From Sulfurovum lithotrophicum (GTDB taxonomy: Bacteria > Campylobacterota > Campylobacteria > Campylobacterales > Sulfurovaceae): 64,000 bases of DNA. The DNA lies in contig NZ_CP011308.1 in NCBI RefSeq assembly GCF_000987835.1, positions 868,001 through 932,000 on the forward strand, given 5' to 3'. A program made the position numbers and the translations under genes. How positions within the stretch are numbered: position 1 is the first letter of the stretch; every line of letters begins with the position of its first letter. This document shows positions 1-64,000 of the stretch, piece after piece. The notes below the pieces were generated by a model. That model ran no database searches. It was not told the origin of the DNA and saw only the letters and a program-made list of their open reading frames with translations.

Positions 1-504
1 TGTGTAGAATTTCTGGATCGCCGGCAACGGATCGGTGTAGATCTTCATCCTGTCGTTGAATACCTCTTCGCTGTCGTCGCTTCTCTCTTCGCCTGGAGCC
101 GCTTCCGCTCTACGTCCGAGAATTCTCTCTCTGGCCACTTCTTCGCTTACCCTTACTTCGATGACAGAAACAAGATCGATATCTTCTTCTTTGCTGACCA
201 GTTCGTCAAAGGCGGTCATCTGCTCTTCGCTTCTTGGATAACCGTCGATGAGGATGGTGTCGACTGGTGCATGTTTGATCGCAGAAACGATAGTGTCTAT
301 GATGATGTTCAATGGTACCAGCGCACCTTTGGCAATGTAGCTTTCTATAGTCTGACCAAGTTCTGATCCGCTTGCTACCTCTTCTCTGAGCATGTCACCG
401 GTAGAGTAGTGAACGATCCTGTCAGGATGTTTTTCCGCGATGATGCTGGCATCTGTTGTTTTTCCGGAGCCGGGTGCTCCGATGATCAAAAATAGTTTTT
501 TCAT
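1..504 (-). CDS. adk: Adenylate kinase, partial (C-terminus off the left edge)
   Basis: Interconverts ATP + AMP and 2 ADP in the cytosol. The frame opens at ATG 504, behind an AGGAAAAGAG ribosome site, and runs off the left edge, so 168 residues are visible. A P-loop GAPGSGKT lies at residues 9-16. An AMP-binding STGDMLR and a DGYPRS segment follow. The LID region (GRRAEAAPGEERSDD) has no zinc cysteines, as in the short-lid enzymes. Family assignment is secure; the gene is cut only by the window. Confidence 0.93.
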   Translation of the reverse strand, partial: MKKLFLIIGAPGSGKTTDASIIAEKHPDRIVHYSTGDMLREEVASGSELGQTIESYIAKGALVPLNIIIDTIVSAIKHAPVDTILIDGYPRSEEQMTAFDELVSKEEDIDLVSVIEVRVSEEVARERILGRRAEAAPGEERSDDSEEVFNDRMKIYTDPLPAIQKFYT

Positions 505-564
505 GTCTCTTTTCCTTTTCTGTAGTTTTACAGGTTCCCTATAGGTCTGTTTTTTATTTATCTC

Positions 565-587
565 GTTCCCACGCTCAGCGTGGGAAC
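565..587. repeat. Palindrome of the TTCCCACGCT/AGCGTGGGAA type
   Basis: A 23-bp palindrome with 11-bp arms (GTTCCCACGCT and its complement) around one C, in the adk-aspS gap. Related palindromes lie at 14117-14137 and 57676-57700, so this is a dispersed family. It could also act as a hairpin between the two genes. Confidence 0.6.
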
Positions 588-607
588 AAGGGGTATATCA
601 TATATTT

Positions 608-632
608 GGTGCCGTCGGGGGACAGTACCCTA
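608..632. repeat. REP-like palindrome, GGTGCYGTC family
   Basis: The sequence begins GGTGCCGTCGGGGGACAG and ends in TACCCTA. It matches the copy at 35224-35250 (GGTGCTGTCAGGGGACAG...CACCCTAC) with few differences. The CCCTA end is the complement of the GTAGGG head of the window's other REP elements. It lies just beyond the aspS stop codon. Confidence 0.6.
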
Positions 633-638
633 TGCGGG

Positions 639-2393
639 TTATGCTGTAGGTGCAGCCTGTCTGACACGGATGCTGAGCTCTTTCAGCTGCTCATTGTCCA
701 CTTCGCTTGGTGCCTGTGTAAGAAGACACTGGGCTTTTTGCGTTTTAGGGAAAGCGATGACATCCCTGATGCTGCTGGCACCTGTCATGATCATGATCAT
801 TCTGTCAAGGCCGAGTGCGAAACCGCCGTGCGGTGGTGCACCGAACTTGAGTGCGTCAAGCAGGAAGCCGAATTTGCTCTGTGCCTCTTCTTCCGAGATA
901 CCGAGAAGCTTGAAGACCTCTTCCTGCACATCCTCTTTGTGTATACGGATGGACCCACCGCCAAGTTCCGTACCGTTAAGGACCACATCGTAGGCGATTG
1001 ATTCTATCTCTTCGATATCATTGAAATCAAGTGATTTCGGCTGTGTGAACGGGTGGTGAAGCGCTTTGACCTTTCCGTCTTCCACTTCGAACATCGGGAA
1101 ATCCATAACCCAGAGGAACTCGAAGCGGTCTTCAGGGATGATACCCATGGTTTCTGCCAGGTAGATACGGAAACGGCCCATGTAGTCCCAGACCAGCTTT
1201 TTTTCACCGGCACCGAAGAAGACGGCATCACCCACTTCGAGTCCGCATCGGTCGATGATCGCCTGAATATCATCTTCCGTAAAGAATTTGGTCAGTGGTC
1301 CTTTGAGTCCGTCTTCTTTCATCTGGAAATAGCCCAGACCCTGCGCGCCGAATTTGCGTACATAATCCTCAAAGCCCTTCATCTGGCGTTTGGAGAAGAT
1401 CTCGTCTCCTTTGGGTACTCTGAGTGCCTTGATACGATTCTTTTTAGGCATTTTTGCGATGCCTGAGAATATCTCGTTGTCACATCTCTCGAAGATATCG
1501 ATGACATCCACCATGGCAAGATCATAACGCATATCCGGCTTGTCTGAACCGTATTTTTCCATGGCTTCGGAATGTGTCATACGGTTGAATTTTGTCGGTA
1601 CGTCAAAACCGCATTTGATGAAGACATCGGAAATGAGTTTTTCCGCAACGGTTATGACGTCTTCCTGGTCACAGAAAGACATTTCGACGTCTATCTGCGT
1701 AAATTCCGGCTGTCTGTCCGCTCTGAGGTCTTCATCTCTGAAACATTTTGCGATCTGAAAATAACGGTCGAATCCGCCAACCATCAAAAGCTGCTTGAAA
1801 AGCTGTGGTGACTGGGGAAGGGCGTAGAACTCGCCACCATGCACACGGCTTGGTACAAGATAGTCTCTTGCTCCTTCGGGTGTCGACTTGGTGAGGATAG
1901 GAGTCTCCACTTCAAGGAAGCCAAGTTCATCGAGGGTATTTCTGGTTGCGATGGTCGCTTTGGAACGAAGTTTGAAAGTATCGTATGCTTTTTGTGTTCT
2001 AAGCTCGAGGTAGCGATACTTGAGTTTGATCTCTTCGTTCACTTTCTCGTCATTGAGTTCAAATGGCATCGGTTTGGAACGGTTTTCGATGGTCAGGGAG
2101 TCCACCACCATTTCAACTTTACCTGTCTTAAGGTTTGGGTTTTCGAGGCCTTCGCCTCTGGCACGGACCTTGCCCGTAGCGATCAAAACGAACTGGTCCC
2201 TGACTTCCTCAGCCATCTTGTGTGCCTCTGCATTGTCCGCCGGGTCGCAGACAAGCTGAAAGACTTCGTCTTTGTCTCTGAGGTCGATAAAGATAACCCC
2301 GCCATGGTCTCTACGGCTGGCAACCCAACCGGCTACGGTGACAGTTTCACCGATATGTTGTTCATTTACGTCAGCACAATAATGTGTTCTCAT
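639..2393 (-). CDS. aspS: Aspartyl-tRNA synthetase
   Basis: Charges tRNA with aspartate (class II aminoacyl-tRNA synthetase). The 584 residues show an N-terminal OB-fold anticodon-binding domain ([17 protein letters not shown] near residue 15), motif 2 ([16 protein letters not shown]) and motif 3 ([11 protein letters not shown]) close to the C-terminus, with the GAD insertion between. The length fits the bacterial type. I chose ATG 2393; a TTG directly upstream extends the frame by one codon but adds nothing. Campylobacterota enzymes of this family are often non-discriminating and also charge tRNA-Asn for GatCAB; the sequence alone does not decide this. The gene follows adk on the same strand after a repeat-bearing gap of about 130 bp. 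Confidence 0.95.
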
Positions 2394-2465
2394 CAAAAAT
2401 CCTATCTAATAATAATGCCGCGATTATAGCTAAAAGTAGTTTAGGGTTACGTTCGATGTATCTGG

Positions 2466-2489
2466 ACGCGTAGGGTGGATTCACCTACC
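2466..2489. repeat. REP-like element with GTAG head
   Basis: Reads ACGCGTAGGGTGGATTCACC followed by TACC. It has the GCGTAGGGTG head shared by the REP copies at 35150 and 50574, then a short hairpin GGTG-GATT-CACC. It lies between aspS and the phosphoribosyltransferase gene. Confidence 0.5.
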
Positions 2490-2500
2490 TTTTGTACTAT

Positions 2501-2947
2501 CTATTTGAGTAAATAGTCTTTTTCCCAAAAGAATTCGATCCACTCATTGGTCTCATACAGTGCAAAATCAGGTTGGATGAGAGCGGTTTTTTTATAGAAG
2601 ATCGAAGCGATTTTAAATTCGATGTCTGGAAAATGCTCTTTCAGACAGGAAAGCACTTCTTTTATGGTCTCCCCGCTGTCGACAATGTCGTCCATCAGTA
2701 ACACTTTTTTTGCTTTATCCAGTTCAGGGATATTGAAAACTTCGCACTGTTTGCCTTTCTGATCACCCTCGTAGAGAATGGAGTTGATACTCATGAGCTG
2801 CCTGTTGTCCGTGGCAGATGCATAGGCATGTCCCAGTGTCCATCCGCCTCGTGCAATGGCGATGATGGTATCGGGGTTGTACTCTGCTGTGAGCCTGACT
2901 ATTTTTTTGACATCTTCTACAAATTGTTCGTAAGGATAATAGAGCAT
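2501..2947 (-). CDS. Phosphoribosyltransferase (xanthine-guanine PRT-like)
   Basis: Type I phosphoribosyltransferase of 148 residues, probably for purine-base salvage. The PRPP-binding motif VLLMDDIVDSGET is clear, and IIAIARGGWTLG matches the PRPP loop region near residue 30. I chose ATG 2947 (MLYYPYEQFVEDVKK), because the frame upstream of it has no family character and overlaps the divergent VWA gene. Short length and sequence resemble Gpt-type xanthine-guanine enzymes; hypoxanthine specificity cannot be excluded. It is transcribed divergently from the VWA gene across a gap of about 70 bp. Confidence 0.85.
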   Translation of the reverse strand: MLYYPYEQFVEDVKKIVRLTAEYNPDTIIAIARGGWTLGHAYASATDNRQLMSINSILYEGDQKGKQCEVFNIPELDKAKKVLLMDDIVDSGETIKEVLSCLKEHFPDIEFKIASIFYKKTALIQPDFALYETNEWIEFFWEKDYLLK

Positions 2948-3003
2948 ATTTTCTCCAGAATAAAACTTGATGAACAGTGTAGCATGATGTGGAATAAACT
3001 TTG

Positions 3004-3009
3004 CTATAA
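3004..3009 (+). promoter_or_regulatory. -10 box TATAAT close to the VWA start codon
   Basis: A perfect TATAAT ends 7 bases before ATG 3017, which would put the transcript start at or near the A of the start codon. No Shine-Dalgarno sequence is visible. The message may therefore be leaderless. Confidence 0.45.
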
Positions 3010-3016
3010 TCGCCTC

Positions 3017-4207
3017 ATGGATCACAAAAAGAAACTGAAAAAAGCCAAAGCAAAACTGATGTTGGAACATCCTTATATCGGGTCGGTAGCCACGGCATTG
3101 AAGATCGAAGATACACAGGAAGTGCTTACCTTTACCAGTGACGGGAAACAGCTGCGTTATAATCATGAGTATTTTGAGAAGACAGCGCTCGAAGAGATAG
3201 AGTTCGCCCTGGCGAACGGTGCGATGCATGCAGTGCTTAAACACAGTGAACGTGTGAACGAAAGGGTCGGCCGTATCTGGCAGGCGGCGATCGACCTGGT
3301 GGTCAATTCCATGCTGGTAAAGAATGGTTTTGAATTGCCGCCATATGTCTATTATGATGAACGTTTTGAGGGGATGTATGCCGAAGAGATCTACGATGTT
3401 CTCAAAGACGAGATGATCACCAATGATACACGTGACGAAGCCGAGGCCATGGCAGAAGATGAACTGTCTGAAGACGCCAAAGAACAACAGGGAAAAGGTG
3501 AGAACAGTGGAAATGACAGTACCCCTGATACTTCTCCCCAACAGGCATCACTACAGGAGAATGAAGCGGCAGAGATGGAGATGGATGAAGCGGAACTGCA
3601 GGAGCTGTTCGAACAGATATTCCAAAAGCACAAACGGCAGGGCAATTTACCCAAAGACCTGAAGTTCGTGGTACCGGAATATTTCTCCCACAAGGTCGAC
3701 TGGCGTGAAATGCTTTACAGATACATCGCTTCCTATGCCAAAAGCAGTTACTCGTTCGTACCTCCCAATATGAAATACCTCTATCGCGGTATCTATTTGC
3801 CAAGTCTGAGTTCGGACCTTCTGCGCATCATCATCGCTGTGGATACATCCGGTTCCGTCGATGAAGTACTATTGGGAATCTTTCTGGGAGAAGTGAACTC
3901 CGTGATGCAGAGTTATCCCAATTATGAGATAGACCTGATCACGGCTGATGCAAAGATCCAGTCACATAAAGTCATTCTGCCCGGAGAACCTCTGACATAT
4001 GAGGTCAGTGGAGGAGGAGGGACCGATTTTCGTCCGGTGTTCGAATATATCGACAATTACATTGATTACCCGACACTGCTGCTTTACTTTACGGATGGTA
4101 TGGGTACTTTCCCACAGATCCCTCCGGGGTATGATGTCCTGTGGGTTATACCGGAAGAGAAAGAAGTGCCTTTTGGGGAAGTACTCGTTTTGGAGACGGG
4201 AGATTAA
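3017..4207 (+). CDS. VWA-domain protein of the DUF2201/COG3864 type with degenerate metallopeptidase half
   Basis: 396 residues. The C-terminal half is a von Willebrand A-like domain with a MIDAS-type motif (IIAVDTSGSVDE) and later TDGMGTFP. The N-terminal half resembles the DUF2201 putative metallopeptidase: the helix is recognisable (ALANGAMHAVLKHSERVNERVGRIWQAAIDLVVN). The usual HEvxH is replaced by NGAMH, so zinc binding is probably lost. An acidic linker (residues about 140-200, rich in E, D and Q) joins the halves. I chose MDHKKKLKK at 3017; an in-frame ATG at 2990 exists but lies upstream of the promoter box. Relatives usually work with a MoxR-type AAA+ ATPase, which is not encoded beside it here; the next genes are a MotA/MotB-like pair. 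Confidence 0.75.
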   Translation: MDHKKKLKKAKAKLMLEHPYIGSVATALKIEDTQEVLTFTSDGKQLRYNHEYFEKTALEEIEFALANGAMHAVLKHSERVNERVGRIWQAAIDLVVNSMLVKNGFELPPYVYYDERFEGMYAEEIYDVLKDEMITNDTRDEAEAMAEDELSEDAKEQQGKGENSGNDSTPDTSPQQASLQENEAAEMEMDEAELQELFEQIFQKHKRQGNLPKDLKFVVPEYFSHKVDWREMLYRYIASYAKSSYSFVPPNMKYLYRGIYLPSLSSDLLRIIIAVDTSGSVDEVLLGIFLGEVNSVMQSYPNYEIDLITADAKIQSHKVILPGEPLTYEVSGGGGTDFRPVFEYIDNYIDYPTLLLYFTDGMGTFPQIPPGYDVLWVIPEEKEVPFGEVLVLETGD

Positions 4208-4264
4208 CATTTTATTTAACGAGTTCTGATATACTATTATTTATTAAATTATACAGGATATTTT

Positions 4265-5371
4265 ATGCTGCAATTCGACAATTCTAACAATGGTTCCTGC
4301 TTTGCAAATGCCTTTGTAATCATTCTTCTGCCGCTGCTTTTTTTGCTGGGGCTTGTGCTTGGCTATATAGGGATCATCCCGTTTAAGGTTGAGATACATA
4401 CACTGATCATCATTGCATTTATTTTCGTGGTCTTTGTCGCGTTTGTACGTCACAATGCCAACTACGCTGCCTGTCATATGAGAGGTTCCTTCAGACGAAT
4501 GGAAGATCAGCTTCAGCATGAGCTCAGGGCCAATGCGCTGACCATTATGGGAAAGACCAAATCGACGCTGCATGTCAAGGATTTCATGACGGAGTATTAT
4601 AAAGATATCCGTAACGACAATTTTGCGCGTGTCGCTCCCTCTGTTTTCCCGATGCTGGGTATTTTGGGTACCTTCATTGCCATTGCCATCTCCATGCCTG
4701 ACTTTACAGTCAAAGACCTTGAGTCTCTCGACCAGGAGATCTCGATACTGCTTTCGGGTATCGGTACGGCATTCTACGCTTCCATTTACGGTATCGCGCT
4801 TTCTCTGATCTGGACCTATTTCGAGAAACGGGGGAACAGCAAGGTTGACAAGAACCTGCATGATCTTGAAAAACTCTACGATGCCCGTGTCTGGAAAAAA
4901 GCGGAACTCATCAAGCATGAACATATGCAGAGCGAACTCAAAGACCAGGAGATCGTCAAAACACTCAAGGAGACCTTTAATATGGACTTTATCCGTGAGC
5001 TGAACGAGCAGTACCTGAAGAATTTTACCACTATTATGAACGAGACCTCTCAGAGTTTCAATGAACTGACCCAGCAGATGCACAATGCTTCGGTGGAGCT
5101 GAGAACGACGCTTGACAAGGTACAGGACAGAAGGGAGAGTGTCAATGCTGTCTCTACGATCAAAGAGAATATTGAAGGCTTTAACGAAAATGCCAGAAAC
5201 CTTCAACGTACCCTGGAGCGTTTTGACGGTACCGTGGACCATACTTTTGACAAGATAGACGGTGAAGTAGGGCAGATCGTTGATCAGCTTGGCTCTTTTG
5301 CCAAACTTCTTTCTGAACAGAACCAGCTGATCCTGAAGAATCTCGATGCGATCAACGAGGGCAGAAAGTAA
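4265..5371 (+). CDS. MotA/TolQ/ExbB-type proton-channel protein with long cytoplasmic tail (ZorA-like)
   Basis: 368 residues. Hydrophobic segments lie near residues 14-38, 44-62, 123-142 and 160-185. The last two (SVFPMLGILGTFIAIAISM and ISILLSGIGTAFYASIYGIAL) carry the MotA/ExbB channel signature. The following 180 residues are charged and predicted helical, forming a long tail that flagellar MotA lacks. With the next gene it forms a stator-like, ion-driven unit anchored in the cell wall. This two-gene arrangement resembles ZorA/ZorB of Zorya defence systems, but no ZorC, ZorD or ZorE gene is near, so a housekeeping envelope role is equally possible. Its stop is 4 bp before the next start. 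Confidence 0.75.
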   Translation: MLQFDNSNNGSCFANAFVIILLPLLFLLGLVLGYIGIIPFKVEIHTLIIIAFIFVVFVAFVRHNANYAACHMRGSFRRMEDQLQHELRANALTIMGKTKSTLHVKDFMTEYYKDIRNDNFARVAPSVFPMLGILGTFIAIAISMPDFTVKDLESLDQEISILLSGIGTAFYASIYGIALSLIWTYFEKRGNSKVDKNLHDLEKLYDARVWKKAELIKHEHMQSELKDQEIVKTLKETFNMDFIRELNEQYLKNFTTIMNETSQSFNELTQQMHNASVELRTTLDKVQDRRESVNAVSTIKENIEGFNENARNLQRTLERFDGTVDHTFDKIDGEVGQIVDQLGSFAKLLSEQNQLILKNLDAINEGRK

Positions 5372-5375
5372 CCTG

Positions 5376-6530
5376 ATGTTTAGAAAAAAAGCTACAGACG
5401 AAGGCAGCAACTTCTGGATATCTTATGCCGATCTGATGGCGGGACTGCTCTTTGTTTTCATTTTGCTCATCGGTGCCATTGTTTCCAAGTCCATCATACT
5501 GAAAAGCAACCTGCATGAAAAAGAGGACCGCCTTGCCATGCTCTCAAGCAATCTGGAGCATAAAGAGGAGAAGCTGGGTGAGTTGAGCAGGTCCTTGAGC
5601 GAAAATCAAAGATTGCTGCTGCAGAAAGACCAGAGCCTCGATGAAAGCAGAAAGCAGATAAGTGAACAGCTGCACACGCTCAAGCTCAGGGAAGATGAGA
5701 TCAAAAAGCTCAACCGTATGCTGCTGGCCGCCAATACCCAGCAGGACCTGCTCAGCAAAAAGATCGTTCTGGTGCAGAATCTGCTCAAAGAGAGCAACAG
5801 TACACTCAACAAGGCGAAAATGAGCCTGGAAGAACGTAACAAGATGCTTGAGCATTACAAAGGGCAGATCGTTGTTCTCTCGGATCAGCTCAGTGATGTG
5901 AATGAGACCGTACAGGAGAAGAACAAGAAACTGCTTGAACTGCTCAATGCACTCGATGAGAAAGAGACGAAGTACGATACACTGGTGGAGAACCTTCAGA
6001 AACAGAAAGCCAGGATCAAATCGCTTACAGGTATCAAGCTCAAAGTGATCGCGGCACTGAAAGAAGCTTTAGGAGACAAAATAGATATCGACAAAAAGAG
6101 CGGTTCGCTCAGGCTCTCGTCGAACATTCTTTTTGACAAGGGAAGTGCAGTGCTCAAAGATGACGCCAAAGTACAGCTGAAAAAGGCTTTTGAGGAATAC
6201 ATCGGCACGCTGGTGACAAACCCGAAGATCAAACCGCATCTTGACAAGATCATCATCGAGGGGCATACCGACAGCGACGGAGGCTATCTTTACAACCTGG
6301 ACCTTTCCCAAAGACGGGCCTTTGCCGTTATGAACTATCTGCTGACGCTTGATATTGCCAAGAAGTACAACCTTAAGCCCCTCCTGATCGCTTCGGGCCG
6401 TTCCTACCTGGATGCTATCAAGGTCAACGGTGTGGAAGACAAAAATGCCTCCAGACGTATCGAGATCAAGTTCAGGCTCAAGAATGAAGATGCCATGCAT
6501 GAGATAGAGAAGGTACTTGATGCGAAGTGA
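5376..6530 (+). CDS. MotB-like protein with OmpA peptidoglycan-binding domain (ZorB-like)
   Basis: 384 residues. A single N-terminal membrane segment (residues about 13-38) begins SYADLMAGLLFVF; Asp19 is in the position of the proton-carrying aspartate of MotB. A long coiled coil fills residues about 45-225. A C-terminal OmpA/MotB domain follows (IEGHTDSDGGYLYNLDLSQRRA...), which binds peptidoglycan. I chose ATG 5376 (MFRKKATDEG), because the upstream extension overlaps the previous gene and lacks MotB character. It presumably assembles with the product of 4265-5371. The small gene that follows overlaps its last codons. Confidence 0.8.
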   Translation: MFRKKATDEGSNFWISYADLMAGLLFVFILLIGAIVSKSIILKSNLHEKEDRLAMLSSNLEHKEEKLGELSRSLSENQRLLLQKDQSLDESRKQISEQLHTLKLREDEIKKLNRMLLAANTQQDLLSKKIVLVQNLLKESNSTLNKAKMSLEERNKMLEHYKGQIVVLSDQLSDVNETVQEKNKKLLELLNALDEKETKYDTLVENLQKQKARIKSLTGIKLKVIAALKEALGDKIDIDKKSGSLRLSSNILFDKGSAVLKDDAKVQLKKAFEEYIGTLVTNPKIKPHLDKIIIEGHTDSDGGYLYNLDLSQRRAFAVMNYLLTLDIAKKYNLKPLLIASGRSYLDAIKVNGVEDKNASRRIEIKFRLKNEDAMHEIEKVLDAK

Positions 6531-6681
6531 TTTTCGTCCCGTACAGACACAAGAGGCAAAAAAGAGGCTGTCAAGCTATTTGAATGAGGCAGAGAGAAAG
6601 TTGACAACGGAGAAAGAATATTACAGAGAAATGCGGAAACGCCGCTCTGTATGGCAGAAGTTACTTGGATTGTTCCGGTAG
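6520..6681 (+). CDS. Small basic protein, 53 residues, coupled to the MotB-like gene
   Basis: Starts at ATG 6520 inside the end of the MotB-like gene (stop at 6530) and ends at TAG 6681. The product begins MRSDFRPVQTQEAKKRLSSY and ends in a basic, aromatic tail (RSVWQKLLGLFR) that could be an amphipathic helix. The 11-bp overlap suggests translational coupling and thus a shared role with the stator-like pair. I recognise no family. Confidence 0.6.
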   Translation: MRSDFRPVQTQEAKKRLSSYLNEAERKLTTEKEYYREMRKRRSVWQKLLGLFR

Positions 6682-6704
6682 AGCTCTATTATGGTAACGA
6701 TTGA

Positions 6705-7886
6705 TCATCTACGGGGAAAGAGTTTTCTTTCGTAACCATAGATATCAGGCCTGAACTGCACGATACCGTTGTCATCGACCCAGACAGTATGGTACTCGAC
6801 ATAGACGGGAATGGTATGCTTGAGCGTGATCCATCTGGTCTTACCCGGTCTGTAGGTATAGCCAAGTTTATTCAATAGGGCAAAAGGCTTTTCAAGTCTG
6901 ATGCAGCCATGGGAATATGCCCTTCTGTATCGTTTGAAGAGATACTTTGAGGGAGTATCGTGCATATAGACATTGAATCTGTTGGGGAAAAGGAATTTGA
7001 CCAGTCCCAGCGAATTTCGCCTTCCGGGTCTCTGATAGAGTTTTCCGTCACTGTTGTAGAACAGGCCCTTTTTTCTTAAGTAGCTTTCCGACTTGTTGGC
7101 ATACTCTTTGGCGTAAATGGACGGTGGTACGTTCCATCTTGGATTTTCCACTATGTACTGCATGTTCCTGTGGAAAACCGGGGTTCTCATCTTTGGCTTT
7201 CCCACCACGACCTTCATGTTCAGTGCAGGCCAGCCGTTCTCGTAGTAGTGCATAGCGAATTCGGGTATGTTGACCAACACATAGGTAGCGGGCTTTTCGT
7301 GAACGATACTCTCAATCACCAGGTTTTTTTTAACCTTGGTGATCATGGCCGAAATAGGCTGCCGCATATACCGCTTTGTTTGGGGACCGATCTTTCTGTC
7401 TACGGCCAGTCCCCATCTTCTCTGGTATGTTTTGACCGCTTCGACAAAGGCATCCGATACATACGGATCTGGAGGGAGGTCAGCCACTCCAAGCAGTCTG
7501 AAGATCGACTTGATACGCAGAATGTCGTCTGTCTGATCCCCTCTGAAAAGGGGTGGCCGGTAAATATCTCTAATGGAGTAGAGGTAGTCAAGATAGCGTC
7601 TAAGCTCTATATAGCGTCTGCTCTGTGGCAGCAACTGCATGGTATATTCGAAGAGGTCACCGTACTGTTCCGCTTCCTGAACAGCCTTGCGGCTGATCTT
7701 TTTTCTCGGAAAACGTTCACCTCTGAATCTTGAGTAGTCAAGATTGCCGTTGACAAGACATTGTACTATCTGGTAATTTGTTTTTCCGTGACACAAACTG
7801 TACCTATGCTGATAACGCAGCAGGTTCGGATCAGGGTTCAACGCGAACAGCAGTGTTGAAAAGAGAAGCGGAATAATGAATTTCAT
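6705..7886 (-). CDS. L,D-transpeptidase (YkuD/YcbB-like)
   Basis: Crosslinks or trims peptidoglycan in the periplasm. The 393 residues begin with a signal peptide (MKFIIPLLFSTLLFA). A helical region and a putative peptidoglycan-binding segment (DAFVEAVKTYQRRWGLAVDRKIG, near residue 145) follow, then the catalytic YkuD domain. The active-site motif HDTPSK...SHGCIRL places the catalytic cysteine at residue 328. Order and length are like the YcbB group. It is convergent with the MotAB-like operon and may reflect a shared cell-wall theme. Confidence 0.88.
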   Translation of the reverse strand: MKFIIPLLFSTLLFALNPDPNLLRYQHRYSLCHGKTNYQIVQCLVNGNLDYSRFRGERFPRKKISRKAVQEAEQYGDLFEYTMQLLPQSRRYIELRRYLDYLYSIRDIYRPPLFRGDQTDDILRIKSIFRLLGVADLPPDPYVSDAFVEAVKTYQRRWGLAVDRKIGPQTKRYMRQPISAMITKVKKNLVIESIVHEKPATYVLVNIPEFAMHYYENGWPALNMKVVVGKPKMRTPVFHRNMQYIVENPRWNVPPSIYAKEYANKSESYLRKKGLFYNSDGKLYQRPGRRNSLGLVKFLFPNRFNVYMHDTPSKYLFKRYRRAYSHGCIRLEKPFALLNKLGYTYRPGKTRWITLKHTIPVYVEYHTVWVDDNGIVQFRPDIYGYERKLFPRR

Positions 7887-7938
7887 GAAAAATAATATCC
7901 TTTTTTTGATTAGGGAACACCACAGAAGATATCGAATC

Positions 7939-10263
7939 CTATTTATCGGTATTACTCATCATTGGCGATTTCTCTTCCTGCATATGTTTATCTTTTGAGA
8001 TATTGATGCCTTCAAGGTAGCCTGATATTTCTCTTTCTTCGTATGCTATGCCTTCCGGAACTGCCTGTGAGTGAAGCTGCACTGCACACTGTTTATAGTT
8101 GGGTTCAAAAGATTTGGGATCAAACTCCGGTATGGTAATGTTGTTGATAAGCTGTTCATTGAAATGGAAAGGTACGAAAATGTTGCCTTCTCTTACCGTA
8201 CCGCTTACTTTGACAATAACGTCATTCACTTTACCCCGTGTTCCGGAGAGTGAGATCCTGTCACCGCTTTTTACTTTAAGACGGGTGGCATCTTTGGGGT
8301 TCATATCGACCCATGCTTCAGGGGCCAGGTTGTCAAGTATACCGATAGTTCCGGTTTTTGTTCTTGTGTGGAACTGCTCTACAGTTCTTCCGGTATTGAG
8401 AATAAAAGGAAGACCTTTGCACTGCATTTCACTCAGCGGTACCCAGTTCACAGGAAGGAGGTTCGCCGTACCGTCAGGTGTGGGGCAGGGCATCTCTTCG
8501 GAGTAGAGGCGTTTAGTACCATGGGGTGCTGCTTCGTTGCATGGCCACTGTATGCCGCCGAGTTCTTCGATAAGTTCATAGTCCATTCCACTGTAGTCGC
8601 ACAGCTGTCCTTTACTGACTCTTTTGATCTCCTCAAAGACATCTCTGGGACTGTGAAGGTCTTTGAAAAGCAGCTCGTATTTACCTTCGAAGTATTTGGA
8701 GAATTCTCTGACAATATCTAGATCGCTTTTGGTCTCACCCAGAGGTTCTATCGCTTTCTTCGCATAGTTGCACCGGCGTTCGGAGTTGGTATAGCATCCC
8801 TCTTTTTCACTCCATGTCGCTGCGGCAAAGACCACATCTGCGATCTGGGCAGTGTCAGACATAAAGGCATCCTGTACGACAAGCAGGTCAAGCTTTTTGA
8901 GTGCTTCTCTCAGTCCGTTCTGGTCCGGGTAAGAGACCAGCGGGTTGGTCGCAACGACCCAGAGAGCTTTGATCTCCCCACGGTTGATCGCATCGATGAT
9001 CTGCGGGTAGGCATATCCTCTTTTGTCAGGCACAAGATCCACAGGCACATTGAGAATGTCTGCAAAAGCCTGTCTGTCTGCATCACTTGCATAGTTTCTG
9101 TAGCCGGGGATGGATGAGGTGAAACCGAATTCTCTTGTCCCCATAGCGTTACACTGTCCGGTAATGGACATGGGAGCAGCTCCCTCTTTGCCAAGATTCC
9201 CTGTAATGAGCGCCAGGTTGCAGATGGCAGAAACCGTATCGGTCCCGATGCTGCTCTGGTTCACGCCCATCGTCCAGGCACTCATGGCTTTGTCTGCCGT
9301 GGCATAGATCTTGGCCAGGTTGTAGAGCTCTTTGACATCGATACCCGTGATATGGGCTACTTCCTGCGGCGGGTAATTGTTCATGATATGTTTTCTGAAC
9401 GCTTTATAGCCGTTGGTCCTCTCTTTGATGAACTTCTCGTCTTCCCAGCCCTGTTCCATGATGATGTAGCAGAGCCCGTTGAGAAGCGCCAGGTCGGAAC
9501 GCGGTGCAAGCGGTACGAAGATATCTGCTATCTGCGAGGTCTTGGATTTTCTCGGGTCCACTACGATGATGGTTGGTTTTTTGCCTGTCTTTTTTTTGTT
9601 CTTTGCGATGTGAAGTTTCAGAATAGGGTGATTGTCAGCAATATTCGCACCTATGAGTAGTATAACATCCGCTTTGGAAAAATCCTCATAGCATCCTGTC
9701 GGTCCGTCAGAGCCGAAAGTTTGCTTGTATCCCATGACGGCTGATGCCATGCAGAGTGTGGTGTTTCCGTCATAGTTATTGGTCTCAAGCCCCAACTGGG
9801 TGAATTTTCCCAGCGCATAGAATTCTTCAGTGAGAAGCTGCCCTGTAGAGATGACGGCAACAGCACCTTTTCCGTGTTCAGACTGAATACGCTTGAATGT
9901 TTCAGAAGTCTTACTAAAAGCCTCTTTCCATGAAACAGATTGTAGTTGCCCTTCTTTGCGAATGAGTGGTGTAGCAATACGGTTGTCTGCACGTACCATT
10001 TTGTGCTCGCTCAGGCCTTTGGGGCAAAGCGTTCCCATATTGACCGGATGGAGCGGATCGCCCTTGGAGTAGACCGCTTCTCCGTTCTTGACACCGATGT
10101 ACATACCGCAGCCCACACCACAGTATCCACAGGTAGATCGCACCCATTTGTCAGGGGCTTTGGCTTTGGCCACTTTTCCGAAGATAGGGTCATCGACGAG
10201 GGCGTATTTGTCCTCTTTAATGTCGAAGCCGAGAAAGGTTTTTGCTTTGTCTATGAGACTCAT
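7939..10263 (-). CDS. nasA: Assimilatory nitrate reductase, catalytic molybdopterin subunit
   Basis: Reduces nitrate to nitrite with a molybdenum bis-MGD cofactor. The 774 residues carry an N-terminal [4Fe-4S] site (C45, C48, C52, C80 in CGYCGVGC...LCPKG) and the full Mo/W oxidoreductase fold. The C-terminal dinucleotide-binding domain ends with RTKTGTIGILDN...VFVPFHF-type sequence. There is no Tat signal, so it is cytoplasmic, and no C-terminal [2Fe-2S] domain, so it is closer to NarB/short NasA than to enteric NasA. Start ATG 10263 follows GAGGAACCCC. The related nirA and ferredoxin/DmsC genes lie about 4 kb upstream on the same strand, separated by the cassette island. A formate dehydrogenase-like relative is the main alternative, but the context favours nitrate. 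Confidence 0.85.
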   Translation of the reverse strand: MSLIDKAKTFLGFDIKEDKYALVDDPIFGKVAKAKAPDKWVRSTCGYCGVGCGMYIGVKNGEAVYSKGDPLHPVNMGTLCPKGLSEHKMVRADNRIATPLIRKEGQLQSVSWKEAFSKTSETFKRIQSEHGKGAVAVISTGQLLTEEFYALGKFTQLGLETNNYDGNTTLCMASAVMGYKQTFGSDGPTGCYEDFSKADVILLIGANIADNHPILKLHIAKNKKKTGKKPTIIVVDPRKSKTSQIADIFVPLAPRSDLALLNGLCYIIMEQGWEDEKFIKERTNGYKAFRKHIMNNYPPQEVAHITGIDVKELYNLAKIYATADKAMSAWTMGVNQSSIGTDTVSAICNLALITGNLGKEGAAPMSITGQCNAMGTREFGFTSSIPGYRNYASDADRQAFADILNVPVDLVPDKRGYAYPQIIDAINRGEIKALWVVATNPLVSYPDQNGLREALKKLDLLVVQDAFMSDTAQIADVVFAAATWSEKEGCYTNSERRCNYAKKAIEPLGETKSDLDIVREFSKYFEGKYELLFKDLHSPRDVFEEIKRVSKGQLCDYSGMDYELIEELGGIQWPCNEAAPHGTKRLYSEEMPCPTPDGTANLLPVNWVPLSEMQCKGLPFILNTGRTVEQFHTRTKTGTIGILDNLAPEAWVDMNPKDATRLKVKSGDRISLSGTRGKVNDVIVKVSGTVREGNIFVPFHFNEQLINNITIPEFDPKSFEPNYKQCAVQLHSQAVPEGIAYEEREISGYLEGINISKDKHMQEEKSPMMSNTDK

Positions 10264-10292
10264 GGGGTTCCTCGTTGTTTTGTAATAGAATT

Positions 10293-10298
10293 ATTATA
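10293..10298 (-). promoter_or_regulatory. Possible -10 box for nasA
   Basis: Reads TATAAT on the minus strand, 30 bases upstream of the nasA start. No clear -35 box was seen, which is usual in this phylum. It suggests that nasA has its own promoter after separation from the nir genes. The rest of 10264-10442 holds no gene. Confidence 0.35.
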
Positions 10299-10442
10299 GT
10301 CAAATTTTGGGTTAAAATGGGGGATTAGGTGATTATTTTATAGGCAGATCATGCCAGTGTGTACTCTGGACTGAGCGTTTTGAAAATGGTTTGATTATAC
10401 AAATGAGAGGAGTTGTTATTGTCACCTGGCCCCTATGCTTTC

Positions 10443-10982
10443 CTATGCTTGACCCCTATGTCTATAAGTTATTAACGTATTTACTTCACTATCACCATAA
10501 TGCTCTATTTCAACATCTCCATCATTCTCATAATAATCAATTGGTTTATCATGAATAATTGTATTACGTATAATAGTGAGTTTATCTGCTAAATCCATTA
10601 CTACGTTGCTTGATTCATTTTTTAATATTATTAATTTTGCTGAAAATTTAGATTTATAACTATGTGTAATCCCTATTTGTTTTAACACTTTATTTGGATC
10701 ATTAATTGTTTTTTTACCAATTTCTATTGATATAGCTTTTTCTGCAAGGGCGTGATTAAGTAAAGATTCTAATGCAACAACAGACCAAGCCATTACCATT
10801 CCTACAAGTGTTGATTCCTTACTCATATTTTGAGATGATGCTACACAATAAGGAAACATACTTTGATTATTTATTATTCTTTCTCTAAAGTCAGTACCTT
10901 TTGTTAAATTAAAGTATTTATTGGTAACTGAATACATTAGTTCAACACGTAACCAATTATCTTCAACTGCACTGTATGTCAT
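10443..10982 (-). CDS. HEPN-like protein in a cassette
   Basis: 179 residues, AT-rich and unlike the flanking genes. The segment LADKLTIIRNTIIHDKP contains R139-N-x3-H144, the Rφx3H motif of HEPN ribonuclease folds. Helices before it (WSVVALESLLNHALAEKA) fit an all-helical bundle. HEPN proteins commonly act as RNases in toxin-antitoxin and antiviral systems; no partner gene lies next to it. The start lies just inside the attC-like boundary at 10999-11005. The last codons (RHRGQA) fall in a short direct repeat (CATAGGGGTCA/CATAGGGGCCA), so the original C-terminus may be truncated. The HEPN call rests on one motif and predicted helicity. Confidence 0.5.
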   Translation of the reverse strand: MTYSAVEDNWLRVELMYSVTNKYFNLTKGTDFRERIINNQSMFPYCVASSQNMSKESTLVGMVMAWSVVALESLLNHALAEKAISIEIGKKTINDPNKVLKQIGITHSYKSKFSAKLIILKNESSNVVMDLADKLTIIRNTIIHDKPIDYYENDGDVEIEHYGDSEVNTLITYRHRGQA

Positions 10983-10998
10983 TAAATTTCCTTTTGTA

Positions 10999-11047
10999 AG
11001 CTAACGGCCGGCAAGGGATCGCGTTCAGTGATCAGTACTTGTTGTCT
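10999..11047 (-). repeat. attC-like site d (between nuclease and HEPN cassettes)
   Basis: 49 bp directly after the nuclease stop codon. R'' AGACAAC (11041-11047) and R' GTTAGCT (10999-11005). The inside shares CTGATCRCTRAACGCGATC with the hairpin of site c. It is shorter than typical attC sites and perhaps degraded. Confidence 0.5.
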
Positions 11048-11048
11048 T

Positions 11049-12038
11049 TTATAACATCATTCTTTTTGCAAACTCTTCAAATGAAACATTTCTATTTTTT
11101 GGTATTGCTGCAGCTATCCAATTTTTACCTCTTCCCGTTTTTATGCCACCATCTTTTTTTAGGTTCTTATTTAGTTTTAAAGGTGTATCTAAAAAATAAT
11201 ATGTATGTATTTTATCACTTTGTTTTAATTTAACACCATCAACCCACTTTTTAATAAGATCTTTATCATCTGTAAATTGGTGTAAGTTTTCTTCAAATAA
11301 ATCAATATCTTCTGGTTTTAATGTCAATACGCCTAAAACTTTAGATAAATAAGGAATTCCTTCTCCTTCTTGTTGCTCTGCATTTTTAGTAAAATATGGA
11401 GCAAAATATAGAGGAGTACCAAAAGTTTCATCTCTTTTGTAAATAAAAAATTCTTTAAATCTTTTCATTTCAGTCTTATCCGATAAGTCTTGGATTAGGA
11501 TTTCTTTAAGTGTATTCATTTTGTAATTCCTTGAACTAAATTCTAAAAAGTCTTTTACAATGGATTTATTTATTAGATTTTTATTGTTAAAGATATCAAT
11601 AATATCTAACCAACTTAAATTTATAATGGTAATGTCATTTATTTTTTGAATGTTAGCATCTCTCTCTTGTGTAATAAAACATAAAATATTTTGAATTTTA
11701 GAATTTTTATCAAAAGACTTTATATATTGAGTACGTTGTTTTTTAACTTTGTTTTTTCTTACTTTACATTCAATGATTATATGAAATTTGTTCAAGTTCT
11801 TTATCTCAATATCAGTTCTACCTTCATCTCGTACTTTTTCAATATTTATAGAAACTTCTTTTAAATTTTTCTCTGTAAACTTATTTTTGACTCCTAAAAA
11901 CTGTAAAAAAGTAAATAATGCTTTAGGTTCATTTGCTAGTGTATATGAAAAAGCTTTAGATAATGCAGTTTCATCATTTCCTAATAAATCGAATGGTTTT
12001 AAAATAGATTTTGAATGTCCTACTTTTTTGATAATCAA
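11049..12038 (-). CDS. PD-(D/E)XK nuclease-superfamily protein in a cassette
   Basis: 329 residues. Residues 70-95 (RDEGRTDIEIKNLNKFHIIIECKV) give D76 and the E90-x-K92 pair of the PD-(D/E)XK core, with strand-strand spacing as expected. The N-terminal part (TALSKAFSYTLANEPKALFTFL) resembles nuclease relatives of the Rpn/transposase-associated kind. The rest is charged and unrecognised. The start is TTG 12038 behind AAGGA at a good spacing; no ATG fits the N-terminus better. Codon use is AT-rich, unlike the nitrate genes around the island. It occupies one cassette bounded by sites c and d. Possible roles are restriction-like defence or DNA processing; none is shown. Confidence 0.6.
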   Translation of the reverse strand: MIIKKVGHSKSILKPFDLLGNDETALSKAFSYTLANEPKALFTFLQFLGVKNKFTEKNLKEVSINIEKVRDEGRTDIEIKNLNKFHIIIECKVRKNKVKKQRTQYIKSFDKNSKIQNILCFITQERDANIQKINDITIINLSWLDIIDIFNNKNLINKSIVKDFLEFSSRNYKMNTLKEILIQDLSDKTEMKRFKEFFIYKRDETFGTPLYFAPYFTKNAEQQEGEGIPYLSKVLGVLTLKPEDIDLFEENLHQFTDDKDLIKKWVDGVKLKQSDKIHTYYFLDTPLKLNKNLKKDGGIKTGRGKNWIAAAIPKNRNVSFEEFAKRMML

Positions 12039-12180
12039 TGATTATTCCTTTTTTCTTAGTTTTTGGACACCTTTTTTAAAAAAGGTGTAGAGTTGCCATA
12101 GTTTGTTTAGAATTTTAACGATAAGTGCAATTCCATAATGACTTATTCTTTTGGTTTTATAATGATATCTGAACTTTGTA

Positions 12181-12323
12181 AGACAACGGCCGCGCTGATC
12201 GCGTTTAGCGATCAGCGCGGCCGATGCGATGTTGTAGCGAAGCGGAAACGTCGCATCGCCTAGCGTCACCGGATTTCATAGAGCGCAGCGTAATGAAAAT
12301 CCGCGTGCACGCACTTGTTAGCT
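12181..12323 (-). repeat. attC-like site c (long, three nested hairpins)
   Basis: 143 bp from R'' AGCTAAC (12317-12323) to R' GTTGTCT (12181-12187). It contains a perfect 15-bp inverted repeat with a 5-base loop (12188-12202 with 12208-12222). A GATGCGA/TCGCATC pair lies at 12223-12229 and 12251-12257, and a GGATTT/AAATCC pair near 12271 and 12297-12302. Visibly GC-rich against AT-rich cassettes, as is usual for long attC sites. Its R'' does not match the core found just upstream (GTTGAAC), so a recombination or deletion lies between. Confidence 0.55.
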
Positions 12324-12426
12324 GCACTATTGCTACCACTTTTTTGAGATTGCACACTCGTCGCCTCGGTGATGATTGCAACTTTGTTCACGCTTAGACG
12401 TGCTGCGCCCTCACAGTCTAAACCAT

Positions 12427-12587
12427 GTTCAACTAATGGCCAACCTGGCGCTTAAGCCCACCAAGCTGAACAGAGCTGAGACGATGACGAAACGGCCAAC
12501 TCTCACGAGCTTCAGCGAGGCCATCTTTTGAGATGCTGTTCGGAAGAAAATGCTTCTCAATTTATTGGCTACTCTGTTTTGTTAACC
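12427..12587 (-). repeat. attC-like site b (boundaries less certain)
   Basis: R'' GGTTAAC at 12581-12587, the exact complement of the cassette's starting core at 13565-13571. The best R' by consensus is GTTGAAC at 12427-12433. The inner pairing is weak (GCCAA near one end, TTGGC near the other), so the lower boundary is a best guess. Confidence 0.4.
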
Positions 12588-12615
12588 TTTAGTTGTGCTC
12601 GTTATTTTTGCAATT

Positions 12616-13548
12616 TTATCGAGTAATTCCCCTGTTTTTTCTATTGAAATTTCTACTGGGTGAGAACATGTTTTTGGCAAAGCCAAAAACATGTTCAAGT
12701 TCCATAAACAATTCTGCAAGTTTTTTATTTATATCTTGTTTAAGTTCAGAGTTTTCTGATCCAATAATTTGACTTATAAAAGTAGCACCACCACCTAAAA
12801 ATCCTTGCAAATGAGAATATCTTAAGCAAATAATCTGATAAAGTTTATATTGAGAATATAAAAAATAAGAAAAAAGACCTAGTGATATTGTAATACCCAC
12901 TCTCAATACATAAAGTTCTATTGTTCCAATATTTTTGAACATCTCAAAATGATATGTTGATAAAACGAATAGAGGAATAAATAACAAAGTTGCCATAAAA
13001 CCTGCCATAAATCTAAATCTAAACTTCATTGCAGTTTCCAACTCTGTATCAATATTTTCTTTAAAATTCTTTTGTAAACCCCATTCAGCTTTAAGTCCAA
13101 TTAAATCGTTAATTCCTTTTTCAATTTCAGATGAGATAGTTGTTTTTAAGTCTAAAATATCTTTTTCAATGTGTTGTATGATTTCTGATTTTAAGGCTTC
13201 AACTTCTTCACTATTACTTTGAATACTTTTTAGTGAGTTTATGTATTCATCCATTTCATCAAAAAATTTCACACCCTCTTCAAAAAAAGTTTTTAGTTGA
13301 ATTGCATTATTAGTTCTATAAATAGTATTCCATTTTTGATTCCAAGGATTGAAATAATTATTGTCAAATTCTATAATTTTTTCGTTTAGCTCATCCCAAT
13401 CGTAACCAATTATAATTTGATTTCTTAATTGGTGGTATCTGTTTCTTTTTTGATCAAATTTTTGTTTAATCAATTGTGCAGTTTGTTGAAGCTGTGTTCC
13501 TGCTTTTCCTTCAAATTCATCACCATTAAAAAGTTTATATTTACTCAT
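12616..13548 (-). CDS. Coiled-coil protein with two membrane segments, in a cassette
   Basis: 310 residues of unknown function. The first 170 are charged and helical (repeated E, K and D-rich heptads). Two membrane segments follow (FMAGFMATLLFIPLFVLSTY and LYVLRVGITISLGLFSYFLY), then a short glycine turn (GGGATF) and a helix. The start, ATG 13548, lies only 17 bases inside the core GTTAACC, a classic cassette arrangement. A perfect 15-bp inverted repeat (12664-12696) sits in the last codons. The next frame stays open as HPVEISIEKTGELLDKIAKI... to a TAA inside R'' of site b, so the true C-terminus was probably shifted by a palindromic insertion. It could be an effector or membrane sensor; I recognise no family. 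Confidence 0.55.
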   Translation of the reverse strand: MSKYKLFNGDEFEGKAGTQLQQTAQLIKQKFDQKRNRYHQLRNQIIIGYDWDELNEKIIEFDNNYFNPWNQKWNTIYRTNNAIQLKTFFEEGVKFFDEMDEYINSLKSIQSNSEEVEALKSEIIQHIEKDILDLKTTISSEIEKGINDLIGLKAEWGLQKNFKENIDTELETAMKFRFRFMAGFMATLLFIPLFVLSTYHFEMFKNIGTIELYVLRVGITISLGLFSYFLYSQYKLYQIICLRYSHLQGFLGGGATFISQIIGSENSELKQDINKKLAELFMELEHVFGFAKNMFSPSRNFNRKNRGITR

Positions 13549-13564
13549 TTTAATCCTTGTGTTA

Positions 13565-13698
13565 GGTTAACGCCTGAGATGAGGAACGATGGCGATATTT
13601 CGTACTTAATTGTTCGACTTTCAAGTTTCTTTATGCGACACTTAAAAGCTTAAAATTTTCGCAGTATAGCCTCGTTTCTCTCCTCCGATTTGTTATCT
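13565..13698 (-). repeat. attC-like site a (between KTSC and coiled-coil cassettes)
   Basis: 134 bp directly after the KTSC stop codon. R'' AGATAAC (13692-13698), R' GTTAACC (13565-13571). The arms pair imperfectly over about 25 bases (GAGAAACGAGG... against the complement of the opposite end, GAGGAACGATGG...), with a bulged centre, as in attC hairpins. Confidence 0.55.
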
Positions 13699-13902
13699 TT
13701 ACCAACAGTTATATTTATCTTTTATATGTAAATCATAATATATACCTTGTGATGAAGCATTTAAAAAATCATCAAAAACATTTTGTGGTACATTGCAATA
13801 ATCATAAGTTTTACTTTGTTTAAAAGTAATTTTCATTTTCATAGTGGCACTATCATATCCTATATAACTTATTGCACTCGAACTAACTGGAATCATTGTC
13901 AT
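13699..13902 (-). CDS. KTSC-domain protein in a cassette
   Basis: 67 residues matching the small KTSC domain (named after its lysyl-tRNA-synthetase-like strand motif): SSAISYIGYDSATMKMKITFKQSKTYDYCNVPQNVFDDFLNASSQG. Such proteins are short, of unknown function, and often found in mobile regions. Start ATG 13902 follows AGGAGGGAAAATATT. The stop codon abuts attC-like site a. No core GTTATCT, the complement of its R'' box, is visible upstream, so the left end of this cassette is missing. Confidence 0.7.
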   Translation of the reverse strand: MTMIPVSSSAISYIGYDSATMKMKITFKQSKTYDYCNVPQNVFDDFLNASSQGIYYDLHIKDKYNCW

Positions 13903-14216
13903 AATATTTTCCCTCCTATTTTTGGAAATTATTTAAGTATACACTAAAATAATAAATTATATTAAAAATATGTCAAATTGCAATACTTTTAAAAATATTG
14001 AATATTAATAAAATCCTTTTATCATATCATCAAATTGAAATGTTTTAATTGGTGTATTTTTTCTATTAAGAATACCTATTTCTAATAAATGCAATTTATT
14101 ATTCATTTTTGTATGGCTCCCATGCTGAGCGTGGGAGTGCATACTCCAATCAGTACATGAGGGTATGCATTCCCACTTAAAAAGGGGGAACGAGAGAGCA
14201 CTGAACACTTCAAGAC
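13903..14216. other. 314-bp junction between cassettes and the nas genes
   Basis: AT-rich up to about 14110, then a composite palindrome (14117-14175). A 33-residue open frame (14005-14106, minus, beginning MNNKLHLLEIGILNRKNTP) has the AT-rich composition of the cassettes and may be the stump of another cassette gene. No attI-like site or promoter could be identified. Confidence 0.4.
14117..14175. repeat. Composite palindrome at the island edge
   Basis: A CTCCCATGCT/AGCGTGGGAG hairpin (14117-14137) of the same family as 565-587. It overlaps a larger pair, GGGAGTGCATAC with GTATGCATTCCC. It lies 40-100 bp after the end of the ferredoxin/DmsC gene, marking the border between native and acquired DNA. 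Confidence 0.55.
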
Positions 14217-15818
14217 CTAATGGCATTGATTCCCTGCAAAGAAATTTCCTGCCAGTCCCAATGGTACCACAGTTCTGTAGAAAAGGTAGCGTCCTGCCAG
14301 TTCGCTGGCGAACGCACCCAGTGTTGCGACGATCAGTGTTGCGATCGCCAATCCTGTAAGGCCGCTGGCGGTAAAGAGAATGGCAAGCAGTGGCAGTGTC
14401 AGGGCAAATGCTGCAAGAGAATAGACTCTGAACTTCTTTACTTTAGCGAAATGCTCCTGAAGCAGGATACGTGTACGGTTGTACTGGTAGTAGAGCGGGT
14501 CCTCTTTGTCGAGGTGACGGTAGAACATTACCTCTTCAAGAATGACCAGTGCCTGTCCCATTCCGGCAAGCAGCGTAATGGCAAGCAGGACCATGGCCCC
14601 CTGTGCACCGTTGGAGATGAGCAGTACCATTGCAATGAGGAGGAAGCCGACATAGCCTGAGCCAAAAAATCGCTTGGTAGTGCTTTTGCGGTTCCAGCTC
14701 GGGCGTGCTTTGATACGGTAGATCATCGACTGTGCATAGATACCGAAAAGGCCTATAGCTAAAGTAATTGCTTCAACGAGAAGCAGCAGGAAGCCTTTGA
14801 TCTCCAAAAAGTACAATCCCGCTACCATGGTTGCCAGGCCGGTATAGGCTCCCAGGGCAATGGCTTCGCGTGAAAGCCAGGAAGTCTTCCAGTTCTTCAT
14901 GGCGGACATCGCTTTGGCAGGACGTCCCAGGTGCAGGGCTGAAAGGGGCAGGCCGATGGCTGCCGGTAAAAATGCCAGGATCGCCATTGCCAGATTGGGT
15001 TTTGGTAGATTGAATCCCAAGGTAAAGAGCATCTGTCCCAAAAAAAGCGCCAAAAAAGCACCTACCGAAACCTGTGTGAGTACCGTCATGAAAACAAGCG
15101 GCAGTTCAGGATGTGCCGGGTGCAGGAGATGTTCGTCTGCCGGGTGTATCTCTTCGCCCTTGGGGATTTCAGGCAGTGTGTATCGTGTGGTGGGTTTGGT
15201 AATATCTATGTTCGGCAGGTGGGGAGCCACTCCTTCTTTGGCCATATCTTCGGCCAACCACTGTTCTACATTCACTGCTTCTATTTCAATGGCACCGCCG
15301 GGACAGGCCTGAACACAGGCAGGTGTTTGCCCTGCTTCAAGTTTGTCCACGCACATATGGCATTTGGTGACAATACCTCTGTCAGGATTGAAGACCGGGA
15401 CTTCATACGGACAGTTCCAGGTACAGTACTGACAGCCGATACAGGAAGGGTCATCGTGCCAGACGATCCCATTGTCCAGTTTGATGTAGGACTCGGTAGG
15501 ACACCCTCTGAGACACTCCGGGTCGATGCAGTGATTACAGCTCATAGAGTTGAAGAGTTGCAGGGTATCGGGGAATTCCCCCATTTCCATCTCTCCAACA
15601 CGTCTCCACTTGATCTCATCAGGATTGGCATTTTGTTCGTTGCAGGCCACTTCACAGCAGTGACAGCCTACACAGGCAGTGGCATCGAAGTGAAAGCGGT
15701 ACTGTTCTCCGGGTTTGAGGTCAGGAATGTCAATGGAATAATTTCCACACTGCATACCGGTCTCGTTCTTGTGGTTGATGAAGCTTTCCAATGGTGTATG
15801 TTTACTTAATGGTTCCAT
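14217..15818 (-). CDS. Fused four-cluster ferredoxin / DmsC-type membrane anchor
   Basis: 533 residues. The N-terminal half (about 1-215) is a DmsB-like ferredoxin with four cysteine sets (CVGCHCCEVAC, CNHCIDPECLRGC, CIGCQYCTWNC, CHMCV...PACVQAC), enough for four [4Fe-4S] clusters. The C-terminal half has eight hydrophobic segments of the DmsC quinol-oxidising anchor family. In other organisms these are two separate proteins. Placed between nirA and nasA, it most likely passes electrons from membrane quinol to nitrate and perhaps nitrite reductase, an unusual arrangement for an assimilatory pathway. ATG 15818 has AAGGAGG inside the end of nirA; only one base separates the two genes. Confidence 0.8.
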   Translation of the reverse strand: MEPLSKHTPLESFINHKNETGMQCGNYSIDIPDLKPGEQYRFHFDATACVGCHCCEVACNEQNANPDEIKWRRVGEMEMGEFPDTLQLFNSMSCNHCIDPECLRGCPTESYIKLDNGIVWHDDPSCIGCQYCTWNCPYEVPVFNPDRGIVTKCHMCVDKLEAGQTPACVQACPGGAIEIEAVNVEQWLAEDMAKEGVAPHLPNIDITKPTTRYTLPEIPKGEEIHPADEHLLHPAHPELPLVFMTVLTQVSVGAFLALFLGQMLFTLGFNLPKPNLAMAILAFLPAAIGLPLSALHLGRPAKAMSAMKNWKTSWLSREAIALGAYTGLATMVAGLYFLEIKGFLLLLVEAITLAIGLFGIYAQSMIYRIKARPSWNRKSTTKRFFGSGYVGFLLIAMVLLISNGAQGAMVLLAITLLAGMGQALVILEEVMFYRHLDKEDPLYYQYNRTRILLQEHFAKVKKFRVYSLAAFALTLPLLAILFTASGLTGLAIATLIVATLGAFASELAGRYLFYRTVVPLGLAGNFFAGNQCH

Positions 15819-15819
15819 T

Positions 15820-17739
15820 TTATACCTCCTTCAATGCCACAAGCAGTTCCGAGAATACCTGCGCACGTTCACTTTTGTTCTCATGTGTCATGTTGTAGAT
15901 CACTTCGGAGAGTTTCGGTGGTACTCTGGGATTGAGTTTGCTTACTTCGTCACGTTTGATCTTACGGGGGCGTGCCAGGGTTGGTGAAAGTCCATCAACT
16001 GCTTCAAAACGTTTCTCTCCGGTAAGGAGCTTGAAGAGTTTGAGGCCGAAAGTGAAGAGCTCATACTCCTCTCTTCTGCCACTTGTCGGCTCTTTGTCAA
16101 GTTCGAACATCACATTCAGGCCGAGCTTCTCACGAAGGACGTAGTTGATCTTGGTAAAGAATGAGATCGCCTGATAGCTGTAGTTATGGCTGAAAAAACG
16201 TGTCTCGAACGCTTCGAAGGTTTCGCTGCGTTCTTTGTACCCGGCGTATGTTTTGAGCAGATACTTTACATGATGCTTCGCTTCTGTGATCGGAAGTGAT
16301 TTATGCAGGACATGAGCCTCTTTCGCCCTGCGGGTAATCTTCCCGCCTATGAAGATGTGCACACCGTCAACCCTGTTTCCCTCTTCGTCTTTGGCCTTGC
16401 ATCCTTCAAATCCGATATCGGCGATGCCGTGTATGCCACAGCCTTTGGGGCAGGCTGACCAGTTCATGCGTACCTGGGCATTCTCTATGGCCACTTCCGA
16501 GTTGAGGAAATGTGCCATCTCTATAGCGTCGGGTTTGTTGGGGATGACGCCGAAGCTGCAGGTATGTGTACCGGCACAGGCGATCATATCCTGAAAATAG
16601 AGGTTGTTGAATGCTGCATATTTTGCAACAAGCGGACTTGCTTCAAGCCCGCTCAGTTCCTCCTGCGGTATATTGACAAGAAAGAGGTTCTGGTCATAGG
16701 TGAGCCGCAGGTGTCCACTGCCGTAAGTTTGTGCACTTTTTGCTGCTTCGATCATATCGGTACCGCTGAAGATACCGGAAGGCACGATGACCTTGTAGGC
16801 ATAGGTATTGTCTTTGAGCAGTATTTTGTTGGAACCCAGGGCAATGTTCTGGGACTGTACCATGGTCACGCCGGCCTCGGCATAATTTTTGCCTGCTTCC
16901 TCTTTCACCGCCTCTATGAAGGCAGGGACACCCACGTCACTCAGGAGGAAGTGCAGGCGGTTCTTGTTCCGGTTGTCTCGGTAACCGTATCTTTTAAATA
17001 CCCTCAGCAGAGCCGCGTAAAATTCGGGAACTTCATCTGCGGTAACGAAGAGATCGGCATCTTTCGCCTGTACACCGACCCTGGCTCCCAAATAGACATT
17101 GAAGCCGAATCGTCCCTCTTTTTGTGCAAGGACAAAACAGCAGTCATGTCCGAAGATATTACAGGAGTTGGAGAGTGAACCGAGTATCCCGGTATTGAAT
17201 TTACGGGGCAGGGTGGAGATCCATTCAGGATTTTCTATAAATTGCTTTTCGAGTTTGTCTACAATGGGTTTGGTTTCAATGATGTTATCGTAAGCAAGCC
17301 CGTCAAGAGGGTCAGAAACGGTATTTCGTGTATTGTCCGCACCTGTCTGAAATGTGCTAAGCCCCACCTCTTTGAGTGCATGAAGTACTTTGGCAATGTT
17401 CTCTATCTGAATATAGTGCAATACGACCTGCATACGCGTGGAAATATCTATATAGTCATTGGCATAGGTTTGTGCGACTTCCCCGATCCGCAGTGCCTGT
17501 TCATGGATAAGTTGACCGGAAGGAATACGCACCCTCAGCATGAAATCCTCACCCTTGTCAAAGAGGCCGAAACATTTCAGGAAGTAGGCAGAGTCTTCCT
17601 TGGCCAGGCCTTCATACCCGGCAGCTGCGATCTCTTCAAGTCGTGCATAGACCTCCATAGGGGATTTGAGTGCCTTGGTCGTTTCTACTTTATTGATTTT
17701 TTTACTTCGTGCCTCCAGGGCTTTCTCTAAAACATCCAT
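15820..17739 (-). CDS. nirA: Ferredoxin-type nitrite reductase (siroheme)
   Basis: Reduces nitrite to ammonium in six electron steps. The 639 residues contain two nitrite/sulfite reductase ferredoxin-like half-domains and the siroheme/[4Fe-4S] ligands C388, C394, C430 and C434 (CAGTHTC and CPKGC). Arginine-rich siroheme-binding motifs (DISTRMQVVLHYIQ, GSGHLRLTYDQN) are present. About 130 C-terminal residues beyond the usual core are charged and unrecognised. Sulfite reductase is the alternative; the adjacent nitrate genes and narK favour nitrite. It heads the operon, with the fused ferredoxin/DmsC gene next, and is divergent from narK across a gap with two identical palindromes. Confidence 0.87.
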   Translation of the reverse strand: MDVLEKALEARSKKINKVETTKALKSPMEVYARLEEIAAAGYEGLAKEDSAYFLKCFGLFDKGEDFMLRVRIPSGQLIHEQALRIGEVAQTYANDYIDISTRMQVVLHYIQIENIAKVLHALKEVGLSTFQTGADNTRNTVSDPLDGLAYDNIIETKPIVDKLEKQFIENPEWISTLPRKFNTGILGSLSNSCNIFGHDCCFVLAQKEGRFGFNVYLGARVGVQAKDADLFVTADEVPEFYAALLRVFKRYGYRDNRNKNRLHFLLSDVGVPAFIEAVKEEAGKNYAEAGVTMVQSQNIALGSNKILLKDNTYAYKVIVPSGIFSGTDMIEAAKSAQTYGSGHLRLTYDQNLFLVNIPQEELSGLEASPLVAKYAAFNNLYFQDMIACAGTHTCSFGVIPNKPDAIEMAHFLNSEVAIENAQVRMNWSACPKGCGIHGIADIGFEGCKAKDEEGNRVDGVHIFIGGKITRRAKEAHVLHKSLPITEAKHHVKYLLKTYAGYKERSETFEAFETRFFSHNYSYQAISFFTKINYVLREKLGLNVMFELDKEPTSGRREEYELFTFGLKLFKLLTGEKRFEAVDGLSPTLARPRKIKRDEVSKLNPRVPPKLSEVIYNMTHENKSERAQVFSELLVALKEV

Positions 17740-17808
17740 ATGTAAATATACTCCTGCATATAATTGGTTTTATTATAACGTAGTGAACGAAAAATAGTGT
17801 AATTTTAC

Positions 17809-17825
17809 TGATTAAAAATTAATCA
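17809..17825. promoter_or_regulatory. Operator-like palindrome 1 in the nirA-narK gap
   Basis: TGATTAAAAATTAATCA: 7-bp arms with a 3-base centre. An identical 17-mer lies at 17886-17902, 77 bp away centre to centre. The half-site spacing does not fit FNR (TTGAT-N4-ATCAA). Confidence 0.6.
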
Positions 17826-17885
17826 ATTAGTGTATTGTTTGAGTCATTATTACTATTTATTACAGTAGTGATAGGTCTATACGAT

Positions 17886-17902
17886 TGATTAAAAATTAAT
17901 CA
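17886..17902. promoter_or_regulatory. Operator-like palindrome 2 in the nirA-narK gap
   Basis: Identical to the 17-mer at 17809-17825 and placed over the -35 region of narK, 20 bp upstream of its TATAAT. This position suits a repressor or an activator of narK and, through the other copy, of nirA. Confidence 0.6.
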
Positions 17903-17921
17903 TATAGCTTGTAATAATTGA

Positions 17922-17927
17922 TATAAT
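17922..17927 (+). promoter_or_regulatory. narK -10 box
   Basis: A perfect TATAAT 43 bases upstream of the narK start codon, following ATTGA. Confidence 0.5.
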
Positions 17928-17970
17928 TTTAGTGTATACTTCATCAAACATTTGTTTTAAAGGAGAAAAA

Positions 17971-19251
17971 ATGGCTGGATTTAAAGCACTCAAAGGACAG
18001 GGTCACTTTCCGACTCTGTTCATGGCTTTTTTATATTTCGATATGAGTTTCATGGTCTGGACGATGCTCGGACCACTTTCAACGGAGATTGCGGAAGCAC
18101 TGGCGGCACACGGTGAGATCATCACAGCAGGACAGAAGGCGACACTGCTTTCACTTCCTATCCTCTCAGGGGCGATCCTGCGTATCGTACTTGGTTTTGG
18201 GGTCGATAAACTTGGAGCAAAAATGACCGCTCTGATCGCCCAGGCGATCGTTATCGCTTCTTTGCTGCTCGCCTATTTTAAAGGCGGTGATATTACATAT
18301 GACCAGCTTCTGATCGTTGCGCTTGGACTGGGTTTTGCAGGGGCTTCATTTGCCGTGGCACTTCCACAGGCAGGACAGTGGTATCCGCCGAAACTTCAGG
18401 GTGTGGTTTTGGGTATTGCCGGTGCGGGTAACATCGGTGTGGTACTTGACTTCCTCTTCGCTCCGAAGATCGCAGAACTTTGGGGATGGGAGTCTGTATT
18501 CGGTGTCGGTGCGATAATGGCTATTGCAGTATTTATTGCTTACATGTTTCTGGCAAAAAATGCTCCTGAGTCTGTCTATAAAGCAAGACCGAAAAAGGTT
18601 TCCGATTACCTTAAACTGCTTCGTGATAAAGATACATGGTGGTTCAACCTTTTCTATGCCATCTCTTTTGGTGGTTTCGTAGGGTTTGCAGGCTATATGA
18701 AGGTTTACCTAATGAACACTTATCAGGCAGATATGAGTGCCTTCGGGCTTAATGTGCTCGATGAGCCAAACGTCAAGGTTATCGCTGGTTATTTCGGTGC
18801 CCTTACCATCTTTGCCGGTGCGGTACTCAGACCTGTCGGAGGGAACATTGCAGACAAGATCGGAGGCGTGAAGGCGCTTTATTTCTTTTATGGTGCGGTT
18901 GCGGTACTGGCTGCGATCCTTGCATTGCTCGATCTGCCGTTCTTTGTTGCGATCTCCGTGCTTTTCTTCATTATGGCAAACCTTGGTATGGCAAACGGTG
19001 CGGTCTTCCAGCTTGTTCCGCAGCGTTTCGGCAAAGATATTGGTATTATGACCGGTATCGTGGGATGTGCCGGAGGTCTTGGAGGTACGGCGCTCATCAA
19101 AACGCTTGGTTGGTCCAAAGGTGCCTTTGACGGCTATATGGCAGGATTTCTCATCTTTGCAGCTGTCGTACTTGTGGCCATTGCCGGACTCAGTTTTGTC
19201 AAGACCAGATGGAGAACGACCTGGGGAGTGAATGCAGGTGGAATGATCTGA
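17971..19251 (+). CDS. narK: Nitrate/nitrite transporter, MFS family
   Basis: 426 residues with twelve hydrophobic segments of the NarK/NasA-type major facilitator. The nitrate signature segments GLGFAGASFAVALPQAGQWYPPKLQGVVLGIAGAGNIG and MANLGMANGAVFQLVPQRF are present, with the conserved arginines. I chose ATG 17971 behind AAAGGAG; an upstream in-frame start (17932) lacks a ribosome site. It probably imports nitrate for assimilation. A short hairpin (GAAATGAT-GTA-ATCATTTC, 19258-19276) follows; it has no T-run, so it is not a convincing terminator. Confidence 0.9.
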   Translation: MAGFKALKGQGHFPTLFMAFLYFDMSFMVWTMLGPLSTEIAEALAAHGEIITAGQKATLLSLPILSGAILRIVLGFGVDKLGAKMTALIAQAIVIASLLLAYFKGGDITYDQLLIVALGLGFAGASFAVALPQAGQWYPPKLQGVVLGIAGAGNIGVVLDFLFAPKIAELWGWESVFGVGAIMAIAVFIAYMFLAKNAPESVYKARPKKVSDYLKLLRDKDTWWFNLFYAISFGGFVGFAGYMKVYLMNTYQADMSAFGLNVLDEPNVKVIAGYFGALTIFAGAVLRPVGGNIADKIGGVKALYFFYGAVAVLAAILALLDLPFFVAISVLFFIMANLGMANGAVFQLVPQRFGKDIGIMTGIVGCAGGLGGTALIKTLGWSKGAFDGYMAGFLIFAAVVLVAIAGLSFVKTRWRTTWGVNAGGMI

Positions 19252-19317
19252 TACAGTGAAATGATGTAATCATTTCGGTATACTTTTCGTCATTTTAATA
19301 AAGAGGTGATTCACAGT

Positions 19318-21321
19318 ATGATAAAAAGTTTTATTTTAATGGTGTCAAGTACACTGCTTTTTGCGAGTGATACATCTTCAGGGCAGGGGAATACACTCTT
19401 GTACCTGCTCTTGCTGCTGCTTCTTCTTTTGTTCGTTTTTTTCTTTTTTGCAAAACGTATGCAGTCAGAAAGAGCAAAAGCGAAAAAGGAAGCGAAGACT
19501 AGTGGGGAGAGAGGTACGAACCCGGAAGTGCTTGAAGCATATCGTATCGAATCCAAAAAGATCAAGATAGAGAATCAACCTTTCAGGTTGAGCGGCCTGT
19601 TGCACATCCTTACAAACAAGATCGGAAAAGCGCTAAAAGCACACAACCATCATCTTCACTATGATGTAGACAGTGAAGTAGGTCGGTATATTGTCGGTGA
19701 CAATGATTATATTGAGCAGATACTCGAAGCGCTTCTTAAGAATACCATCGTACTCGGTACCGACTCAGAGATCGTTTTGAGCATATTTAGATCGAGACAG
19801 AACTTCCTTGTGTTTGATGTGAGCAATGAGAAAGGGGTCATTTCCAAAGTAGACTGTCGGGAGTATCTCACTACCGAGAGTATCTCTACCGAGAAGAGTG
19901 AGGAGCTGAATAGCTTTGTCAAAGCCAAAAAGATTGCTGAAGCCATGGGTGGATCGCTCACATTAAGCAGCAATAAGCGCTCCGGGACACACTACACGTT
20001 AAAAATCCCTTATATTCCGGACAAAGACAACAGAAGCCATCAGCAGCAGTTGAAAAAATTCCTTGAGGGGAAACGAGCCCTGTTTATCGGGAAGACGAAG
20101 TATGAGACCAAGCGGGTACAATACATTTTTGAAACCTACGGCATTAAAATAAGTGATATGAAACTCGAAGATTTTGAAAAGAAGAAACCGGATCTCAGCC
20201 GGTACGATATGGTTATTATCCGCTCATCGGATCTGACAGCAAAACATATCGCTTTCTTCAAAAGGATCTATGAGAATCCAAAGAGTGAATTCAAGATCAT
20301 AATCAGCCATGAACTGTTCGAACCGGAGAATAAAATCGCTCTGGGCAAATCAATCGCACATGCGGAGCTCTTCAATCCTGCCATTATCGGGGATGTGGAA
20401 GAAATTCTCTACCAGATGTTCATTCTCAAGAGCAAGGCGGTCAAAGGGATCAGCAATATGGAGGTATTTGACCCTGAGACATTTGTTCTGAAGGGTAGCA
20501 GATCGGTCAGAGAGGGAGATCTGAAAAAGTTCAGCGGCGCGCATATTGCAGTAGCAGAGGACAGCAAGGTTGACCAGCGGGTCATTCGCAACATTCTTAA
20601 CAAGGCAGAGGGGGCTTCTCTTTTCTTTGTCGAGAACGGACTCGATATGATCAAACTGCTTGAAGAAAAAGAGATCGATATCATTTTTACCGATATCAAT
20701 ATGCCGCTTCTCGATGGCTTGACTATGACGAAAAGGATACGCTCCAATCCAAAATGGGAGAATATCCCTATCATATCGATCTCATCCATGGCTTTCAAAC
20801 ACGAGATAAGATCGATGGTACTTGCCGGTATGAATGCGACCATCTCCAAACCGATCACAGCGCAGGAGGTCTATAGGGCGTTGGAGAGATTTCTGAAAGT
20901 AACCCCTGCCATGCAGGCAAGAAGTTTGAAAAAAGAGCAGAAGCGAAACGTCTATACCGATTATGACCGAAACATTCTTGATGTGCAGAAGGGACTGGAT
21001 GAGGTAGGTGAAGAGCTGCAGTATATGGAAATATTGCTTGAAACCAGGGAAACACTGAAAGGGAGTGCAAAGCAAGTGTCAAAATTGATCTATGATGATG
21101 AATACCTTGCAATGAAAGCGTATGCCAGATCCCTGAGAGATTTGTATAAAAATATTCATGCAAACGAAATGGTAAAGATATTGGATGAGTTGACACACTA
21201 TGTCTATATAAACAAAAAGGTCTACTTGATGGAGTATACAGCGCTTTATCAGAAAAACTGGATGGACCTGCAAAAAGAGATTGACCGGTTTGTTGCGTTT
21301 GTCATTGACGAAGAGTCATAA
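19318..21321 (+). CDS. Membrane-anchored signalling protein: degenerate histidine-kinase ATPase plus response-regulator receiver
   Basis: 667 residues. A leader and strong membrane segment (LLYLLLLLLLLLFVFFFFA, residues about 27-45) are followed by a HATPase-like domain (IGDNDYIEQILEALLKN..., later AEAMGGSLTLSSNKRSGTHYTLKIP). A middle domain resembles a pseudo-receiver. A clear receiver domain follows with phospho-acceptor in DIIFTDINMPLLDGL and a C-terminal lysine region (SKPI). I see no histidine H-box and only weak ATP-binding motifs, so it may sense and bind rather than phosphorylate. ATG 19318 follows AAGAGGTGA. It overlaps or abuts the kinase/phosphatase gene downstream, so the two likely act together, perhaps on nitrate transport. 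Confidence 0.7.
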   Translation: MIKSFILMVSSTLLFASDTSSGQGNTLLYLLLLLLLLLFVFFFFAKRMQSERAKAKKEAKTSGERGTNPEVLEAYRIESKKIKIENQPFRLSGLLHILTNKIGKALKAHNHHLHYDVDSEVGRYIVGDNDYIEQILEALLKNTIVLGTDSEIVLSIFRSRQNFLVFDVSNEKGVISKVDCREYLTTESISTEKSEELNSFVKAKKIAEAMGGSLTLSSNKRSGTHYTLKIPYIPDKDNRSHQQQLKKFLEGKRALFIGKTKYETKRVQYIFETYGIKISDMKLEDFEKKKPDLSRYDMVIIRSSDLTAKHIAFFKRIYENPKSEFKIIISHELFEPENKIALGKSIAHAELFNPAIIGDVEEILYQMFILKSKAVKGISNMEVFDPETFVLKGSRSVREGDLKKFSGAHIAVAEDSKVDQRVIRNILNKAEGASLFFVENGLDMIKLLEEKEIDIIFTDINMPLLDGLTMTKRIRSNPKWENIPIISISSMAFKHEIRSMVLAGMNATISKPITAQEVYRALERFLKVTPAMQARSLKKEQKRNVYTDYDRNILDVQKGLDEVGEELQYMEILLETRETLKGSAKQVSKLIYDDEYLAMKAYARSLRDLYKNIHANEMVKILDELTHYVYINKKVYLMEYTALYQKNWMDLQKEIDRFVAFVIDEES

Positions 21322-21352
21322 GTATGATCTTCAACCGGAGGTAGATGCAAAT

Positions 21353-22987
21353 ATGCCAAAACAAAACATTGAGACATCCGGCTTTACGCTGGCAAAAGGT
21401 ACGCAGCTTAAAGGGGATGACTTCTTTGAGGTGAAAGTGATGGAGAACATTACCGTTGCGGTGGTTTGTGACGGGGTGGGAGCGGCGGCCCAGGGTGCTG
21501 ATGCTGCCAGACGGACCACGCAGTTTTTGATGCAGTCACTCAAGAACCGTCCGCGCAGCTGGAGTATGGAGAAGTCCATTCGCCATTTTATTGAAAATAT
21601 CAACCGTGTACTGTACCTTGAATCGATGGAACAATATGAGCGTGAAGAGCTGGTAACGACATTGACGCTGGTGGTTATAGAGGGAGACAGGCTTTACGGT
21701 GCCAATGTGGGGGACAGCCGTATCTATCTGACGCGTAACGGTCAGTTTGCACAACTCTCCCTGGATCATGCCATGGATGAAGAGGGTATGGAGAATGTGC
21801 TCACAGCCGCTATCGGGCTCGAGGAGCACGTGGAACCGTACTATTTTGAGAACAACCTTCAGGCAGGAGACCGCATACTGCTCTGCAGTGACGGACTTTA
21901 CAATGAACTTTCACAGGAAGAATTGGCGGACGGATTGAAGATGGGGGCTTCATTTCTGGTCAAAAAGGCCAGTAAAAAACACAATGATGATCTGCCGGAC
22001 GATACTACGGCGGTTATTATCGAGATCAAAGAGCTCGATCCGAGGCTGAAGCTGAAAGAGACGGAACTGATCATCCGGGAACAGTATAAAAAAGGTGAGG
22101 AGATCGACGGCTACAGACTCCTCAAACCGCTGATACAGAACAACCGTACCTGGCTCTGTGAAAAGAAGGGAGTACAGTATGTCATCAAGTTCGCTCCATT
22201 CGAAGCATTGGAGGATGAGACCATACTGGATCTGTTCGTCAAAGAAGTCTGGATGGCGAAACGCCTCAAGGCAGGGTTCTTCCCCAAAGCGGTCATCCCC
22301 AGAAAACGTACCCACCGTTACTACATCATGAGTTATGTGGAGGGTACGCCGCTGAAAGAGTACATTGCCAAAAAACCGGTTTCAGTCGACTTGGGCGTGG
22401 AGCTTGCGCGTTTCCTGCTGAAGATGTCACAGTTTCTGATCAAACTCAATCTGGTGCATGGCGATATCAAAGCGGAAAATATCATCGTAACGAAACGTAA
22501 AGAGAAGATCGTGTTCAAAATGGTCGATTTCGGCAGTATTACGGAAGCCTATTCCAATGTGACACGTGCGGGTACCCCATCCTATCTGGCACCGGAACGT
22601 TTTGCCCAGGCGCCCATTACAGAGCAGACCGAGATCTATGCTATTGGCGTGACACTTTATGAGGCACTGACGCGGAAGTTTCCCTTCGGTGAGATAGAAC
22701 CGTTTCAAAATCCTTCTTTTGACAAAACACCCAAACACCCGACAAAGTACAATGCAAAGATACCCGAATGGCTGGAAAGCGTTATACTCCGTGCCGTAGA
22801 GACCAATCTGGATAAACGCTACCATAATTATTCGGAAATGCTCTACGAGATCGACAATCCCGAGAAAGTACGGCCTTACTTTGACAAGAATCTTTCTTTC
22901 ATAGAACGGAACGAAATGATGGTCTACAAAGTAGGTTTTGTAACAATGTTCATACTGAATATTGTGCAGCTGCTTTTTTGGCATTGA
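21353..22987 (+). CDS. PP2C-type phosphatase fused to a Ser/Thr protein kinase
   Basis: 544 residues. Residues about 10-230 form a PP2C domain (VVCDGVGAAAQG, GANVGDSRIYLTR, LCSDGLYNELS and DDTTAVIIEI, giving the metal aspartates). Residues about 255-510 form a Hanks-type kinase with HGDIKAENI, the DFG of MVDFGSITE, and APERF. A C-terminal membrane helix (VGFVTMFILNIVQLLF) anchors it. I chose ATG 21353 (MPKQNIETSG), preceded by GGAGGT. The same bifunctional protein is known to sit beside nasA/narK-type transporter and nirBD genes in Pseudomonas, so it is probably part of nitrate assimilation control. It follows the sensor-like gene closely. Confidence 0.8.
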   Translation: MPKQNIETSGFTLAKGTQLKGDDFFEVKVMENITVAVVCDGVGAAAQGADAARRTTQFLMQSLKNRPRSWSMEKSIRHFIENINRVLYLESMEQYEREELVTTLTLVVIEGDRLYGANVGDSRIYLTRNGQFAQLSLDHAMDEEGMENVLTAAIGLEEHVEPYYFENNLQAGDRILLCSDGLYNELSQEELADGLKMGASFLVKKASKKHNDDLPDDTTAVIIEIKELDPRLKLKETELIIREQYKKGEEIDGYRLLKPLIQNNRTWLCEKKGVQYVIKFAPFEALEDETILDLFVKEVWMAKRLKAGFFPKAVIPRKRTHRYYIMSYVEGTPLKEYIAKKPVSVDLGVELARFLLKMSQFLIKLNLVHGDIKAENIIVTKRKEKIVFKMVDFGSITEAYSNVTRAGTPSYLAPERFAQAPITEQTEIYAIGVTLYEALTRKFPFGEIEPFQNPSFDKTPKHPTKYNAKIPEWLESVILRAVETNLDKRYHNYSEMLYEIDNPEKVRPYFDKNLSFIERNEMMVYKVGFVTMFILNIVQLLFWH

Positions 22988-23032
22988 ATTTTATCATATT
23001 GACTCTTCCCACGGCTTTTGCCGCAGGCAGCG

Positions 23033-25045
23033 TTATTTTAACTGATCTTCAAAATAGTGTATAAGGTTTTGTATCGATACTGTATTTTTGTCCCCCTCAT
23101 ACGTTTTGAATGTTTTGAACAGGTCTTTCCCGATCTCTTCGCCAAGTGTTCTGTAGGCTTCCCATTGTTTTGCGTCAAAGAACTGGTCCACCGTTGATTC
23201 ATGCGGAAAGTCAGGATGATAGTTCTTGTAAGAGTAAAAATCATTCTTCCTTTCCTCTTTTTGGAGCTTCTCTGTCTGTGCTGTCACAGATGCTTTGACA
23301 TACACAAAATACCCAATACATTGTTTCTCTGCTCCAGCTTCAGGTAATTCATAGATCCTGCCTATGGCATAGTGTTGCCGGCTCTGTCCTGTGCAGAGAT
23401 CAGGATGGATCAGTTTTTCAGGATCCTGCTCATCGGGAAATTCAATACTGATCTCCAGCTCATTCCTTGCACGGATCAGAAGATTCTGCAAGTCTGAAAA
23501 GCTGTAGTCCGGGTCGGCTCCGGCATCGGATGCGATGATCAGTTTGCATTTTCTTCTGAGGAGTTCAAAAACAGCAAGGTTTTCAATGTTTCCGCCGTCC
23601 GAAAGATTGACCCTGATCCTGCGAGAATGCATCGTTCCAAAAAGTTCTGCGATATTGTAATAGGGCCACAGTGTCAGGGCATAGCGGTATTTTTCTGCTG
23701 TCCATACAGCAATCTGCCTCAGTATGGCGGAAAGGCGGGATCTAAGACCGGAGGTTTCATAAGAAGAGGGGTCGAAGATCTTTGGGTTGAGTGCCCAGTA
23801 CCCGAGTCTGAGATTCAGCAGGGTCATAAAGAAGGAGAGCAGTCTGTTGGACTTGTACCCCATGCTCGGATTGACCGCGGCTCCCGATATGGTCAATGCA
23901 GTGGCAAGGGTCATGCGTCTGTACTCGACTTTGTCGGTAGGGATATAGCCTGTGATCTTGGAACCGCAGTAAAGCGGAGAAAGGAGAAAATAGTCGCAGC
24001 TCTTCATACCAGAGATCGCTTTGTCTGCCTGAAGATTGAGGGTAGTATTGATCAGAGGATAAGGGGCAAACGTCCATTTCTTCCCCTCTTCCTTTTCTGC
24101 CAATTCACAGAGCTTTGTGTCGCTTCCATGAAGAAAAGCATCTTTCAGACGAAAGCGGTAAAAACGGTGGGAAGAGAGGATGTTGGGATTGGCAAAAAAG
24201 CCTGTAGTGATCATCAGGAGACCAAAACCCAGTACATACACTATGCTGTGCATGGAGCCAAAACAGTCACAGAGCATTTGCAGCTTTATACCGCTGTAGC
24301 CTGCTGCTGCAATGAGAATGACAAGGACCGTCCCACTGTAGAACAGGCATTTTGCCGACCATAATACTTTTGAGATATAGCGCAAGGGGTGGAAAAAGTA
24401 GTACCATACAAGGAGTGCTAAGAAGAGGGAAAGCAGAAGAGTATTGAGAAAAGCCGGTGTATCAGGCAACTGTTCTCCCACATAGATAAAGGTAAAAAGT
24501 GTAAAAGCGAAAAAGAGCAGGAACCAGAGGGAGTGCAGCAGGATCTGTATCAGGGTATTGAGATAAAAGTTAAAACTTTCAAATACCTTTCTCCACCCTT
24601 TCCCCGGACGAAGGTAATCCCCGTGGGCTTTAAGATGATCTATCTCTTCCTTGGCAAATAGGGTATCATAGTTATGCGTCTGTTTCAAACGGTTTTGTAC
24701 GAAACTCCCCAGGTATCCTCCGCCCGATACTGTAGAGAGGTAGTCGGCATGTCTGAAGATGCCCTGATCATTCAGTGCTTTTAGGAACCCAAGATTGAAG
24801 GTGGCAGAACGGATACCCCCGCCTGAAAGGGCGATCGCAAAGGTATCAAAAGGGGCATCCTCTATAAGGTCGGGTTCTACAGCTTTGGTTTTCGCTTGTG
24901 TTTCGGTGCTTCTCTCTGCTTTCTCTGTTTTCAGCTCCAGTTTCTTTCTCCGAAGCCTGACAGCCTGTATCTCTTCTTCGATCAAACCTTCCTGTTCTTT
25001 ATTCTCGGTTATCACGGAAAATTTTTTTACCTGAACTTTTTCCAT
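23033..25045 (-). CDS. Patatin-like phospholipase with membrane segments
   Basis: 670 residues. The patatin domain is split: the oxyanion loop GGGIRSATFNLG and the nucleophile serine (STVSGGGYLG) lie near residues 75-125. The aspartate of the dyad is in LSDGGNIENLAVFELL, about 350 residues later. Between them lie four or five hydrophobic segments, so the enzyme is integral to a membrane. Start ATG 25045 follows AAGGAGTGAAC; the longer frame to 25078 has no ribosome site. Expected activity is lipid acyl hydrolysis; the substrate is unknown. Confidence 0.78.
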   Translation of the reverse strand: MEKVQVKKFSVITENKEQEGLIEEEIQAVRLRRKKLELKTEKAERSTETQAKTKAVEPDLIEDAPFDTFAIALSGGGIRSATFNLGFLKALNDQGIFRHADYLSTVSGGGYLGSFVQNRLKQTHNYDTLFAKEEIDHLKAHGDYLRPGKGWRKVFESFNFYLNTLIQILLHSLWFLLFFAFTLFTFIYVGEQLPDTPAFLNTLLLSLFLALLVWYYFFHPLRYISKVLWSAKCLFYSGTVLVILIAAAGYSGIKLQMLCDCFGSMHSIVYVLGFGLLMITTGFFANPNILSSHRFYRFRLKDAFLHGSDTKLCELAEKEEGKKWTFAPYPLINTTLNLQADKAISGMKSCDYFLLSPLYCGSKITGYIPTDKVEYRRMTLATALTISGAAVNPSMGYKSNRLLSFFMTLLNLRLGYWALNPKIFDPSSYETSGLRSRLSAILRQIAVWTAEKYRYALTLWPYYNIAELFGTMHSRRIRVNLSDGGNIENLAVFELLRRKCKLIIASDAGADPDYSFSDLQNLLIRARNELEISIEFPDEQDPEKLIHPDLCTGQSRQHYAIGRIYELPEAGAEKQCIGYFVYVKASVTAQTEKLQKEERKNDFYSYKNYHPDFPHESTVDQFFDAKQWEAYRTLGEEIGKDLFKTFKTYEGDKNTVSIQNLIHYFEDQLK

Positions 25046-25138
25046 GTTCACTCCTTCTTTAGGTATGAATATTTCCAATTATAGCACGATTTGTACCCAT
25101 CAGATACTCTTTTTGACAGCCCAAATATTGAAATAGAA

Positions 25139-26092
25139 TTATTTGGCCTTTTTTATATTTTTCCTGTGGGCTTTGAAACTGTCGGAGAAATCATGTGTAC
25201 CTTTTTTGTTCTTCATAAAGTAGAGATGTTTTGTTTTTGCCGGCCGGATGGCTGCTTTGATGGCCGCTATGCTCACCGAACCGATAGGTGAGGACGGAAG
25301 TCCTTTGTGTTTGTAGGTATTGAAAGTACTTTCATCGCTTTTGATGCGTTCCGGTGTGACCTTGAGATGGGAGTATTTTCCGTAGTTGAGCGTACCGTCC
25401 ATCTGCAGGCGCATCCCTTTTTTCAGACGGTTGTAGATGACAGAGGAGACCAGTGGCATCTCTTTGGTGTTGGCAGCTTCTTTCTGTATGATAGAGGCGA
25501 CCACCAGTACTTTCTGCCACTGTTTGGTATTGTATATTCCATAGACCTTCTCTGAGATCGCTTTATATTTTTTTTCAGATTCACGTACAAGAAAATGCAT
25601 CAGGTGTTTCTCTTTGATACCGTAGGGGACATAATAGGTATCGGCATAGATCCCCGCTTCGGGATAGGGAGAAAATTCATGGTAGTATTTATAGAGTTTT
25701 TTGGGGTCGAGTTTCAGCTCTTTTGCAAGCATATCGAAAAAGATCTCCGAAGTTTCACCCGGGATCAGCGTGACCTTGTGGATCATCGCTTTTGAAGAAG
25801 TGAGTTTTTGGAGAAAATCAAGACGGTTCATCTTATTCTTCCCCAGAAAGATCCAACCTGTCTGAGGTTTGCCCATCGTACGAAGAATATAACTGTCGAC
25901 AATGGAGACGGCGTACCCTTTTTTAGCGAGCTGTGATATAATCTTATTGATAGAGCCTTGAGGAATGAAAAGTGTCTGCGTCGTTCTGACAGGTATAGTA
26001 GTGTAAAAGGCAAATGCGATGATCAAAACAACGGCAATGTTCTCTGCCCATACCATCCATGTTCTCCATGTTGCTTTGCGTGATACACTCAT
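25139..26092 (-). CDS. mltG: Endolytic murein transglycosylase MltG, copy 1
   Basis: Cleaves nascent glycan strands at the membrane and helps set strand length. 317 residues: N-terminal membrane helix, a LysM-like region, then the YceG catalytic domain with the conserved glutamate in ASIIQKEA and the family segments SSVIYNRLKKGMRLQMDGTLNYG and NTYKHKGLPSSPIG. Start ATG 26092 lies 74 bp inside the divergent gene's longest frame; a second ATG at 26056 (MVWAENIAVVL) would shorten the overlap. A related but distinct copy lies at 39166-40203. Confidence 0.87.
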   Translation of the reverse strand: MSVSRKATWRTWMVWAENIAVVLIIAFAFYTTIPVRTTQTLFIPQGSINKIISQLAKKGYAVSIVDSYILRTMGKPQTGWIFLGKNKMNRLDFLQKLTSSKAMIHKVTLIPGETSEIFFDMLAKELKLDPKKLYKYYHEFSPYPEAGIYADTYYVPYGIKEKHLMHFLVRESEKKYKAISEKVYGIYNTKQWQKVLVVASIIQKEAANTKEMPLVSSVIYNRLKKGMRLQMDGTLNYGKYSHLKVTPERIKSDESTFNTYKHKGLPSSPIGSVSIAAIKAAIRPAKTKHLYFMKNKKGTHDFSDSFKAHRKNIKKAK

Positions 26093-28682
26093 TTTTCTTA
26101 TTATCCTTTTTGGTGCCCTCTTTGTCTGGTTGAAATCAGGTATTTATATAGATCATCTTCATTTCAACAGTTATGAGGTAGACGGATTATACATCAAACT
26201 CGATAAAAAGCTTACGCTGACAGCCGAACATATACTTATCCCCAAAACCAAGAAAAAACCTTCATTCGACAGGGTGGATGAGACACTTGACCGTGTCAAA
26301 TATCTGCTGACATTCTTCGATTATGCGGAACTCGACAAGGTTGATTTTAAGAACAAGCATTACAAGGTCATATTTGCAGACGATGTGCTCTACATTGCCA
26401 ATGAAGATTATGAAATTGCGGGGAATGTATGGCGCAGGGGACATGTGCTTGTTGCGGATATCTCACTTTTTTATATTAAAAAAGAAAATATCAACATAGT
26501 CGGAAAACTCAATTATGATCTGCACAGCGACAAGTTGATCCTTGAGGGGAAATACGAAGCGTACAATATTACAGGAAGATTCAAAGCGATCAAAGAGGGG
26601 CAGACAGTACAGTTTGTTGTGAACAGCGATACTTTCAGTGATTTAAAAACATTCATAGACAGACTGCCGATGCATGAAGCGGTTAATCAGTGGATTACGC
26701 AAAAGATAGAAGCAAAAGCCTACAGACTCCATATGCTGATGGGCAAAGGAAGTGTCCACGGCACAGAGTTTACGCTTGACCCGAGTTCCCTGAAGGGGAA
26801 TGCTCTGCTCGAAGATGCTTTGATCCACTTTAAAGAGGGGCTCCCTCCGGTAAAGGCAGAGAAGATCATACTCAACTATGACAAAAGCAGTCTCTTTTTT
26901 GATCTGACCAACCCCACATACAGACAGAGAGAGATCAATGCCACAGTCTCCATTACCGATATCGGCAAAGCAAAAGATACACGTCTCAACCTTGATATGC
27001 ATTTTAATACCAGAGTAGATGATACCGTACAGAAAATTCTCAAAGCCTATGATCTTCATATTCCCGTATTGCATAAAAAGAGTAAGTCGAAAATAGAGGT
27101 GAAACTAAGTATCCCGCTTGGCAAGATGCCTCATAGACATATTGATGTCAATGTTAAAGCACATGTTGGAAAGGGAAACCTCTATCTTGGGAAACTGAAA
27201 CTGCCTGTACAAAGCGGAGACCTTGCCTTCCGCAAGAACATACTTATGCTCAAAAATATTAAACTAAAATCGCAGTGGTATGAAGGTACAGTGAATGGAA
27301 AGATCAATACCAAAAAGAAGAAGGGAGATCTTCTTCTTCAGCTAAAAAAGATCGAATTCAAAAAGAAAAATAAAACACTTTTTCGGCTGAAAGACAAAAA
27401 AATCCCTTTCAGTATCGATTATGCCGAAGATGTTCTGGTCAACATCCCCTCTTTCAAGCTCAAAGTCAGACAAAGTAGTCAGACACTGAAGATCACGGCA
27501 TCTGATATCTCAAAGATAAAACCATACCTGAAAAACCTTGAGATCGATATCGACGGGGGTACGATGGAGATCCAAAGTAAAGACTGGAAGACTTTTACCT
27601 TCAAGGGTCTTCTTACACGATATGACTGCTTTATCTACGATAATAAGGTCTGCCATACCCGAGTACCTTGTTCGGGTACGATAAGGCCGGAAGGCATTGA
27701 TTTTTACGCCTTTAACAAACGTCTGCATTACAATACTGCCAAATCACTTGCTACCCTGAAAAACCTCAATATCGATCTTCAGAAGTTCCTTGAGTCCAAT
27801 CTGCGTCTGAAAAAGATAAAAAATAAAAAGAAGAGCAGTCAAAAAATGGTGATCAGAGGTAAAAAGAGTAATATTCGTTATGATAAATATACGTTGCTGA
27901 CCGATGCCTACACGGTCACGATCTATCCCGGAAACAATACAATAAGAGCTGTTGGAAAACTGGGAAGTGACAAAGTAACATTCAGAAAAACAGGAAAAAA
28001 GATCACTATTGAAGCTCTGCGTATCCATGACAGGATGCTGCACCCCTTGATCAATTTCAACGGACTTCAGAAGGGGCGCTATACGATCAGGCTCTCCGGC
28101 ATACCGGGAAAACGGATGAAAGGTGAGATCCTGCTTGACGGAGGGATACTGAAAAGTTTTAAAGCCTACAGCAAGACACGTAATTTTATTAAAAGTAACA
28201 AGAGCCTCTCGCAGATCCAGGATCCTGGACTGACTAAAAAAGGTTTTAAAATTCAGGAAGGGAAGATATTGTATCGTATAGTTAAGGATAAAGTAATATT
28301 TGATACGGTTTATGTCAAAGGGGATACGGCAACGATCGTGGGCAAGGGGACGCTGGATATCAAAACCAAAAAGCTCAATATTAAGCTGGCTGTCCAGACG
28401 GTACGTAAACTCGGTAAGATCATTGGAAGTCTACCGCTTTTGGGTTATATTCTAATGGGAAAAGATAATAGCGTGACTATAGGACTTACGATAAAAGGAA
28501 CACTGGATGATCCCAAAGTAAACTATTCTGCGGCTAAAGAGATCCTCTCCCTGCCGTTCGATCTGATCAAGCGGACTTTACAGTCGCCGGCACATATTAT
28601 CAATACCGGGAAAAAGAAAAAGCCGACCAAGGTCCCTGTGATCGAAGAGGTCACAATCCCTAAAAACAAAGTTGCCCCCTGA
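26019..28682 (+). CDS. AsmA/YhdP-like envelope protein
   Basis: Up to 887 residues. One N-terminal membrane helix (LIFLIILFGALFVWLKSG), then a long region of beta-rich, lysine-rich repeats. The C-terminal module (KGDTATIVGKGTLDIKTKKLNIKLAVQTVRKLGKIIGSLPLLGYILMGKDNSVTIGLTIKGTLDDPKV) is typical of AsmA/YhdP/TamB-like proteins. Such proteins bridge inner and outer membranes and are tied to lipid transport. The start is uncertain: ATG 26019, ATG 26037 or TTG 26076. All overlap the divergent mltG to some degree. The convergent downstream neighbour is the LolC/E-type gene. Confidence 0.75.
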   Translation: MIKTTAMFSAHTIHVLHVALRDTLIFLIILFGALFVWLKSGIYIDHLHFNSYEVDGLYIKLDKKLTLTAEHILIPKTKKKPSFDRVDETLDRVKYLLTFFDYAELDKVDFKNKHYKVIFADDVLYIANEDYEIAGNVWRRGHVLVADISLFYIKKENINIVGKLNYDLHSDKLILEGKYEAYNITGRFKAIKEGQTVQFVVNSDTFSDLKTFIDRLPMHEAVNQWITQKIEAKAYRLHMLMGKGSVHGTEFTLDPSSLKGNALLEDALIHFKEGLPPVKAEKIILNYDKSSLFFDLTNPTYRQREINATVSITDIGKAKDTRLNLDMHFNTRVDDTVQKILKAYDLHIPVLHKKSKSKIEVKLSIPLGKMPHRHIDVNVKAHVGKGNLYLGKLKLPVQSGDLAFRKNILMLKNIKLKSQWYEGTVNGKINTKKKKGDLLLQLKKIEFKKKNKTLFRLKDKKIPFSIDYAEDVLVNIPSFKLKVRQSSQTLKITASDISKIKPYLKNLEIDIDGGTMEIQSKDWKTFTFKGLLTRYDCFIYDNKVCHTRVPCSGTIRPEGIDFYAFNKRLHYNTAKSLATLKNLNIDLQKFLESNLRLKKIKNKKKSSQKMVIRGKKSNIRYDKYTLLTDAYTVTIYPGNNTIRAVGKLGSDKVTFRKTGKKITIEALRIHDRMLHPLINFNGLQKGRYTIRLSGIPGKRMKGEILLDGGILKSFKAYSKTRNFIKSNKSLSQIQDPGLTKKGFKIQEGKILYRIVKDKVIFDTVYVKGDTATIVGKGTLDIKTKKLNIKLAVQTVRKLGKIIGSLPLLGYILMGKDNSVTIGLTIKGTLDDPKVNYSAAKEILSLPFDLIKRTLQSPAHIINTGKKKKPTKVPVIEEVTIPKNKVAP

Positions 28683-29909
28683 CTACTCGTTTCTCAGGAC
28701 TGTGAGAGGATCTGTCTGTGCCGCTTTTTTGGCCGGGTAGAGAGAGGAGAGCACTATAATGACGGAAGTGCCCAGAATGATGAAGCTAAAATCACTCATC
28801 AAGAGGTCGACAGGCAGCTTGCTGGTCCCATAGACATCTTCAGGCATGGAGATGATGTCAAAGGTTTTCAGTGCCCAGATACCCAGTGTGCCAAGCAGGG
28901 TGCCCGCAACGATACCTGCCAGTCCAATGATGACTCCCAGTCTGAAAAAGATTGCACGTATCTCTGCTTTGGTCGCACCAAGCGTTCGCATAAGGGCGAT
29001 CTCGGAGCGTCTGCTCATGACGGTCATCAGCAGGGAAGAGATAATGTTCAGCGACGCTACCAGAATGATGAGGAGCAGAACGAGGAAAAGTGCTTTCTTC
29101 TCCATCTGCATAGCGGAAAAGAAATTGCCGTTCTGCTGCCACCACCCCTCTATGACAACAGAGGGCGGCAGCTGTTTGCGGACCTTTTCGATATCATCGA
29201 CAGGGTTCTTGCTGTAGATATGCAGGCCGTCGTAATACCCTACTTCACGTTTGAGCAGTTTTTCAAAGGCTTCGAGTGTTGTATACATGATCGCCTTGTC
29301 ATAGGCCTTCAGGCCGGACTTGAAGACACCATCCACGACAAAACGCTTTTGAAGCGGCATCGTCCCGAAACCTGCAGCAGTCTGCTCGGAGAAATAGAGA
29401 GTGACTTTGTCATCTTTCATCGCATTCATTTCATAAGAGAGTCCTTCTCCTATGACGACCTTGAATTTGCTTTTACTGTCTCCCCGGGCCTTTCTGAAGA
29501 CATCATTGAGCCGGCTCTCTTTGTCATAGTCAACACCATAGAGCAGTGAACCCTGTACGGCACCGTCATTTTTGGTGATGACCTGCGTCGTGTAGTAGGG
29601 GGAGAATTTCATATCGGGAAATTTTTGGGAAAGTTTCTTCACCAAATCGATATTGACGGCATTCTCCTCGATGGGGAGTACGGTAAGAGGATAATTCATG
29701 ACAAAGAGTTTTTTGGTGAATTCCTGCTGTGTTCCGTTCATGACCCCCATGGCGATCATCAGTACCATCACCCCTGCAGCGATGCCGAAAAAAGCAAGCA
29801 GGGCGGAGATGAAGATGAAGGGGTTCTCTTTATCATATTTCAGATAGTGCCTGATAATGTGCCCAACAAATTTCTTGTTGGGTAAGATTTTTCGTATGGG
29901 TGCGGACAT
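28683..29909 (-). CDS. Lipoprotein-release permease (LolC/E family)
   Basis: 408 residues. N-terminal membrane helix, a periplasmic MacB-like domain, then three helices of the FtsX fold (LFLVLLLIILVASLNIISSLLMTVMSRRSEIALMRTLGATKAEI is the family signature). It moves lipoproteins from the inner membrane to LolA. LolD is not encoded here, and a single C/E-type permease could act as a homodimer. The start abuts the secA stop with no gap, so the two are co-transcribed. lolA is divergent from secA, so the Lol export genes cluster here. Confidence 0.85.
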   Translation of the reverse strand: MSAPIRKILPNKKFVGHIIRHYLKYDKENPFIFISALLAFFGIAAGVMVLMIAMGVMNGTQQEFTKKLFVMNYPLTVLPIEENAVNIDLVKKLSQKFPDMKFSPYYTTQVITKNDGAVQGSLLYGVDYDKESRLNDVFRKARGDSKSKFKVVIGEGLSYEMNAMKDDKVTLYFSEQTAAGFGTMPLQKRFVVDGVFKSGLKAYDKAIMYTTLEAFEKLLKREVGYYDGLHIYSKNPVDDIEKVRKQLPPSVVIEGWWQQNGNFFSAMQMEKKALFLVLLLIILVASLNIISSLLMTVMSRRSEIALMRTLGATKAEIRAIFFRLGVIIGLAGIVAGTLLGTLGIWALKTFDIISMPEDVYGTSKLPVDLLMSDFSFIILGTSVIIVLSSLYPAKKAAQTDPLTVLRNE

Positions 29910-32549
29910 TTAAGCCAACAGACCTTTTTTCGGTCCGCTTTGTCCGCAGCAGTTCTTGTATTTTTTTCCTGAACCACAGGGACAGGGGTCATTTCTTTTC
30001 GGTTTTTTCGTGCCGGTGATCGGTTTAAGCTTTTCAGAATCCTCTGCAATCACACCCTCTTCAAGAGACTGGTTGAGTGTCGCATCAGCCACTTCACTCT
30101 CCAGCTCTTCTCTGATCTGTTCAATAGCTTCCTCTTCCTCTTCAGGCGAAGAGAAGTCGAACTCTACAAGATGGAGTACTTTGACTGCTTCAAGTTTGAT
30201 ACGTTCTACAAGGTCGGTAAAGAGTTTGTAGCTGTCCTGCTTGTATTCGGTGAGAGGGTCTTTCTGGTTATATCCTCTAAGCCCGATACCCGTTTTGAGT
30301 ACATCCATTTCGTACAGGTGGTCCCGCCACTGAGGGTCGAGTACCTGAAGGTAAAGTATACGCTCGATCTCGTTTCGCTGTTCCGGCATGAGCTGTGACA
30401 TCTTCTCTTCATAAATGTTTTCCATCATTTCGGTGATCATCGCTTCGAGTTCCTCAACCTCTTTGTCCTGGAAGTATTCAGAGTTCACTTCAATATGCAG
30501 TTCTTCTTTGATGAGTGCCGCCAACTTTTCTACATCATAGTCCTCTTTTGGCACCCCTTCGAAGATTCCTGCTTCGGAAAGCAGATGGTGTACATACTCG
30601 GTACGGTTCTCTTTGATCTTGGCATCGATATCAAATTCAGGGTCAAGCAGCTGGTTCCTGAAGGCATAGATCGCTTTTCTCTGATGGTTGGCGACATCAT
30701 CGTATTCAAGAATGTGCTTACGCGATTCGTAATGTTGGTTCTCTACTTTTTTCTGTGCTTTTTCGACAGAACGTGTGACGATCTTGGAATCGATGTACTC
30801 TCCCTCTTCCACACCGAGTCTATTCATGATATTTCTGATCTTTTCTCCACCGAAGATACGCAGCAGGTTGTCGTCAAGCGAAAGAAAGAACTGGCTCTCT
30901 CCCGGGTCACCCTGACGGCCTGAACGTCCCCTGAGCTGGTTGTCGATACGTCTGCTCTCGTGTCTTTCCGTACCGAGGATGGCCAGACCGCCAAGCGCTC
31001 TTACTTCATCGTCTATCTTAATATCGACACCACGTCCCGCCATATTGGTCGCAACGGTAACCGCACCTTTCTGTCCGGCATTCTTGATGATCTCCGCTTC
31101 CTGCGCGTGGTTCTTCGCATTCAGGATGTTATGCGGTATCTTCTCTTTTTTGAGTCTCTCATGGATCATTTCTGATTTCTCTATGGATGCCGTACCGATG
31201 AGTACAGGCTGACCCTTGCTGTGGTACTCTTTTACTTTGCGTACTACAGCATCGAGTTTCTCTTTTTCCGTATTGTAGATCAGGTCATTCCTGTCGGCAC
31301 GCTCTACAGGGACGTTCGTTGGAATGGAGATGACATCCAGCCCGTAGATCTGTGAGAATTCCGTCGCTTCGGTCTGTGCCGTACCGGTCATACCGGCAAG
31401 TTTGTCATAGAGTCTGAAGTAGTTCTGGTAAGTGATCTCTGCAAGTGTCTGTGATTCTTCCTGTATCTCTACGCCTTCCTTGGCTTCGAGCGCCTGGTGC
31501 AGTCCTTCGGAGTATCTTCGTCCTTCGGAGAGCCTTCCTGTAAATTCGTCGACGATGATGATCTCATTGTTCTGAACGACATAGTCTACGTCTTTTTCAA
31601 AAATGTTATGTGCTTTGAGCGCCTGGTCGAGGTGATGTGAGAGTACGGCATTTTCAAGTGAGTAGAGATTGTCAACTTCAAAGAGGTCCTGTGCTTTCTG
31701 AAGCCCCTGTTCGGTCATGACAATGGTCCGGTTCTTCTCGTCAACGATGAAGTCACCGGTGGTCTTTTCGTCTTCACCCGGTTTGGTCTCTATTTTCTCT
31801 CCGCGTTCCATCTGTTTGGCAATGGCATCGGCTCTGGCATAGTGATTCTGGTCTCTCTGTGTCGGACCGGAGATGATGAGCGGTGTTCTCGCCTCATCGA
31901 TAAGGATGGAGTCCACTTCATCCACGATAGCATAGTTGTGCTCTCTCTGCACCTTTTCTTCAAGACGGACTTTCATATTGTCACGCAGATAGTCGAAGCC
32001 GTATTCGTTGTTCGTACCGTAAGTGATGTCCGCATCATACTGCGCTTTTCTTCCCGCATCGTCCTGTATGTCGGCCGTGATACAACCCACGCTGTAACCC
32101 AGGAAATTATAGAGTTCACCCATCTCGCCGGAGTCTCTTTTGGCCAGGTAGTCGTTCACTGTGACGACATGAACACCTTTACCTGTCATGGCATTGAGTA
32201 CAACGGCCAGTGTCGCGACAAGCGTTTTACCTTCACCCGTCTTCATTTCTGCGATGTTGCCGTCATGCAGTACCATACCACCGACCATCTGCACATCGTA
32301 ATGTCTCAGCCCCAGAACACGCTTACTCGCTTCACGCGTAATGGCAAAAGAGTCATAAAGGACATCCTCCATACTCTTTTCTCCACTCTTCACCGATTCT
32401 CTAAGTGCATTGAATGCTGCCTGCAGCTCCTCATCGCTCATGGGTTCATAGGTTGATTCCAGCGCATTAATGTTGCTGACGCGCTTCATGTAGCTTTTGA
32501 CGATTCTGTCGTTCTGTGTGCCGAAGACTTTTAGTACGGATTTGATCAT
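29910..32549 (-). CDS. secA: Preprotein translocase ATPase SecA
   Basis: Drives protein export through SecYEG. 879 residues with the DEAD motor (Walker A MKTGEGKT near residue 105, DEVD Walker B), preprotein-binding domain ([14 protein letters not shown]), helical scaffold, and the C-terminal zinc SEC-C motif ([17 protein letters not shown]). Length is standard. Start ATG 32549. Its stop codon abuts the LolC/E start. Confidence 0.97.
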
Positions 32550-32719
32550 GTTTATACTTGCCTTAAATAAATTGGGTTAATTTTATCCAAAAAGTGATTA
32601 ATAATCCGTTATGGTAAAGATAAGCTCACAACGCTTTCACGATTTTATGACAAAATGGCAGATATCACCCCTTAACAAGTGAGTTTTTGGTATATTTCAA
32701 AAGTTAAAAAGGATAAGAA

Positions 32720-33244
32720 TTGAGAAAAATATTAGTTTGTATGGCCATAGGCTTCTCTCTGTATGCCGATGGGATTACTCTGCCTGAGCATTTCAAGGCA
32801 AACTTTGTCCAGATGATCACAAACCCGAAAAAAAAGATCATCCAATACAGTGGAAAAGTACGTTTTTCCATACCTTCTCTGATGAAGTGGGAGTATACCC
32901 GGCCGACCAGAAAAGAGGTTTGTACCGACGGTAGGGAGTTGCGGGTAGTGGACCATGATCTTGAGCAGGTCTCCATCTACCTTATCTCAAAAGGTTTCAA
33001 CCTGAACGAGATCGTAAAAAAGGCGAAACTGCACAGTGAAAATATCTATGTAGCCCGTTATGAGGGAAAGAGCTATACGATACAGGTAGATGGTAAAAAA
33101 CGCTTGCAGAGTATTGCCTACTTTGACGAACTGGACAACAAAGTACAAATAGTATTTAAAAACATAAAGTATGGGAAAGGCGCACTTGGCCTTGAAAGCA
33201 TGCGCTGTTCTGCGCCCAAAGCGTATGATATGATAAGGGGATAG
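32720..33244 (+). CDS. lolA: Outer-membrane lipoprotein chaperone LolA
   Basis: Periplasmic carrier for lipoproteins. 174 residues with a short signal peptide (MRKILVCMAIGFSLYADG), then FKANFVQMI and KVRFSIPSLMKWEYTRP, which match the LolA core. The start codon is TTG 32720 after AAAAAGGA at a spacing of 6-7 bases. It is divergent from secA across 170 bp, and rmuC begins 1 bp after its stop. Confidence 0.85.
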   Translation: MRKILVCMAIGFSLYADGITLPEHFKANFVQMITNPKKKIIQYSGKVRFSIPSLMKWEYTRPTRKEVCTDGRELRVVDHDLEQVSIYLISKGFNLNEIVKKAKLHSENIYVARYEGKSYTIQVDGKKRLQSIAYFDELDNKVQIVFKNIKYGKGALGLESMRCSAPKAYDMIRG

Positions 33245-33245
33245 A

Positions 33246-34790
33246 ATGCAGGAGATCTTTCAATCGATACAGAACGATTCAACACTGATGTTCGTGGCAG
33301 GCATCGCGCTTGTCGTACTGCTGATTATCGTTCTCGTGGTGGTTGTCTTTTCGACCAAAGCGAAAACACTGAGTGACAGGCTGGCGGAGAGTGACGAACT
33401 CGACAGAGTCAAAAGCATCAAGATCGAAGCACTGGAAAGAGAACTTCAGGGTGTCAAGATCACCAATGCAGCACAGGAACAGGAGCTGCAGCATTTTGCA
33501 CAGGTAAAGGAGGAGCTAGCCAGCAAGACCGAACAGGTCGCAACGCTTCAGACAAAAAACAGTACGCTGGAAAAAGAACTGAGTCAGACGGAGACACAGC
33601 TTGAGAACCTTGAGAAGATGTACGAGAATCTGCTCAAAGAGCACAAGGCACTTCAGGGACGTTTTGAACATTTGCAGGAGGAGAATAACAAGTTCCAGGT
33701 GAACAATGCAAGACTGCTGATGAAACTGGAGACGGAGAGCAGGCATGCTTCCAGCAAATTGGAAATGATGCAGGAGCATAAAAAAGAACTGAAAACGGAA
33801 TTCGAGCGCCTGGCAAAGCAGATCTTTGACGGCAATTCGGAAAAATTCGCTGAGTTCTCCAAACAGAATCTCGACAGTATGATCAAACCGCTGCAGACAC
33901 AGATAGAAGAGTTTAAAAAGCAGGTTTCCGATACCTACAATGCCGAAAGTCAGGATAGAGCGGTTCTCAAGAACGAGATCAATTCGCTCAAAGAGCTCAA
34001 CGAGAAGATCAGCACGGATGCCATCAACCTGACCAATGCGCTCAAAGGGGACAGTAAACAACAGGGTGTCTGGGGCGAAATGGTACTGGAGCATGTCCTT
34101 GAAGCTTCAGGCCTGCGCAAGGGCTTCGAATTCGAACGTGAAGTCTCTTTGCGGACGGATGACAATGAAGTACTGCGTCCCGATGTCATTGTGCATCTTC
34201 CGGACAACAGGGATCTTATCATCGATGCCAAGACTTCCCTGATTTCCTACGAACGTTTCGTCAATGCGGAGGATGAAGCCAACAAGGCCAAACATCTTGC
34301 CGCGCATCTGAATTCCATCAAAGCACATATAGAGGAGCTTTCCAGCAAGAATTATGAGCGTCTTAAAGAAGTCAATACACTGGATTTCATTTTTATGTTC
34401 ATGCCGATCGAAGGTGCATTGGCCGTAGCACTTGAGCATGATAACAGTATTTACGACAATGCCTTCAAAAAGAAGATCCTTCTGGTAGGGCCTACGACGC
34501 TTCTGGTTGCTATGAGGGCGGTCGAGAATGTCTGGAAGTATGAACGGCAGAACCAGAATGCCCAGGAGATCGCAAGAAGAGCAGGTGCGATGTACGACAA
34601 GTTCGTACGTTTCTCCGAAGACCTTATCAAAATATCCAAACAGATCGATGCGATACAGAGCAGTTTTTCCGCCGCGAAGAACAAACTCAGCGACGGGAAA
34701 GGTAACCTGGTCCGTCAGGTACAGCAGCTCAAAGAGCTGGGTGCACAGACAAACAGGCAAATACCCAAAGAATTAAAAGGAGAAGAATAA
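33246..34790 (+). CDS. rmuC: DNA recombination protein RmuC
   Basis: 514 residues. An N-terminal membrane segment (LMFVAGIALVVLLIIVLVVVVF), a coiled coil (residues about 40-200), then the RmuC nuclease-like domain (GVWGEMVLEHVLEASGLRKGFEFEREVSLR, LIIDAKTSLISYERF, with PD-(D/E)XK-like residues). Relatives limit inversions and recombination. The stop TAA overlaps the arsC ATG by one base. Confidence 0.9.
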   Translation: MQEIFQSIQNDSTLMFVAGIALVVLLIIVLVVVVFSTKAKTLSDRLAESDELDRVKSIKIEALERELQGVKITNAAQEQELQHFAQVKEELASKTEQVATLQTKNSTLEKELSQTETQLENLEKMYENLLKEHKALQGRFEHLQEENNKFQVNNARLLMKLETESRHASSKLEMMQEHKKELKTEFERLAKQIFDGNSEKFAEFSKQNLDSMIKPLQTQIEEFKKQVSDTYNAESQDRAVLKNEINSLKELNEKISTDAINLTNALKGDSKQQGVWGEMVLEHVLEASGLRKGFEFEREVSLRTDDNEVLRPDVIVHLPDNRDLIIDAKTSLISYERFVNAEDEANKAKHLAAHLNSIKAHIEELSSKNYERLKEVNTLDFIFMFMPIEGALAVALEHDNSIYDNAFKKKILLVGPTTLLVAMRAVENVWKYERQNQNAQEIARRAGAMYDKFVRFSEDLIKISKQIDAIQSSFSAAKNKLSDGKGNLVRQVQQLKELGAQTNRQIPKELKGEE

Positions 34791-35155
34791 TGGAATCAAT
34801 ACAGGAAAAGGTCACTATCTGGCATAACCCAAGATGCAGCAAATCGAGAAATGCGGCTACGCTACTTGAAGAAAAAGGTATAGAGGCTGAAGTGGTCAAA
34901 TATCTTGAGACTCCGCCGACAAAAGAGGAGATCAGAGAGGTGTTGAAGATGCTCGGCATTTCGGCACGTGAACTGATGCGTATCAAAGAGGAGATCTACA
35001 GGGAATTGGGGCTTAAAGAAGTTGAGGATGAAGAGAAACTCATCGAAGCGATGGCTGAGTATCCCAAGCTGATCGAAAGGCCTATTGTCATCAAAGACGG
35101 CAAAGCGGCTATCGGACGGCCAATAGAAAAGATTGTTGAATTGCTGAACGCGTAG
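34790..35155 (+). CDS. arsC: ArsC-family reductase (glutaredoxin-type)
   Basis: 121 residues of the ArsC/thioredoxin-fold family. The catalytic cysteine sits in IWHNPRCSKSRN, and KLIERPIVIKDGKAAIGRPIEKI supplies the arginines of the arsenate-binding pocket. Arsenate reductase is the best guess; YffB-like proteins of unknown function share this fold. Translation is probably coupled to rmuC (TAATG). The stop codon TAG belongs to the GTAG head of a REP-like repeat, so the repeat sits exactly at the gene's end. Confidence 0.8.
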   Translation: MESIQEKVTIWHNPRCSKSRNAATLLEEKGIEAEVVKYLETPPTKEEIREVLKMLGISARELMRIKEEIYRELGLKEVEDEEKLIEAMAEYPKLIERPIVIKDGKAAIGRPIEKIVELLNA

Positions 35156-35250
35156 GGTGCCGTGTCCTCACGGCACCAATAAATCAAAACTGCAATGTAT
35201 GTTGCAGTGTTTAGGATGAAAATGGTGCTGTCAGGGGACAGCACCCTACG
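35150..35250. repeat. Pair of inverted REP-like elements (BIME)
   Basis: Left element GCGTAGGGTGCCGTG...CACGGCACC (35150-35177). Right element GGTGCTGTCAGGGGACAG...CACCCTACG (35224-35250). They face each other across about 46 bp. The heads read GTAGGG on both strands, as in the window's other REPs. Confidence 0.65.
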
Positions 35251-35274
35251 AAACAATGGCAGGTAAAATACTGC

Positions 35275-35604
35275 TTATTCTTCCTTTCCGTTCCCATAAT
35301 TCTCAAAGAGATAGTTCGTCACCGTATCTATATCTTCCTTGGTATAAATAGGTGCCTTGAAGACTTTTATCATTTTGATGACTTTGTCACGCCAGAATTT
35401 TCTGGACTGATTCCCCTGGTTAATGATGTAACCGAAAGAATGGCACATGTTGCATTTTCCTTTGGTGGAGTACATGCCTTTTCCCTCTTTCATGGGGAAC
35501 TCTATATGGGGTATTTTGATCCCCTTTTCTATCTTTACCGTTTCATTGGCATGCAGAGAGTGCAGGCAGGCAAAGAGAATGAAGAGTGCTGTGAATTTTT
35601 TCAT
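35275..35604 (-). CDS. sorB: Monohaem cytochrome c, sulfite dehydrogenase subunit (SorB-like)
   Basis: 109 residues with a signal peptide (MKKFTALFILFACLHSLHA) and one haem motif CNMCH; a distal methionine would be the other axial ligand. The length and the adjacent molybdopterin enzyme match Campylobacter sulfite:cytochrome c oxidoreductase (the Cj0004c/Cj0005c pair). The start ATG 35604 overlaps the stop of the upstream gene by 4 bp (ATGA). It probably carries electrons from sulfite to the cytochrome pool in the periplasm. Confidence 0.8.
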   Translation of the reverse strand: MKKFTALFILFACLHSLHANETVKIEKGIKIPHIEFPMKEGKGMYSTKGKCNMCHSFGYIINQGNQSRKFWRDKVIKMIKVFKAPIYTKEDIDTVTNYLFENYGNGKEE

Positions 35605-36809
35605 GACAGTACCTCCACAGCGACTTCGTCGATACCGTTGTATTTGTAGCCGCCTCGGTTCCATTTTACCTCGTGAGCAAAAGGCTGTGTTTCACCTTTG
35701 GTATTGGTGGCCCTGGCCATAATGGACAGGCTGCCTGTCCGGTCGGGTGTGAGTCTGTAAGTGAAGGTTCGGTAGGCGTATTTCCCCTGCTTGCCGTCAT
35801 CGAGTGATGCAGCCTGCCAGCCTGTTCCGCCGTCGGTCGAGATCTCAACTCTGGCAATGCCGTGGCCGCCGTCGAAGGCAACGCCCCTGACAATGAGTTC
35901 TGCATCTTTTCTGACCTTTGTACCGTTCACCGGATAGCCGATCAGAGAATTGACGTTCATCTCCTCTATCGGTTTGGTCTTTTTTGCAAGATGGTCGGGC
36001 GTTTCACATTCGCAATTATTGTCAGGAATGCGGTAGGCATGGTCCATGAAATGCAGCGGTGGTTTTGTGTCGGTGACGGTAATATCGGAGAGCATTTTGA
36101 TCCAGCTGTCAGAGTAGAAGCCGGGAAGAATGAGCCGTACAGGGAAACCATTGAGGTAGGGAAGCTCTTCGCCGTTCATTTCGTAAGCGATGATGATGTC
36201 GTCGTGCATCTTGCTGAGTTCCAGCGCACGGACGAAACGGTCCGTTTTGCTGTAAACCGGTTTTTCAAGACCATTGAATTTGATCCATGCGGCGTTCGGT
36301 TTCAGGCCCACTTTTGCCAGTACGTCTTTGAGCCGGGCTCCTTTCCACTTGGCGCAGCCCATCGCACCGGGCCCCCACTGGATGCCGCTGGGTGTCGGGC
36401 GGAAAGCGCTTCGGCTGTTCCCGCCGCACTGGAGTACGGATGTGATCTCGACAGCTTCGAACTCCGTTTTAAGTGATTTGAGCGATACTTTCATGGGCTT
36501 TTTAACTTCACCATCTATGGAGATACTGAAATAGTGTGGGTTGATGTATGTAGGGATCATCGGCATATGCCAGCGCACGAAGAAGAGGTCGTTGGGGGTA
36601 ATGGCATTGGCAAAGACTTCCCTTGGTGTCTCGAGCAGCGGAGGCCTGTCGGAGTAGGTGATCAGCGGTCTTTTCTGCGGAAGGGCAATGTCTGACACTT
36701 TTCTGTTGTCTACAGGGTGGCCTGTTTCATTTGCTAGGAGGGTACTCCCTCCAAGCGCGGCACTCCCGGCAACCGTGGCGGCTTTTTTGAAAAAATCTCT
36801 TCTTTTCAT
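35601..36809 (-). CDS. sorA: Sulfite dehydrogenase molybdopterin subunit (SorA-like), Tat-exported
   Basis: Oxidises sulfite to sulfate in the periplasm. 402 residues begin with a twin-arginine signal (MKRRDFFKKAATVAGSAALGG). The sulfite-oxidase fold follows with the molybdenum cysteine in VLQCGGNSR, then a C-terminal dimerisation domain (GVAFDGGHGIARVEISTDGGTGW). I chose ATG 36809 because it gives the Tat leader; the frame is open further upstream without family character. It is upstream of and overlaps sorB. YedY-type reductase is the alternative, but the C-terminal domain and sorB argue for SorA. Confidence 0.85.
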   Translation of the reverse strand: MKRRDFFKKAATVAGSAALGGSTLLANETGHPVDNRKVSDIALPQKRPLITYSDRPPLLETPREVFANAITPNDLFFVRWHMPMIPTYINPHYFSISIDGEVKKPMKVSLKSLKTEFEAVEITSVLQCGGNSRSAFRPTPSGIQWGPGAMGCAKWKGARLKDVLAKVGLKPNAAWIKFNGLEKPVYSKTDRFVRALELSKMHDDIIIAYEMNGEELPYLNGFPVRLILPGFYSDSWIKMLSDITVTDTKPPLHFMDHAYRIPDNNCECETPDHLAKKTKPIEEMNVNSLIGYPVNGTKVRKDAELIVRGVAFDGGHGIARVEISTDGGTGWQAASLDDGKQGKYAYRTFTYRLTPDRTGSLSIMARATNTKGETQPFAHEVKWNRGGYKYNGIDEVAVEVLS

Positions 36810-36964
36810 AAATCTGTCTGTCCTGAAAATTTTTTTGACGATTATACTAAAAAGTTTATTCGATACTCTTTTTTGCACTTTCAGAAGATTTGGGTAAAAT
36901 CGCATCAATATTATATAAGGGCACCTCTAATAACCCTAAATACTGAATTAAGAAGGATAATACT

Positions 36965-38560
36965 ATGCTCAGTACAGTTAATTTGACACAACGATACGGA
37001 AAACGCGTTCTTTTCGACAAGATCAACATCACTCTGGATGCGGGAAAGCGTTACGGCCTCATCGGAGCCAACGGTGCGGGAAAATCCACGTTTATGAAGA
37101 TCCTGGCCGGTGAGCTGGAACCAAGTGACGGTGAAGTACAGTTACAGCCTGGACTCAAACTCGGTATGCTCAGCCAGAACCAGTATGCCTTTGAGGATTT
37201 TACGCTTAAAGATGCCGTACTTTACGGGAACAAAAAGCTTTATGACGCACAGAAAGAGAAAGAGAAGCTCTATATGGAAGGCGACTTCGAAAGTGACGAA
37301 GTGAACAACCGCCTGGCCGAACTTGAAATGATCTGTGCCGATGAAGACCCGACCTATGAGAGCGATGTCAAGATAGAAAAACTGCTGACCACACTGGGCT
37401 TCCCGGTAGAACAGCATGACGACCTGATGAGCTCGCTTACCGGTGGGGACAAATTCAAGATCCTTCTGGCACAGGTGCTTTTCCTCAAACCCGATGTCCT
37501 GTTGCTCGACGAGCCTACCAACAACCTTGACATGGAAACGATCGCATGGCTGGAGAACGAACTCAAGCGCCATGAAGGGACTTTACTGGTCATTTCGCAT
37601 GACAGACACTTCCTCAACGGCGTGGTCACACACATTCTGGACCTTGACTTTCAGAATATCCGTGAATTCACGGGTAACTATGATGAGTGGTATATCGCGG
37701 CGAACCTTATATCGAAACAGGCACAGGCAGACAGAAGCAAAGCGCTCAAAGAGAAGGACGAGTTGGAGAAGTTCATCGCAAGATTCTCGGCAAACGCATC
37801 CAAGGCAAAGCAGGCAACTTCCAGACAAAAACAGCTCGATAAACTCGATGTACAGGAGATCAAGCTCTCAAGCAGAAGAGACCCTTCCATTATGTTCAAG
37901 CCCCACAGGGAGATCGGGAACGAAGTGCTTGAAGTGGAGAACCTGAGCAAAAGCTATGGTGATGAAAAAGTGCTTGAAAACATTTCGTTCAAGGTTAACA
38001 AGGGTGACAAGATCGCACTGATCGGTGCAAATGGTGTGGGTAAAACGACCCTGTTGGAAATTCTTATGGGAAAACTTGAGGCAGACAGCGGAAAGTTCAA
38101 CTGGGGACAGACGATCACTACGACCTATTTTCCACAGAATACGACGGATGTCGTGGTCGGCGATGAAGAACTGCCGCAGTGGATACAGGGGTTCGACCCA
38201 AAATGGCACATAGACGACATCAGAAAAACACTGGGGCGTATGCTCTTCTCCGGCGAAGAGCAGAAGAAGAAGATAGATGCCTGTTCCGGTGGGGAGAAAC
38301 ATCGTGTCATGCTTTCAAAAATGATGATGGATTCTGCCAACTTTCTGGTACTCGACGAGCCCAACAACCACCTGGATCTTGAAGCCATTGTCGCACTGGG
38401 TGAAGCACTCCACAACTATCAGGGAGGAGCCATCTGTGTCTCCCATGACCGTGAGCTCATCGATGCATTTGCAAATCGTGTGATCAAACTCAATGAGGAC
38501 GGAACCTTGACGGATTTCGAAGGGAACTATGAAGATTTTGTTGAACAGCATGAAAATTAA
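36965..38560 (+). CDS. ABC-F family ATPase (YbiT/EttA-like)
   Basis: Soluble ribosome-associated ATPase, 531 residues, with two ABC domains and no membrane part. Walker A: GANGAGKST (near residue 36) and GANGVGKTT. The signature of the first domain is degenerate (SLTGGDKF in place of LSGGQ); the second is CSGGEKHR. Walker B LLLDEPTNNLD and VLDEPNNHLD. A basic linker (KQATSRQKQLDKLDVQEIKLSS) joins them. It lacks the arm insertion of Uup and matches the YbiT group. Expected role: clearing stalled translation. Confidence 0.88.
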   Translation: MLSTVNLTQRYGKRVLFDKINITLDAGKRYGLIGANGAGKSTFMKILAGELEPSDGEVQLQPGLKLGMLSQNQYAFEDFTLKDAVLYGNKKLYDAQKEKEKLYMEGDFESDEVNNRLAELEMICADEDPTYESDVKIEKLLTTLGFPVEQHDDLMSSLTGGDKFKILLAQVLFLKPDVLLLDEPTNNLDMETIAWLENELKRHEGTLLVISHDRHFLNGVVTHILDLDFQNIREFTGNYDEWYIAANLISKQAQADRSKALKEKDELEKFIARFSANASKAKQATSRQKQLDKLDVQEIKLSSRRDPSIMFKPHREIGNEVLEVENLSKSYGDEKVLENISFKVNKGDKIALIGANGVGKTTLLEILMGKLEADSGKFNWGQTITTTYFPQNTTDVVVGDEELPQWIQGFDPKWHIDDIRKTLGRMLFSGEEQKKKIDACSGGEKHRVMLSKMMMDSANFLVLDEPNNHLDLEAIVALGEALHNYQGGAICVSHDRELIDAFANRVIKLNEDGTLTDFEGNYEDFVEQHEN

Positions 38561-38578
38561 AAGAGAGGGAAGAGAAGC

Positions 38579-39169
38579 ATGATCATCGATTTTGAAAACA
38601 GGGTACTGACTGAAAAATATGCACTGATGTCCCAGCTCATCATTCCCCGTCCCATTGCCTGGATCGTTACAAAGGGGGAGGTTCTCAACCTTGCACCATT
38701 CTCCTACTTTACAGGACTCTCCTCAAACCCTCCCACGATGATCGTCTCCATAGGGCATCGTCCCGACGGTACGCCAAAAGATACGTTGCGCAATCTCCGT
38801 GAAACAAAGAAGTGCGTGGTCTGTATGATCGAAGAGGAACAGCTTGAAGCGATGCATTTCAGCTCAAAAGGGGTAGATGCCGATGTCAGCGAGAGCGAAC
38901 TCTTCGATATCCCTATGGAAGAGGTGGTAGAAGGTTTCCCTCCCATGGTGAAAGGCGTGAAGGCTGCTTTCTTCTGCGAATACCTCCAGGAAGTCGACCT
39001 GAAAGGCAGCAAGACCATCCCCGTGATCATAGAGATCAAACACCTCTACATCAATGAATCCATCATCACGGACAGTGAGAAGATGACGCTCGAACTTGAT
39101 GCCATTGCACGTATCGGCAAAAGCTATGCAAAACTCGGAAAGAAGATCACCCCTCCCGATATTCCCTAA
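38579..39169 (+). CDS. Flavin reductase-like FMN-binding protein
   Basis: 196 residues with the FMN-binding split barrel (IIPRPIAWIVTKGEVLNLAPFSYFTGLSSNPPTMIVSIG). Related proteins reduce FMN or bind it as part of oxygenases or flavoredoxins. The stop overlaps that of the convergent mltG copy by 4 bp. Partners are not evident. Confidence 0.8.
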   Translation: MIIDFENRVLTEKYALMSQLIIPRPIAWIVTKGEVLNLAPFSYFTGLSSNPPTMIVSIGHRPDGTPKDTLRNLRETKKCVVCMIEEEQLEAMHFSSKGVDADVSESELFDIPMEEVVEGFPPMVKGVKAAFFCEYLQEVDLKGSKTIPVIIEIKHLYINESIITDSEKMTLELDAIARIGKSYAKLGKKITPPDIP

Positions 39170-40203
39170 ACCTTTGTACGGTTTGTATCGGTTTTGACCG
39201 TTGCATTGCTTTCTGCCTCCTGTTGCGCTTTCCTCTTTCTCTGGTACTCCCTGAATGCCCTGATGTTCTTCAAATGCTCTTCATAAGTGACTGCAAAACT
39301 GTGCACGCCGCTTGGGGTAAGCATAAAGAAGAGATATTCGCTCTCTGCGGGCATCATCGTTGCTCTGAGTGCTTCCATGGTGACCGTACCCAGTGGCAGG
39401 GGTGGCAATCCTTTGTATTTGTAGGTGTTGAAGTAGGTATTGTCTGTTTTTATGCGCTCAGGAGTAACAATGATATGGGAATATTTTCCGTAATTTAGTG
39501 TACTGTCCATCTGCAGTTTCATCTTCTTCTCCAGACGGTTGTAGATCACGGAGGAGATCAACGGCATCTCTTTGGCCGAATTGCTCTCTTTCTGGATGAT
39601 GGAAGCAATGGTCAGGAGTATCTGGATGGTGAAGCGTTCCGGTTTGTTTTTGAAATATTCTTTTTCAAATGTCAATAGTTCTTTGTCGGATCGATCAAAG
39701 AGGTACTGCATGACAGCAAATGCATCCGCCTTTCTGGCAAGGGTATAACTCTGCGCAAAGATATCCCCCTCTTTGAAACGCGAACGTGCTTCATATTCTT
39801 CAAGCAGTTTCTTTGGGTCAAGCTTCATGTCATTCGCCAAACGGCGGCAGAGCTCTTTGGCAGTTTCCCCCGCATAAACTACCACTTTCATAGTATCGGC
39901 CTTTTTTTTATGCAGGGAGGAGAAGAATGAATACCTGCTTTTCTCCGTATCTTCGACATGATACCATCCCTCTTTGGGAAGTGTACCCAAATGCATCAAT
40001 ACCTGATCGATGAAGGTGACTGTATAGCCATATTTTTCAAGATTTTTGGCTATCTCTTTAGAGCTGGAGCCTGTGAGGTAGAAGGTTTTATGCTCTGAAG
40101 AAGGAGAGACGAAATTGTAGATTGCTGCGATGGAGATAATAACGATAATAACTTCGATATAGCGAAGGATACGCTTGTATTCCCGGGCAAACAATTCTTT
40201 CAT
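39166..40203 (-). CDS. mltG: Endolytic murein transglycosylase MltG, copy 2
   Basis: 345 residues. N-terminal membrane helix (VIIVIISIAAIYNFVS), then the YceG domain with catalytic glutamate in IASIIQKESNSAKEMP and the segment SSVIYNRLEKKMKLQMDSTLNYGKYSH, which is nearly identical in copy 1. A lysine/threonine-rich C-terminal tail (about 35 residues) is absent from copy 1. The two copies diverge strongly outside the catalytic core. Confidence 0.87.
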   Translation of the reverse strand: MKELFAREYKRILRYIEVIIVIISIAAIYNFVSPSSEHKTFYLTGSSSKEIAKNLEKYGYTVTFIDQVLMHLGTLPKEGWYHVEDTEKSRYSFFSSLHKKKADTMKVVVYAGETAKELCRRLANDMKLDPKKLLEEYEARSRFKEGDIFAQSYTLARKADAFAVMQYLFDRSDKELLTFEKEYFKNKPERFTIQILLTIASIIQKESNSAKEMPLISSVIYNRLEKKMKLQMDSTLNYGKYSHIIVTPERIKTDNTYFNTYKYKGLPPLPLGTVTMEALRATMMPAESEYLFFMLTPSGVHSFAVTYEEHLKNIRAFREYQRKRKAQQEAESNATVKTDTNRTKV

Positions 40204-40311
40204 GATGAGTGATTATAGCATATCTGCTTAATGATGTATCAAGGAGTTAAGAGTTTATACGTGAGAAAAGTGCTATGATGTAACTATTCCAATAGTTAAA
40301 AAGGAGTCATC

Positions 40312-40479
40312 ATGGCTAAAGATTCAAAGAAGAAAGAAGAAGAGAAAAAAGCGCTTTTGAAGAAAGCAAAGAAAAAAGCCGAGAAAAAGAAGGCTAAGAA
40401 GAAAGCTGAAAAGAAAAAAGCTGAAAAGAAGAACAGCAAAAAGAAAACAAAGAAGAAAAGTAAAAAGTCTAAGAAATAG
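40312..40479 (+). CDS. Lysine-rich 55-residue protein
   Basis: MAKDSKKKEEEKKALLKKAK then repeated AEKKKAKKK-type units to KKSKK-stop. By count, 32 of 55 residues are lysine. Start ATG 40312 follows AAAAGGAG. It resembles histone H1-like or RNA-binding basic tails seen in other bacteria. A low-complexity sequence cannot be assigned to a family, but the ribosome site, isolated position and length speak for a real gene. Confidence 0.65.
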   Translation: MAKDSKKKEEEKKALLKKAKKKAEKKKAKKKAEKKKAEKKNSKKKTKKKSKKSKK

Positions 40480-40513
40480 ATCTTAGCATAGGGATCGGTT
40501 TATCCGATACCTG

Positions 40514-40996
40514 TTACCCCTCCAAACTCTCTTCATCAATGACAATGATACCGTCATGGTCCGCAAGAAGAATTTCCCCGTTTTTAAAAAATACACCACC
40601 GAAAGTGAAGGTAACATCACGTTCCCCCGGCTGTTTGGTATGGCTTTTTCGCGGGCAGGTCCCCAGCGCCCAAAGCCCGACGGGAATGGTTTTGGTAATG
40701 TGCGTGTCCCGCACATAGCCGTTGATGAGAATGCCCGCCCAGCCGTTCTCGTGCGCAAATTTCATCAGGTTCTCACCCACGACCGCATAGTGTGCCCGGT
40801 CGACATCGACTACGGCAATACGCCCCTCACCGGGCTCTTTGAGCATTTTGATAAGGTCGGAATTCTCTTCCTTGAGTTTGAGCGTGGCAATGGGGCCTTT
40901 GCATTTCTCCATACCACCGTAAGAGTGGTATTCGGGGGAGAGTACCTGTACTTTTTCGTGGTGTTCGTCTGAAATGTCGGCAGTGTAAAAGGGCAT
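40514..40996 (-). CDS. rraA: RraA-family protein
   Basis: 160 residues of the RraA/HMG-aldolase-like fold (VVDVDRAHYAVVGENLMKFAHENGWAGILINGYVRDTHITK). The conserved aspartates that bind metal in aldolase members are present in part. It may regulate RNase E-like activity or act as an aldolase; Campylobacterota lack a typical RNase E, so the name is by family only. Confidence 0.75.
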   Translation of the reverse strand: MPFYTADISDEHHEKVQVLSPEYHSYGGMEKCKGPIATLKLKEENSDLIKMLKEPGEGRIAVVDVDRAHYAVVGENLMKFAHENGWAGILINGYVRDTHITKTIPVGLWALGTCPRKSHTKQPGERDVTFTFGGVFFKNGEILLADHDGIIVIDEESLEG

Positions 40997-41025
40997 TTTT
41001 TGTTCCTTGGATAACTAGATCATCT

Positions 41026-41099
41026 GTCATTCTGGATTTATCCCGGTTTCAAAATCACGTATAAATCCCGACGAGATTCTGAAACGAGTTCAGGATGAC
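41026..41099. repeat. Large imperfect inverted repeat (GTCATTC...GATGAC)
   Basis: GTCATTCTGGA at the left and TTCAGGATGAC at the right, with an inner pair GTTTCAAAATC/GATTCTGAAAC. A 74-bp stem-loop in the gap between rraA and the glutamate-mutase operon. It resembles dispersed hairpin elements known in several bacterial groups; no second copy was found in this window. Confidence 0.55.
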
Positions 41100-41190
41100 G
41101 TAGTACGATAAGATATTTTTTGGAATGATTATACTAAAAAAAATCTATAATTAGATAGAATTATGAATAATTTATATATAAAGCAGATAG

Positions 41191-41595
41191 ATGAAAGTAG
41201 TAACCGGAGTAGTGGGGAACGATATCCATGTCGTTGCCAACAGGCTGATTGATATTTCGTTGGAAGAGCGCGGGTTTGAAGTCTTCAATTTAGGGGTGAA
41301 TACCTACCTTGAAGAGTTTATGGATGCGGTGATAGAGACCGATGCAGATGTACTTCTGATCTCTTCTCTCAATGGGGAGGCGGAAGGGTGGTGCCGTGAC
41401 CTGAAGATACTCAAAAGCCAGTACGATTTCAAGGATGTGGTTTTTATGATAGGCGGGAATCTCGGTGTGGGAGAAATGGATCCTGAACTGATCGTTCCGA
41501 AGTTTCAGAACTACGGCTTTGATCTGGTCTTTCACCAGGTCGATCTCAATGAGGGGCTCGATCAGCTCGAAGCCGCATTGGAGGCACGCAAATGA
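41191..41595 (+). CDS. glmS: Glutamate mutase, cobalamin-binding subunit
   Basis: 134 residues, the small S (sigma) subunit of methylaspartate mutase, which binds coenzyme B12. D11-I-H13 gives the ligand histidine of the DxHxxG motif, but the final glycine is alanine (DIHVVA). SSLNG and MIGGNLGVG complete the nucleotide-loop pocket. The enzyme turns L-glutamate into (2S,3S)-3-methylaspartate. Its stop TGA overlaps the next ATG (ATGA), so the subunits are co-translated. Confidence 0.88.
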   Translation: MKVVTGVVGNDIHVVANRLIDISLEERGFEVFNLGVNTYLEEFMDAVIETDADVLLISSLNGEAEGWCRDLKILKSQYDFKDVVFMIGGNLGVGEMDPELIVPKFQNYGFDLVFHQVDLNEGLDQLEAALEARK

Positions 41596-42953
41596 GTCTG
41601 TTACAGCGTGAACGTGAGATCATCGTCAACAATGAGTATATAGACCGTTTCGATTTTGAAGAGGTGGAAGAGTTCATCAGGGGTGCGAGTAAGAACCTGT
41701 TCATCTCCCACAAGTTCAAGACAGCCGACCACATGCTGGTGCAGCCGCGCGGAGGGTTCCCGACCTACGACAAAGTCTTTCAGCTTTACAAAGAGTTTAA
41801 AGAGGCCAATGTCGATGTACTTCCCCTGACCATCGATTCCAATACCCGTCTGAATGACTATGCTTCGGCGAAGAAGATGCTGGCACTCTCTGAAGAGAAC
41901 GATGTCGATATGCTCAACGGCTACCCTCTGGTGAACCACGGATATCGTACCACAAGGAAAATGATCACGCATTATGATACGCCTGTCAGTCTGCGTCATG
42001 GTACGCCGGATGCACGCCTGCTGGTCGAAACGGCCCTGGCATCGGGGATATTTGAGATCGAGGGCGGGCCTATTACCTACCTTCTTCCGTATTCCAAAAA
42101 CTTCCCCATGGACAAAGCTTTTCTCTACTGGAAATACGTTGAGAGAGTCTGTGCAAAATACTCTGAACTCAATGAGCCGATCAACCGTGAATCTTTCGGT
42201 CCGCTCTCTGCTACGCTTCAACCGCCGGCCATCGTCATCGTCATCCAGCTCTTGGAGATGCTGCTCTCTCTTGAAGAAGGTGTAAAGTCCTTCTCTGTGA
42301 GTTTTTCCCAGACAGGTTCCATGCTGCAGGACATCGTCTCTTCGAATGTCATCAAGAAGCTTGCCCGCAAGTATGCTGACAGGTTCGGACATGAAGATGC
42401 GACGATCAATCTCGTCTATCACCAGTGGATGGGGGCTTTCCCGAGGAACAAAGAGTACTCCGATTCACTTATCAACACTTCGACCGTGATCGCTGCGATG
42501 GTCGGGGCTGACAAGATCATCACCAAGACACGGAACGAAGCTTTCGGTATCCCGACCAAAGAGGCCAATGCCATGGCGGTCGCCAATGTGAAATATACCC
42601 TGGGTATGCTCAAAGGCTTGCCGACGGTCGGCGATGAGGAAGAGGAAGAGAATCTGACTAACGAAGTCGACGAGATCCTTGAAGCGGTATTCAATGACGG
42701 GGCGGATACGCTTTGGAGAAAGGTCTTCAACTCCATTAAAAAAGGGTACATAGATATTCCTTTCTCACCGCATATCATCAATGCGAATGAAGTGATCACC
42801 ATCCGTGACCCGCAGAGTAATATCCGTATTCTGAAAAAAGGAAAACTGCCTATTTCGGAAAAGAGTTTCGCCTATGAACGCTCGAAGATAAAACTGGCCG
42901 AGGGAGAACGCGTGGTGGACAAGATCATTCAGGATATAGGGATCATGCTATGA
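41592..42953 (+). CDS. glmE: Glutamate mutase, catalytic subunit
   Basis: 453 residues, the E (epsilon) subunit with a TIM-barrel for the radical rearrangement. Diagnostic segments are QPRGGFPTYDK, LVNHGYRTTRK, SLRHGTPDARLL, GGPITYLLPYSKNFPM and INRESFGPLSATLQPP. The length is slightly under the usual 480. It ends in ATGA overlap with the next gene. The electrostatic pocket for glutamate looks intact, so activity is likely. Confidence 0.88.
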   Translation: MSLLQREREIIVNNEYIDRFDFEEVEEFIRGASKNLFISHKFKTADHMLVQPRGGFPTYDKVFQLYKEFKEANVDVLPLTIDSNTRLNDYASAKKMLALSEENDVDMLNGYPLVNHGYRTTRKMITHYDTPVSLRHGTPDARLLVETALASGIFEIEGGPITYLLPYSKNFPMDKAFLYWKYVERVCAKYSELNEPINRESFGPLSATLQPPAIVIVIQLLEMLLSLEEGVKSFSVSFSQTGSMLQDIVSSNVIKKLARKYADRFGHEDATINLVYHQWMGAFPRNKEYSDSLINTSTVIAAMVGADKIITKTRNEAFGIPTKEANAMAVANVKYTLGMLKGLPTVGDEEEEENLTNEVDEILEAVFNDGADTLWRKVFNSIKKGYIDIPFSPHIINANEVITIRDPQSNIRILKKGKLPISEKSFAYERSKIKLAEGERVVDKIIQDIGIML

Positions 42954-44143
42954 GTAGTAAATTAATGATAGATATAGGCAGTACCTATTTCAAAGTGGCC
43001 CAGGAAGGAGAGATCGAGCAGTATTTCAGAGATTTCAACAAAAATATCTTTGATGATCTCAGCAGCAAGTGTGCCAGCCTTATAGAACAGTATAGTGAGG
43101 AAAATATTCATATCTGCTCTTCTGCCAACGGTGGCTTGAGTACGCTGATCATCGGGCTGACAAACTCTTTCAGTCTGAAGTATGCCATCAACATTGCATT
43201 CAATTCGGGGATCAACATCATCGATACGGTACTGTATCCAAAGATAGAGCAGGAACCCGTACCGACAGAGATGATCGACGTCGTTATCATAGTAGGGGGC
43301 ATAGACAGCGTTGAAAACGTGTTTGATGAAAAGCTCCTGGACTATCTGGACAGAGTGAATTATCAGAATATCGTCTATGTGGGAACGAAAAAAAGTACCC
43401 CTTTCCTGCAGGAGAACATCGAAAACATAGTGGTACTTGAGAATGTCATCTCTGACAAGCTCAAGATCCAGGAAGAAGCGCTGAAAACCTATCTGACCGA
43501 TCTCTATCAGGCAGATATCATGGGGAAAGAGGATATCAAGCAGCTCTATGGGATCACAACCAACCAGATCTTCTCTACACCCTACATCGTTAACCGTTCG
43601 CTTTCAGAGATCAGTGAACATATGGATGTAGCCGATCCGTTCATCGTTGTGGATATCGGCGGGGCGACCACGGACATCCACTACAGCCGTGACCTGGTCA
43701 ACGACAATATTCTGACCGATAGCGGTTATGACAGACTGGTCTTCAAGAAACTGGGTGTCTTCAAATCTCGTGAAAGTCTGGTACATACAGCTAAGAACAA
43801 TGAGTTCGTTTTCGAGCTTCTGGAGCATTTGAACGTCACGGAGAACATCCTGGAAGAGTACAGCGAAAAGGCCACACGCACTTTGATGCAGCTGGCGATC
43901 TTCCTCGTACTGTACAAAGTCTCCAAGCACCATGCTTCCTACATAGAACTGAATCTGGAGATCCTCAACAGTATCGTGCTTACCGGTGGTATCACCAAGG
44001 TACTGACGCAGGAAGAAGTGGATGACATCATTCTTTTCTTTTACAAGAAGATCCTTCATTTCCACCATGCCCCCAAAATTCTGCTTGATCAAAATTATGA
44101 GATCTGGACCTATGGTATTACAGGAAGTTCCCTAAAGGAGTAG
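42950..44143 (+). CDS. glmL: GlmL/MutL-type reactivating ATPase for the mutase
   Basis: 397 residues of the actin/hexokinase-like ATPase family (MIDIGSTYFKVA near the N-terminus, VVDIGGATTDIHYS near residue 225, ILNSIVLTGGITKVL near the C-terminus). It is expected to exchange damaged cobalamin in glutamate mutase. It sits between glmE and the ligase, with a 2-bp gap to the latter. Confidence 0.82.
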   Translation: MSSKLMIDIGSTYFKVAQEGEIEQYFRDFNKNIFDDLSSKCASLIEQYSEENIHICSSANGGLSTLIIGLTNSFSLKYAINIAFNSGINIIDTVLYPKIEQEPVPTEMIDVVIIVGGIDSVENVFDEKLLDYLDRVNYQNIVYVGTKKSTPFLQENIENIVVLENVISDKLKIQEEALKTYLTDLYQADIMGKEDIKQLYGITTNQIFSTPYIVNRSLSEISEHMDVADPFIVVDIGGATTDIHYSRDLVNDNILTDSGYDRLVFKKLGVFKSRESLVHTAKNNEFVFELLEHLNVTENILEEYSEKATRTLMQLAIFLVLYKVSKHHASYIELNLEILNSIVLTGGITKVLTQEEVDDIILFFYKKILHFHHAPKILLDQNYEIWTYGITGSSLKE

Positions 44144-44145
44144 TC

Positions 44146-45714
44146 ATGTCAGTGAACAGTATTCGAAATCTATTGGAGATCGCAGCTCAGAGTGAGCCTG
44201 AAAAGATCGGGCTCAGACACGGCCATGAACAGTACAGCTATGCACAGCTCATCAAAAAGGTCGATCAGATCGCCCATTACCTTGCGACACTGGGCCTGAA
44301 AAAAGGCAGCCGGATAGGCATTTACTCGAACAAACGCGCCGAACAGGTCATCGCCATACTTGCGGTACTCTCCACTGAGTATGTCTTTGTGCCTATCACG
44401 AGGCTGCTCAAACCCGAGCAGATCCAGCACATCATCGATGACTGTAATATTTCCTGTATCATTACCGACAAGGTCAAAATAGAAAACATCAAAGCGATAA
44501 ACTTTGGAGGAAAGATCATCTCCTATGAAGCCAGTGAGCAGAGTGATGTCTCTTTTGAAGAGATATACAAATGCTACACCGCTGAGGTAAAATGTGATGT
44601 TAAAGGGCATGACAACGCCGTCATTACCTACAGCTTCGGCTCTTCGGGAAACCCCAGGGGAATCGTCATAGACCACCGCGCCCTGACCGATGGAGCGAGG
44701 ATCGTCTCAAAGTATTTGAACATTCAAAAAGAGGATGTCATTTCAGGTATCCTCTCGTTCAATCTCGACTACGGTTTGAACCAGATCTTCACGACACTCT
44801 ATAAAAAAGCGACACTGGCGATCCATAAGTTTGTCCTTCCGGCAGACTTCTTCTCACACCTGATCGATGAGAACATCACGGTACTGCCGTTGATGCCTAT
44901 ACACATTACCCAAATGTTCGATGAAGACCCGCACCGCATCCCGCAGCCGGAACATTTCAGAAACCTTAGAGCGATCACCTCTTCAGGCGGTAACATCACC
45001 CCATTGATGGTCAAGAACATCACGACGCATTTCCCCGATACGGCATTCTACTCCATGCACGGTTTGACAGAAGCATTCCGTTCAGCATACCTGGACCCTT
45101 CCCAGATACATATACGCCCCAATTCCATAGGAAAGGCGATCCCCGATGTGGAGATCTTCATCATCAACGAGGAGGGGGAAGCGTGTAAGCCAAGAGAGGT
45201 AGGTGAGCTGATCCATCGCGGCGCCTGCATCTACAAAGGGTACTGGAATGCACCCGATGAGACGGCAAAACGTTTCAAGAGTATTCATATTCTGGACAAG
45301 GTACTGCACCCTGAGGGGCAGCTGACCGATGAGATCGTCATTGCCAGCGGCGATTATGTTTACGCCGATGAAGAGGGGTATATCTATTTCGTTTCACGCA
45401 AGGACGACATGATAAAAACCCAGGGCTTCCGTGTCAGTCCCCATGAGATAGAGAGTGTGGTCTATGCCAATATAGAAGAGATAACGGAGTGCGCGGTCTT
45501 TTCCATTCCCAACGAGCAGATCGAAGAGGAGATCGTAATGGTCTACGGCGCTAAGCGTGAACTGGCCAAGAACGAGATACTCTTCGAGCTCAAAAAGCAC
45601 CTGCCGAACTATATGCTCCCCGCACAGATCGTTTACAAAAAGAGTATGCCGCTGAAGTCACTGCACGACAAGGTCATCGACAAAGAGGTACTCAGAAAAG
45701 AGTTCCTCATTTAA
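44146..45714 (+). CDS. AMP-forming acyl/amino-acyl ligase
   Basis: 522 residues of the ANL superfamily. ATP-binding core TYSFGSSGNPRGIVIDHRAL, substrate-pocket segment SFNLDYGLNQ, adenine motif SMHGLTEAF, and ASGDYVYADEEGYIYFVSRKDDMIKTQGFRVSPHEIE. The C-terminal catalytic lysine is in SLHDKVIDKEVL. The DYGLNQ segment is like that of the exosortase-associated acyl-CoA ligases. Its substrate is not readable from sequence. Given the operon, an attractive idea is activation of 3-methylaspartate or of an acid condensed with it, but no carrier protein or condensation enzyme is present. Confidence 0.75.
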   Translation: MSVNSIRNLLEIAAQSEPEKIGLRHGHEQYSYAQLIKKVDQIAHYLATLGLKKGSRIGIYSNKRAEQVIAILAVLSTEYVFVPITRLLKPEQIQHIIDDCNISCIITDKVKIENIKAINFGGKIISYEASEQSDVSFEEIYKCYTAEVKCDVKGHDNAVITYSFGSSGNPRGIVIDHRALTDGARIVSKYLNIQKEDVISGILSFNLDYGLNQIFTTLYKKATLAIHKFVLPADFFSHLIDENITVLPLMPIHITQMFDEDPHRIPQPEHFRNLRAITSSGGNITPLMVKNITTHFPDTAFYSMHGLTEAFRSAYLDPSQIHIRPNSIGKAIPDVEIFIINEEGEACKPREVGELIHRGACIYKGYWNAPDETAKRFKSIHILDKVLHPEGQLTDEIVIASGDYVYADEEGYIYFVSRKDDMIKTQGFRVSPHEIESVVYANIEEITECAVFSIPNEQIEEEIVMVYGAKRELAKNEILFELKKHLPNYMLPAQIVYKKSMPLKSLHDKVIDKEVLRKEFLI

Positions 45715-45724
45715 AAGAGGGAAA

Positions 45725-46360
45725 GTGGAAGAATATCACTATACAGCCAGGATATACGACCGGCTTCTCGGGCCTTTTATCAAGCCTATCAGAAGAAGTG
45801 TGTTGTCACTGGTCAAAAAATACAAGTATACTTATATCCTCGATGTCTGCTGCGGTACGGGTGACCAGCTGAAACTTCTTGGCAAGCATGGGTTTTACGG
45901 GGAGGGGATAGACCTTTCTGCTGCGATGCTGGAAGTTGCCGGAACCGGAGAACATAAAGCCAACTGTATACAGCAGGATGCCACACAGATGCATTATGAA
46001 GATGCCAAGTTCGACCTGGCGATGACCGCTTTTGCCCTGCATGAAAAAGACCATACCTCTGCCCGGAAGATTGTCGAGGAGATGGTACGCGTAACAAAAG
46101 AGGGCGGTGACATTCTCATTGTAGATTACGAACTGAGTGAAAAAACATCCCTATTCTCAAAATGGATGATCTACTTTATCGAGTGGATCGCGGGTGGGGA
46201 ACACTACCGGAACTTCAAGTCCTACATCCGAAAAGGCGGACTACCCGAACTTCTGTCGGGTATTGAACTGAGAGAAATAGAACGGTATTATTTTGGCCGG
46301 CATGGTATTGTGCTGGTTCTTTATCGTAAGAAGGTGTGCTGTTGCACACCCTACGCGTAA
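45725..46360 (+). CDS. Class I SAM-dependent methyltransferase
   Basis: 211 residues. SAM-binding motif I ILDVCCGTGDQL (near residue 38), motif II region EGIDLSAAML and DLAMTAFALHEKDH. The start is GTG 45725 behind AGAGGGAAA, 10 bp after the ligase stop, so the operon is five genes long. The last eight residues (VCCCTPYA) are read from a REP palindrome (46333-46354). The ancestral C-terminus was probably longer or ended earlier. The substrate is unknown; it may modify a product of the mutase/ligase pathway. Confidence 0.75.
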   Translation: MEEYHYTARIYDRLLGPFIKPIRRSVLSLVKKYKYTYILDVCCGTGDQLKLLGKHGFYGEGIDLSAAMLEVAGTGEHKANCIQQDATQMHYEDAKFDLAMTAFALHEKDHTSARKIVEEMVRVTKEGGDILIVDYELSEKTSLFSKWMIYFIEWIAGGEHYRNFKSYIRKGGLPELLSGIELREIERYYFGRHGIVLVLYRKKVCCCTPYA

Positions 46361-46422
46361 CCGATATGTATAGCAATTTGATATCCGCAATGATATTGTT
46401 GCAGGGTGTGCAACAGCACACC
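46333..46422. repeat. Inverted pair of REP elements (BIME), copy A
   Basis: Left REP GGTGTGCTGTTGCACACC then CTAC (46333-46354). Right REP GCAG then GGTGTGCAACAGCACACC (46401-46422). They are joined by a linker (GCGTAACCGATATGTATAGC...GATATCC) that recurs at 49953-49990. This makes a BIME-like unit of about 90 bp. Confidence 0.7.
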
Positions 46423-46552
46423 TTTTCACAGCACCCGAATGACCGTGAATCATTCATTGTAACAGACCCCTGAATGTTATTTTTTTATCTTGCCAACTCT
46501 AACTTTTTTACGCTAAAATATAGTACTTCAACGGGGGAGAGGGCAATTACGT

Positions 46553-46777
46553 ATGGCATATACCGAAGCAGACACCAGAGCCAAACTCATCGACCCTCAG
46601 ATCAAATCCAGCAACTGGCTGGAATCCAATATTGTCCGTGAATACTATTTTACTGATGGGCGTAAGTTCATTGGTATGGACAGAACAGAACTCAGAGAGG
46701 CATTTGAAGGTGCAGTCAATATCCGTGAGAGGTATTTTGGGTTGCAGAGGGAGATTTATAGATTAGGAATGAAATAG
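46553..46777 (+). pseudogene. hsdR: Remnant of type I restriction subunit HsdR
   Basis: 74 residues. The first 50 (MAYTEADTRAKLIDPQIKSSNWLESNIVREYYFTDGRKFIG) match the start of HsdR type I endonuclease subunits, which are about 800-1000 residues long. The last 20 (VNIRERYFGLQREIYRLGMK) do not continue the nuclease domain. An internal deletion has therefore joined the head to another sequence. It stands before the acquired AAA gene and marks a past restriction locus. A small functional gene is unlikely. Confidence 0.6.
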
Positions 46778-46837
46778 AAACTTTAAATTATTATATTGTA
46801 CTAATAAGTATTTTTAGGTTAAAAAGGATGAAAATTA

Positions 46838-48652
46838 ATGTATTTAAAACATATGGCTATTAAAAATATTGGACCAATTTCAGAATTAAATATTGAATTA
46901 CCATTTAATGATGATGGCAATCCTAAACCTATAATTTTTGTAGGTGAAAATGGAGCAGGGAAAACTATTATGCTATCTCAAATTATTGATAGTTTCTATG
47001 AAATAGGTGGTGCAGCATTTAATGATATTAAAGTTTCTCAGGGAATGGGACATAAATATTATAAAGTTTCTGGTGCAGTAAATATACAAATTGGAAAGGA
47101 TAAAGGTTTTTCAGCTTTACAATTTTTAGATAGTACTAATAAAATTGAATACTTAGATAAGGTAGGAGAAATTGCAGATGAACCAAAAACTTATATTTCA
47201 AACTTTACACTTACATCTATGACAAAAGAAAATGAAAAAAAAGTTACTAGTTTAAATGATGAAAATAAAAAAGATTTAGAAAGTAATTGGCTCAATGGAG
47301 TTTATTTTTATCAGCCTGCTTATAGATATGAAGAACCATTTTGGAAAGTAGATGAATTTAGACATGATGAAAGATTTATGGACTCTACTAGATATAGAGG
47401 AGAATTAAGAAAAGAGATAGAAATTATATCTTCAAATAATGAAAATAAACAGTTTGTATTAGATTTAATTTTAGATTATATATTAAGTCAAAATTCAATC
47501 CAATCTTTAATAGGTAGTAATGCTGAGGAAAGTCTTAAAGATCCAAATATTTTATTGCAAGTACAAACTAAGGTTTTTGATATAACACTTTGGACAAATA
47601 TTAATGAAATTTTGAGAAAAGTTAAAGATAATGAACATATTGAGTTTCAAATAGGACAAAGAGGAAAAAATAGAGTTAGTATTTTAGATAAAGAAACAAA
47701 TACTTTATTGCCAATAAGTAACCTTTCTTTGGGTGAATCAGTTTTGTTGAACCTATTTATAAATATAGTAAGACATGCATGTCAATATAATTCTAAATCT
47801 TTAAATGAAATAGTAGGTATTGTAGCTATTGATGAGATAGATATACATTTGCATACAAATTTACAAAGTAAAGTACTACCACAACTCATAAAACTATTTC
47901 CAAAAGTACAATTTATTATTACAAGTCATTCTCCTCTATTTTTACTTGGTATGGAGAGAGAATTTGGAGTAGATGGTGTTGAGATTCGAAATATGCCAAA
48001 TGGAGAGCTTATTACTACAGAAAGGTTTGTTGAGTTTGAAAATGCTTATAAGGTTTTAAAAGAGACTGAAAGATATGAAAATGAAATAAAAGAACAAATC
48101 AAAAATAGTACAAAGCCATTAGTTTTTGTAGAGGGTGACTATGACATTAAATATATTAAAAAAGCAGCTGAATTATTTGATAAAAAAGATTTAATTGAAA
48201 AGGTTAAATTTATTGATGCTGATGGTTATCAAAACTTAAATAAAATTTGGAAACATAATACAAATCTTTTACAAGCCATCCCTCAAGAGATGCTTCTTCT
48301 TTATGATTGTGATACAAAGGTTGAGAATAAAACTAACGATAGAGTTTTTAAAAGAATTATTCCATACATGAAAGAAAATTATTTCGATAGAGGTATTGAA
48401 AATTTATTTTCAGAAAGTACTATTGAAAAAGTAATGAAAGTAGAGAAAACCTATATTGATGTTACTGATGAAATAAAAAAAACAGTAAGAGGTAAAGAGA
48501 TAGTCGAATCCAAAAGATATGATATAAATCCTGATGAAAAAGGAAATTTATGTACTTGGTTATGCACTAATGGAGATAAAGATGATTTCAAAAACTTTGA
48601 TAAAGTATTTAAGATATTTGAAGAGTTTTTAAAAGAGGAAAATAGTGAATAA
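46838..48652 (+). CDS. AAA ATPase with TOPRIM-like C-terminus (OLD/PARIS-like)
   Basis: 604 residues, AT-rich. Walker A GENGAGKT (residues about 35-42), coiled insert, ABC-like signature NLSLGESVLL and Walker B IVAIDEIDIHLH, then ITSHSPLFLLG. The C-terminal part (KPLVFVEGDYDIKYIKKA with the TOPRIM glutamate, and LLLYDCDTK for the DxD) is like OLD nucleases and DUF4435 of AriB. Such fused or paired proteins are antiviral nucleases. The start ATG 46838 follows AAAGGATG. The Fic gene overlaps its end by 8 bp, so the two are a pair. Confidence 0.75.
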   Translation: MYLKHMAIKNIGPISELNIELPFNDDGNPKPIIFVGENGAGKTIMLSQIIDSFYEIGGAAFNDIKVSQGMGHKYYKVSGAVNIQIGKDKGFSALQFLDSTNKIEYLDKVGEIADEPKTYISNFTLTSMTKENEKKVTSLNDENKKDLESNWLNGVYFYQPAYRYEEPFWKVDEFRHDERFMDSTRYRGELRKEIEIISSNNENKQFVLDLILDYILSQNSIQSLIGSNAEESLKDPNILLQVQTKVFDITLWTNINEILRKVKDNEHIEFQIGQRGKNRVSILDKETNTLLPISNLSLGESVLLNLFINIVRHACQYNSKSLNEIVGIVAIDEIDIHLHTNLQSKVLPQLIKLFPKVQFIITSHSPLFLLGMEREFGVDGVEIRNMPNGELITTERFVEFENAYKVLKETERYENEIKEQIKNSTKPLVFVEGDYDIKYIKKAAELFDKKDLIEKVKFIDADGYQNLNKIWKHNTNLLQAIPQEMLLLYDCDTKVENKTNDRVFKRIIPYMKENYFDRGIENLFSESTIEKVMKVEKTYIDVTDEIKKTVRGKEIVESKRYDINPDEKGNLCTWLCTNGDKDDFKNFDKVFKIFEEFLKEENSE

Positions 48653-49707
48653 TTTACAAAATTTAACTAATATTGAAACCCAAAAAGTCCTCAAAAAAAC
48701 CATCTCAGCCAACCGTGCATTAGCAAAACTAAATGGAGTAGCACAGATCATCCCAAATCAGAACATCCTCATCAATTCTTTGGTGCTTCAGGAAGCAAAA
48801 GACTCTTCGGAGATAGAGAATATTATCACTACGCATGATGAGCTGTTTCGGGCAGGGCTTGACATCGCTTCGGTGACGAATGAGACTAAAGAGGTGCAGC
48901 CATTATAGAGAGGCGTTGCTCAAGGGGTATGAGCTGGTGCGGGATACCGGGCTTTTACTCAAGCGGGATATTGTCACTATTCAAAAGATATTGGAACAGA
49001 ATGATGCTGGGGTTAGGCGGCAGAGTGGGACGACTTTGAAAAATGCTGCAACTGGTGAAGTAGTATTTACACCGCCGCAGGAGTATGAACTCATAGAAGA
49101 ACTGCTGACAAATCTCGAACAGTACATCAATGAACCTAACGATCTCGATCCGCTTGTCAATATGGCGATCATCCACTATCAGTTTGAGAGTATTCACCCG
49201 TTTTATGACGGTAACGGCAGGACGGGAAGGATCATCAATATCTTGTACCTCATACTCAAAGAGCTGTTGGACATCCCCATCTTGTATCTTAGTTCTTACA
49301 TCATCCGAAACAAAGCAGACTATTACCGACTGCTTCAGGAAGTGCGAACCAAAGAGAACTGGGAAGAGTGGATACTCTATATGCTTGACGGCGTAGAGCA
49401 GACTTCACTGGTGACGATAGAGCTGGTTAATGATATTCACACGCTCATGGGTGAGACGAAAGAGAAGATAAGAGCAGAACTGCCGAAGATCTACAGTAAA
49501 GATCTCGTCGAAATACTTTTTATGCACCCTTATACGAAAATAGATTTTTTGGTAGATGGACTGGGTGTATATCGAGATACTGCCGGAAGATATTTGAAGA
49601 AATTAGAGGTATTGGGTATTGTTGAAGAGGTCAAGATTAAAAACAGCAAATTTTTTATTAATACTAAACTTTTTGAAAGATTAGAAAAAGGTTTAATGAT
49701 ACAATAG
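48645..49707 (+). pseudogene. Fic-domain protein, split by a +1 frameshift
   Basis: Class II Fic AMP-transferase. Frame one begins GTG 48645 and carries the N-terminal inhibitory motif SSEIEN (48801-48818). At 48900-48901 one extra C turns the expected KEVQHYREALL into KEVQPL-stop at 48908. The second frame continues with HYREALLKGYELV and holds the catalytic motif HPFYDGNGRTGR (49195-49230), then a winged-helix-like C-terminus to 49707. Without the extra C the protein would be about 354 residues, the usual length. Pseudogene, sequencing error and programmed slip are all possible. It overlaps the AAA gene by 8 bp. Confidence 0.8.
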
Positions 49708-49710
49708 GTA

Positions 49711-49865
49711 ATGTTGTAAAAGTAGTTAAAATACAACATTGGATAAAAAACCTATGTTGTAAAAATGCTAAAAATACAACATAGGTCATAATCTATGTTG
49801 TAAAAAAGCGAAAATATCGACATAGGTCTAATGATATGTCGTAAAAATGCTAAAATAACGTATTG
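49711..49865. repeat. Four tandem palindromic iterons, period 41-43 bp
   Basis: Palindromes starting at 49711, 49754, 49795 and 49836. Copy 2 is the best, with arms CCTATGTTGTA and TACAACATAGG around a 13-base A-rich centre (49751-49785). Copy 1 has arms ATGTTGTA/TACAACAT. Copies 3 and 4 decay. They begin just after the Fic stop codon. The rest of 49708-50108 holds REP elements and the transposase promoter region, with no gene. Confidence 0.7.
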
Positions 49866-49867
49866 AA

Positions 49868-50020
49868 GGTGTGCAATTGCACACCCTACGCGTATCGAAT
49901 ATTTGCGGTGATGCAATGTAGCGATAAAACCCCCAACAAATTGCACATCCTACGCGTACCGAATATGTATAAAGCAATCTAATATCCAAAACCAAACTGG
50001 AGGGTGTGCATTGGCACACC
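49868..50020. repeat. REP cluster upstream of the transposase (BIME copy B)
   Basis: Three elements: GGTGTGCAATTGCACACC then CTAC (49868-49889), a half REP TTGCACATCCTAC (49941-49953), and GGAG then GGTGTGCATTGGCACACC (49999-50020). The linker from 49953 (GCGTACCGAATATGTATAAA...) matches BIME copy A. Confidence 0.7.
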
Positions 50021-50108
50021 AAAATTCCAAATAAATATAAAATCAATAAGAATATGACAATATGACATATTTTTAAAATTGAATCATACGATACGATAAA
50101 ATTGTTTT

Positions 50109-50579
50109 ATGGCAAATTATAGAAGAATATTTGAAGATGGTTATAGCTATTACATCACGATGGTGACACACAGACGCAAGCCTATACTTGTGGAAAATAT
50201 AGCATTGTTACGAGAGAGTTTCAGGCAGAGCAAGAAGGTATTTGATTATCGTATAGAAGAAATCGTTGTGTTGCCTGACCATCTGCATATGATTATCACC
50301 CCTGCTGTGAGTGTGGAGTATCCTAAGATCATAGGGTATGTCAAGGCATATTTTTCCAGACATTGTGATGAAAAGTATTTTGCAGAGGAAACACAATCTT
50401 CCAGTAGATACCAAAGAAGACATAAACCCATTTGGCAAAAGAGGTATTATGAACACACCATACGAAATGAAAAAGATATGTGGGAGAAGATAAATTATAT
50501 GCAAAATAATCCCGTGAAACATGGTTTGGCAGAAACCATAGAGGATTGGAAATATTCATCATTCCAAAAACCCGCGTAG
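50109..50579 (+). CDS. REP-associated tyrosine transposase (RAYT, Y1 family)
   Basis: 156 residues of the TnpA-REP family. The HUH site is H58-L-H60 in VVLPDHLHMI, and the catalytic tyrosine is Tyr130 in EKINYMQNNPVKHGL, the family C-terminal box. These single-copy transposases nick and move REP palindromes with a GTAG or GGAG head. Such REPs lie on both sides (49868-50020, 50576-50648). The TAG stop is itself the TAG of a GTAG head. The start ATG 50109 gives the family N-terminus YRRIFEDGYSYYITM. Confidence 0.88.
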   Translation: MANYRRIFEDGYSYYITMVTHRRKPILVENIALLRESFRQSKKVFDYRIEEIVVLPDHLHMIITPAVSVEYPKIIGYVKAYFSRHCDEKYFAEETQSSSRYQRRHKPIWQKRYYEHTIRNEKDMWEKINYMQNNPVKHGLAETIEDWKYSSFQKPA

Positions 50580-50648
50580 GGTGTGCAATAGCACACCGAT
50601 TAAAATATAAAATCTAATGTGTGGAAGGTGTGCTGTTGCACACCCTAC
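50576..50648. repeat. Inverted REP pair downstream of the transposase
   Basis: GTAG then GGTGTGCAATAGCACACC (50576-50597), and in the opposite sense GGTGTGCTGTTGCACACC then CTAC (50627-50648). They form an inverted pair abutting the transposase gene. Confidence 0.75.
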
Positions 50649-50718
50649 GTGTACCAAATATTTGAGGACAAAGATCTGAAAGGTAGATCGTGTATTTCCG
50701 TTGGGACACATATGATGC

Positions 50719-50724
50719 TATAAT
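50719..50724 (+). promoter_or_regulatory. -10 box directly before the DUF503 start
   Basis: TATAAT ends 5 bases before ATG 50730, with no Shine-Dalgarno. The geometry is the same as at 3004-3009 and suggests another leaderless transcript. Confidence 0.4.
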
Positions 50725-50729
50725 AATAC

Positions 50730-51005
50730 ATGATTATCTCTAACTGTATACTCCATATTGAACTGCCGTATGTCCATTCTCTGAAAGGGCGTAGGAGCGT
50801 CGTCAACAGCATCAAGGAAAAATTGAAAGTTTTTAACCTTTCTGTACTCGATGTGAGTGGGGAATATGCAAAGGAAGCGGATGTCGCGTTTGTTTTTCTG
50901 TCACAAAATACTTTGGGTGCAGTGCAATACCGCGAAAAGATTGAAAAGATGCTTGAGAGGAATTTCTCGGAGTATCATTTTGATCTGGAGTATGAAGAGA
51001 TATGA
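50730..51005 (+). CDS. DUF503 (YlxP-like) protein
   Basis: 91 residues matching DUF503: LHIELPYVHSLKGRRSVVNSIKEKLKVFNLSVLDVSGEYAKEADVAFVFLSQN. Members are small and sometimes linked to ribosome or translation genes. No function is established. The next gene follows after 21 bp. Confidence 0.8.
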   Translation: MIISNCILHIELPYVHSLKGRRSVVNSIKEKLKVFNLSVLDVSGEYAKEADVAFVFLSQNTLGAVQYREKIEKMLERNFSEYHFDLEYEEI

Positions 51006-51026
51006 TTTTACCAAGAGGAGTTTGAA

Positions 51027-51275
51027 ATGAAAATGTATATCTATAATTCTGAGATCGGAAGATTTGAAATAAGACAGATAGAGCATAAAAGATACGATCT
51101 TTGGATCAATGAAGAGATGCTCGGCTCTTACGAAAGTGCTGAGCGTGCAGCAGAGGATGTTGCGAATTTCAATACGGATTATATTGAGTGGGACAAATTA
51201 AAGAACGAACTGGAAAATGTTCCAACAGACCTGAGCCAGTGGGCGGAGATAAAAGAAGAATCACCCCAATTATAA
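51027..51275 (+). CDS. Small hypothetical protein
   Basis: 82 residues beginning MKMYIYNSEIGRFEIRQIEH, acidic in the second half, no membrane segment. It follows the DUF503 gene behind a GAGGAG-type ribosome site and overlaps the end of the convergent YaiI gene by 6 bp. I recognise no family. Confidence 0.6.
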   Translation: MKMYIYNSEIGRFEIRQIEHKRYDLWINEEMLGSYESAERAAEDVANFNTDYIEWDKLKNELENVPTDLSQWAEIKEESPQL

Positions 51276-51725
51276 CTTTGGATAGTTCTTAGCCAAAAAA
51301 GCATTGAACTGGTTGGCAAAGGCGTGGGCATCTTTGGGTCCGAATGCTTTGGGACCGCCTGTCATCTCTCCGCTCTCCCTGATGCTCTCCATCAGGTTTC
51401 TCATAGCCAGATACTGTTTAATGTTTTCAATACTGTAGAGCTCTCCGCGATGGTCTATGGCATGTCCTTCTTTACTGATGATACGGTCGGACAGAGGAAT
51501 ATCCGCGGTAATGACAAGATCATCTTTTTGACAGAGGTCCACAATGCGGTGATCCGCCTCATCCGCTCCCTGGTCCACAATGATGTATTCGATATGTGAT
51601 GACCTGCCTATATTGATCTTCTTGTTGGCAATGACCTTGGTGGGAAGTGCTAATCGTTCGATACTGCGAAGTACAATGGGTTTAAGAAGATTTGGAAAGG
51701 CATCACCGTCGATGAAGAGTGTCAC
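51270..51725 (-). CDS. yaiI: YaiI/YqxD (DUF188) family protein
   Basis: 151 residues of the PIN-like DUF188 family (TLFIDGDAFP at the N-terminus, IIVDQGADEADHRIVDLCQKDDLVITADIPLSDRII, KDAHAFANQFNAFL). The acidic residues suggest a nuclease fold; no activity is established. The start is GTG 51725, overlapping the upstream stop as GTGA. Confidence 0.85.
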   Translation of the reverse strand: MTLFIDGDAFPNLLKPIVLRSIERLALPTKVIANKKINIGRSSHIEYIIVDQGADEADHRIVDLCQKDDLVITADIPLSDRIISKEGHAIDHRGELYSIENIKQYLAMRNLMESIRESGEMTGGPKAFGPKDAHAFANQFNAFLAKNYPKL

Positions 51726-51922
51726 AGTATCTCTTTCACACGTCCCACTTCGCCTGTGTTGAGCCGTACTTTGATACCGTGCGGGTGGGTAGGGGAATTG
51801 GTGAGGATCTTCTGGACCTTGCCGTAGGTAAGGTATCCTGTGCTTTGGTCCTCTTTCAGGACAATGGCTACATCCATCCCATACTTTATATTGCTTCTTT
51901 TTCTGCCGTCCTTGTCAGCCAT
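51722..51922 (-). CDS. ywbE: YwbE (DUF2196) family protein
   Basis: 66 residues matching YwbE: IKYGMDVAIVLKEDQSTGYLTYGKVQKILTNSPTHPHGIKVRLNTGEVGRV. Small beta-rich protein of unknown function. It is upstream of and coupled to yaiI by a 4-bp overlap, and follows the 165-residue gene by one base pair. Confidence 0.85.
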   Translation of the reverse strand: MADKDGRKRSNIKYGMDVAIVLKEDQSTGYLTYGKVQKILTNSPTHPHGIKVRLNTGEVGRVKEIL

Positions 51923-51923
51923 T

Positions 51924-52421
51924 TCAAGCCTTTGGTTCGTAGTTGAGTATTTTCTTCACTGTCTCAATAGCACAGAAGAAGAGTGCATCAAAGAGAGGAT
52001 TGAGTTTGGTAGTCTCGTCATCTACACGTACAAAAGGCTGAAAGAAAAAACCGGGGCCATCTTCTTTATGGGCTGGTTTGACATGAAATACAATCGGTTT
52101 GAGCGTACGTACAAGGTTCAGGACTTTTTTATAGCTCTTCTCGTCTTTTGGAGGAAGCAGATTGTTCTGTTTTCCTTCGTTGATACGGGCTTTTTGCAAC
52201 AGCTGCAGTTTGTCGTTAAAGATCACCTTGTTCCACTTGACCGTTCCCAGCTCAAAGGTGAACTCACGGTTTGCAGCAGTCAGGGGATGGGGTTTGGTGT
52301 CACGTATTGCTTCAAGAAGCTGCAGAAAGAAGTTCTTTCCGCCGAATTTCTCAGCCGCATCGAGCAGCAGAGTGTGGTAATGAAGCTTCTCTTCATCACT
52401 CAAAGTATTGAAATCACACAT
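51924..52421 (-). CDS. Hypothetical protein
   Basis: 165 residues (MCDFNTLSDEEKLHYHTLL...). Soluble, mixed helix and strand by inspection, with no motif I recognise. Its tight junction with ywbE suggests an operon with ywbE and yaiI. Confidence 0.65.
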   Translation of the reverse strand: MCDFNTLSDEEKLHYHTLLLDAAEKFGGKNFFLQLLEAIRDTKPHPLTAANREFTFELGTVKWNKVIFNDKLQLLQKARINEGKQNNLLPPKDEKSYKKVLNLVRTLKPIVFHVKPAHKEDGPGFFFQPFVRVDDETTKLNPLFDALFFCAIETVKKILNYEPKA

Positions 52422-52503
52422 ATATTTTTCTTTCGTTCATGGATTGGGCGTATTATACCTAAATCCCGCATACTCTTATACATGGATATGATAGAATTGT
52501 AAT

Positions 52504-52692
52504 CCCGGATTATGCATTAGAGATTACAGAACGCTACGCAAACCATTGCACCGTGGGCACTTACGGAGAAACCATCGATGCACCTACTGGTGCACCTGCC
52601 CAACGGAAATGCCCTTGGGGTGCAAGTTTTCCGAAAATACCCACAGCACAAGCATTTGGCAGATTTCAAGTAATTCTAATGCATAATCCGGG
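52504..52692. mobile_element. MITE-like element with 18-bp perfect terminal inverted repeats
   Basis: Left end CCCGGATTATGCATTAGA (52504-52521) and its exact complement at 52675-52692. The match continues imperfectly for a few more bases (GATTAC against ATTAC). The inner 150 bp has no open gene. The same TAAT lies beside both ends but not in perfect register, so a target duplication is only possible. No second copy is in this window. Confidence 0.65.
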
Positions 52693-52715
52693 TTAATCCA
52701 AAAAAAAGGGTGCTC

Positions 52716-54062
52716 ATGTCATCCAAAAGAGAAAAAGAGAAACTCAAGTTCAAGCGGTCCGATATCACCTTCGATGATGTAGTGGGACATAAAGAGGTCA
52801 AGAAGAGACTCCGGTCTATCATTAAGATCATACAGGACCCCGAAAAGCTGAAGGACTTCGATATACCGCTGCCCAGAGGTGCACTGCTGTACGGTCCGCC
52901 AAGCATAGGCAAGAGCATGCTGGCAAAGGCTTTCATTCATGAGGCGGGCTTTTCGTATCTGGAGATCTCGGGATCAAAACTGTTTGAACTCGACCATATC
53001 AAGGAAGTATATGACCTTGCCTCACGGCATGCTCCCAGTGTTGTTCTTCTCGAAGATATCGATATCAAAGGCGTTCTGCAGGGGACCATTACGAATGTAT
53101 CGTTCTCCGATATCGCCAAAGTGATCGAATCGTCTGACCCCACGGTCTTTACGATCGCAACGGCAGAATCACTGGATGATGTCGACCCCGTACTGACCGC
53201 GCCTCAGAAACTTGATTTTCTCATCGAAGTTTCCAAGCTGGACAAGGATGCCAGAAAATTCTTTATAGAAAAAATACTTGAAAAACCGCATGATCCGAAG
53301 ATCAATGTGGACCGGATCGTCCGATATATCACTGGGATGAGCGCCATGGAGCTAGACAGACTTGGGCGTATGGCGGCACTGAATGTTATAGAAGAGGGCA
53401 AGAAGTGGATCACCGAGGATATTCTCATCGAGCAGATAAACATCATCAAGTACGGACACAAGATAGAGACACAAATGGTGAAGAATCTGGAAGAAGAACT
53501 CAAAATGACCGCCTATCATGAGGCGGCACATGCTGTACTTTCATGCATTTTAATGCCTCAAGTAAAGATAGAGCAGGTCACGATATCCCGTCGAAGCAAG
53601 ATGCTCGGGTTTGTTTCGTACAATGCGGAAGATGAATACTCCAACATTACCAAAGAGGAGATCTTTAACGATGTATGTGTCCTGATGGCCGGACGCATGT
53701 CAAAGATCGTCAAAGCCGGAGAAGAGAAGATGGATAGCGGCGCTGTGAACGATCTTTCCCAGGCTTCGGTCAATATCTATGCAGCCCTTACCACGCTGGG
53801 GATGGACAAAGAACTGGGGCTGATCAACATTGAATCCATTGTAATGATGGCCGATGATTTCCTTGAAGCGAAGATAGAAGAGCGGTTCCTGCACTGGACC
53901 AGTGTAGCACAGGAACGTACCGAAGCTCTGGTACGGGAACACTGGGGTAAAATAGAAAAGCTGGCACTTGAATTGATTGAGAAGGAGATTGTCGAAGAAG
54001 AAGAGCTCCTGAAGATCGTAGGAAAAGTGAAACGTACCTATCCGATCCCGGCTTCTCTGTAG
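52716..54062 (+). CDS. Soluble FtsH-like AAA protease paralogue with degenerate ATPase
   Basis: 448 residues with the FtsH order (AAA then M41 peptidase) but no N-terminal membrane helices. Walker A reads GPPSIGKS (residues 60-67) instead of GPPGTGKT. Walker B is VVLLEDID, and the SRH arginine finger is lost (DPVLTAPQKLDF in place of the usual RPGRFDR). The zinc motif HEAAH is intact at 268-272, and MDSGAVNDLSQAS supplies the third acidic ligand. It may be a protease with altered nucleotide use, or a regulatory paralogue. ATG 52716 follows AGGGTG; an in-frame GTG at 52710 is less good. Confidence 0.8.
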   Translation: MSSKREKEKLKFKRSDITFDDVVGHKEVKKRLRSIIKIIQDPEKLKDFDIPLPRGALLYGPPSIGKSMLAKAFIHEAGFSYLEISGSKLFELDHIKEVYDLASRHAPSVVLLEDIDIKGVLQGTITNVSFSDIAKVIESSDPTVFTIATAESLDDVDPVLTAPQKLDFLIEVSKLDKDARKFFIEKILEKPHDPKINVDRIVRYITGMSAMELDRLGRMAALNVIEEGKKWITEDILIEQINIIKYGHKIETQMVKNLEEELKMTAYHEAAHAVLSCILMPQVKIEQVTISRRSKMLGFVSYNAEDEYSNITKEEIFNDVCVLMAGRMSKIVKAGEEKMDSGAVNDLSQASVNIYAALTTLGMDKELGLINIESIVMMADDFLEAKIEERFLHWTSVAQERTEALVREHWGKIEKLALELIEKEIVEEEELLKIVGKVKRTYPIPASL

Positions 54063-54070
54063 GAGCTGAT

Positions 54071-54718
54071 ATGAAAGAGGAGTGTGTCCGATCGAATCAG
54101 GACCGTATAGACCGCATAGATCAGATACTCTGTCATAAACAGCCTGTACTGAAAGTGATGCTCGACGACGTTCACAGTTCCCAAAACCTTTCAGCCATTC
54201 TCCGTACCTGCGATGCCGTAGGGGTGCAGCATCTTTACTATACGACTGCAAATAACAAAGACCTTCGTATCCACAAGACCATTACCCAGGGAGCACACCG
54301 CTGGGTTGAACGTATCCGTATAGGTACAGAAGAGAAAATAGCGTTTCTTCAGGAGAAGCAGAAAAAGGGGTATCAGGTTGTCGTGACCCATTTGGAAGAA
54401 AGGGCTGTCTCTTTCAGGAAAGTGGACTATACGAAACCGACGATCATCGTTATGGGAAATGAAAAAGAGGGTGTCTCTTCCGAGATAGTTTCTTTGGCCG
54501 ATACAGTGATCATCATCCCTATGCAGGGTATGGTGCAAAGTCTCAATGTCTCTGTCGCTGCGGCACTTATACTCTATGAGGCAGAGCGGCAGTTGGCGGA
54601 GGCAGGCAGGAATGATACACCGCAGCTCTCAAAAGAGGAAAGGGAGAAGATCAAGAGTGGGTGGCTCTATCGTGACAATATCGCCAGGAGAAGCAAAGGG
54701 AAGATACCGCTAAAGTGA
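54071..54718 (+). CDS. trmH: tRNA/rRNA 2'-O-ribose methyltransferase, SpoU family (TrmH-like)
   Basis: 215 residues. SPOUT motifs: LDDVHSSQNLSAILRTCDAVGVQHLYY (motif 1), KPTIIVMGNEKEGVSSEI (motif 2), and IIPMQGMVQSLNVSVAAALILYE (motif 3). It methylates the ribose of a tRNA guanosine, position 18 in TrmH. It follows the FtsH-like gene by 8 bp. Confidence 0.85.
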   Translation: MKEECVRSNQDRIDRIDQILCHKQPVLKVMLDDVHSSQNLSAILRTCDAVGVQHLYYTTANNKDLRIHKTITQGAHRWVERIRIGTEEKIAFLQEKQKKGYQVVVTHLEERAVSFRKVDYTKPTIIVMGNEKEGVSSEIVSLADTVIIIPMQGMVQSLNVSVAAALILYEAERQLAEAGRNDTPQLSKEEREKIKSGWLYRDNIARRSKGKIPLK

Positions 54719-54733
54719 GGATCATGTCTGTGG

Positions 54734-54739
54734 TATAAT
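54734..54739 (+). promoter_or_regulatory. -10 box for the CHAD gene
   Basis: TATAAT lies 33 bases upstream of GTG 54773, leaving room for the GGAGG ribosome site. Confidence 0.45.
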
Positions 54740-54772
54740 ATTTTATCGATTAATAGATTATCGGAGGCAAGC

Positions 54773-55678
54773 GTGAAGATAATACGCAAAAAAGAAAATG
54801 CTGTTTCAATAATTAGAGATATCTTGCAGGATCTGCTTGCAGATATCTATGCCTACCGCAAACGTGTGCTGAAAGAGGATGACAATGAAGTGCTGCACCA
54901 GTTCAGGATTGCAGTGAGACGGTCGGTCGTACTGATGGGGGAGTTCTCATCCATCGATAGAAGCGGCCAGATCCTGGTGCATAGAAAAGCACTTAAAACA
55001 CTCATCAATATCAGTAACACCAAACGTGATCTCGATGTACTGTATGGGCGGATATGCACTTTGAGCGCTGAAGCGGTTTCCCACAAAGACGCAGTGAATC
55101 TTTTGAAAAAACAGCTGAAGGAGATGCTGCAAAAGGAGCACAGGAAGATTCTGGAGTATCTTCTAAGCCAAACCTGCAGCGATATCTTACGATCCTGGGA
55201 AGCTTACCTTGGCCGGGAATACTTCAACACTGTTTCAGACAGTGATGTTACCATCAAAAAACTTTCTGACAAAGTAATATACAGACGTTTTCTGAAAATA
55301 AAAAAACAGATCAAAGCACTTGAGCAAAAGCCCGGAAAGATAGAAGAGAAGTTACATGCTCTGCGTATCTCGTACAAAAAGCTTCGTTATTTACTGGAAA
55401 CCTTTGCCGGCCTGTATCGAAAAAAGAAGATGAAAAAACTTCTCAAAGAGATGAAAAAGATCCAGAAGGTGCTGGGTGACTTTCATGACAGTTGCCAGCA
55501 GGATGTTTTGCTCGAACAGTTGCTGAAGATTGAGGAAGCTCCGACATTGCGTATCTTTATTTCAGAGGTGCTTCGGCCTGAACTGAAAAAGTATCAGAAA
55601 AAAGAGATCAAAGAGATCAAAAAACAATTGGAAAGGTTCCTGAGAAAAAAGAAGCGCTACAGAAAACTATTTGGCTGA
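54773..55678 (+). CDS. CHAD-domain protein (polyphosphate-binding type)
   Basis: 301 residues, rich in lysine and arginine. CHAD features: VLHQFRIAVRR near residue 40 and LHALRISYKKLRYLLETF near residue 200, supplying the conserved histidines and basic residues that bind polyphosphate. CHAD proteins are often at polyphosphate granules or fused to CYTH. The start is GTG 54773 behind CGGAGG. No partner is adjacent. Confidence 0.8.
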   Translation: MKIIRKKENAVSIIRDILQDLLADIYAYRKRVLKEDDNEVLHQFRIAVRRSVVLMGEFSSIDRSGQILVHRKALKTLINISNTKRDLDVLYGRICTLSAEAVSHKDAVNLLKKQLKEMLQKEHRKILEYLLSQTCSDILRSWEAYLGREYFNTVSDSDVTIKKLSDKVIYRRFLKIKKQIKALEQKPGKIEEKLHALRISYKKLRYLLETFAGLYRKKKMKKLLKEMKKIQKVLGDFHDSCQQDVLLEQLLKIEEAPTLRIFISEVLRPELKKYQKKEIKEIKKQLERFLRKKKRYRKLFG

Positions 55679-55686
55679 GAAAACAG

Positions 55687-56313
55687 CTATGCCGGTGTAT
55701 TGTAGGATCGGTCTCCTGCATCTCCAAGCCCTGGAAGGATGAATTTGTCATCGTTGAGCCTTTCGTCTATCTGGGCAATGTAGAGCTCAATATCAGGATG
55801 TTTCTGTTTGATGATATCCAGTCCCTCCGGAGCACCTATGAGGTTGAGGGTAAGGATCTTTTTTGGGGATCGTGTTTTCATGAGGGCAATGGCATCACAG
55901 AGTGAACCTCCTGTGGCGACCATCGGGTCGACGATGATGACGGTCCTGCCTTCACAGCTTTCGGGAACACGGTCATAGTAAAGTACGGACTGATGTGTTT
56001 TTTCATCCCGTTTCATGGCAAGAAAACCGGCTTCGGCTTCCGGAAATATGTTCATAGTGGTTTCCAGCATAGGAAGGCCGGCACGCAGGACAGTGACAAA
56101 AAGAAGGTCTTTTTCTCTCAGGAAGTGAAAATTGTCTTTACCCTGCCAGGTTTCGATCTCTCTTTCCTCCATGGGCTCATTTGCCAGTGCCTCATAGACC
56201 AGGAGACGTGTAAGCTCATGAACAATATGACGAAAACGAAATGCATCTGTGCTCGTATCACGTAAATGGTTCAAAAGAGTTTTTACGACAGGATTTTTCA
56301 GTTCATGTATCAT
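55687..56313 (-). CDS. upp: Uracil phosphoribosyltransferase
   Basis: Salvages uracil to UMP. 208 residues of standard length. The PRPP-binding motif IIVDPMVATGGSLCDAI, the flexible loop VTVLRAGLPMLETTM and the C-terminal uracil-binding segment PGLGDAGDRSYNT are all present. Confidence 0.95.
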   Translation of the reverse strand: MIHELKNPVVKTLLNHLRDTSTDAFRFRHIVHELTRLLVYEALANEPMEEREIETWQGKDNFHFLREKDLLFVTVLRAGLPMLETTMNIFPEAEAGFLAMKRDEKTHQSVLYYDRVPESCEGRTVIIVDPMVATGGSLCDAIALMKTRSPKKILTLNLIGAPEGLDIIKQKHPDIELYIAQIDERLNDDKFILPGLGDAGDRSYNTPA

Positions 56314-56386
56314 TGTGATCCCTCAAGTAGATATTTGTAATTATTTATTATAGCATTTCTTTTAGGGACAATATACTAAAGGTGCC

Positions 56387-56758
56387 CTAAATTGAGTTTA
56401 TCAACCTATTCAGCTTCTGACAAAAATCATCAAAAGAGGGGAGACTCAGCGTGGCTTCTCTCTGTTTTTCTCCCCACATCGGTTCAGGAAAATAACTGTC
56501 CTCTTTGAAGCGAGCCATGATATGCCAGTGCACATGCGGCAGATAGTTTCCAAAAGAAGCGATATTGATTTTTTCAGGACTGTAATAATCGATCATCGCT
56601 TTCTCTATGATATCCAGAAGGTCATAGATCTCGAATTTGATCTCCGAAGGTACTTCGCTCATCTCTTTGTAGGGGTGTCGGGTAAAGATCTTGAGCCAGG
56701 GTATTTCACTTTCTTCCGTTTCGATGCGGATATTTTTGTTTTCATAGATGACAGACAT
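56387..56758 (-). CDS. HIT-family protein
   Basis: 123 residues. The histidine triad HVHWHIMA (H-φ-H-φ-H) is near residue 77. Nucleotide hydrolase or transferase is expected. It directly follows the Sua5-like gene, whose stop overlaps its start. Confidence 0.8.
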   Translation of the reverse strand: MSVIYENKNIRIETEESEIPWLKIFTRHPYKEMSEVPSEIKFEIYDLLDIIEKAMIDYYSPEKINIASFGNYLPHVHWHIMARFKEDSYFPEPMWGEKQREATLSLPSFDDFCQKLNRLINSI

Positions 56759-57195
56759 CAGCGTATCCTTTGTAGTGTATGTTTTCCAAGTTTATAGATG
56801 ATGGAGGGTTTCTTCTTTGTCTTAAGGGGCGTGACGATAATATCAGCAGCTTCTTTGGCAAAGATCTCATCATACGGTTGACCGCTTAAATTTGCAGAAG
56901 TAGTGTACGCCCATTGCAGACGGTTGAGAAGCAATAGGTGATGTGTGTCTCTGATTACACGGTATGAATGCCCGTCAGGCATGATGAACGTACTTTTCCT
57001 TGCACGCCTGACTCTGTTTTTATGATTAGAGGGAATACGTGTGAATGTTTTGAGCGTTTTGAGTGAATTGACCGCTTTGATGTAATATTTGTGGGGAGGG
57101 CGCTGCTTGATCTCGGTAAGTCTCTCTGCATTTTGAGAGACAAAACCAATGGTAGTGTCGGTCTGGGTGAGAAAAACTTTATTTTTCAGCATCAT
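56758..57195 (-). CDS. Sua5/YrdC/YciO-family protein, short form
   Basis: 145 residues. TQTDTTIGF is the nucleotide pocket head, KQRPPHKYYIKAV is the KxR motif, and TTSANLSGQP is the conserved TSANxSG. It is shorter than usual YrdC (about 185-190). The family makes threonylcarbamoyl-AMP for tRNA t6A. ATG 57195 (MMLKNKVFLTQ) fits the family start; a GTG at 57219, coupled to the previous stop as GTGA, is the alternative. Confidence 0.78.
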   Translation of the reverse strand: MMLKNKVFLTQTDTTIGFVSQNAERLTEIKQRPPHKYYIKAVNSLKTLKTFTRIPSNHKNRVRRARKSTFIMPDGHSYRVIRDTHHLLLLNRLQWAYTTSANLSGQPYDEIFAKEAADIIVTPLKTKKKPSIIYKLGKHTLQRIR

Positions 57196-57215
57196 TTCTG
57201 TTCCACTATGACTTT

Positions 57216-57614
57216 TCACTGTTCTTTTTTTTGATGTTTGAGTTCAAAGCCTTTGACAATAACAAAAGCGATCAATGCAAAGATGAAAACGACCAAATAC
57301 ATCCAGGCAAGACTTTGCAAGGTCTCTATGATGGTACGATACACTTCGAGAGTCCATCTCTGTGGGGTCAAAACAAGTATCTTCATATTGACGTGAGGAG
57401 CACTGATATATCTTTCAAGCTGATATATGCGTACGCCGCCTGAAATACCGACGACATAAGCAGCAAATTTGATATATTTTTGCCATACACTGCTGATGGG
57501 GTCTTGAATGATACGGCTGAAGATCTCCCCTACAGGCTTGTCAAACGTTCTCACAACACCGTACGATACTGCAACGGATAAGATGAAAGTAACCAATAGT
57601 AAAGTAAAGAACAT
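57216..57614 (-). CDS. Membrane protein of unknown function
   Basis: 132 residues. Hydrophobic segments at the N-terminus (FFTLLLVTFILSVAVSYGVV) and near the C-terminus (MYLVVFIFALIAFVIVKGF), with a weaker one near residue 50. The C-terminus is basic (HQKKEQ). It heads the small operon with the Sua5-like and HIT genes. No family was recognised. Confidence 0.65.
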   Translation of the reverse strand: MFFTLLLVTFILSVAVSYGVVRTFDKPVGEIFSRIIQDPISSVWQKYIKFAAYVVGISGGVRIYQLERYISAPHVNMKILVLTPQRWTLEVYRTIIETLQSLAWMYLVVFIFALIAFVIVKGFELKHQKKEQ

Positions 57615-57675
57615 AATATCTCCTTTAAAATGTTATTATAACGTATTAGGATGTTATTACTCTCTATAGAGGAAG

Positions 57676-57700
57676 CATTCCCACATCATACGTGGGAATG
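57676..57700. repeat. Palindrome CATTCCCAC/GTGGGAATG downstream of carB
   Basis: 9-bp arms around a 7-base loop, related to the palindromes at 565 and 14117. It lies between the membrane-protein gene and the carB stop, where it could serve as a transcription hairpin. Confidence 0.5.
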
Positions 57701-57725
57701 GAAGATATTGCTGAGTATGAATGTT

Positions 57726-60700
57726 TTATGCCAGATAATCCTGCAGTGCTTTTGGATCGAGGCATCCGTCCTGGTCTTTAAGCTCTTTGATCGCCAGTGC
57801 AGTCGCTTTCGCAGCTGCCAGCGTGGTGAAATAGGCAACATGGTTCGCAAGTACCGACTGACGGATTGTTTTTGCATCTGCTTTACTCGCCTTGTTGTCA
57901 GAGGTATTGATCGCCAGTGCGATCTCTTCGTTCTTGATCATATCGTCAATATTTGGACGGCCCTCGGAGATCTTGAGAACCTTGGTCGATGCTACACCGG
58001 CTGCTTCAAGCGCTGCATGCGTTCCCGAAGTTGCCACGATCTCAAATCCGAGATCTGTGAACATTTTACCGATCTCCCCGGCATGCGGTTTATCGATCTC
58101 GGTGAGGGAGATGAAAAGTTTGCCTTCCAGAGGAATGTTGTTCTTGGAAGCGAACTGGGACTTGGCAAAACTCATACCGAAGTTCTCGGAAATACCCATA
58201 ACTTCACCTGTGGACTTCATCTCAGGCCCGAGAATAAGGTCTGAACCAGGAAGCTTGTTGAAAGGGAATACCGCTTCTTTGACTGCGACATGCCCTTTGA
58301 GGTTCGGTTCCATGATCTTTTTGTCAAAGTTGACGACATTGAAAGTATCGTAGAATTTCAAAGACTCTCTCAGGTCACCCTGGACCATCACTCTTGTAGC
58401 CACTTTGGCAAGCGGTACACCGGTTGCTTTAGAGACGAACGGTACGGTTCTGGAAGCTCTCGGGTTCACCTCGATCAGGTAGATCTCACCTCTGTGAATG
58501 GCATACTGGATATTGAGCAGTCCGACGACCCCCAGACCAAGGGCGATCTCTGCCGTCTGTTCTTTGACTTCTGCAACCAGTTCATCCGAAATGGAAACCG
58601 GAGGCAGTGAACAGGCGGAGTCACCGGAGTGGATACCGGCTTCTTCGATATGCTGCATGACCGAGCCGATATAGACATCTTTGCCGTCACAGATGGCATC
58701 GACATCGAGTTCAATGGCATTATCAAGGAATTTATCGATCAGTACAGGTGCATCGTTGGAGACAGATACGGCTTCGTCCATATATTCTCTCAGCTCGGCA
58801 TCGTTATAGACCGTTCTCATCCCGCGTCCGCCAAGGACGAAACTTGGCCGTACAAGAACAGGGTAGCCGATACGGTTGGCAATGGCCATTGCTTCATCTT
58901 TGGCAAAGGCTGTACCATTCTCAGGCTGCTTCAGTCCGAGCTCGGTGATGAAGTTTGAGAAGAGTTCCCTGTCTTCGGCAAGGTCGATCACTTTTGCCGA
59001 AGTCCCGGATATCTTCGCACCGATAGCGGTCAGGTTCTTAGCCAGTTTCAGCGGTGTCTGTCCACCGAAATGAACGATGACCCCATCCGGATTTTCAAGC
59101 TCGATGACGTTTCTTACATGCTCGAAGTCGATCGGCTCGAAATAGAGGATATCGGATGTATCGTAGTCTGTTGAAACGGTTTCGGGGTTACAGTTGTACA
59201 TGATTGACTTGATACCCATATCTTCAAGGGCGAATGCCGCATGTACACAGCAGTAGTCAAATTCGATACCCTGGCCGATACGGTTCGGTCCACCGCCGAT
59301 AACGAGGACTTTTTTGTCCTCGGATGGAGGATGGATGATGGAGGATGGATGATTGTCAGGCAACTTTGTGATGTTTGTTGTAGAGTAGAGGTAGGGTGTC
59401 AGTGCTTTGAATTCTGCGGCACAGGTGTCCACTTCGTTGTACTCCAGTACGATATCCAGTTTTTCTCTGGCATTGTAGACATCGTTCTCAGTGAGGCTGA
59501 GCCCCTCTTTTTTGTTGATAATCTCCGCGATCATGGCATCGGAGAAACCTTCGGACTTCACTTCTCGTAGACGTGTAGCATCGGAGAGCAGGGCAATATC
59601 CATCTCTTTTTCCCGTTGGGCCAATTCTTCAAGCTGGTAAAGGAACCATCTGTCGATCTTACACAGGTCGAAGATCGCATCGACGCTCATGCCTCGTCTG
59701 AGTCCTTCAAAGACATAAAGCATACGCTCGGCATTGGAGCGGCGGATCTCCCTGACCAGTGTTTCGCCGTCACACTTGATCTCATTGAAACCGGTCAGAC
59801 CTGTTTCAAGTGAACAGAGTGCTTTCTGGAAGGATTCTTTGAACGTTCTTCCCATACTCATGACCTCTCCAACGGATTTCATAGCTGTAGTCAGAGTAGA
59901 ATCGGCCATCGGGAATTTCTCGAAAGTAAATCGCGGCAGTTTGGTCACGATATAGTCGATGACCGGCTCGAAAGAAGCAGGGGTGCCTGTAATGTCATTG
60001 GTGATTTCATCAAGAGTGAATCCGACAGCCAGAAGTGTAGCGACTTTGGCAATAGGGTATCCCGTTGCTTTGGATGCCAGTGCGGAAGAACGGCTGACCC
60101 TCGGGTTCATTTCGATGACGATCATACGGCCGGTATCCGGGTTGATGGAGAACTGTACGTTCGATCCGCCGGTATCGACACCGACTTCCCTGAGGATCTT
60201 GAAAGAGGCATCTCTCATATGCTGATACTCTTTGTCCGTCAGTGTAAGGGCAGGGGCCATGGTGATGGAGTCACCTGTATGCACACCCATCGGATCGAAG
60301 TTCTCAATGGAACAGACAATGATGCAGTTATCTGCTCTGTCACGGATGACTTCCATCTCGTACTCTTTCCAGCCAAGCAGGGATTCTTCGATGAGAATTT
60401 CAGAAATGGGTGAGGCTTCAAGGCCGCCTTTGACGATCTCTTTAAATTCATCCATATTATAGGCAACGCCGGAACCACCACCTGCCAGTGTATAGGAAGC
60501 ACGTATGATGAGTGGGAAACCTATGTTTTTTGCTGCGTCAAGGGCTTCATCCATATTGTAAGCGTATTGGGAGATCGGCAGGTCCATACCGATCTTGATC
60601 ATCGCCTCTTTGAACTCCTGTCTGTCCTCACCTTTTTTGATGGCTGCCGGGTTGGCCCCGAGGAACTCCACATCTTCAAGCATCCCTTTGTCATGCATGC

Positions 60701-61001
60701 TCATGGCGACGTTCAATGCTGTCTGTCCACCCATGGTGGGCAGAATAGCATCCACATTCTCTTTTTTGATGATTTTGGAGATTACCTCTTCGTTGATCGG
60801 CTCGATATAGGTACGATGGGCGAACTCGGGGTCGGTCATAATGGTAGCGGGGTTGGAGTTGATGAGAACAACCCTGTATCCGAGCTCTTTGAGCGTCTTT
60901 GCCGCCTGAGTTCCCGAGTAGTCGAATTCGCAGGCTTGTCCAATGACAATAGGTCCTGAACCGATAAGTAAAATTGTTTTGATGTCGTCGCGTTTTGGCA
61001 T
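57726..61001 (-). CDS. carB: Carbamoyl-phosphate synthase large subunit
   Basis: Makes carbamoyl phosphate for pyrimidines and arginine. 1091 residues with two ATP-grasp halves ([23 protein letters not shown]), an oligomerisation domain and the C-terminal allosteric domain ([17 protein letters not shown]). Between the halves, near residue 550, an extra low-complexity stretch ([15 protein letters not shown]) is encoded by a 14-bp tandem repeat at 59326-59353. The enzyme should still fold, because the insertion lies in a linker. Confidence 0.95.
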
Positions 61002-61074
61002 GGAGAGATACCTTTTGTTTTTAGTTTGATATTATAGTAAAAAGAGGCAAAAAATGCCCTTAAAAAAGGCACTT

Positions 61075-62184
61075 TTAGAAGAGATCCAGACTTTGATTCA
61101 CACGTTTTTTCTTTCGCTGAATGATATGCTTTTTCTTAGCTTCCGGTTCTGGTTCCGTATGTGGTTCAATCGGAACTTCCGGTTCAATGACTTCTTCCTG
61201 GGTCTGGTCGATACGGGTGGGGATACTGGAGATAACAGGTACGCTCAGGTTCCCTTCGCTCAACCTGTTATCGGAAGTTCTGTTCCGATCAGAGTTGATA
61301 AACATTCCATTCATATCTGTAGTATTTGTATCTGTCAGGTTCAAATCAGCCGGCTGAATACACTCTTTTTCTTTTGGTATCCTGGTAAGAAATCTGTCAA
61401 AGTTGCGTGCCAGAGTCGCTTTGGGATCGTTGATCAAAAAGAAGGTCTTCGGATGGAATACATCACTGTAGGTTTTGATATAGGCGACCTTATAGGCACT
61501 CTGTATCTCGATTTTGGAGACGATCCCCACCGGGACATTGGCAAAGAAGATATTATCAAGACCGCTGGTGACGACTTTGTCTCCTTTCCGGATCTTGTGC
61601 CATTTCGGGATGAATTTTATGATCATCTCGTTCTTGCTCAAACCCATAGCGATACCAGGTGCGGAATTTCTGCCGATAAAGACAGAGAAACGGCATTTTT
61701 CATCTGAAGTAAGATATCCGTAGAGCTGGTTATTCTTCACGAGTGCAACGCCGGCAGCTACTGTTCCCTGGATCAGGCCGTAAAGTTTGCCTTCATGTAC
61801 CTCTTTTGGCTTGGTAAGTATGATCTGGGTAAAACTGTTGAGTTTGACATAGGAGATGGTCTCCGTAATGGAGATATTATGGGCCGGTAGTTTTTTGAGC
61901 TGGGGGAGGACATCGTAGATATCTTTGACCTGCTTGATGTAATGTGTCTGTTCAAGCAGGCGTTTACGTAAAATGCGGTTTTCACGGCTCAGTTTTTCAA
62001 TCGATTCTTTTTGAAAGATATAGCTCTGGCTTTTGTCTTCAATGTTCTGTGTGAAGTTCTTGTATTTTTGTTTAATGGGATTGATGGTACCAAGAAGCAG
62101 ATCCATGATACGTTCATCATTCTTCGTCAACAATCCTGCAAGAATAGCCAGCAGGATGATGATGATGACTATTCTAGTCTTCAT
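61075..62184 (-). CDS. mreC: Rod-shape protein MreC
   Basis: 369 residues. N-terminal membrane helix (IVIIIILLAILAGLL), a coiled coil (residues about 45-90), then the MreC beta domain (KVVTSGLDNIFFANVPVGIVSKIE). The proline/glutamate-rich tail (EPEVPIEPHTEPEPEAKKK) is a variable extension. Its start overlaps the mreB stop by 11 bp. It links MreB filaments to wall synthesis. Confidence 0.9.
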   Translation of the reverse strand: MKTRIVIIIILLAILAGLLTKNDERIMDLLLGTINPIKQKYKNFTQNIEDKSQSYIFQKESIEKLSRENRILRKRLLEQTHYIKQVKDIYDVLPQLKKLPAHNISITETISYVKLNSFTQIILTKPKEVHEGKLYGLIQGTVAAGVALVKNNQLYGYLTSDEKCRFSVFIGRNSAPGIAMGLSKNEMIIKFIPKWHKIRKGDKVVTSGLDNIFFANVPVGIVSKIEIQSAYKVAYIKTYSDVFHPKTFFLINDPKATLARNFDRFLTRIPKEKECIQPADLNLTDTNTTDMNGMFINSDRNRTSDNRLSEGNLSVPVISSIPTRIDQTQEEVIEPEVPIEPHTEPEPEAKKKHIIQRKKKRVNQSLDLF

Positions 62185-63208
62185 ATGCCAGCTGTTGCAG
62201 CAGGTCTATCTCATCGAGTGCTTTTCCCGTTCCTTTTGCCACAGCCAGGAGTGGGTCTTCGGCAATATAGACAGGCAGTTTGACGATATCGGAGAGATAC
62301 TTGTCAAGTCCTCTGATCAGAGCACCGCCACCGGTCAGTACGATGCCGTTTTCGACAATATCGCCTGCAAGTTCCGGCGGTGTCTGTTCCAGGACTGTCT
62401 TGAGAGCATTGGCGATCTCTTCAAGAGAGTCCTTCATGGCATCTCTGATGTGTTCAGAGGAAATCTCTATGGCGACAAGACTTCCCTCTATCTGGTCTCT
62501 ACCGCGAACGGTTGTTGTCAATTCTTCCTCCAGAGGAATAGCCGTACCGATTTTGATCTTGAGTTCTTCGGCAATACGCTCGCCGATCAGAAGGTTGAAG
62601 TTCTTCTTGACATAGTCCACGATGGACTGGTCGAAGTGGTCTCCGGCGACACGGATTGATTTGCTCAGGACAAGGCCGCCCAGAGAGATAACACCGATCT
62701 CTGTCGTACCGCCGCCTATATCGACAACAAGATTACCGTTGGGGTCCTTGACCGGAATGCCTGCGCCGATGGCAGCAGCCATTGGCTCTTCTATCAGATA
62801 GACATAGCGTGCACCGGCATTCTCTGCAGAGTCTTTGACCGCACGTCTTTCCACCTGTGTGAGGCCGTAAGGTACACAGATTATGATACGCGGTGAGAAC
62901 CAGCCTTTTCGTTTATGTGCTTTTTCAATGAAGTAACGGATCATCATCTCGGTCACTTCAAAGTCGGCGATGACCCCGTCTCTCATTGGGCGGATCGCTT
63001 TGATGTTCCCCGGTGTCTTACCGACCATGTCTTTGGCTTCCTGACCTACAGCAAGGATACGCTGCTGTCCATGTTTGTCGAACTGTATGGCGACTACGGA
63101 GGGTTCATTGATACTGATGCCCTGTCCTTTGACAAGTACGAGTGTGTTCGCCGTTCCAAGGTCGATCGCAAGATCGTTTGAGAACAGGCCTAATAGTTTT
63201 TTAAACAT
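62174..63208 (-). CDS. mreB: Actin-like rod-shape protein MreB
   Basis: 344 residues of standard length. Phosphate-1 (AIDLGTANTLV), connect (GGGTTEIGVISLGG) and adenosine (GGGALIRGLDKYL) motifs are all clear. The cytoskeletal filament sets cell width. It is co-transcribed with clpX (30-bp gap) and mreC. Confidence 0.97.
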   Translation of the reverse strand: MFKKLLGLFSNDLAIDLGTANTLVLVKGQGISINEPSVVAIQFDKHGQQRILAVGQEAKDMVGKTPGNIKAIRPMRDGVIADFEVTEMMIRYFIEKAHKRKGWFSPRIIICVPYGLTQVERRAVKDSAENAGARYVYLIEEPMAAAIGAGIPVKDPNGNLVVDIGGGTTEIGVISLGGLVLSKSIRVAGDHFDQSIVDYVKKNFNLLIGERIAEELKIKIGTAIPLEEELTTTVRGRDQIEGSLVAIEISSEHIRDAMKDSLEEIANALKTVLEQTPPELAGDIVENGIVLTGGGALIRGLDKYLSDIVKLPVYIAEDPLLAVAKGTGKALDEIDLLQQLAYED

Positions 63209-63238
63209 CGATGATTATCCTTTCTTTGCTGTAGCTGC

Positions 63239-64000
63239 TTATGCTGTTTTTTTATTCTTTATATAGAGTGGCTTGGCACCGTTCTGTACAACCTCTTCGG
63301 TAATGATCACTTCATATCCGGCCAGTTCGGGCAGGTCATACATGATGTTGAGAAGGATCTCTTCCATGATGGAGCGTAGTCCACGTGCACCTGTTTTCCT
63401 GTCAATGGCTTTCTGCGCGATCAGTGAAAGTGCTTCCTCTTCAAAGCTCAGTTTTACGTCATCGATCTCAAAGAGTCTCTGGTACTGCTTGACGAGAGAA
63501 TTCTTCGGTTCTGTCAAAATACGTACCATATCCTCTTTTGTTATCTTACCCAATGTGGCCAGAATATGTAAACGACCGATGAGCTCCGGTATGAGTCCGT
63601 AAGAGACGAGATCATCCGATTCGACCATATGAAGCATATTTTCCTCTTCGGACTTGGAACGTTTTTCCTGCCCGAAACCAAGCGTATTTCCACCCAGTCT
63701 TCTTTTGATGATATCATTGAGCCCGTCAAAAGCACCGCCGCAGATAAAGAGGATGTTGGACGTATCGATCTGGATGAAGTCCTGGTTGGGGTGCTTTCGC
63801 CCGCCTTTGGGCGGGATGTTCACGACGGAACCCTCGATAAGCTTGAGCAGTGCCTGCTGTACACCTTCTCCCGAGACATCACGTGTGATCGAACGGTTTT
63901 CTCCCATACGGGCGATCTTGTCGATCTCATCGATGAAAACGATGCCCTGTTCGGCTCTTTGCGGGTCACCGTCCGCTTCCATAAGCAGTTTGGTCAGAAT
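63239..64000 (-). CDS. clpX: ClpX ATPase, partial (N-terminus off the right edge)
   Basis: The frame runs off the right edge with no start in the window; about 253 C-terminal residues are visible. FIDEIDKIA (Walker B), [36 protein letters not shown] and [14 protein letters not shown] are ClpX marks, and [14 protein letters not shown] lies in the C-terminal domain. It unfolds substrates for ClpP. The zinc finger and Walker A are outside the window. Confidence 0.95.

Follow-up and report, generated by a model that had tools for sequence, protein, structure and literature searches.

What becomes of the 3-methylaspartate that a glutamate mutase would make in Sulfurovum lithotrophicum, where the mutase genes are not followed by a gene for methylaspartate ammonia-lyase? 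The known settings of glutamate mutase are amino-acid fermentation, the methylaspartate cycle and a few antibiotic clusters. The locus considered here lies in a 64,000 nucleotide window of the complete, 2,217,891 base S. lithotrophicum genome, and its nearest named relatives are in Sulfurovum. An earlier note on the window described five genes fused into one operon. All five open reading frames are present on the + strand and belong to the expected families, namely the B12-binding mutase subunit GlmS (41191–41595), the catalytic subunit GlmE (41592–42953), a short form of the GlmL/MutL-type reactivating factor (42950–44143), an ANL-superfamily protein (44146–45714) and a class I SAM methyltransferase, recognized from its reading frame and family matches (45725–46360). 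The genes are coupled rather than fused, as the GlmS/GlmE and GlmE/GlmL junctions are ATGA overlaps, and gaps of 2 nt (GlmL to ANL) and 10 nt (ANL to methyltransferase) follow. No Rfam RNA was found near the operon. The 3′ end of the methyltransferase gene runs into a REP-like palindrome, and palindromes are found at 46333 and 46405.

The mutase looks active, judging from its catalytic residues, which are intact. Alignment of GlmE to the solved Clostridium cochlearium enzyme (1cb7 and 6h9e) placed R53, R86, R135, E157, Y163, Y167, K312 and E316 at the positions of R66, R100, R149, E171, Y177, Y181, K326 and E330, which we take to have their generally accepted roles in substrate binding and catalysis, and all eight positions are conserved in an alignment of 80 sequences. 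GlmE scored 395 bits against PF06368, far above the cut-off, and 378.8 bits against TIGR01503, just under the cut-off of 390.1. GlmS is above the cut-off for NF002612 and below that for TIGR01501. When GlmS was aligned to 1be1 and 1cb7, the Asp and His of the B12 loop were found to be kept and the Gly replaced by Ala (DxHxxA for DxHxxG). This substitution, which the earlier note wanted compared with active enzymes, is real, but the alanine is conserved lineage-wide in the 70 homologues aligned and so appears to mark the lineage rather than damage; a loss of function through it was therefore rejected. GlmL is above the cut-off for PF13941 and below those of the GlmL models, and its ATPase motifs are conserved. 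Subunits and catalytic residues are the same as in the Clostridium GlmS/GlmE system with GlmL (1cb7, 1ccw, 1i9c and 6h9e). That system differs in having the ammonia-lyase after the mutase genes and in the DxHxxG form of the loop, and the GlmE found here belongs to a separate clade, with no more than 39% identity to plasmid-borne GlmE. The conserved residues strongly support GlmS and GlmE converting glutamate to (2S,3S)-3-methylaspartate with adenosyl-B12, and GlmL reactivating the mutase, and it is very likely that 3-methylaspartate is made.

The absence of a lyase gene, reported for the operon in the earlier note, was confirmed for the whole genome. No methylaspartate ammonia-lyase match over the cut-off was found in the complete S. 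lithotrophicum genome, where the best match (25.6 bits) was to a dipeptide-epimerase-like gene of the enolase superfamily, and TIGR01502 gave no match over its cut-off in the 57 Campylobacterota genomes that encode GlmE, this one and 56 relatives.

These 57 genomes were found in a set of 397 near-complete Campylobacterota genomes and revealed which genes travel with the mutase. The ANL protein is encoded in 56 of them and in none of the 340 GlmE-negative genomes. A gene for an RraA-type protein (PF03737), which in S. lithotrophicum lies at 40514–40996 on the – strand, divergent from glmS, is present in 57/57 and 3/340, respectively. In one of the three exceptions (L184), the RraA-type gene adjoins GlmS but GlmE is missing, which looks like a module in decay. 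Fisher values for the co-occurrence are approximately 1e-65, which overstates the independence of the observations because the genomes are related; the pattern covers 20 genera. Among 150 genomes of the family Sulfurovaceae, GlmE, ANL and RraA-type genes were found in 36, 33 and 36, respectively, and these largely coincide, the remaining cases being mostly incomplete assemblies. In several complete chromosomes, GlmE and the RraA-type gene are separated by distances ranging from 80 kb up to several hundred kb, so the tie between them is not only physical. No sixth partner that was consistent across families was found beside these unlinked copies.

Comparison of gene neighbourhoods in the Sulfurovaceae loci and the best 80 of 214 named loci identified GlmS-GlmE-GlmL-ANL as the core. 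The RraA-type gene is in 49 loci, where it is mostly divergent and adjoins GlmS; this conserved fifth partner had been missed in the earlier note. In the same comparison, the methyltransferase was found only in the closest relatives, and in one close relative (G033) it is a 92 aa remnant. Hence, of the five-gene set expected in relatives, the core stood across 20 genera, but the methyltransferase, lineage-restricted and broken in G033, was rejected as a pathway member, and the fifth member is the RraA-type gene. Among the best 80 of 214 loci, on which the spread outside Campylobacterota rests, the same block was also found in three gammaproteobacterial loci, those of Alteromonadaceae Bs31, a Vibrio MAG and a Hahellaceae MAG. 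The GlmEs from these three share 86–91% identity with one another and with that of a Sulfurimonas-labelled MAG, and horizontal transfer is the simplest reading. All three loci also include an aspartate/aromatic aminotransferase gene.

Searches with the full-length ANL protein returned NRPS adenylation domains and VinN. When only the substrate-binding half (residues 190–345) was used, VinN was the sole PDB match at E<1e-6. In vicenistatin biosynthesis, VinN loads (2S,3S)-3-methylaspartate, the product of a glutamate mutase, onto a carrier (PMC11284099). The VinN pocket residues D230, F231, S299 and R331, whose roles are given in PMC11253843, align with D208, Y209, S280 and R312 of the ANL protein, with Tyr in place of Phe, and all four are invariant in 54 non-redundant homologues; the position of VinN K330 is occupied by Phe or Leu. 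A structure was predicted for the ANL protein with a mean pLDDT of 86.9. In its VIA-align list, VinN with bound 3-methylaspartate came first, at Z 47.1 and an rmsd of 2.0 across 377 residues, tied with other ANL enzymes, and the top Foldseek match was GrsA. Recognition of 3-methylaspartate by the ANL protein in the manner of VinN, with the β-carboxylate at the catalytic centre, is thus a well-supported prediction.

Ordinary AMP-forming ligase activity is uncertain for the ANL protein, because the P-loop is atypical and the A10 lysine is not fixed, so that the family departs from adenylating enzymes at two standard features. The P-loop (residues 163–168) reads SFGxxG, and Leu, Ala, Val, Asp or Glu are found at the expected phosphate-contact positions in homologues. 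Of 53 sequences, 27 have the A10 lysine at its canonical position; most have a lysine within two positions of this site, and six have none within that distance. The adenylation motifs A5, A7 and A8 are intact, and the AMP-side residues E309, D403, R418 and K424 are invariant. The closest named profile is ligase_PEP_1 (TIGR03098, exosortase A-associated acyl-CoA ligase), against which the ANL protein scored 477.9 bits, under the curated cut-off of 592.35, and the two have the block GLTEAFRSTYLDP in common. However, the sister PEP_1 ligases keep both the P-loop and the A10 lysine, and they are found together with a PLP decarboxylase and a carrier in polysaccharide loci.

A carrier and a decarboxylase also distinguish the vicenistatin branch (VinH/VinI mutase, VinN ligase, VinL carrier and VinO decarboxylase; PMC11284099). 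It shares with the locus described here a mutase and an ANL protein that has a pocket for 3-methylaspartate, but here the P-loop and lysine are altered relative to VinN, there is no linked carrier, PLP decarboxylase or polyketide synthase, and the RraA-type gene is the partner instead. The conserved neighbourhood of the module gave neither a decarboxylase resembling VinO nor a dedicated carrier. The genome includes six AMP-binding genes, one of which is beside pyruvate-dehydrogenase-type genes together with a gene for an 82 aa carrier-like protein. As this carrier-like gene sits elsewhere and no tie to the module was found in the genome search, a dedicated carrier or NRPS was rejected.

The RraA-type protein is above the cut-off for NF006875, and the G-[DE]-X20-R-D signature is present in all 48 of the homologues examined. 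This corresponds to the Gly-101, Arg-123 and Asp-124 positions in the HMG/CHA aldolase from Pseudomonas putida, an enzyme that is also active as an oxaloacetate decarboxylase and in which the Arg is catalytic and the Asp binds metal (PMC5065237). The aldolase and RraA belong to the same fold family (PF03737), but Escherichia coli RraA is without these residues; the signature positions are common to the aldolase and to the protein found here, the gene for which is in addition genetically tied to glutamate mutase. Because the aldolase residues are kept, the protein is expected to act on pyruvate- or oxaloacetate-like compounds, and a metal-dependent enzyme of the pyruvate-aldolase/oxaloacetate-decarboxylase type is predicted. 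The same residues, together with co-inheritance with the mutase, argue for an enzyme rather than an RNase E regulator, and a partner of this kind points to keto-acid chemistry.

Our preferred reading, which we hold tentatively and place a little short of an even chance, is a dedicated, non-fermentative module of five genes, GlmS, GlmE, GlmL, ANL and RraA-type, in which the ANL protein likely activates 3-methylaspartate. The matched GlmE residues, the absence of a lyase, the strict co-occurrence that extends to unlinked RraA-type genes, the recurrence of the block in three gammaproteobacterial loci, the VinN-type pocket and the VIA-align rank of VinN, tied as it is, all favour it. The activated 3-methylaspartate would most likely be passed to a carrier or other acceptor whose gene lies outside the module, a step weakened by the unusual P-loop and lysine of the ANL protein and by the lack of a linked VinO-like decarboxylase or carrier. 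The RraA-type protein, as the third obligatory partner, probably acts on a keto acid that belongs to this pathway; activation alone does not explain its role. The proposal in the earlier note that 3-methylaspartate is activated or modified therefore survives in part, the missing lyase and VinN-like pocket agreeing with it and the doubtful ligase chemistry not.

The main rival assigns the keto-acid step a larger part. Transamination of 3-methylaspartate would give 3-methyl-oxaloacetate, which the RraA-type enzyme would decarboxylate irreversibly to supply 2-oxobutyrate, a precursor of isoleucine, with the ANL protein binding 3-methylaspartate in a helper or regulatory capacity. PMC7476758, with a citation of Abramsky 1962, records a route to 2-oxobutyrate by way of glutamate mutase. 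The obligatory RraA-type protein with its aldolase/oxaloacetate-decarboxylase residues (PMC5065237) and the aminotransferase genes added in the three gammaproteobacterial copies are consistent with such a route. However, an IlvA-type threonine deaminase match was found in 150/150 family genomes, including those that carry the module, and the route as the sole source of 2-oxobutyrate was rejected because this gene is universal in the family. The rival also leaves an obligatory ANL protein without a catalytic role and its pocket unexplained. We consider it unlikely, although the glutamate-mutase path may be an additional route to 2-oxobutyrate.

Somewhat more doubtful is an ANL protein that no longer adenylates and instead senses 3-methylaspartate, acts as its chaperone or captures it as the product, thereby controlling or pulling the mutase, with the chemistry left to the mutase and the RraA-type enzyme. 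This would fit the decay of the P-loop and the variable A10 lysine, set against a pocket and AMP-side residues that are invariant, the more so as sister PEP_1 ligases have kept both motifs, but retention of a nearby lysine in most members and the many intact adenylation motifs argue against it. Ordinary methylaspartate fermentation or the methylaspartate cycle, with a lyase gene elsewhere in the genome, would use the same mutase subunits, and lyase and CoA enzyme genes do follow GlmE on Rhizobium and Gemmobacter plasmids, but with no lyase of the known family over the cut-off in the complete genome or the 57 GlmE-positive genomes it is very improbable and could be rescued only by a non-homologous lyase.

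In the open-access literature, which was the extent of the search, we found nothing on the glutamate mutases of Campylobacterota. The parts are known, but their combination and strict co-inheritance appear to be undescribed. As a mutase, a VinN-like protein and an RraA-type protein are co-inherited in 20 genera without a lyase, we conclude that the pathway is not described in the literature searched. There is an even chance, in our estimate, that it is an unrecognized pathway of Campylobacterota and some marine gammaproteobacteria, in which glutamate mutase, an RraA-type aldolase and a VinN-like protein whose ATP chemistry is altered yield a new metabolite, a new cofactor or 2-oxobutyrate. The module is testable, because cultured Sulfurospirillum and Arcobacter-type strains carry it. 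Chemistry associated mainly with fermenters and antibiotic producers thus turns up in marine sulphur bacteria, and the module is a genetic handle on the role of those RraA-family proteins that retain the aldolase residues. It may also be the source of genes for the route to 2-oxobutyrate by glutamate mutase, which has long been on record.

Two Sulfurovaceae loci (L083 and L086) carry glmS and glmE without glmL and the ANL-family gene alongside. In the matching genomes, glmL and the ANL-family gene are found together on a separate contig (loci L208 and L209).

In the Arcobacteraceae loci (GTDB family f6) L170, L171, L173, L176, L178, L179 and L184, one copy of the RraA-type gene is adjoined by a gene for an approximately 700 aa FGE-sulfatase/DinB/methyltransferase fusion protein that is OvoA/EgtB-like, and likewise by a gamma-glutamylcyclotransferase-like gene. 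Among the genomes to which these loci belong, several contain two or three copies of the RraA-type gene.

Downstream of the module, palindromes of the form GGTGTGC...GCACACC (46333-46350, 46405-46422, 49868-49885, 50003-50020, 50580-50597 and 50627-50644) surround an IS200/Y1-type transposase gene (50109-50579; PF01797). The 9 matches to this pattern far exceed the 0.02 expected by chance, and together with the transposase gene they resemble a REP element and its RAYT. The methyltransferase gene (45725-46360) overlaps at its 3' end with one inverted palindrome pair, and this pair encodes the final residues of the methyltransferase. The AAA ATPase in the 46838-49707 region is distantly similar to PtuA of retron Ec78, whose profile scored 76 bits against a cut-off of 500. 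It is followed by a Fic gene divided between two overlapping frames, the first containing Fic_N (48645-48908) and the second Fic and SoFic_C (48880-49707). The region is possibly a defence island that includes a frameshifted Fic gene.

Elsewhere in the same genome, a gene for an 82 aa acyl-carrier-like protein (G000:C1:1385827-1385988; 1477-1725 on the minus strand in L035) belongs to a pyruvate-dehydrogenase-type cluster, where it separates the E1-alpha gene from the E2 gene. The cluster also holds an acetyl-CoA-synthetase-like gene.

The pocket block GLTEAFRSTYLDP is common to the window's ANL family and the PEP_1 ligases of Sinorhizobium meliloti pSymB (L162, 8013-12043) and Aureimonas (L163, 6868-11789), which are accompanied by PLP decarboxylase and carrier protein genes. 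These PEP_1 ligases might act on an acidic amino acid, for example aspartate.
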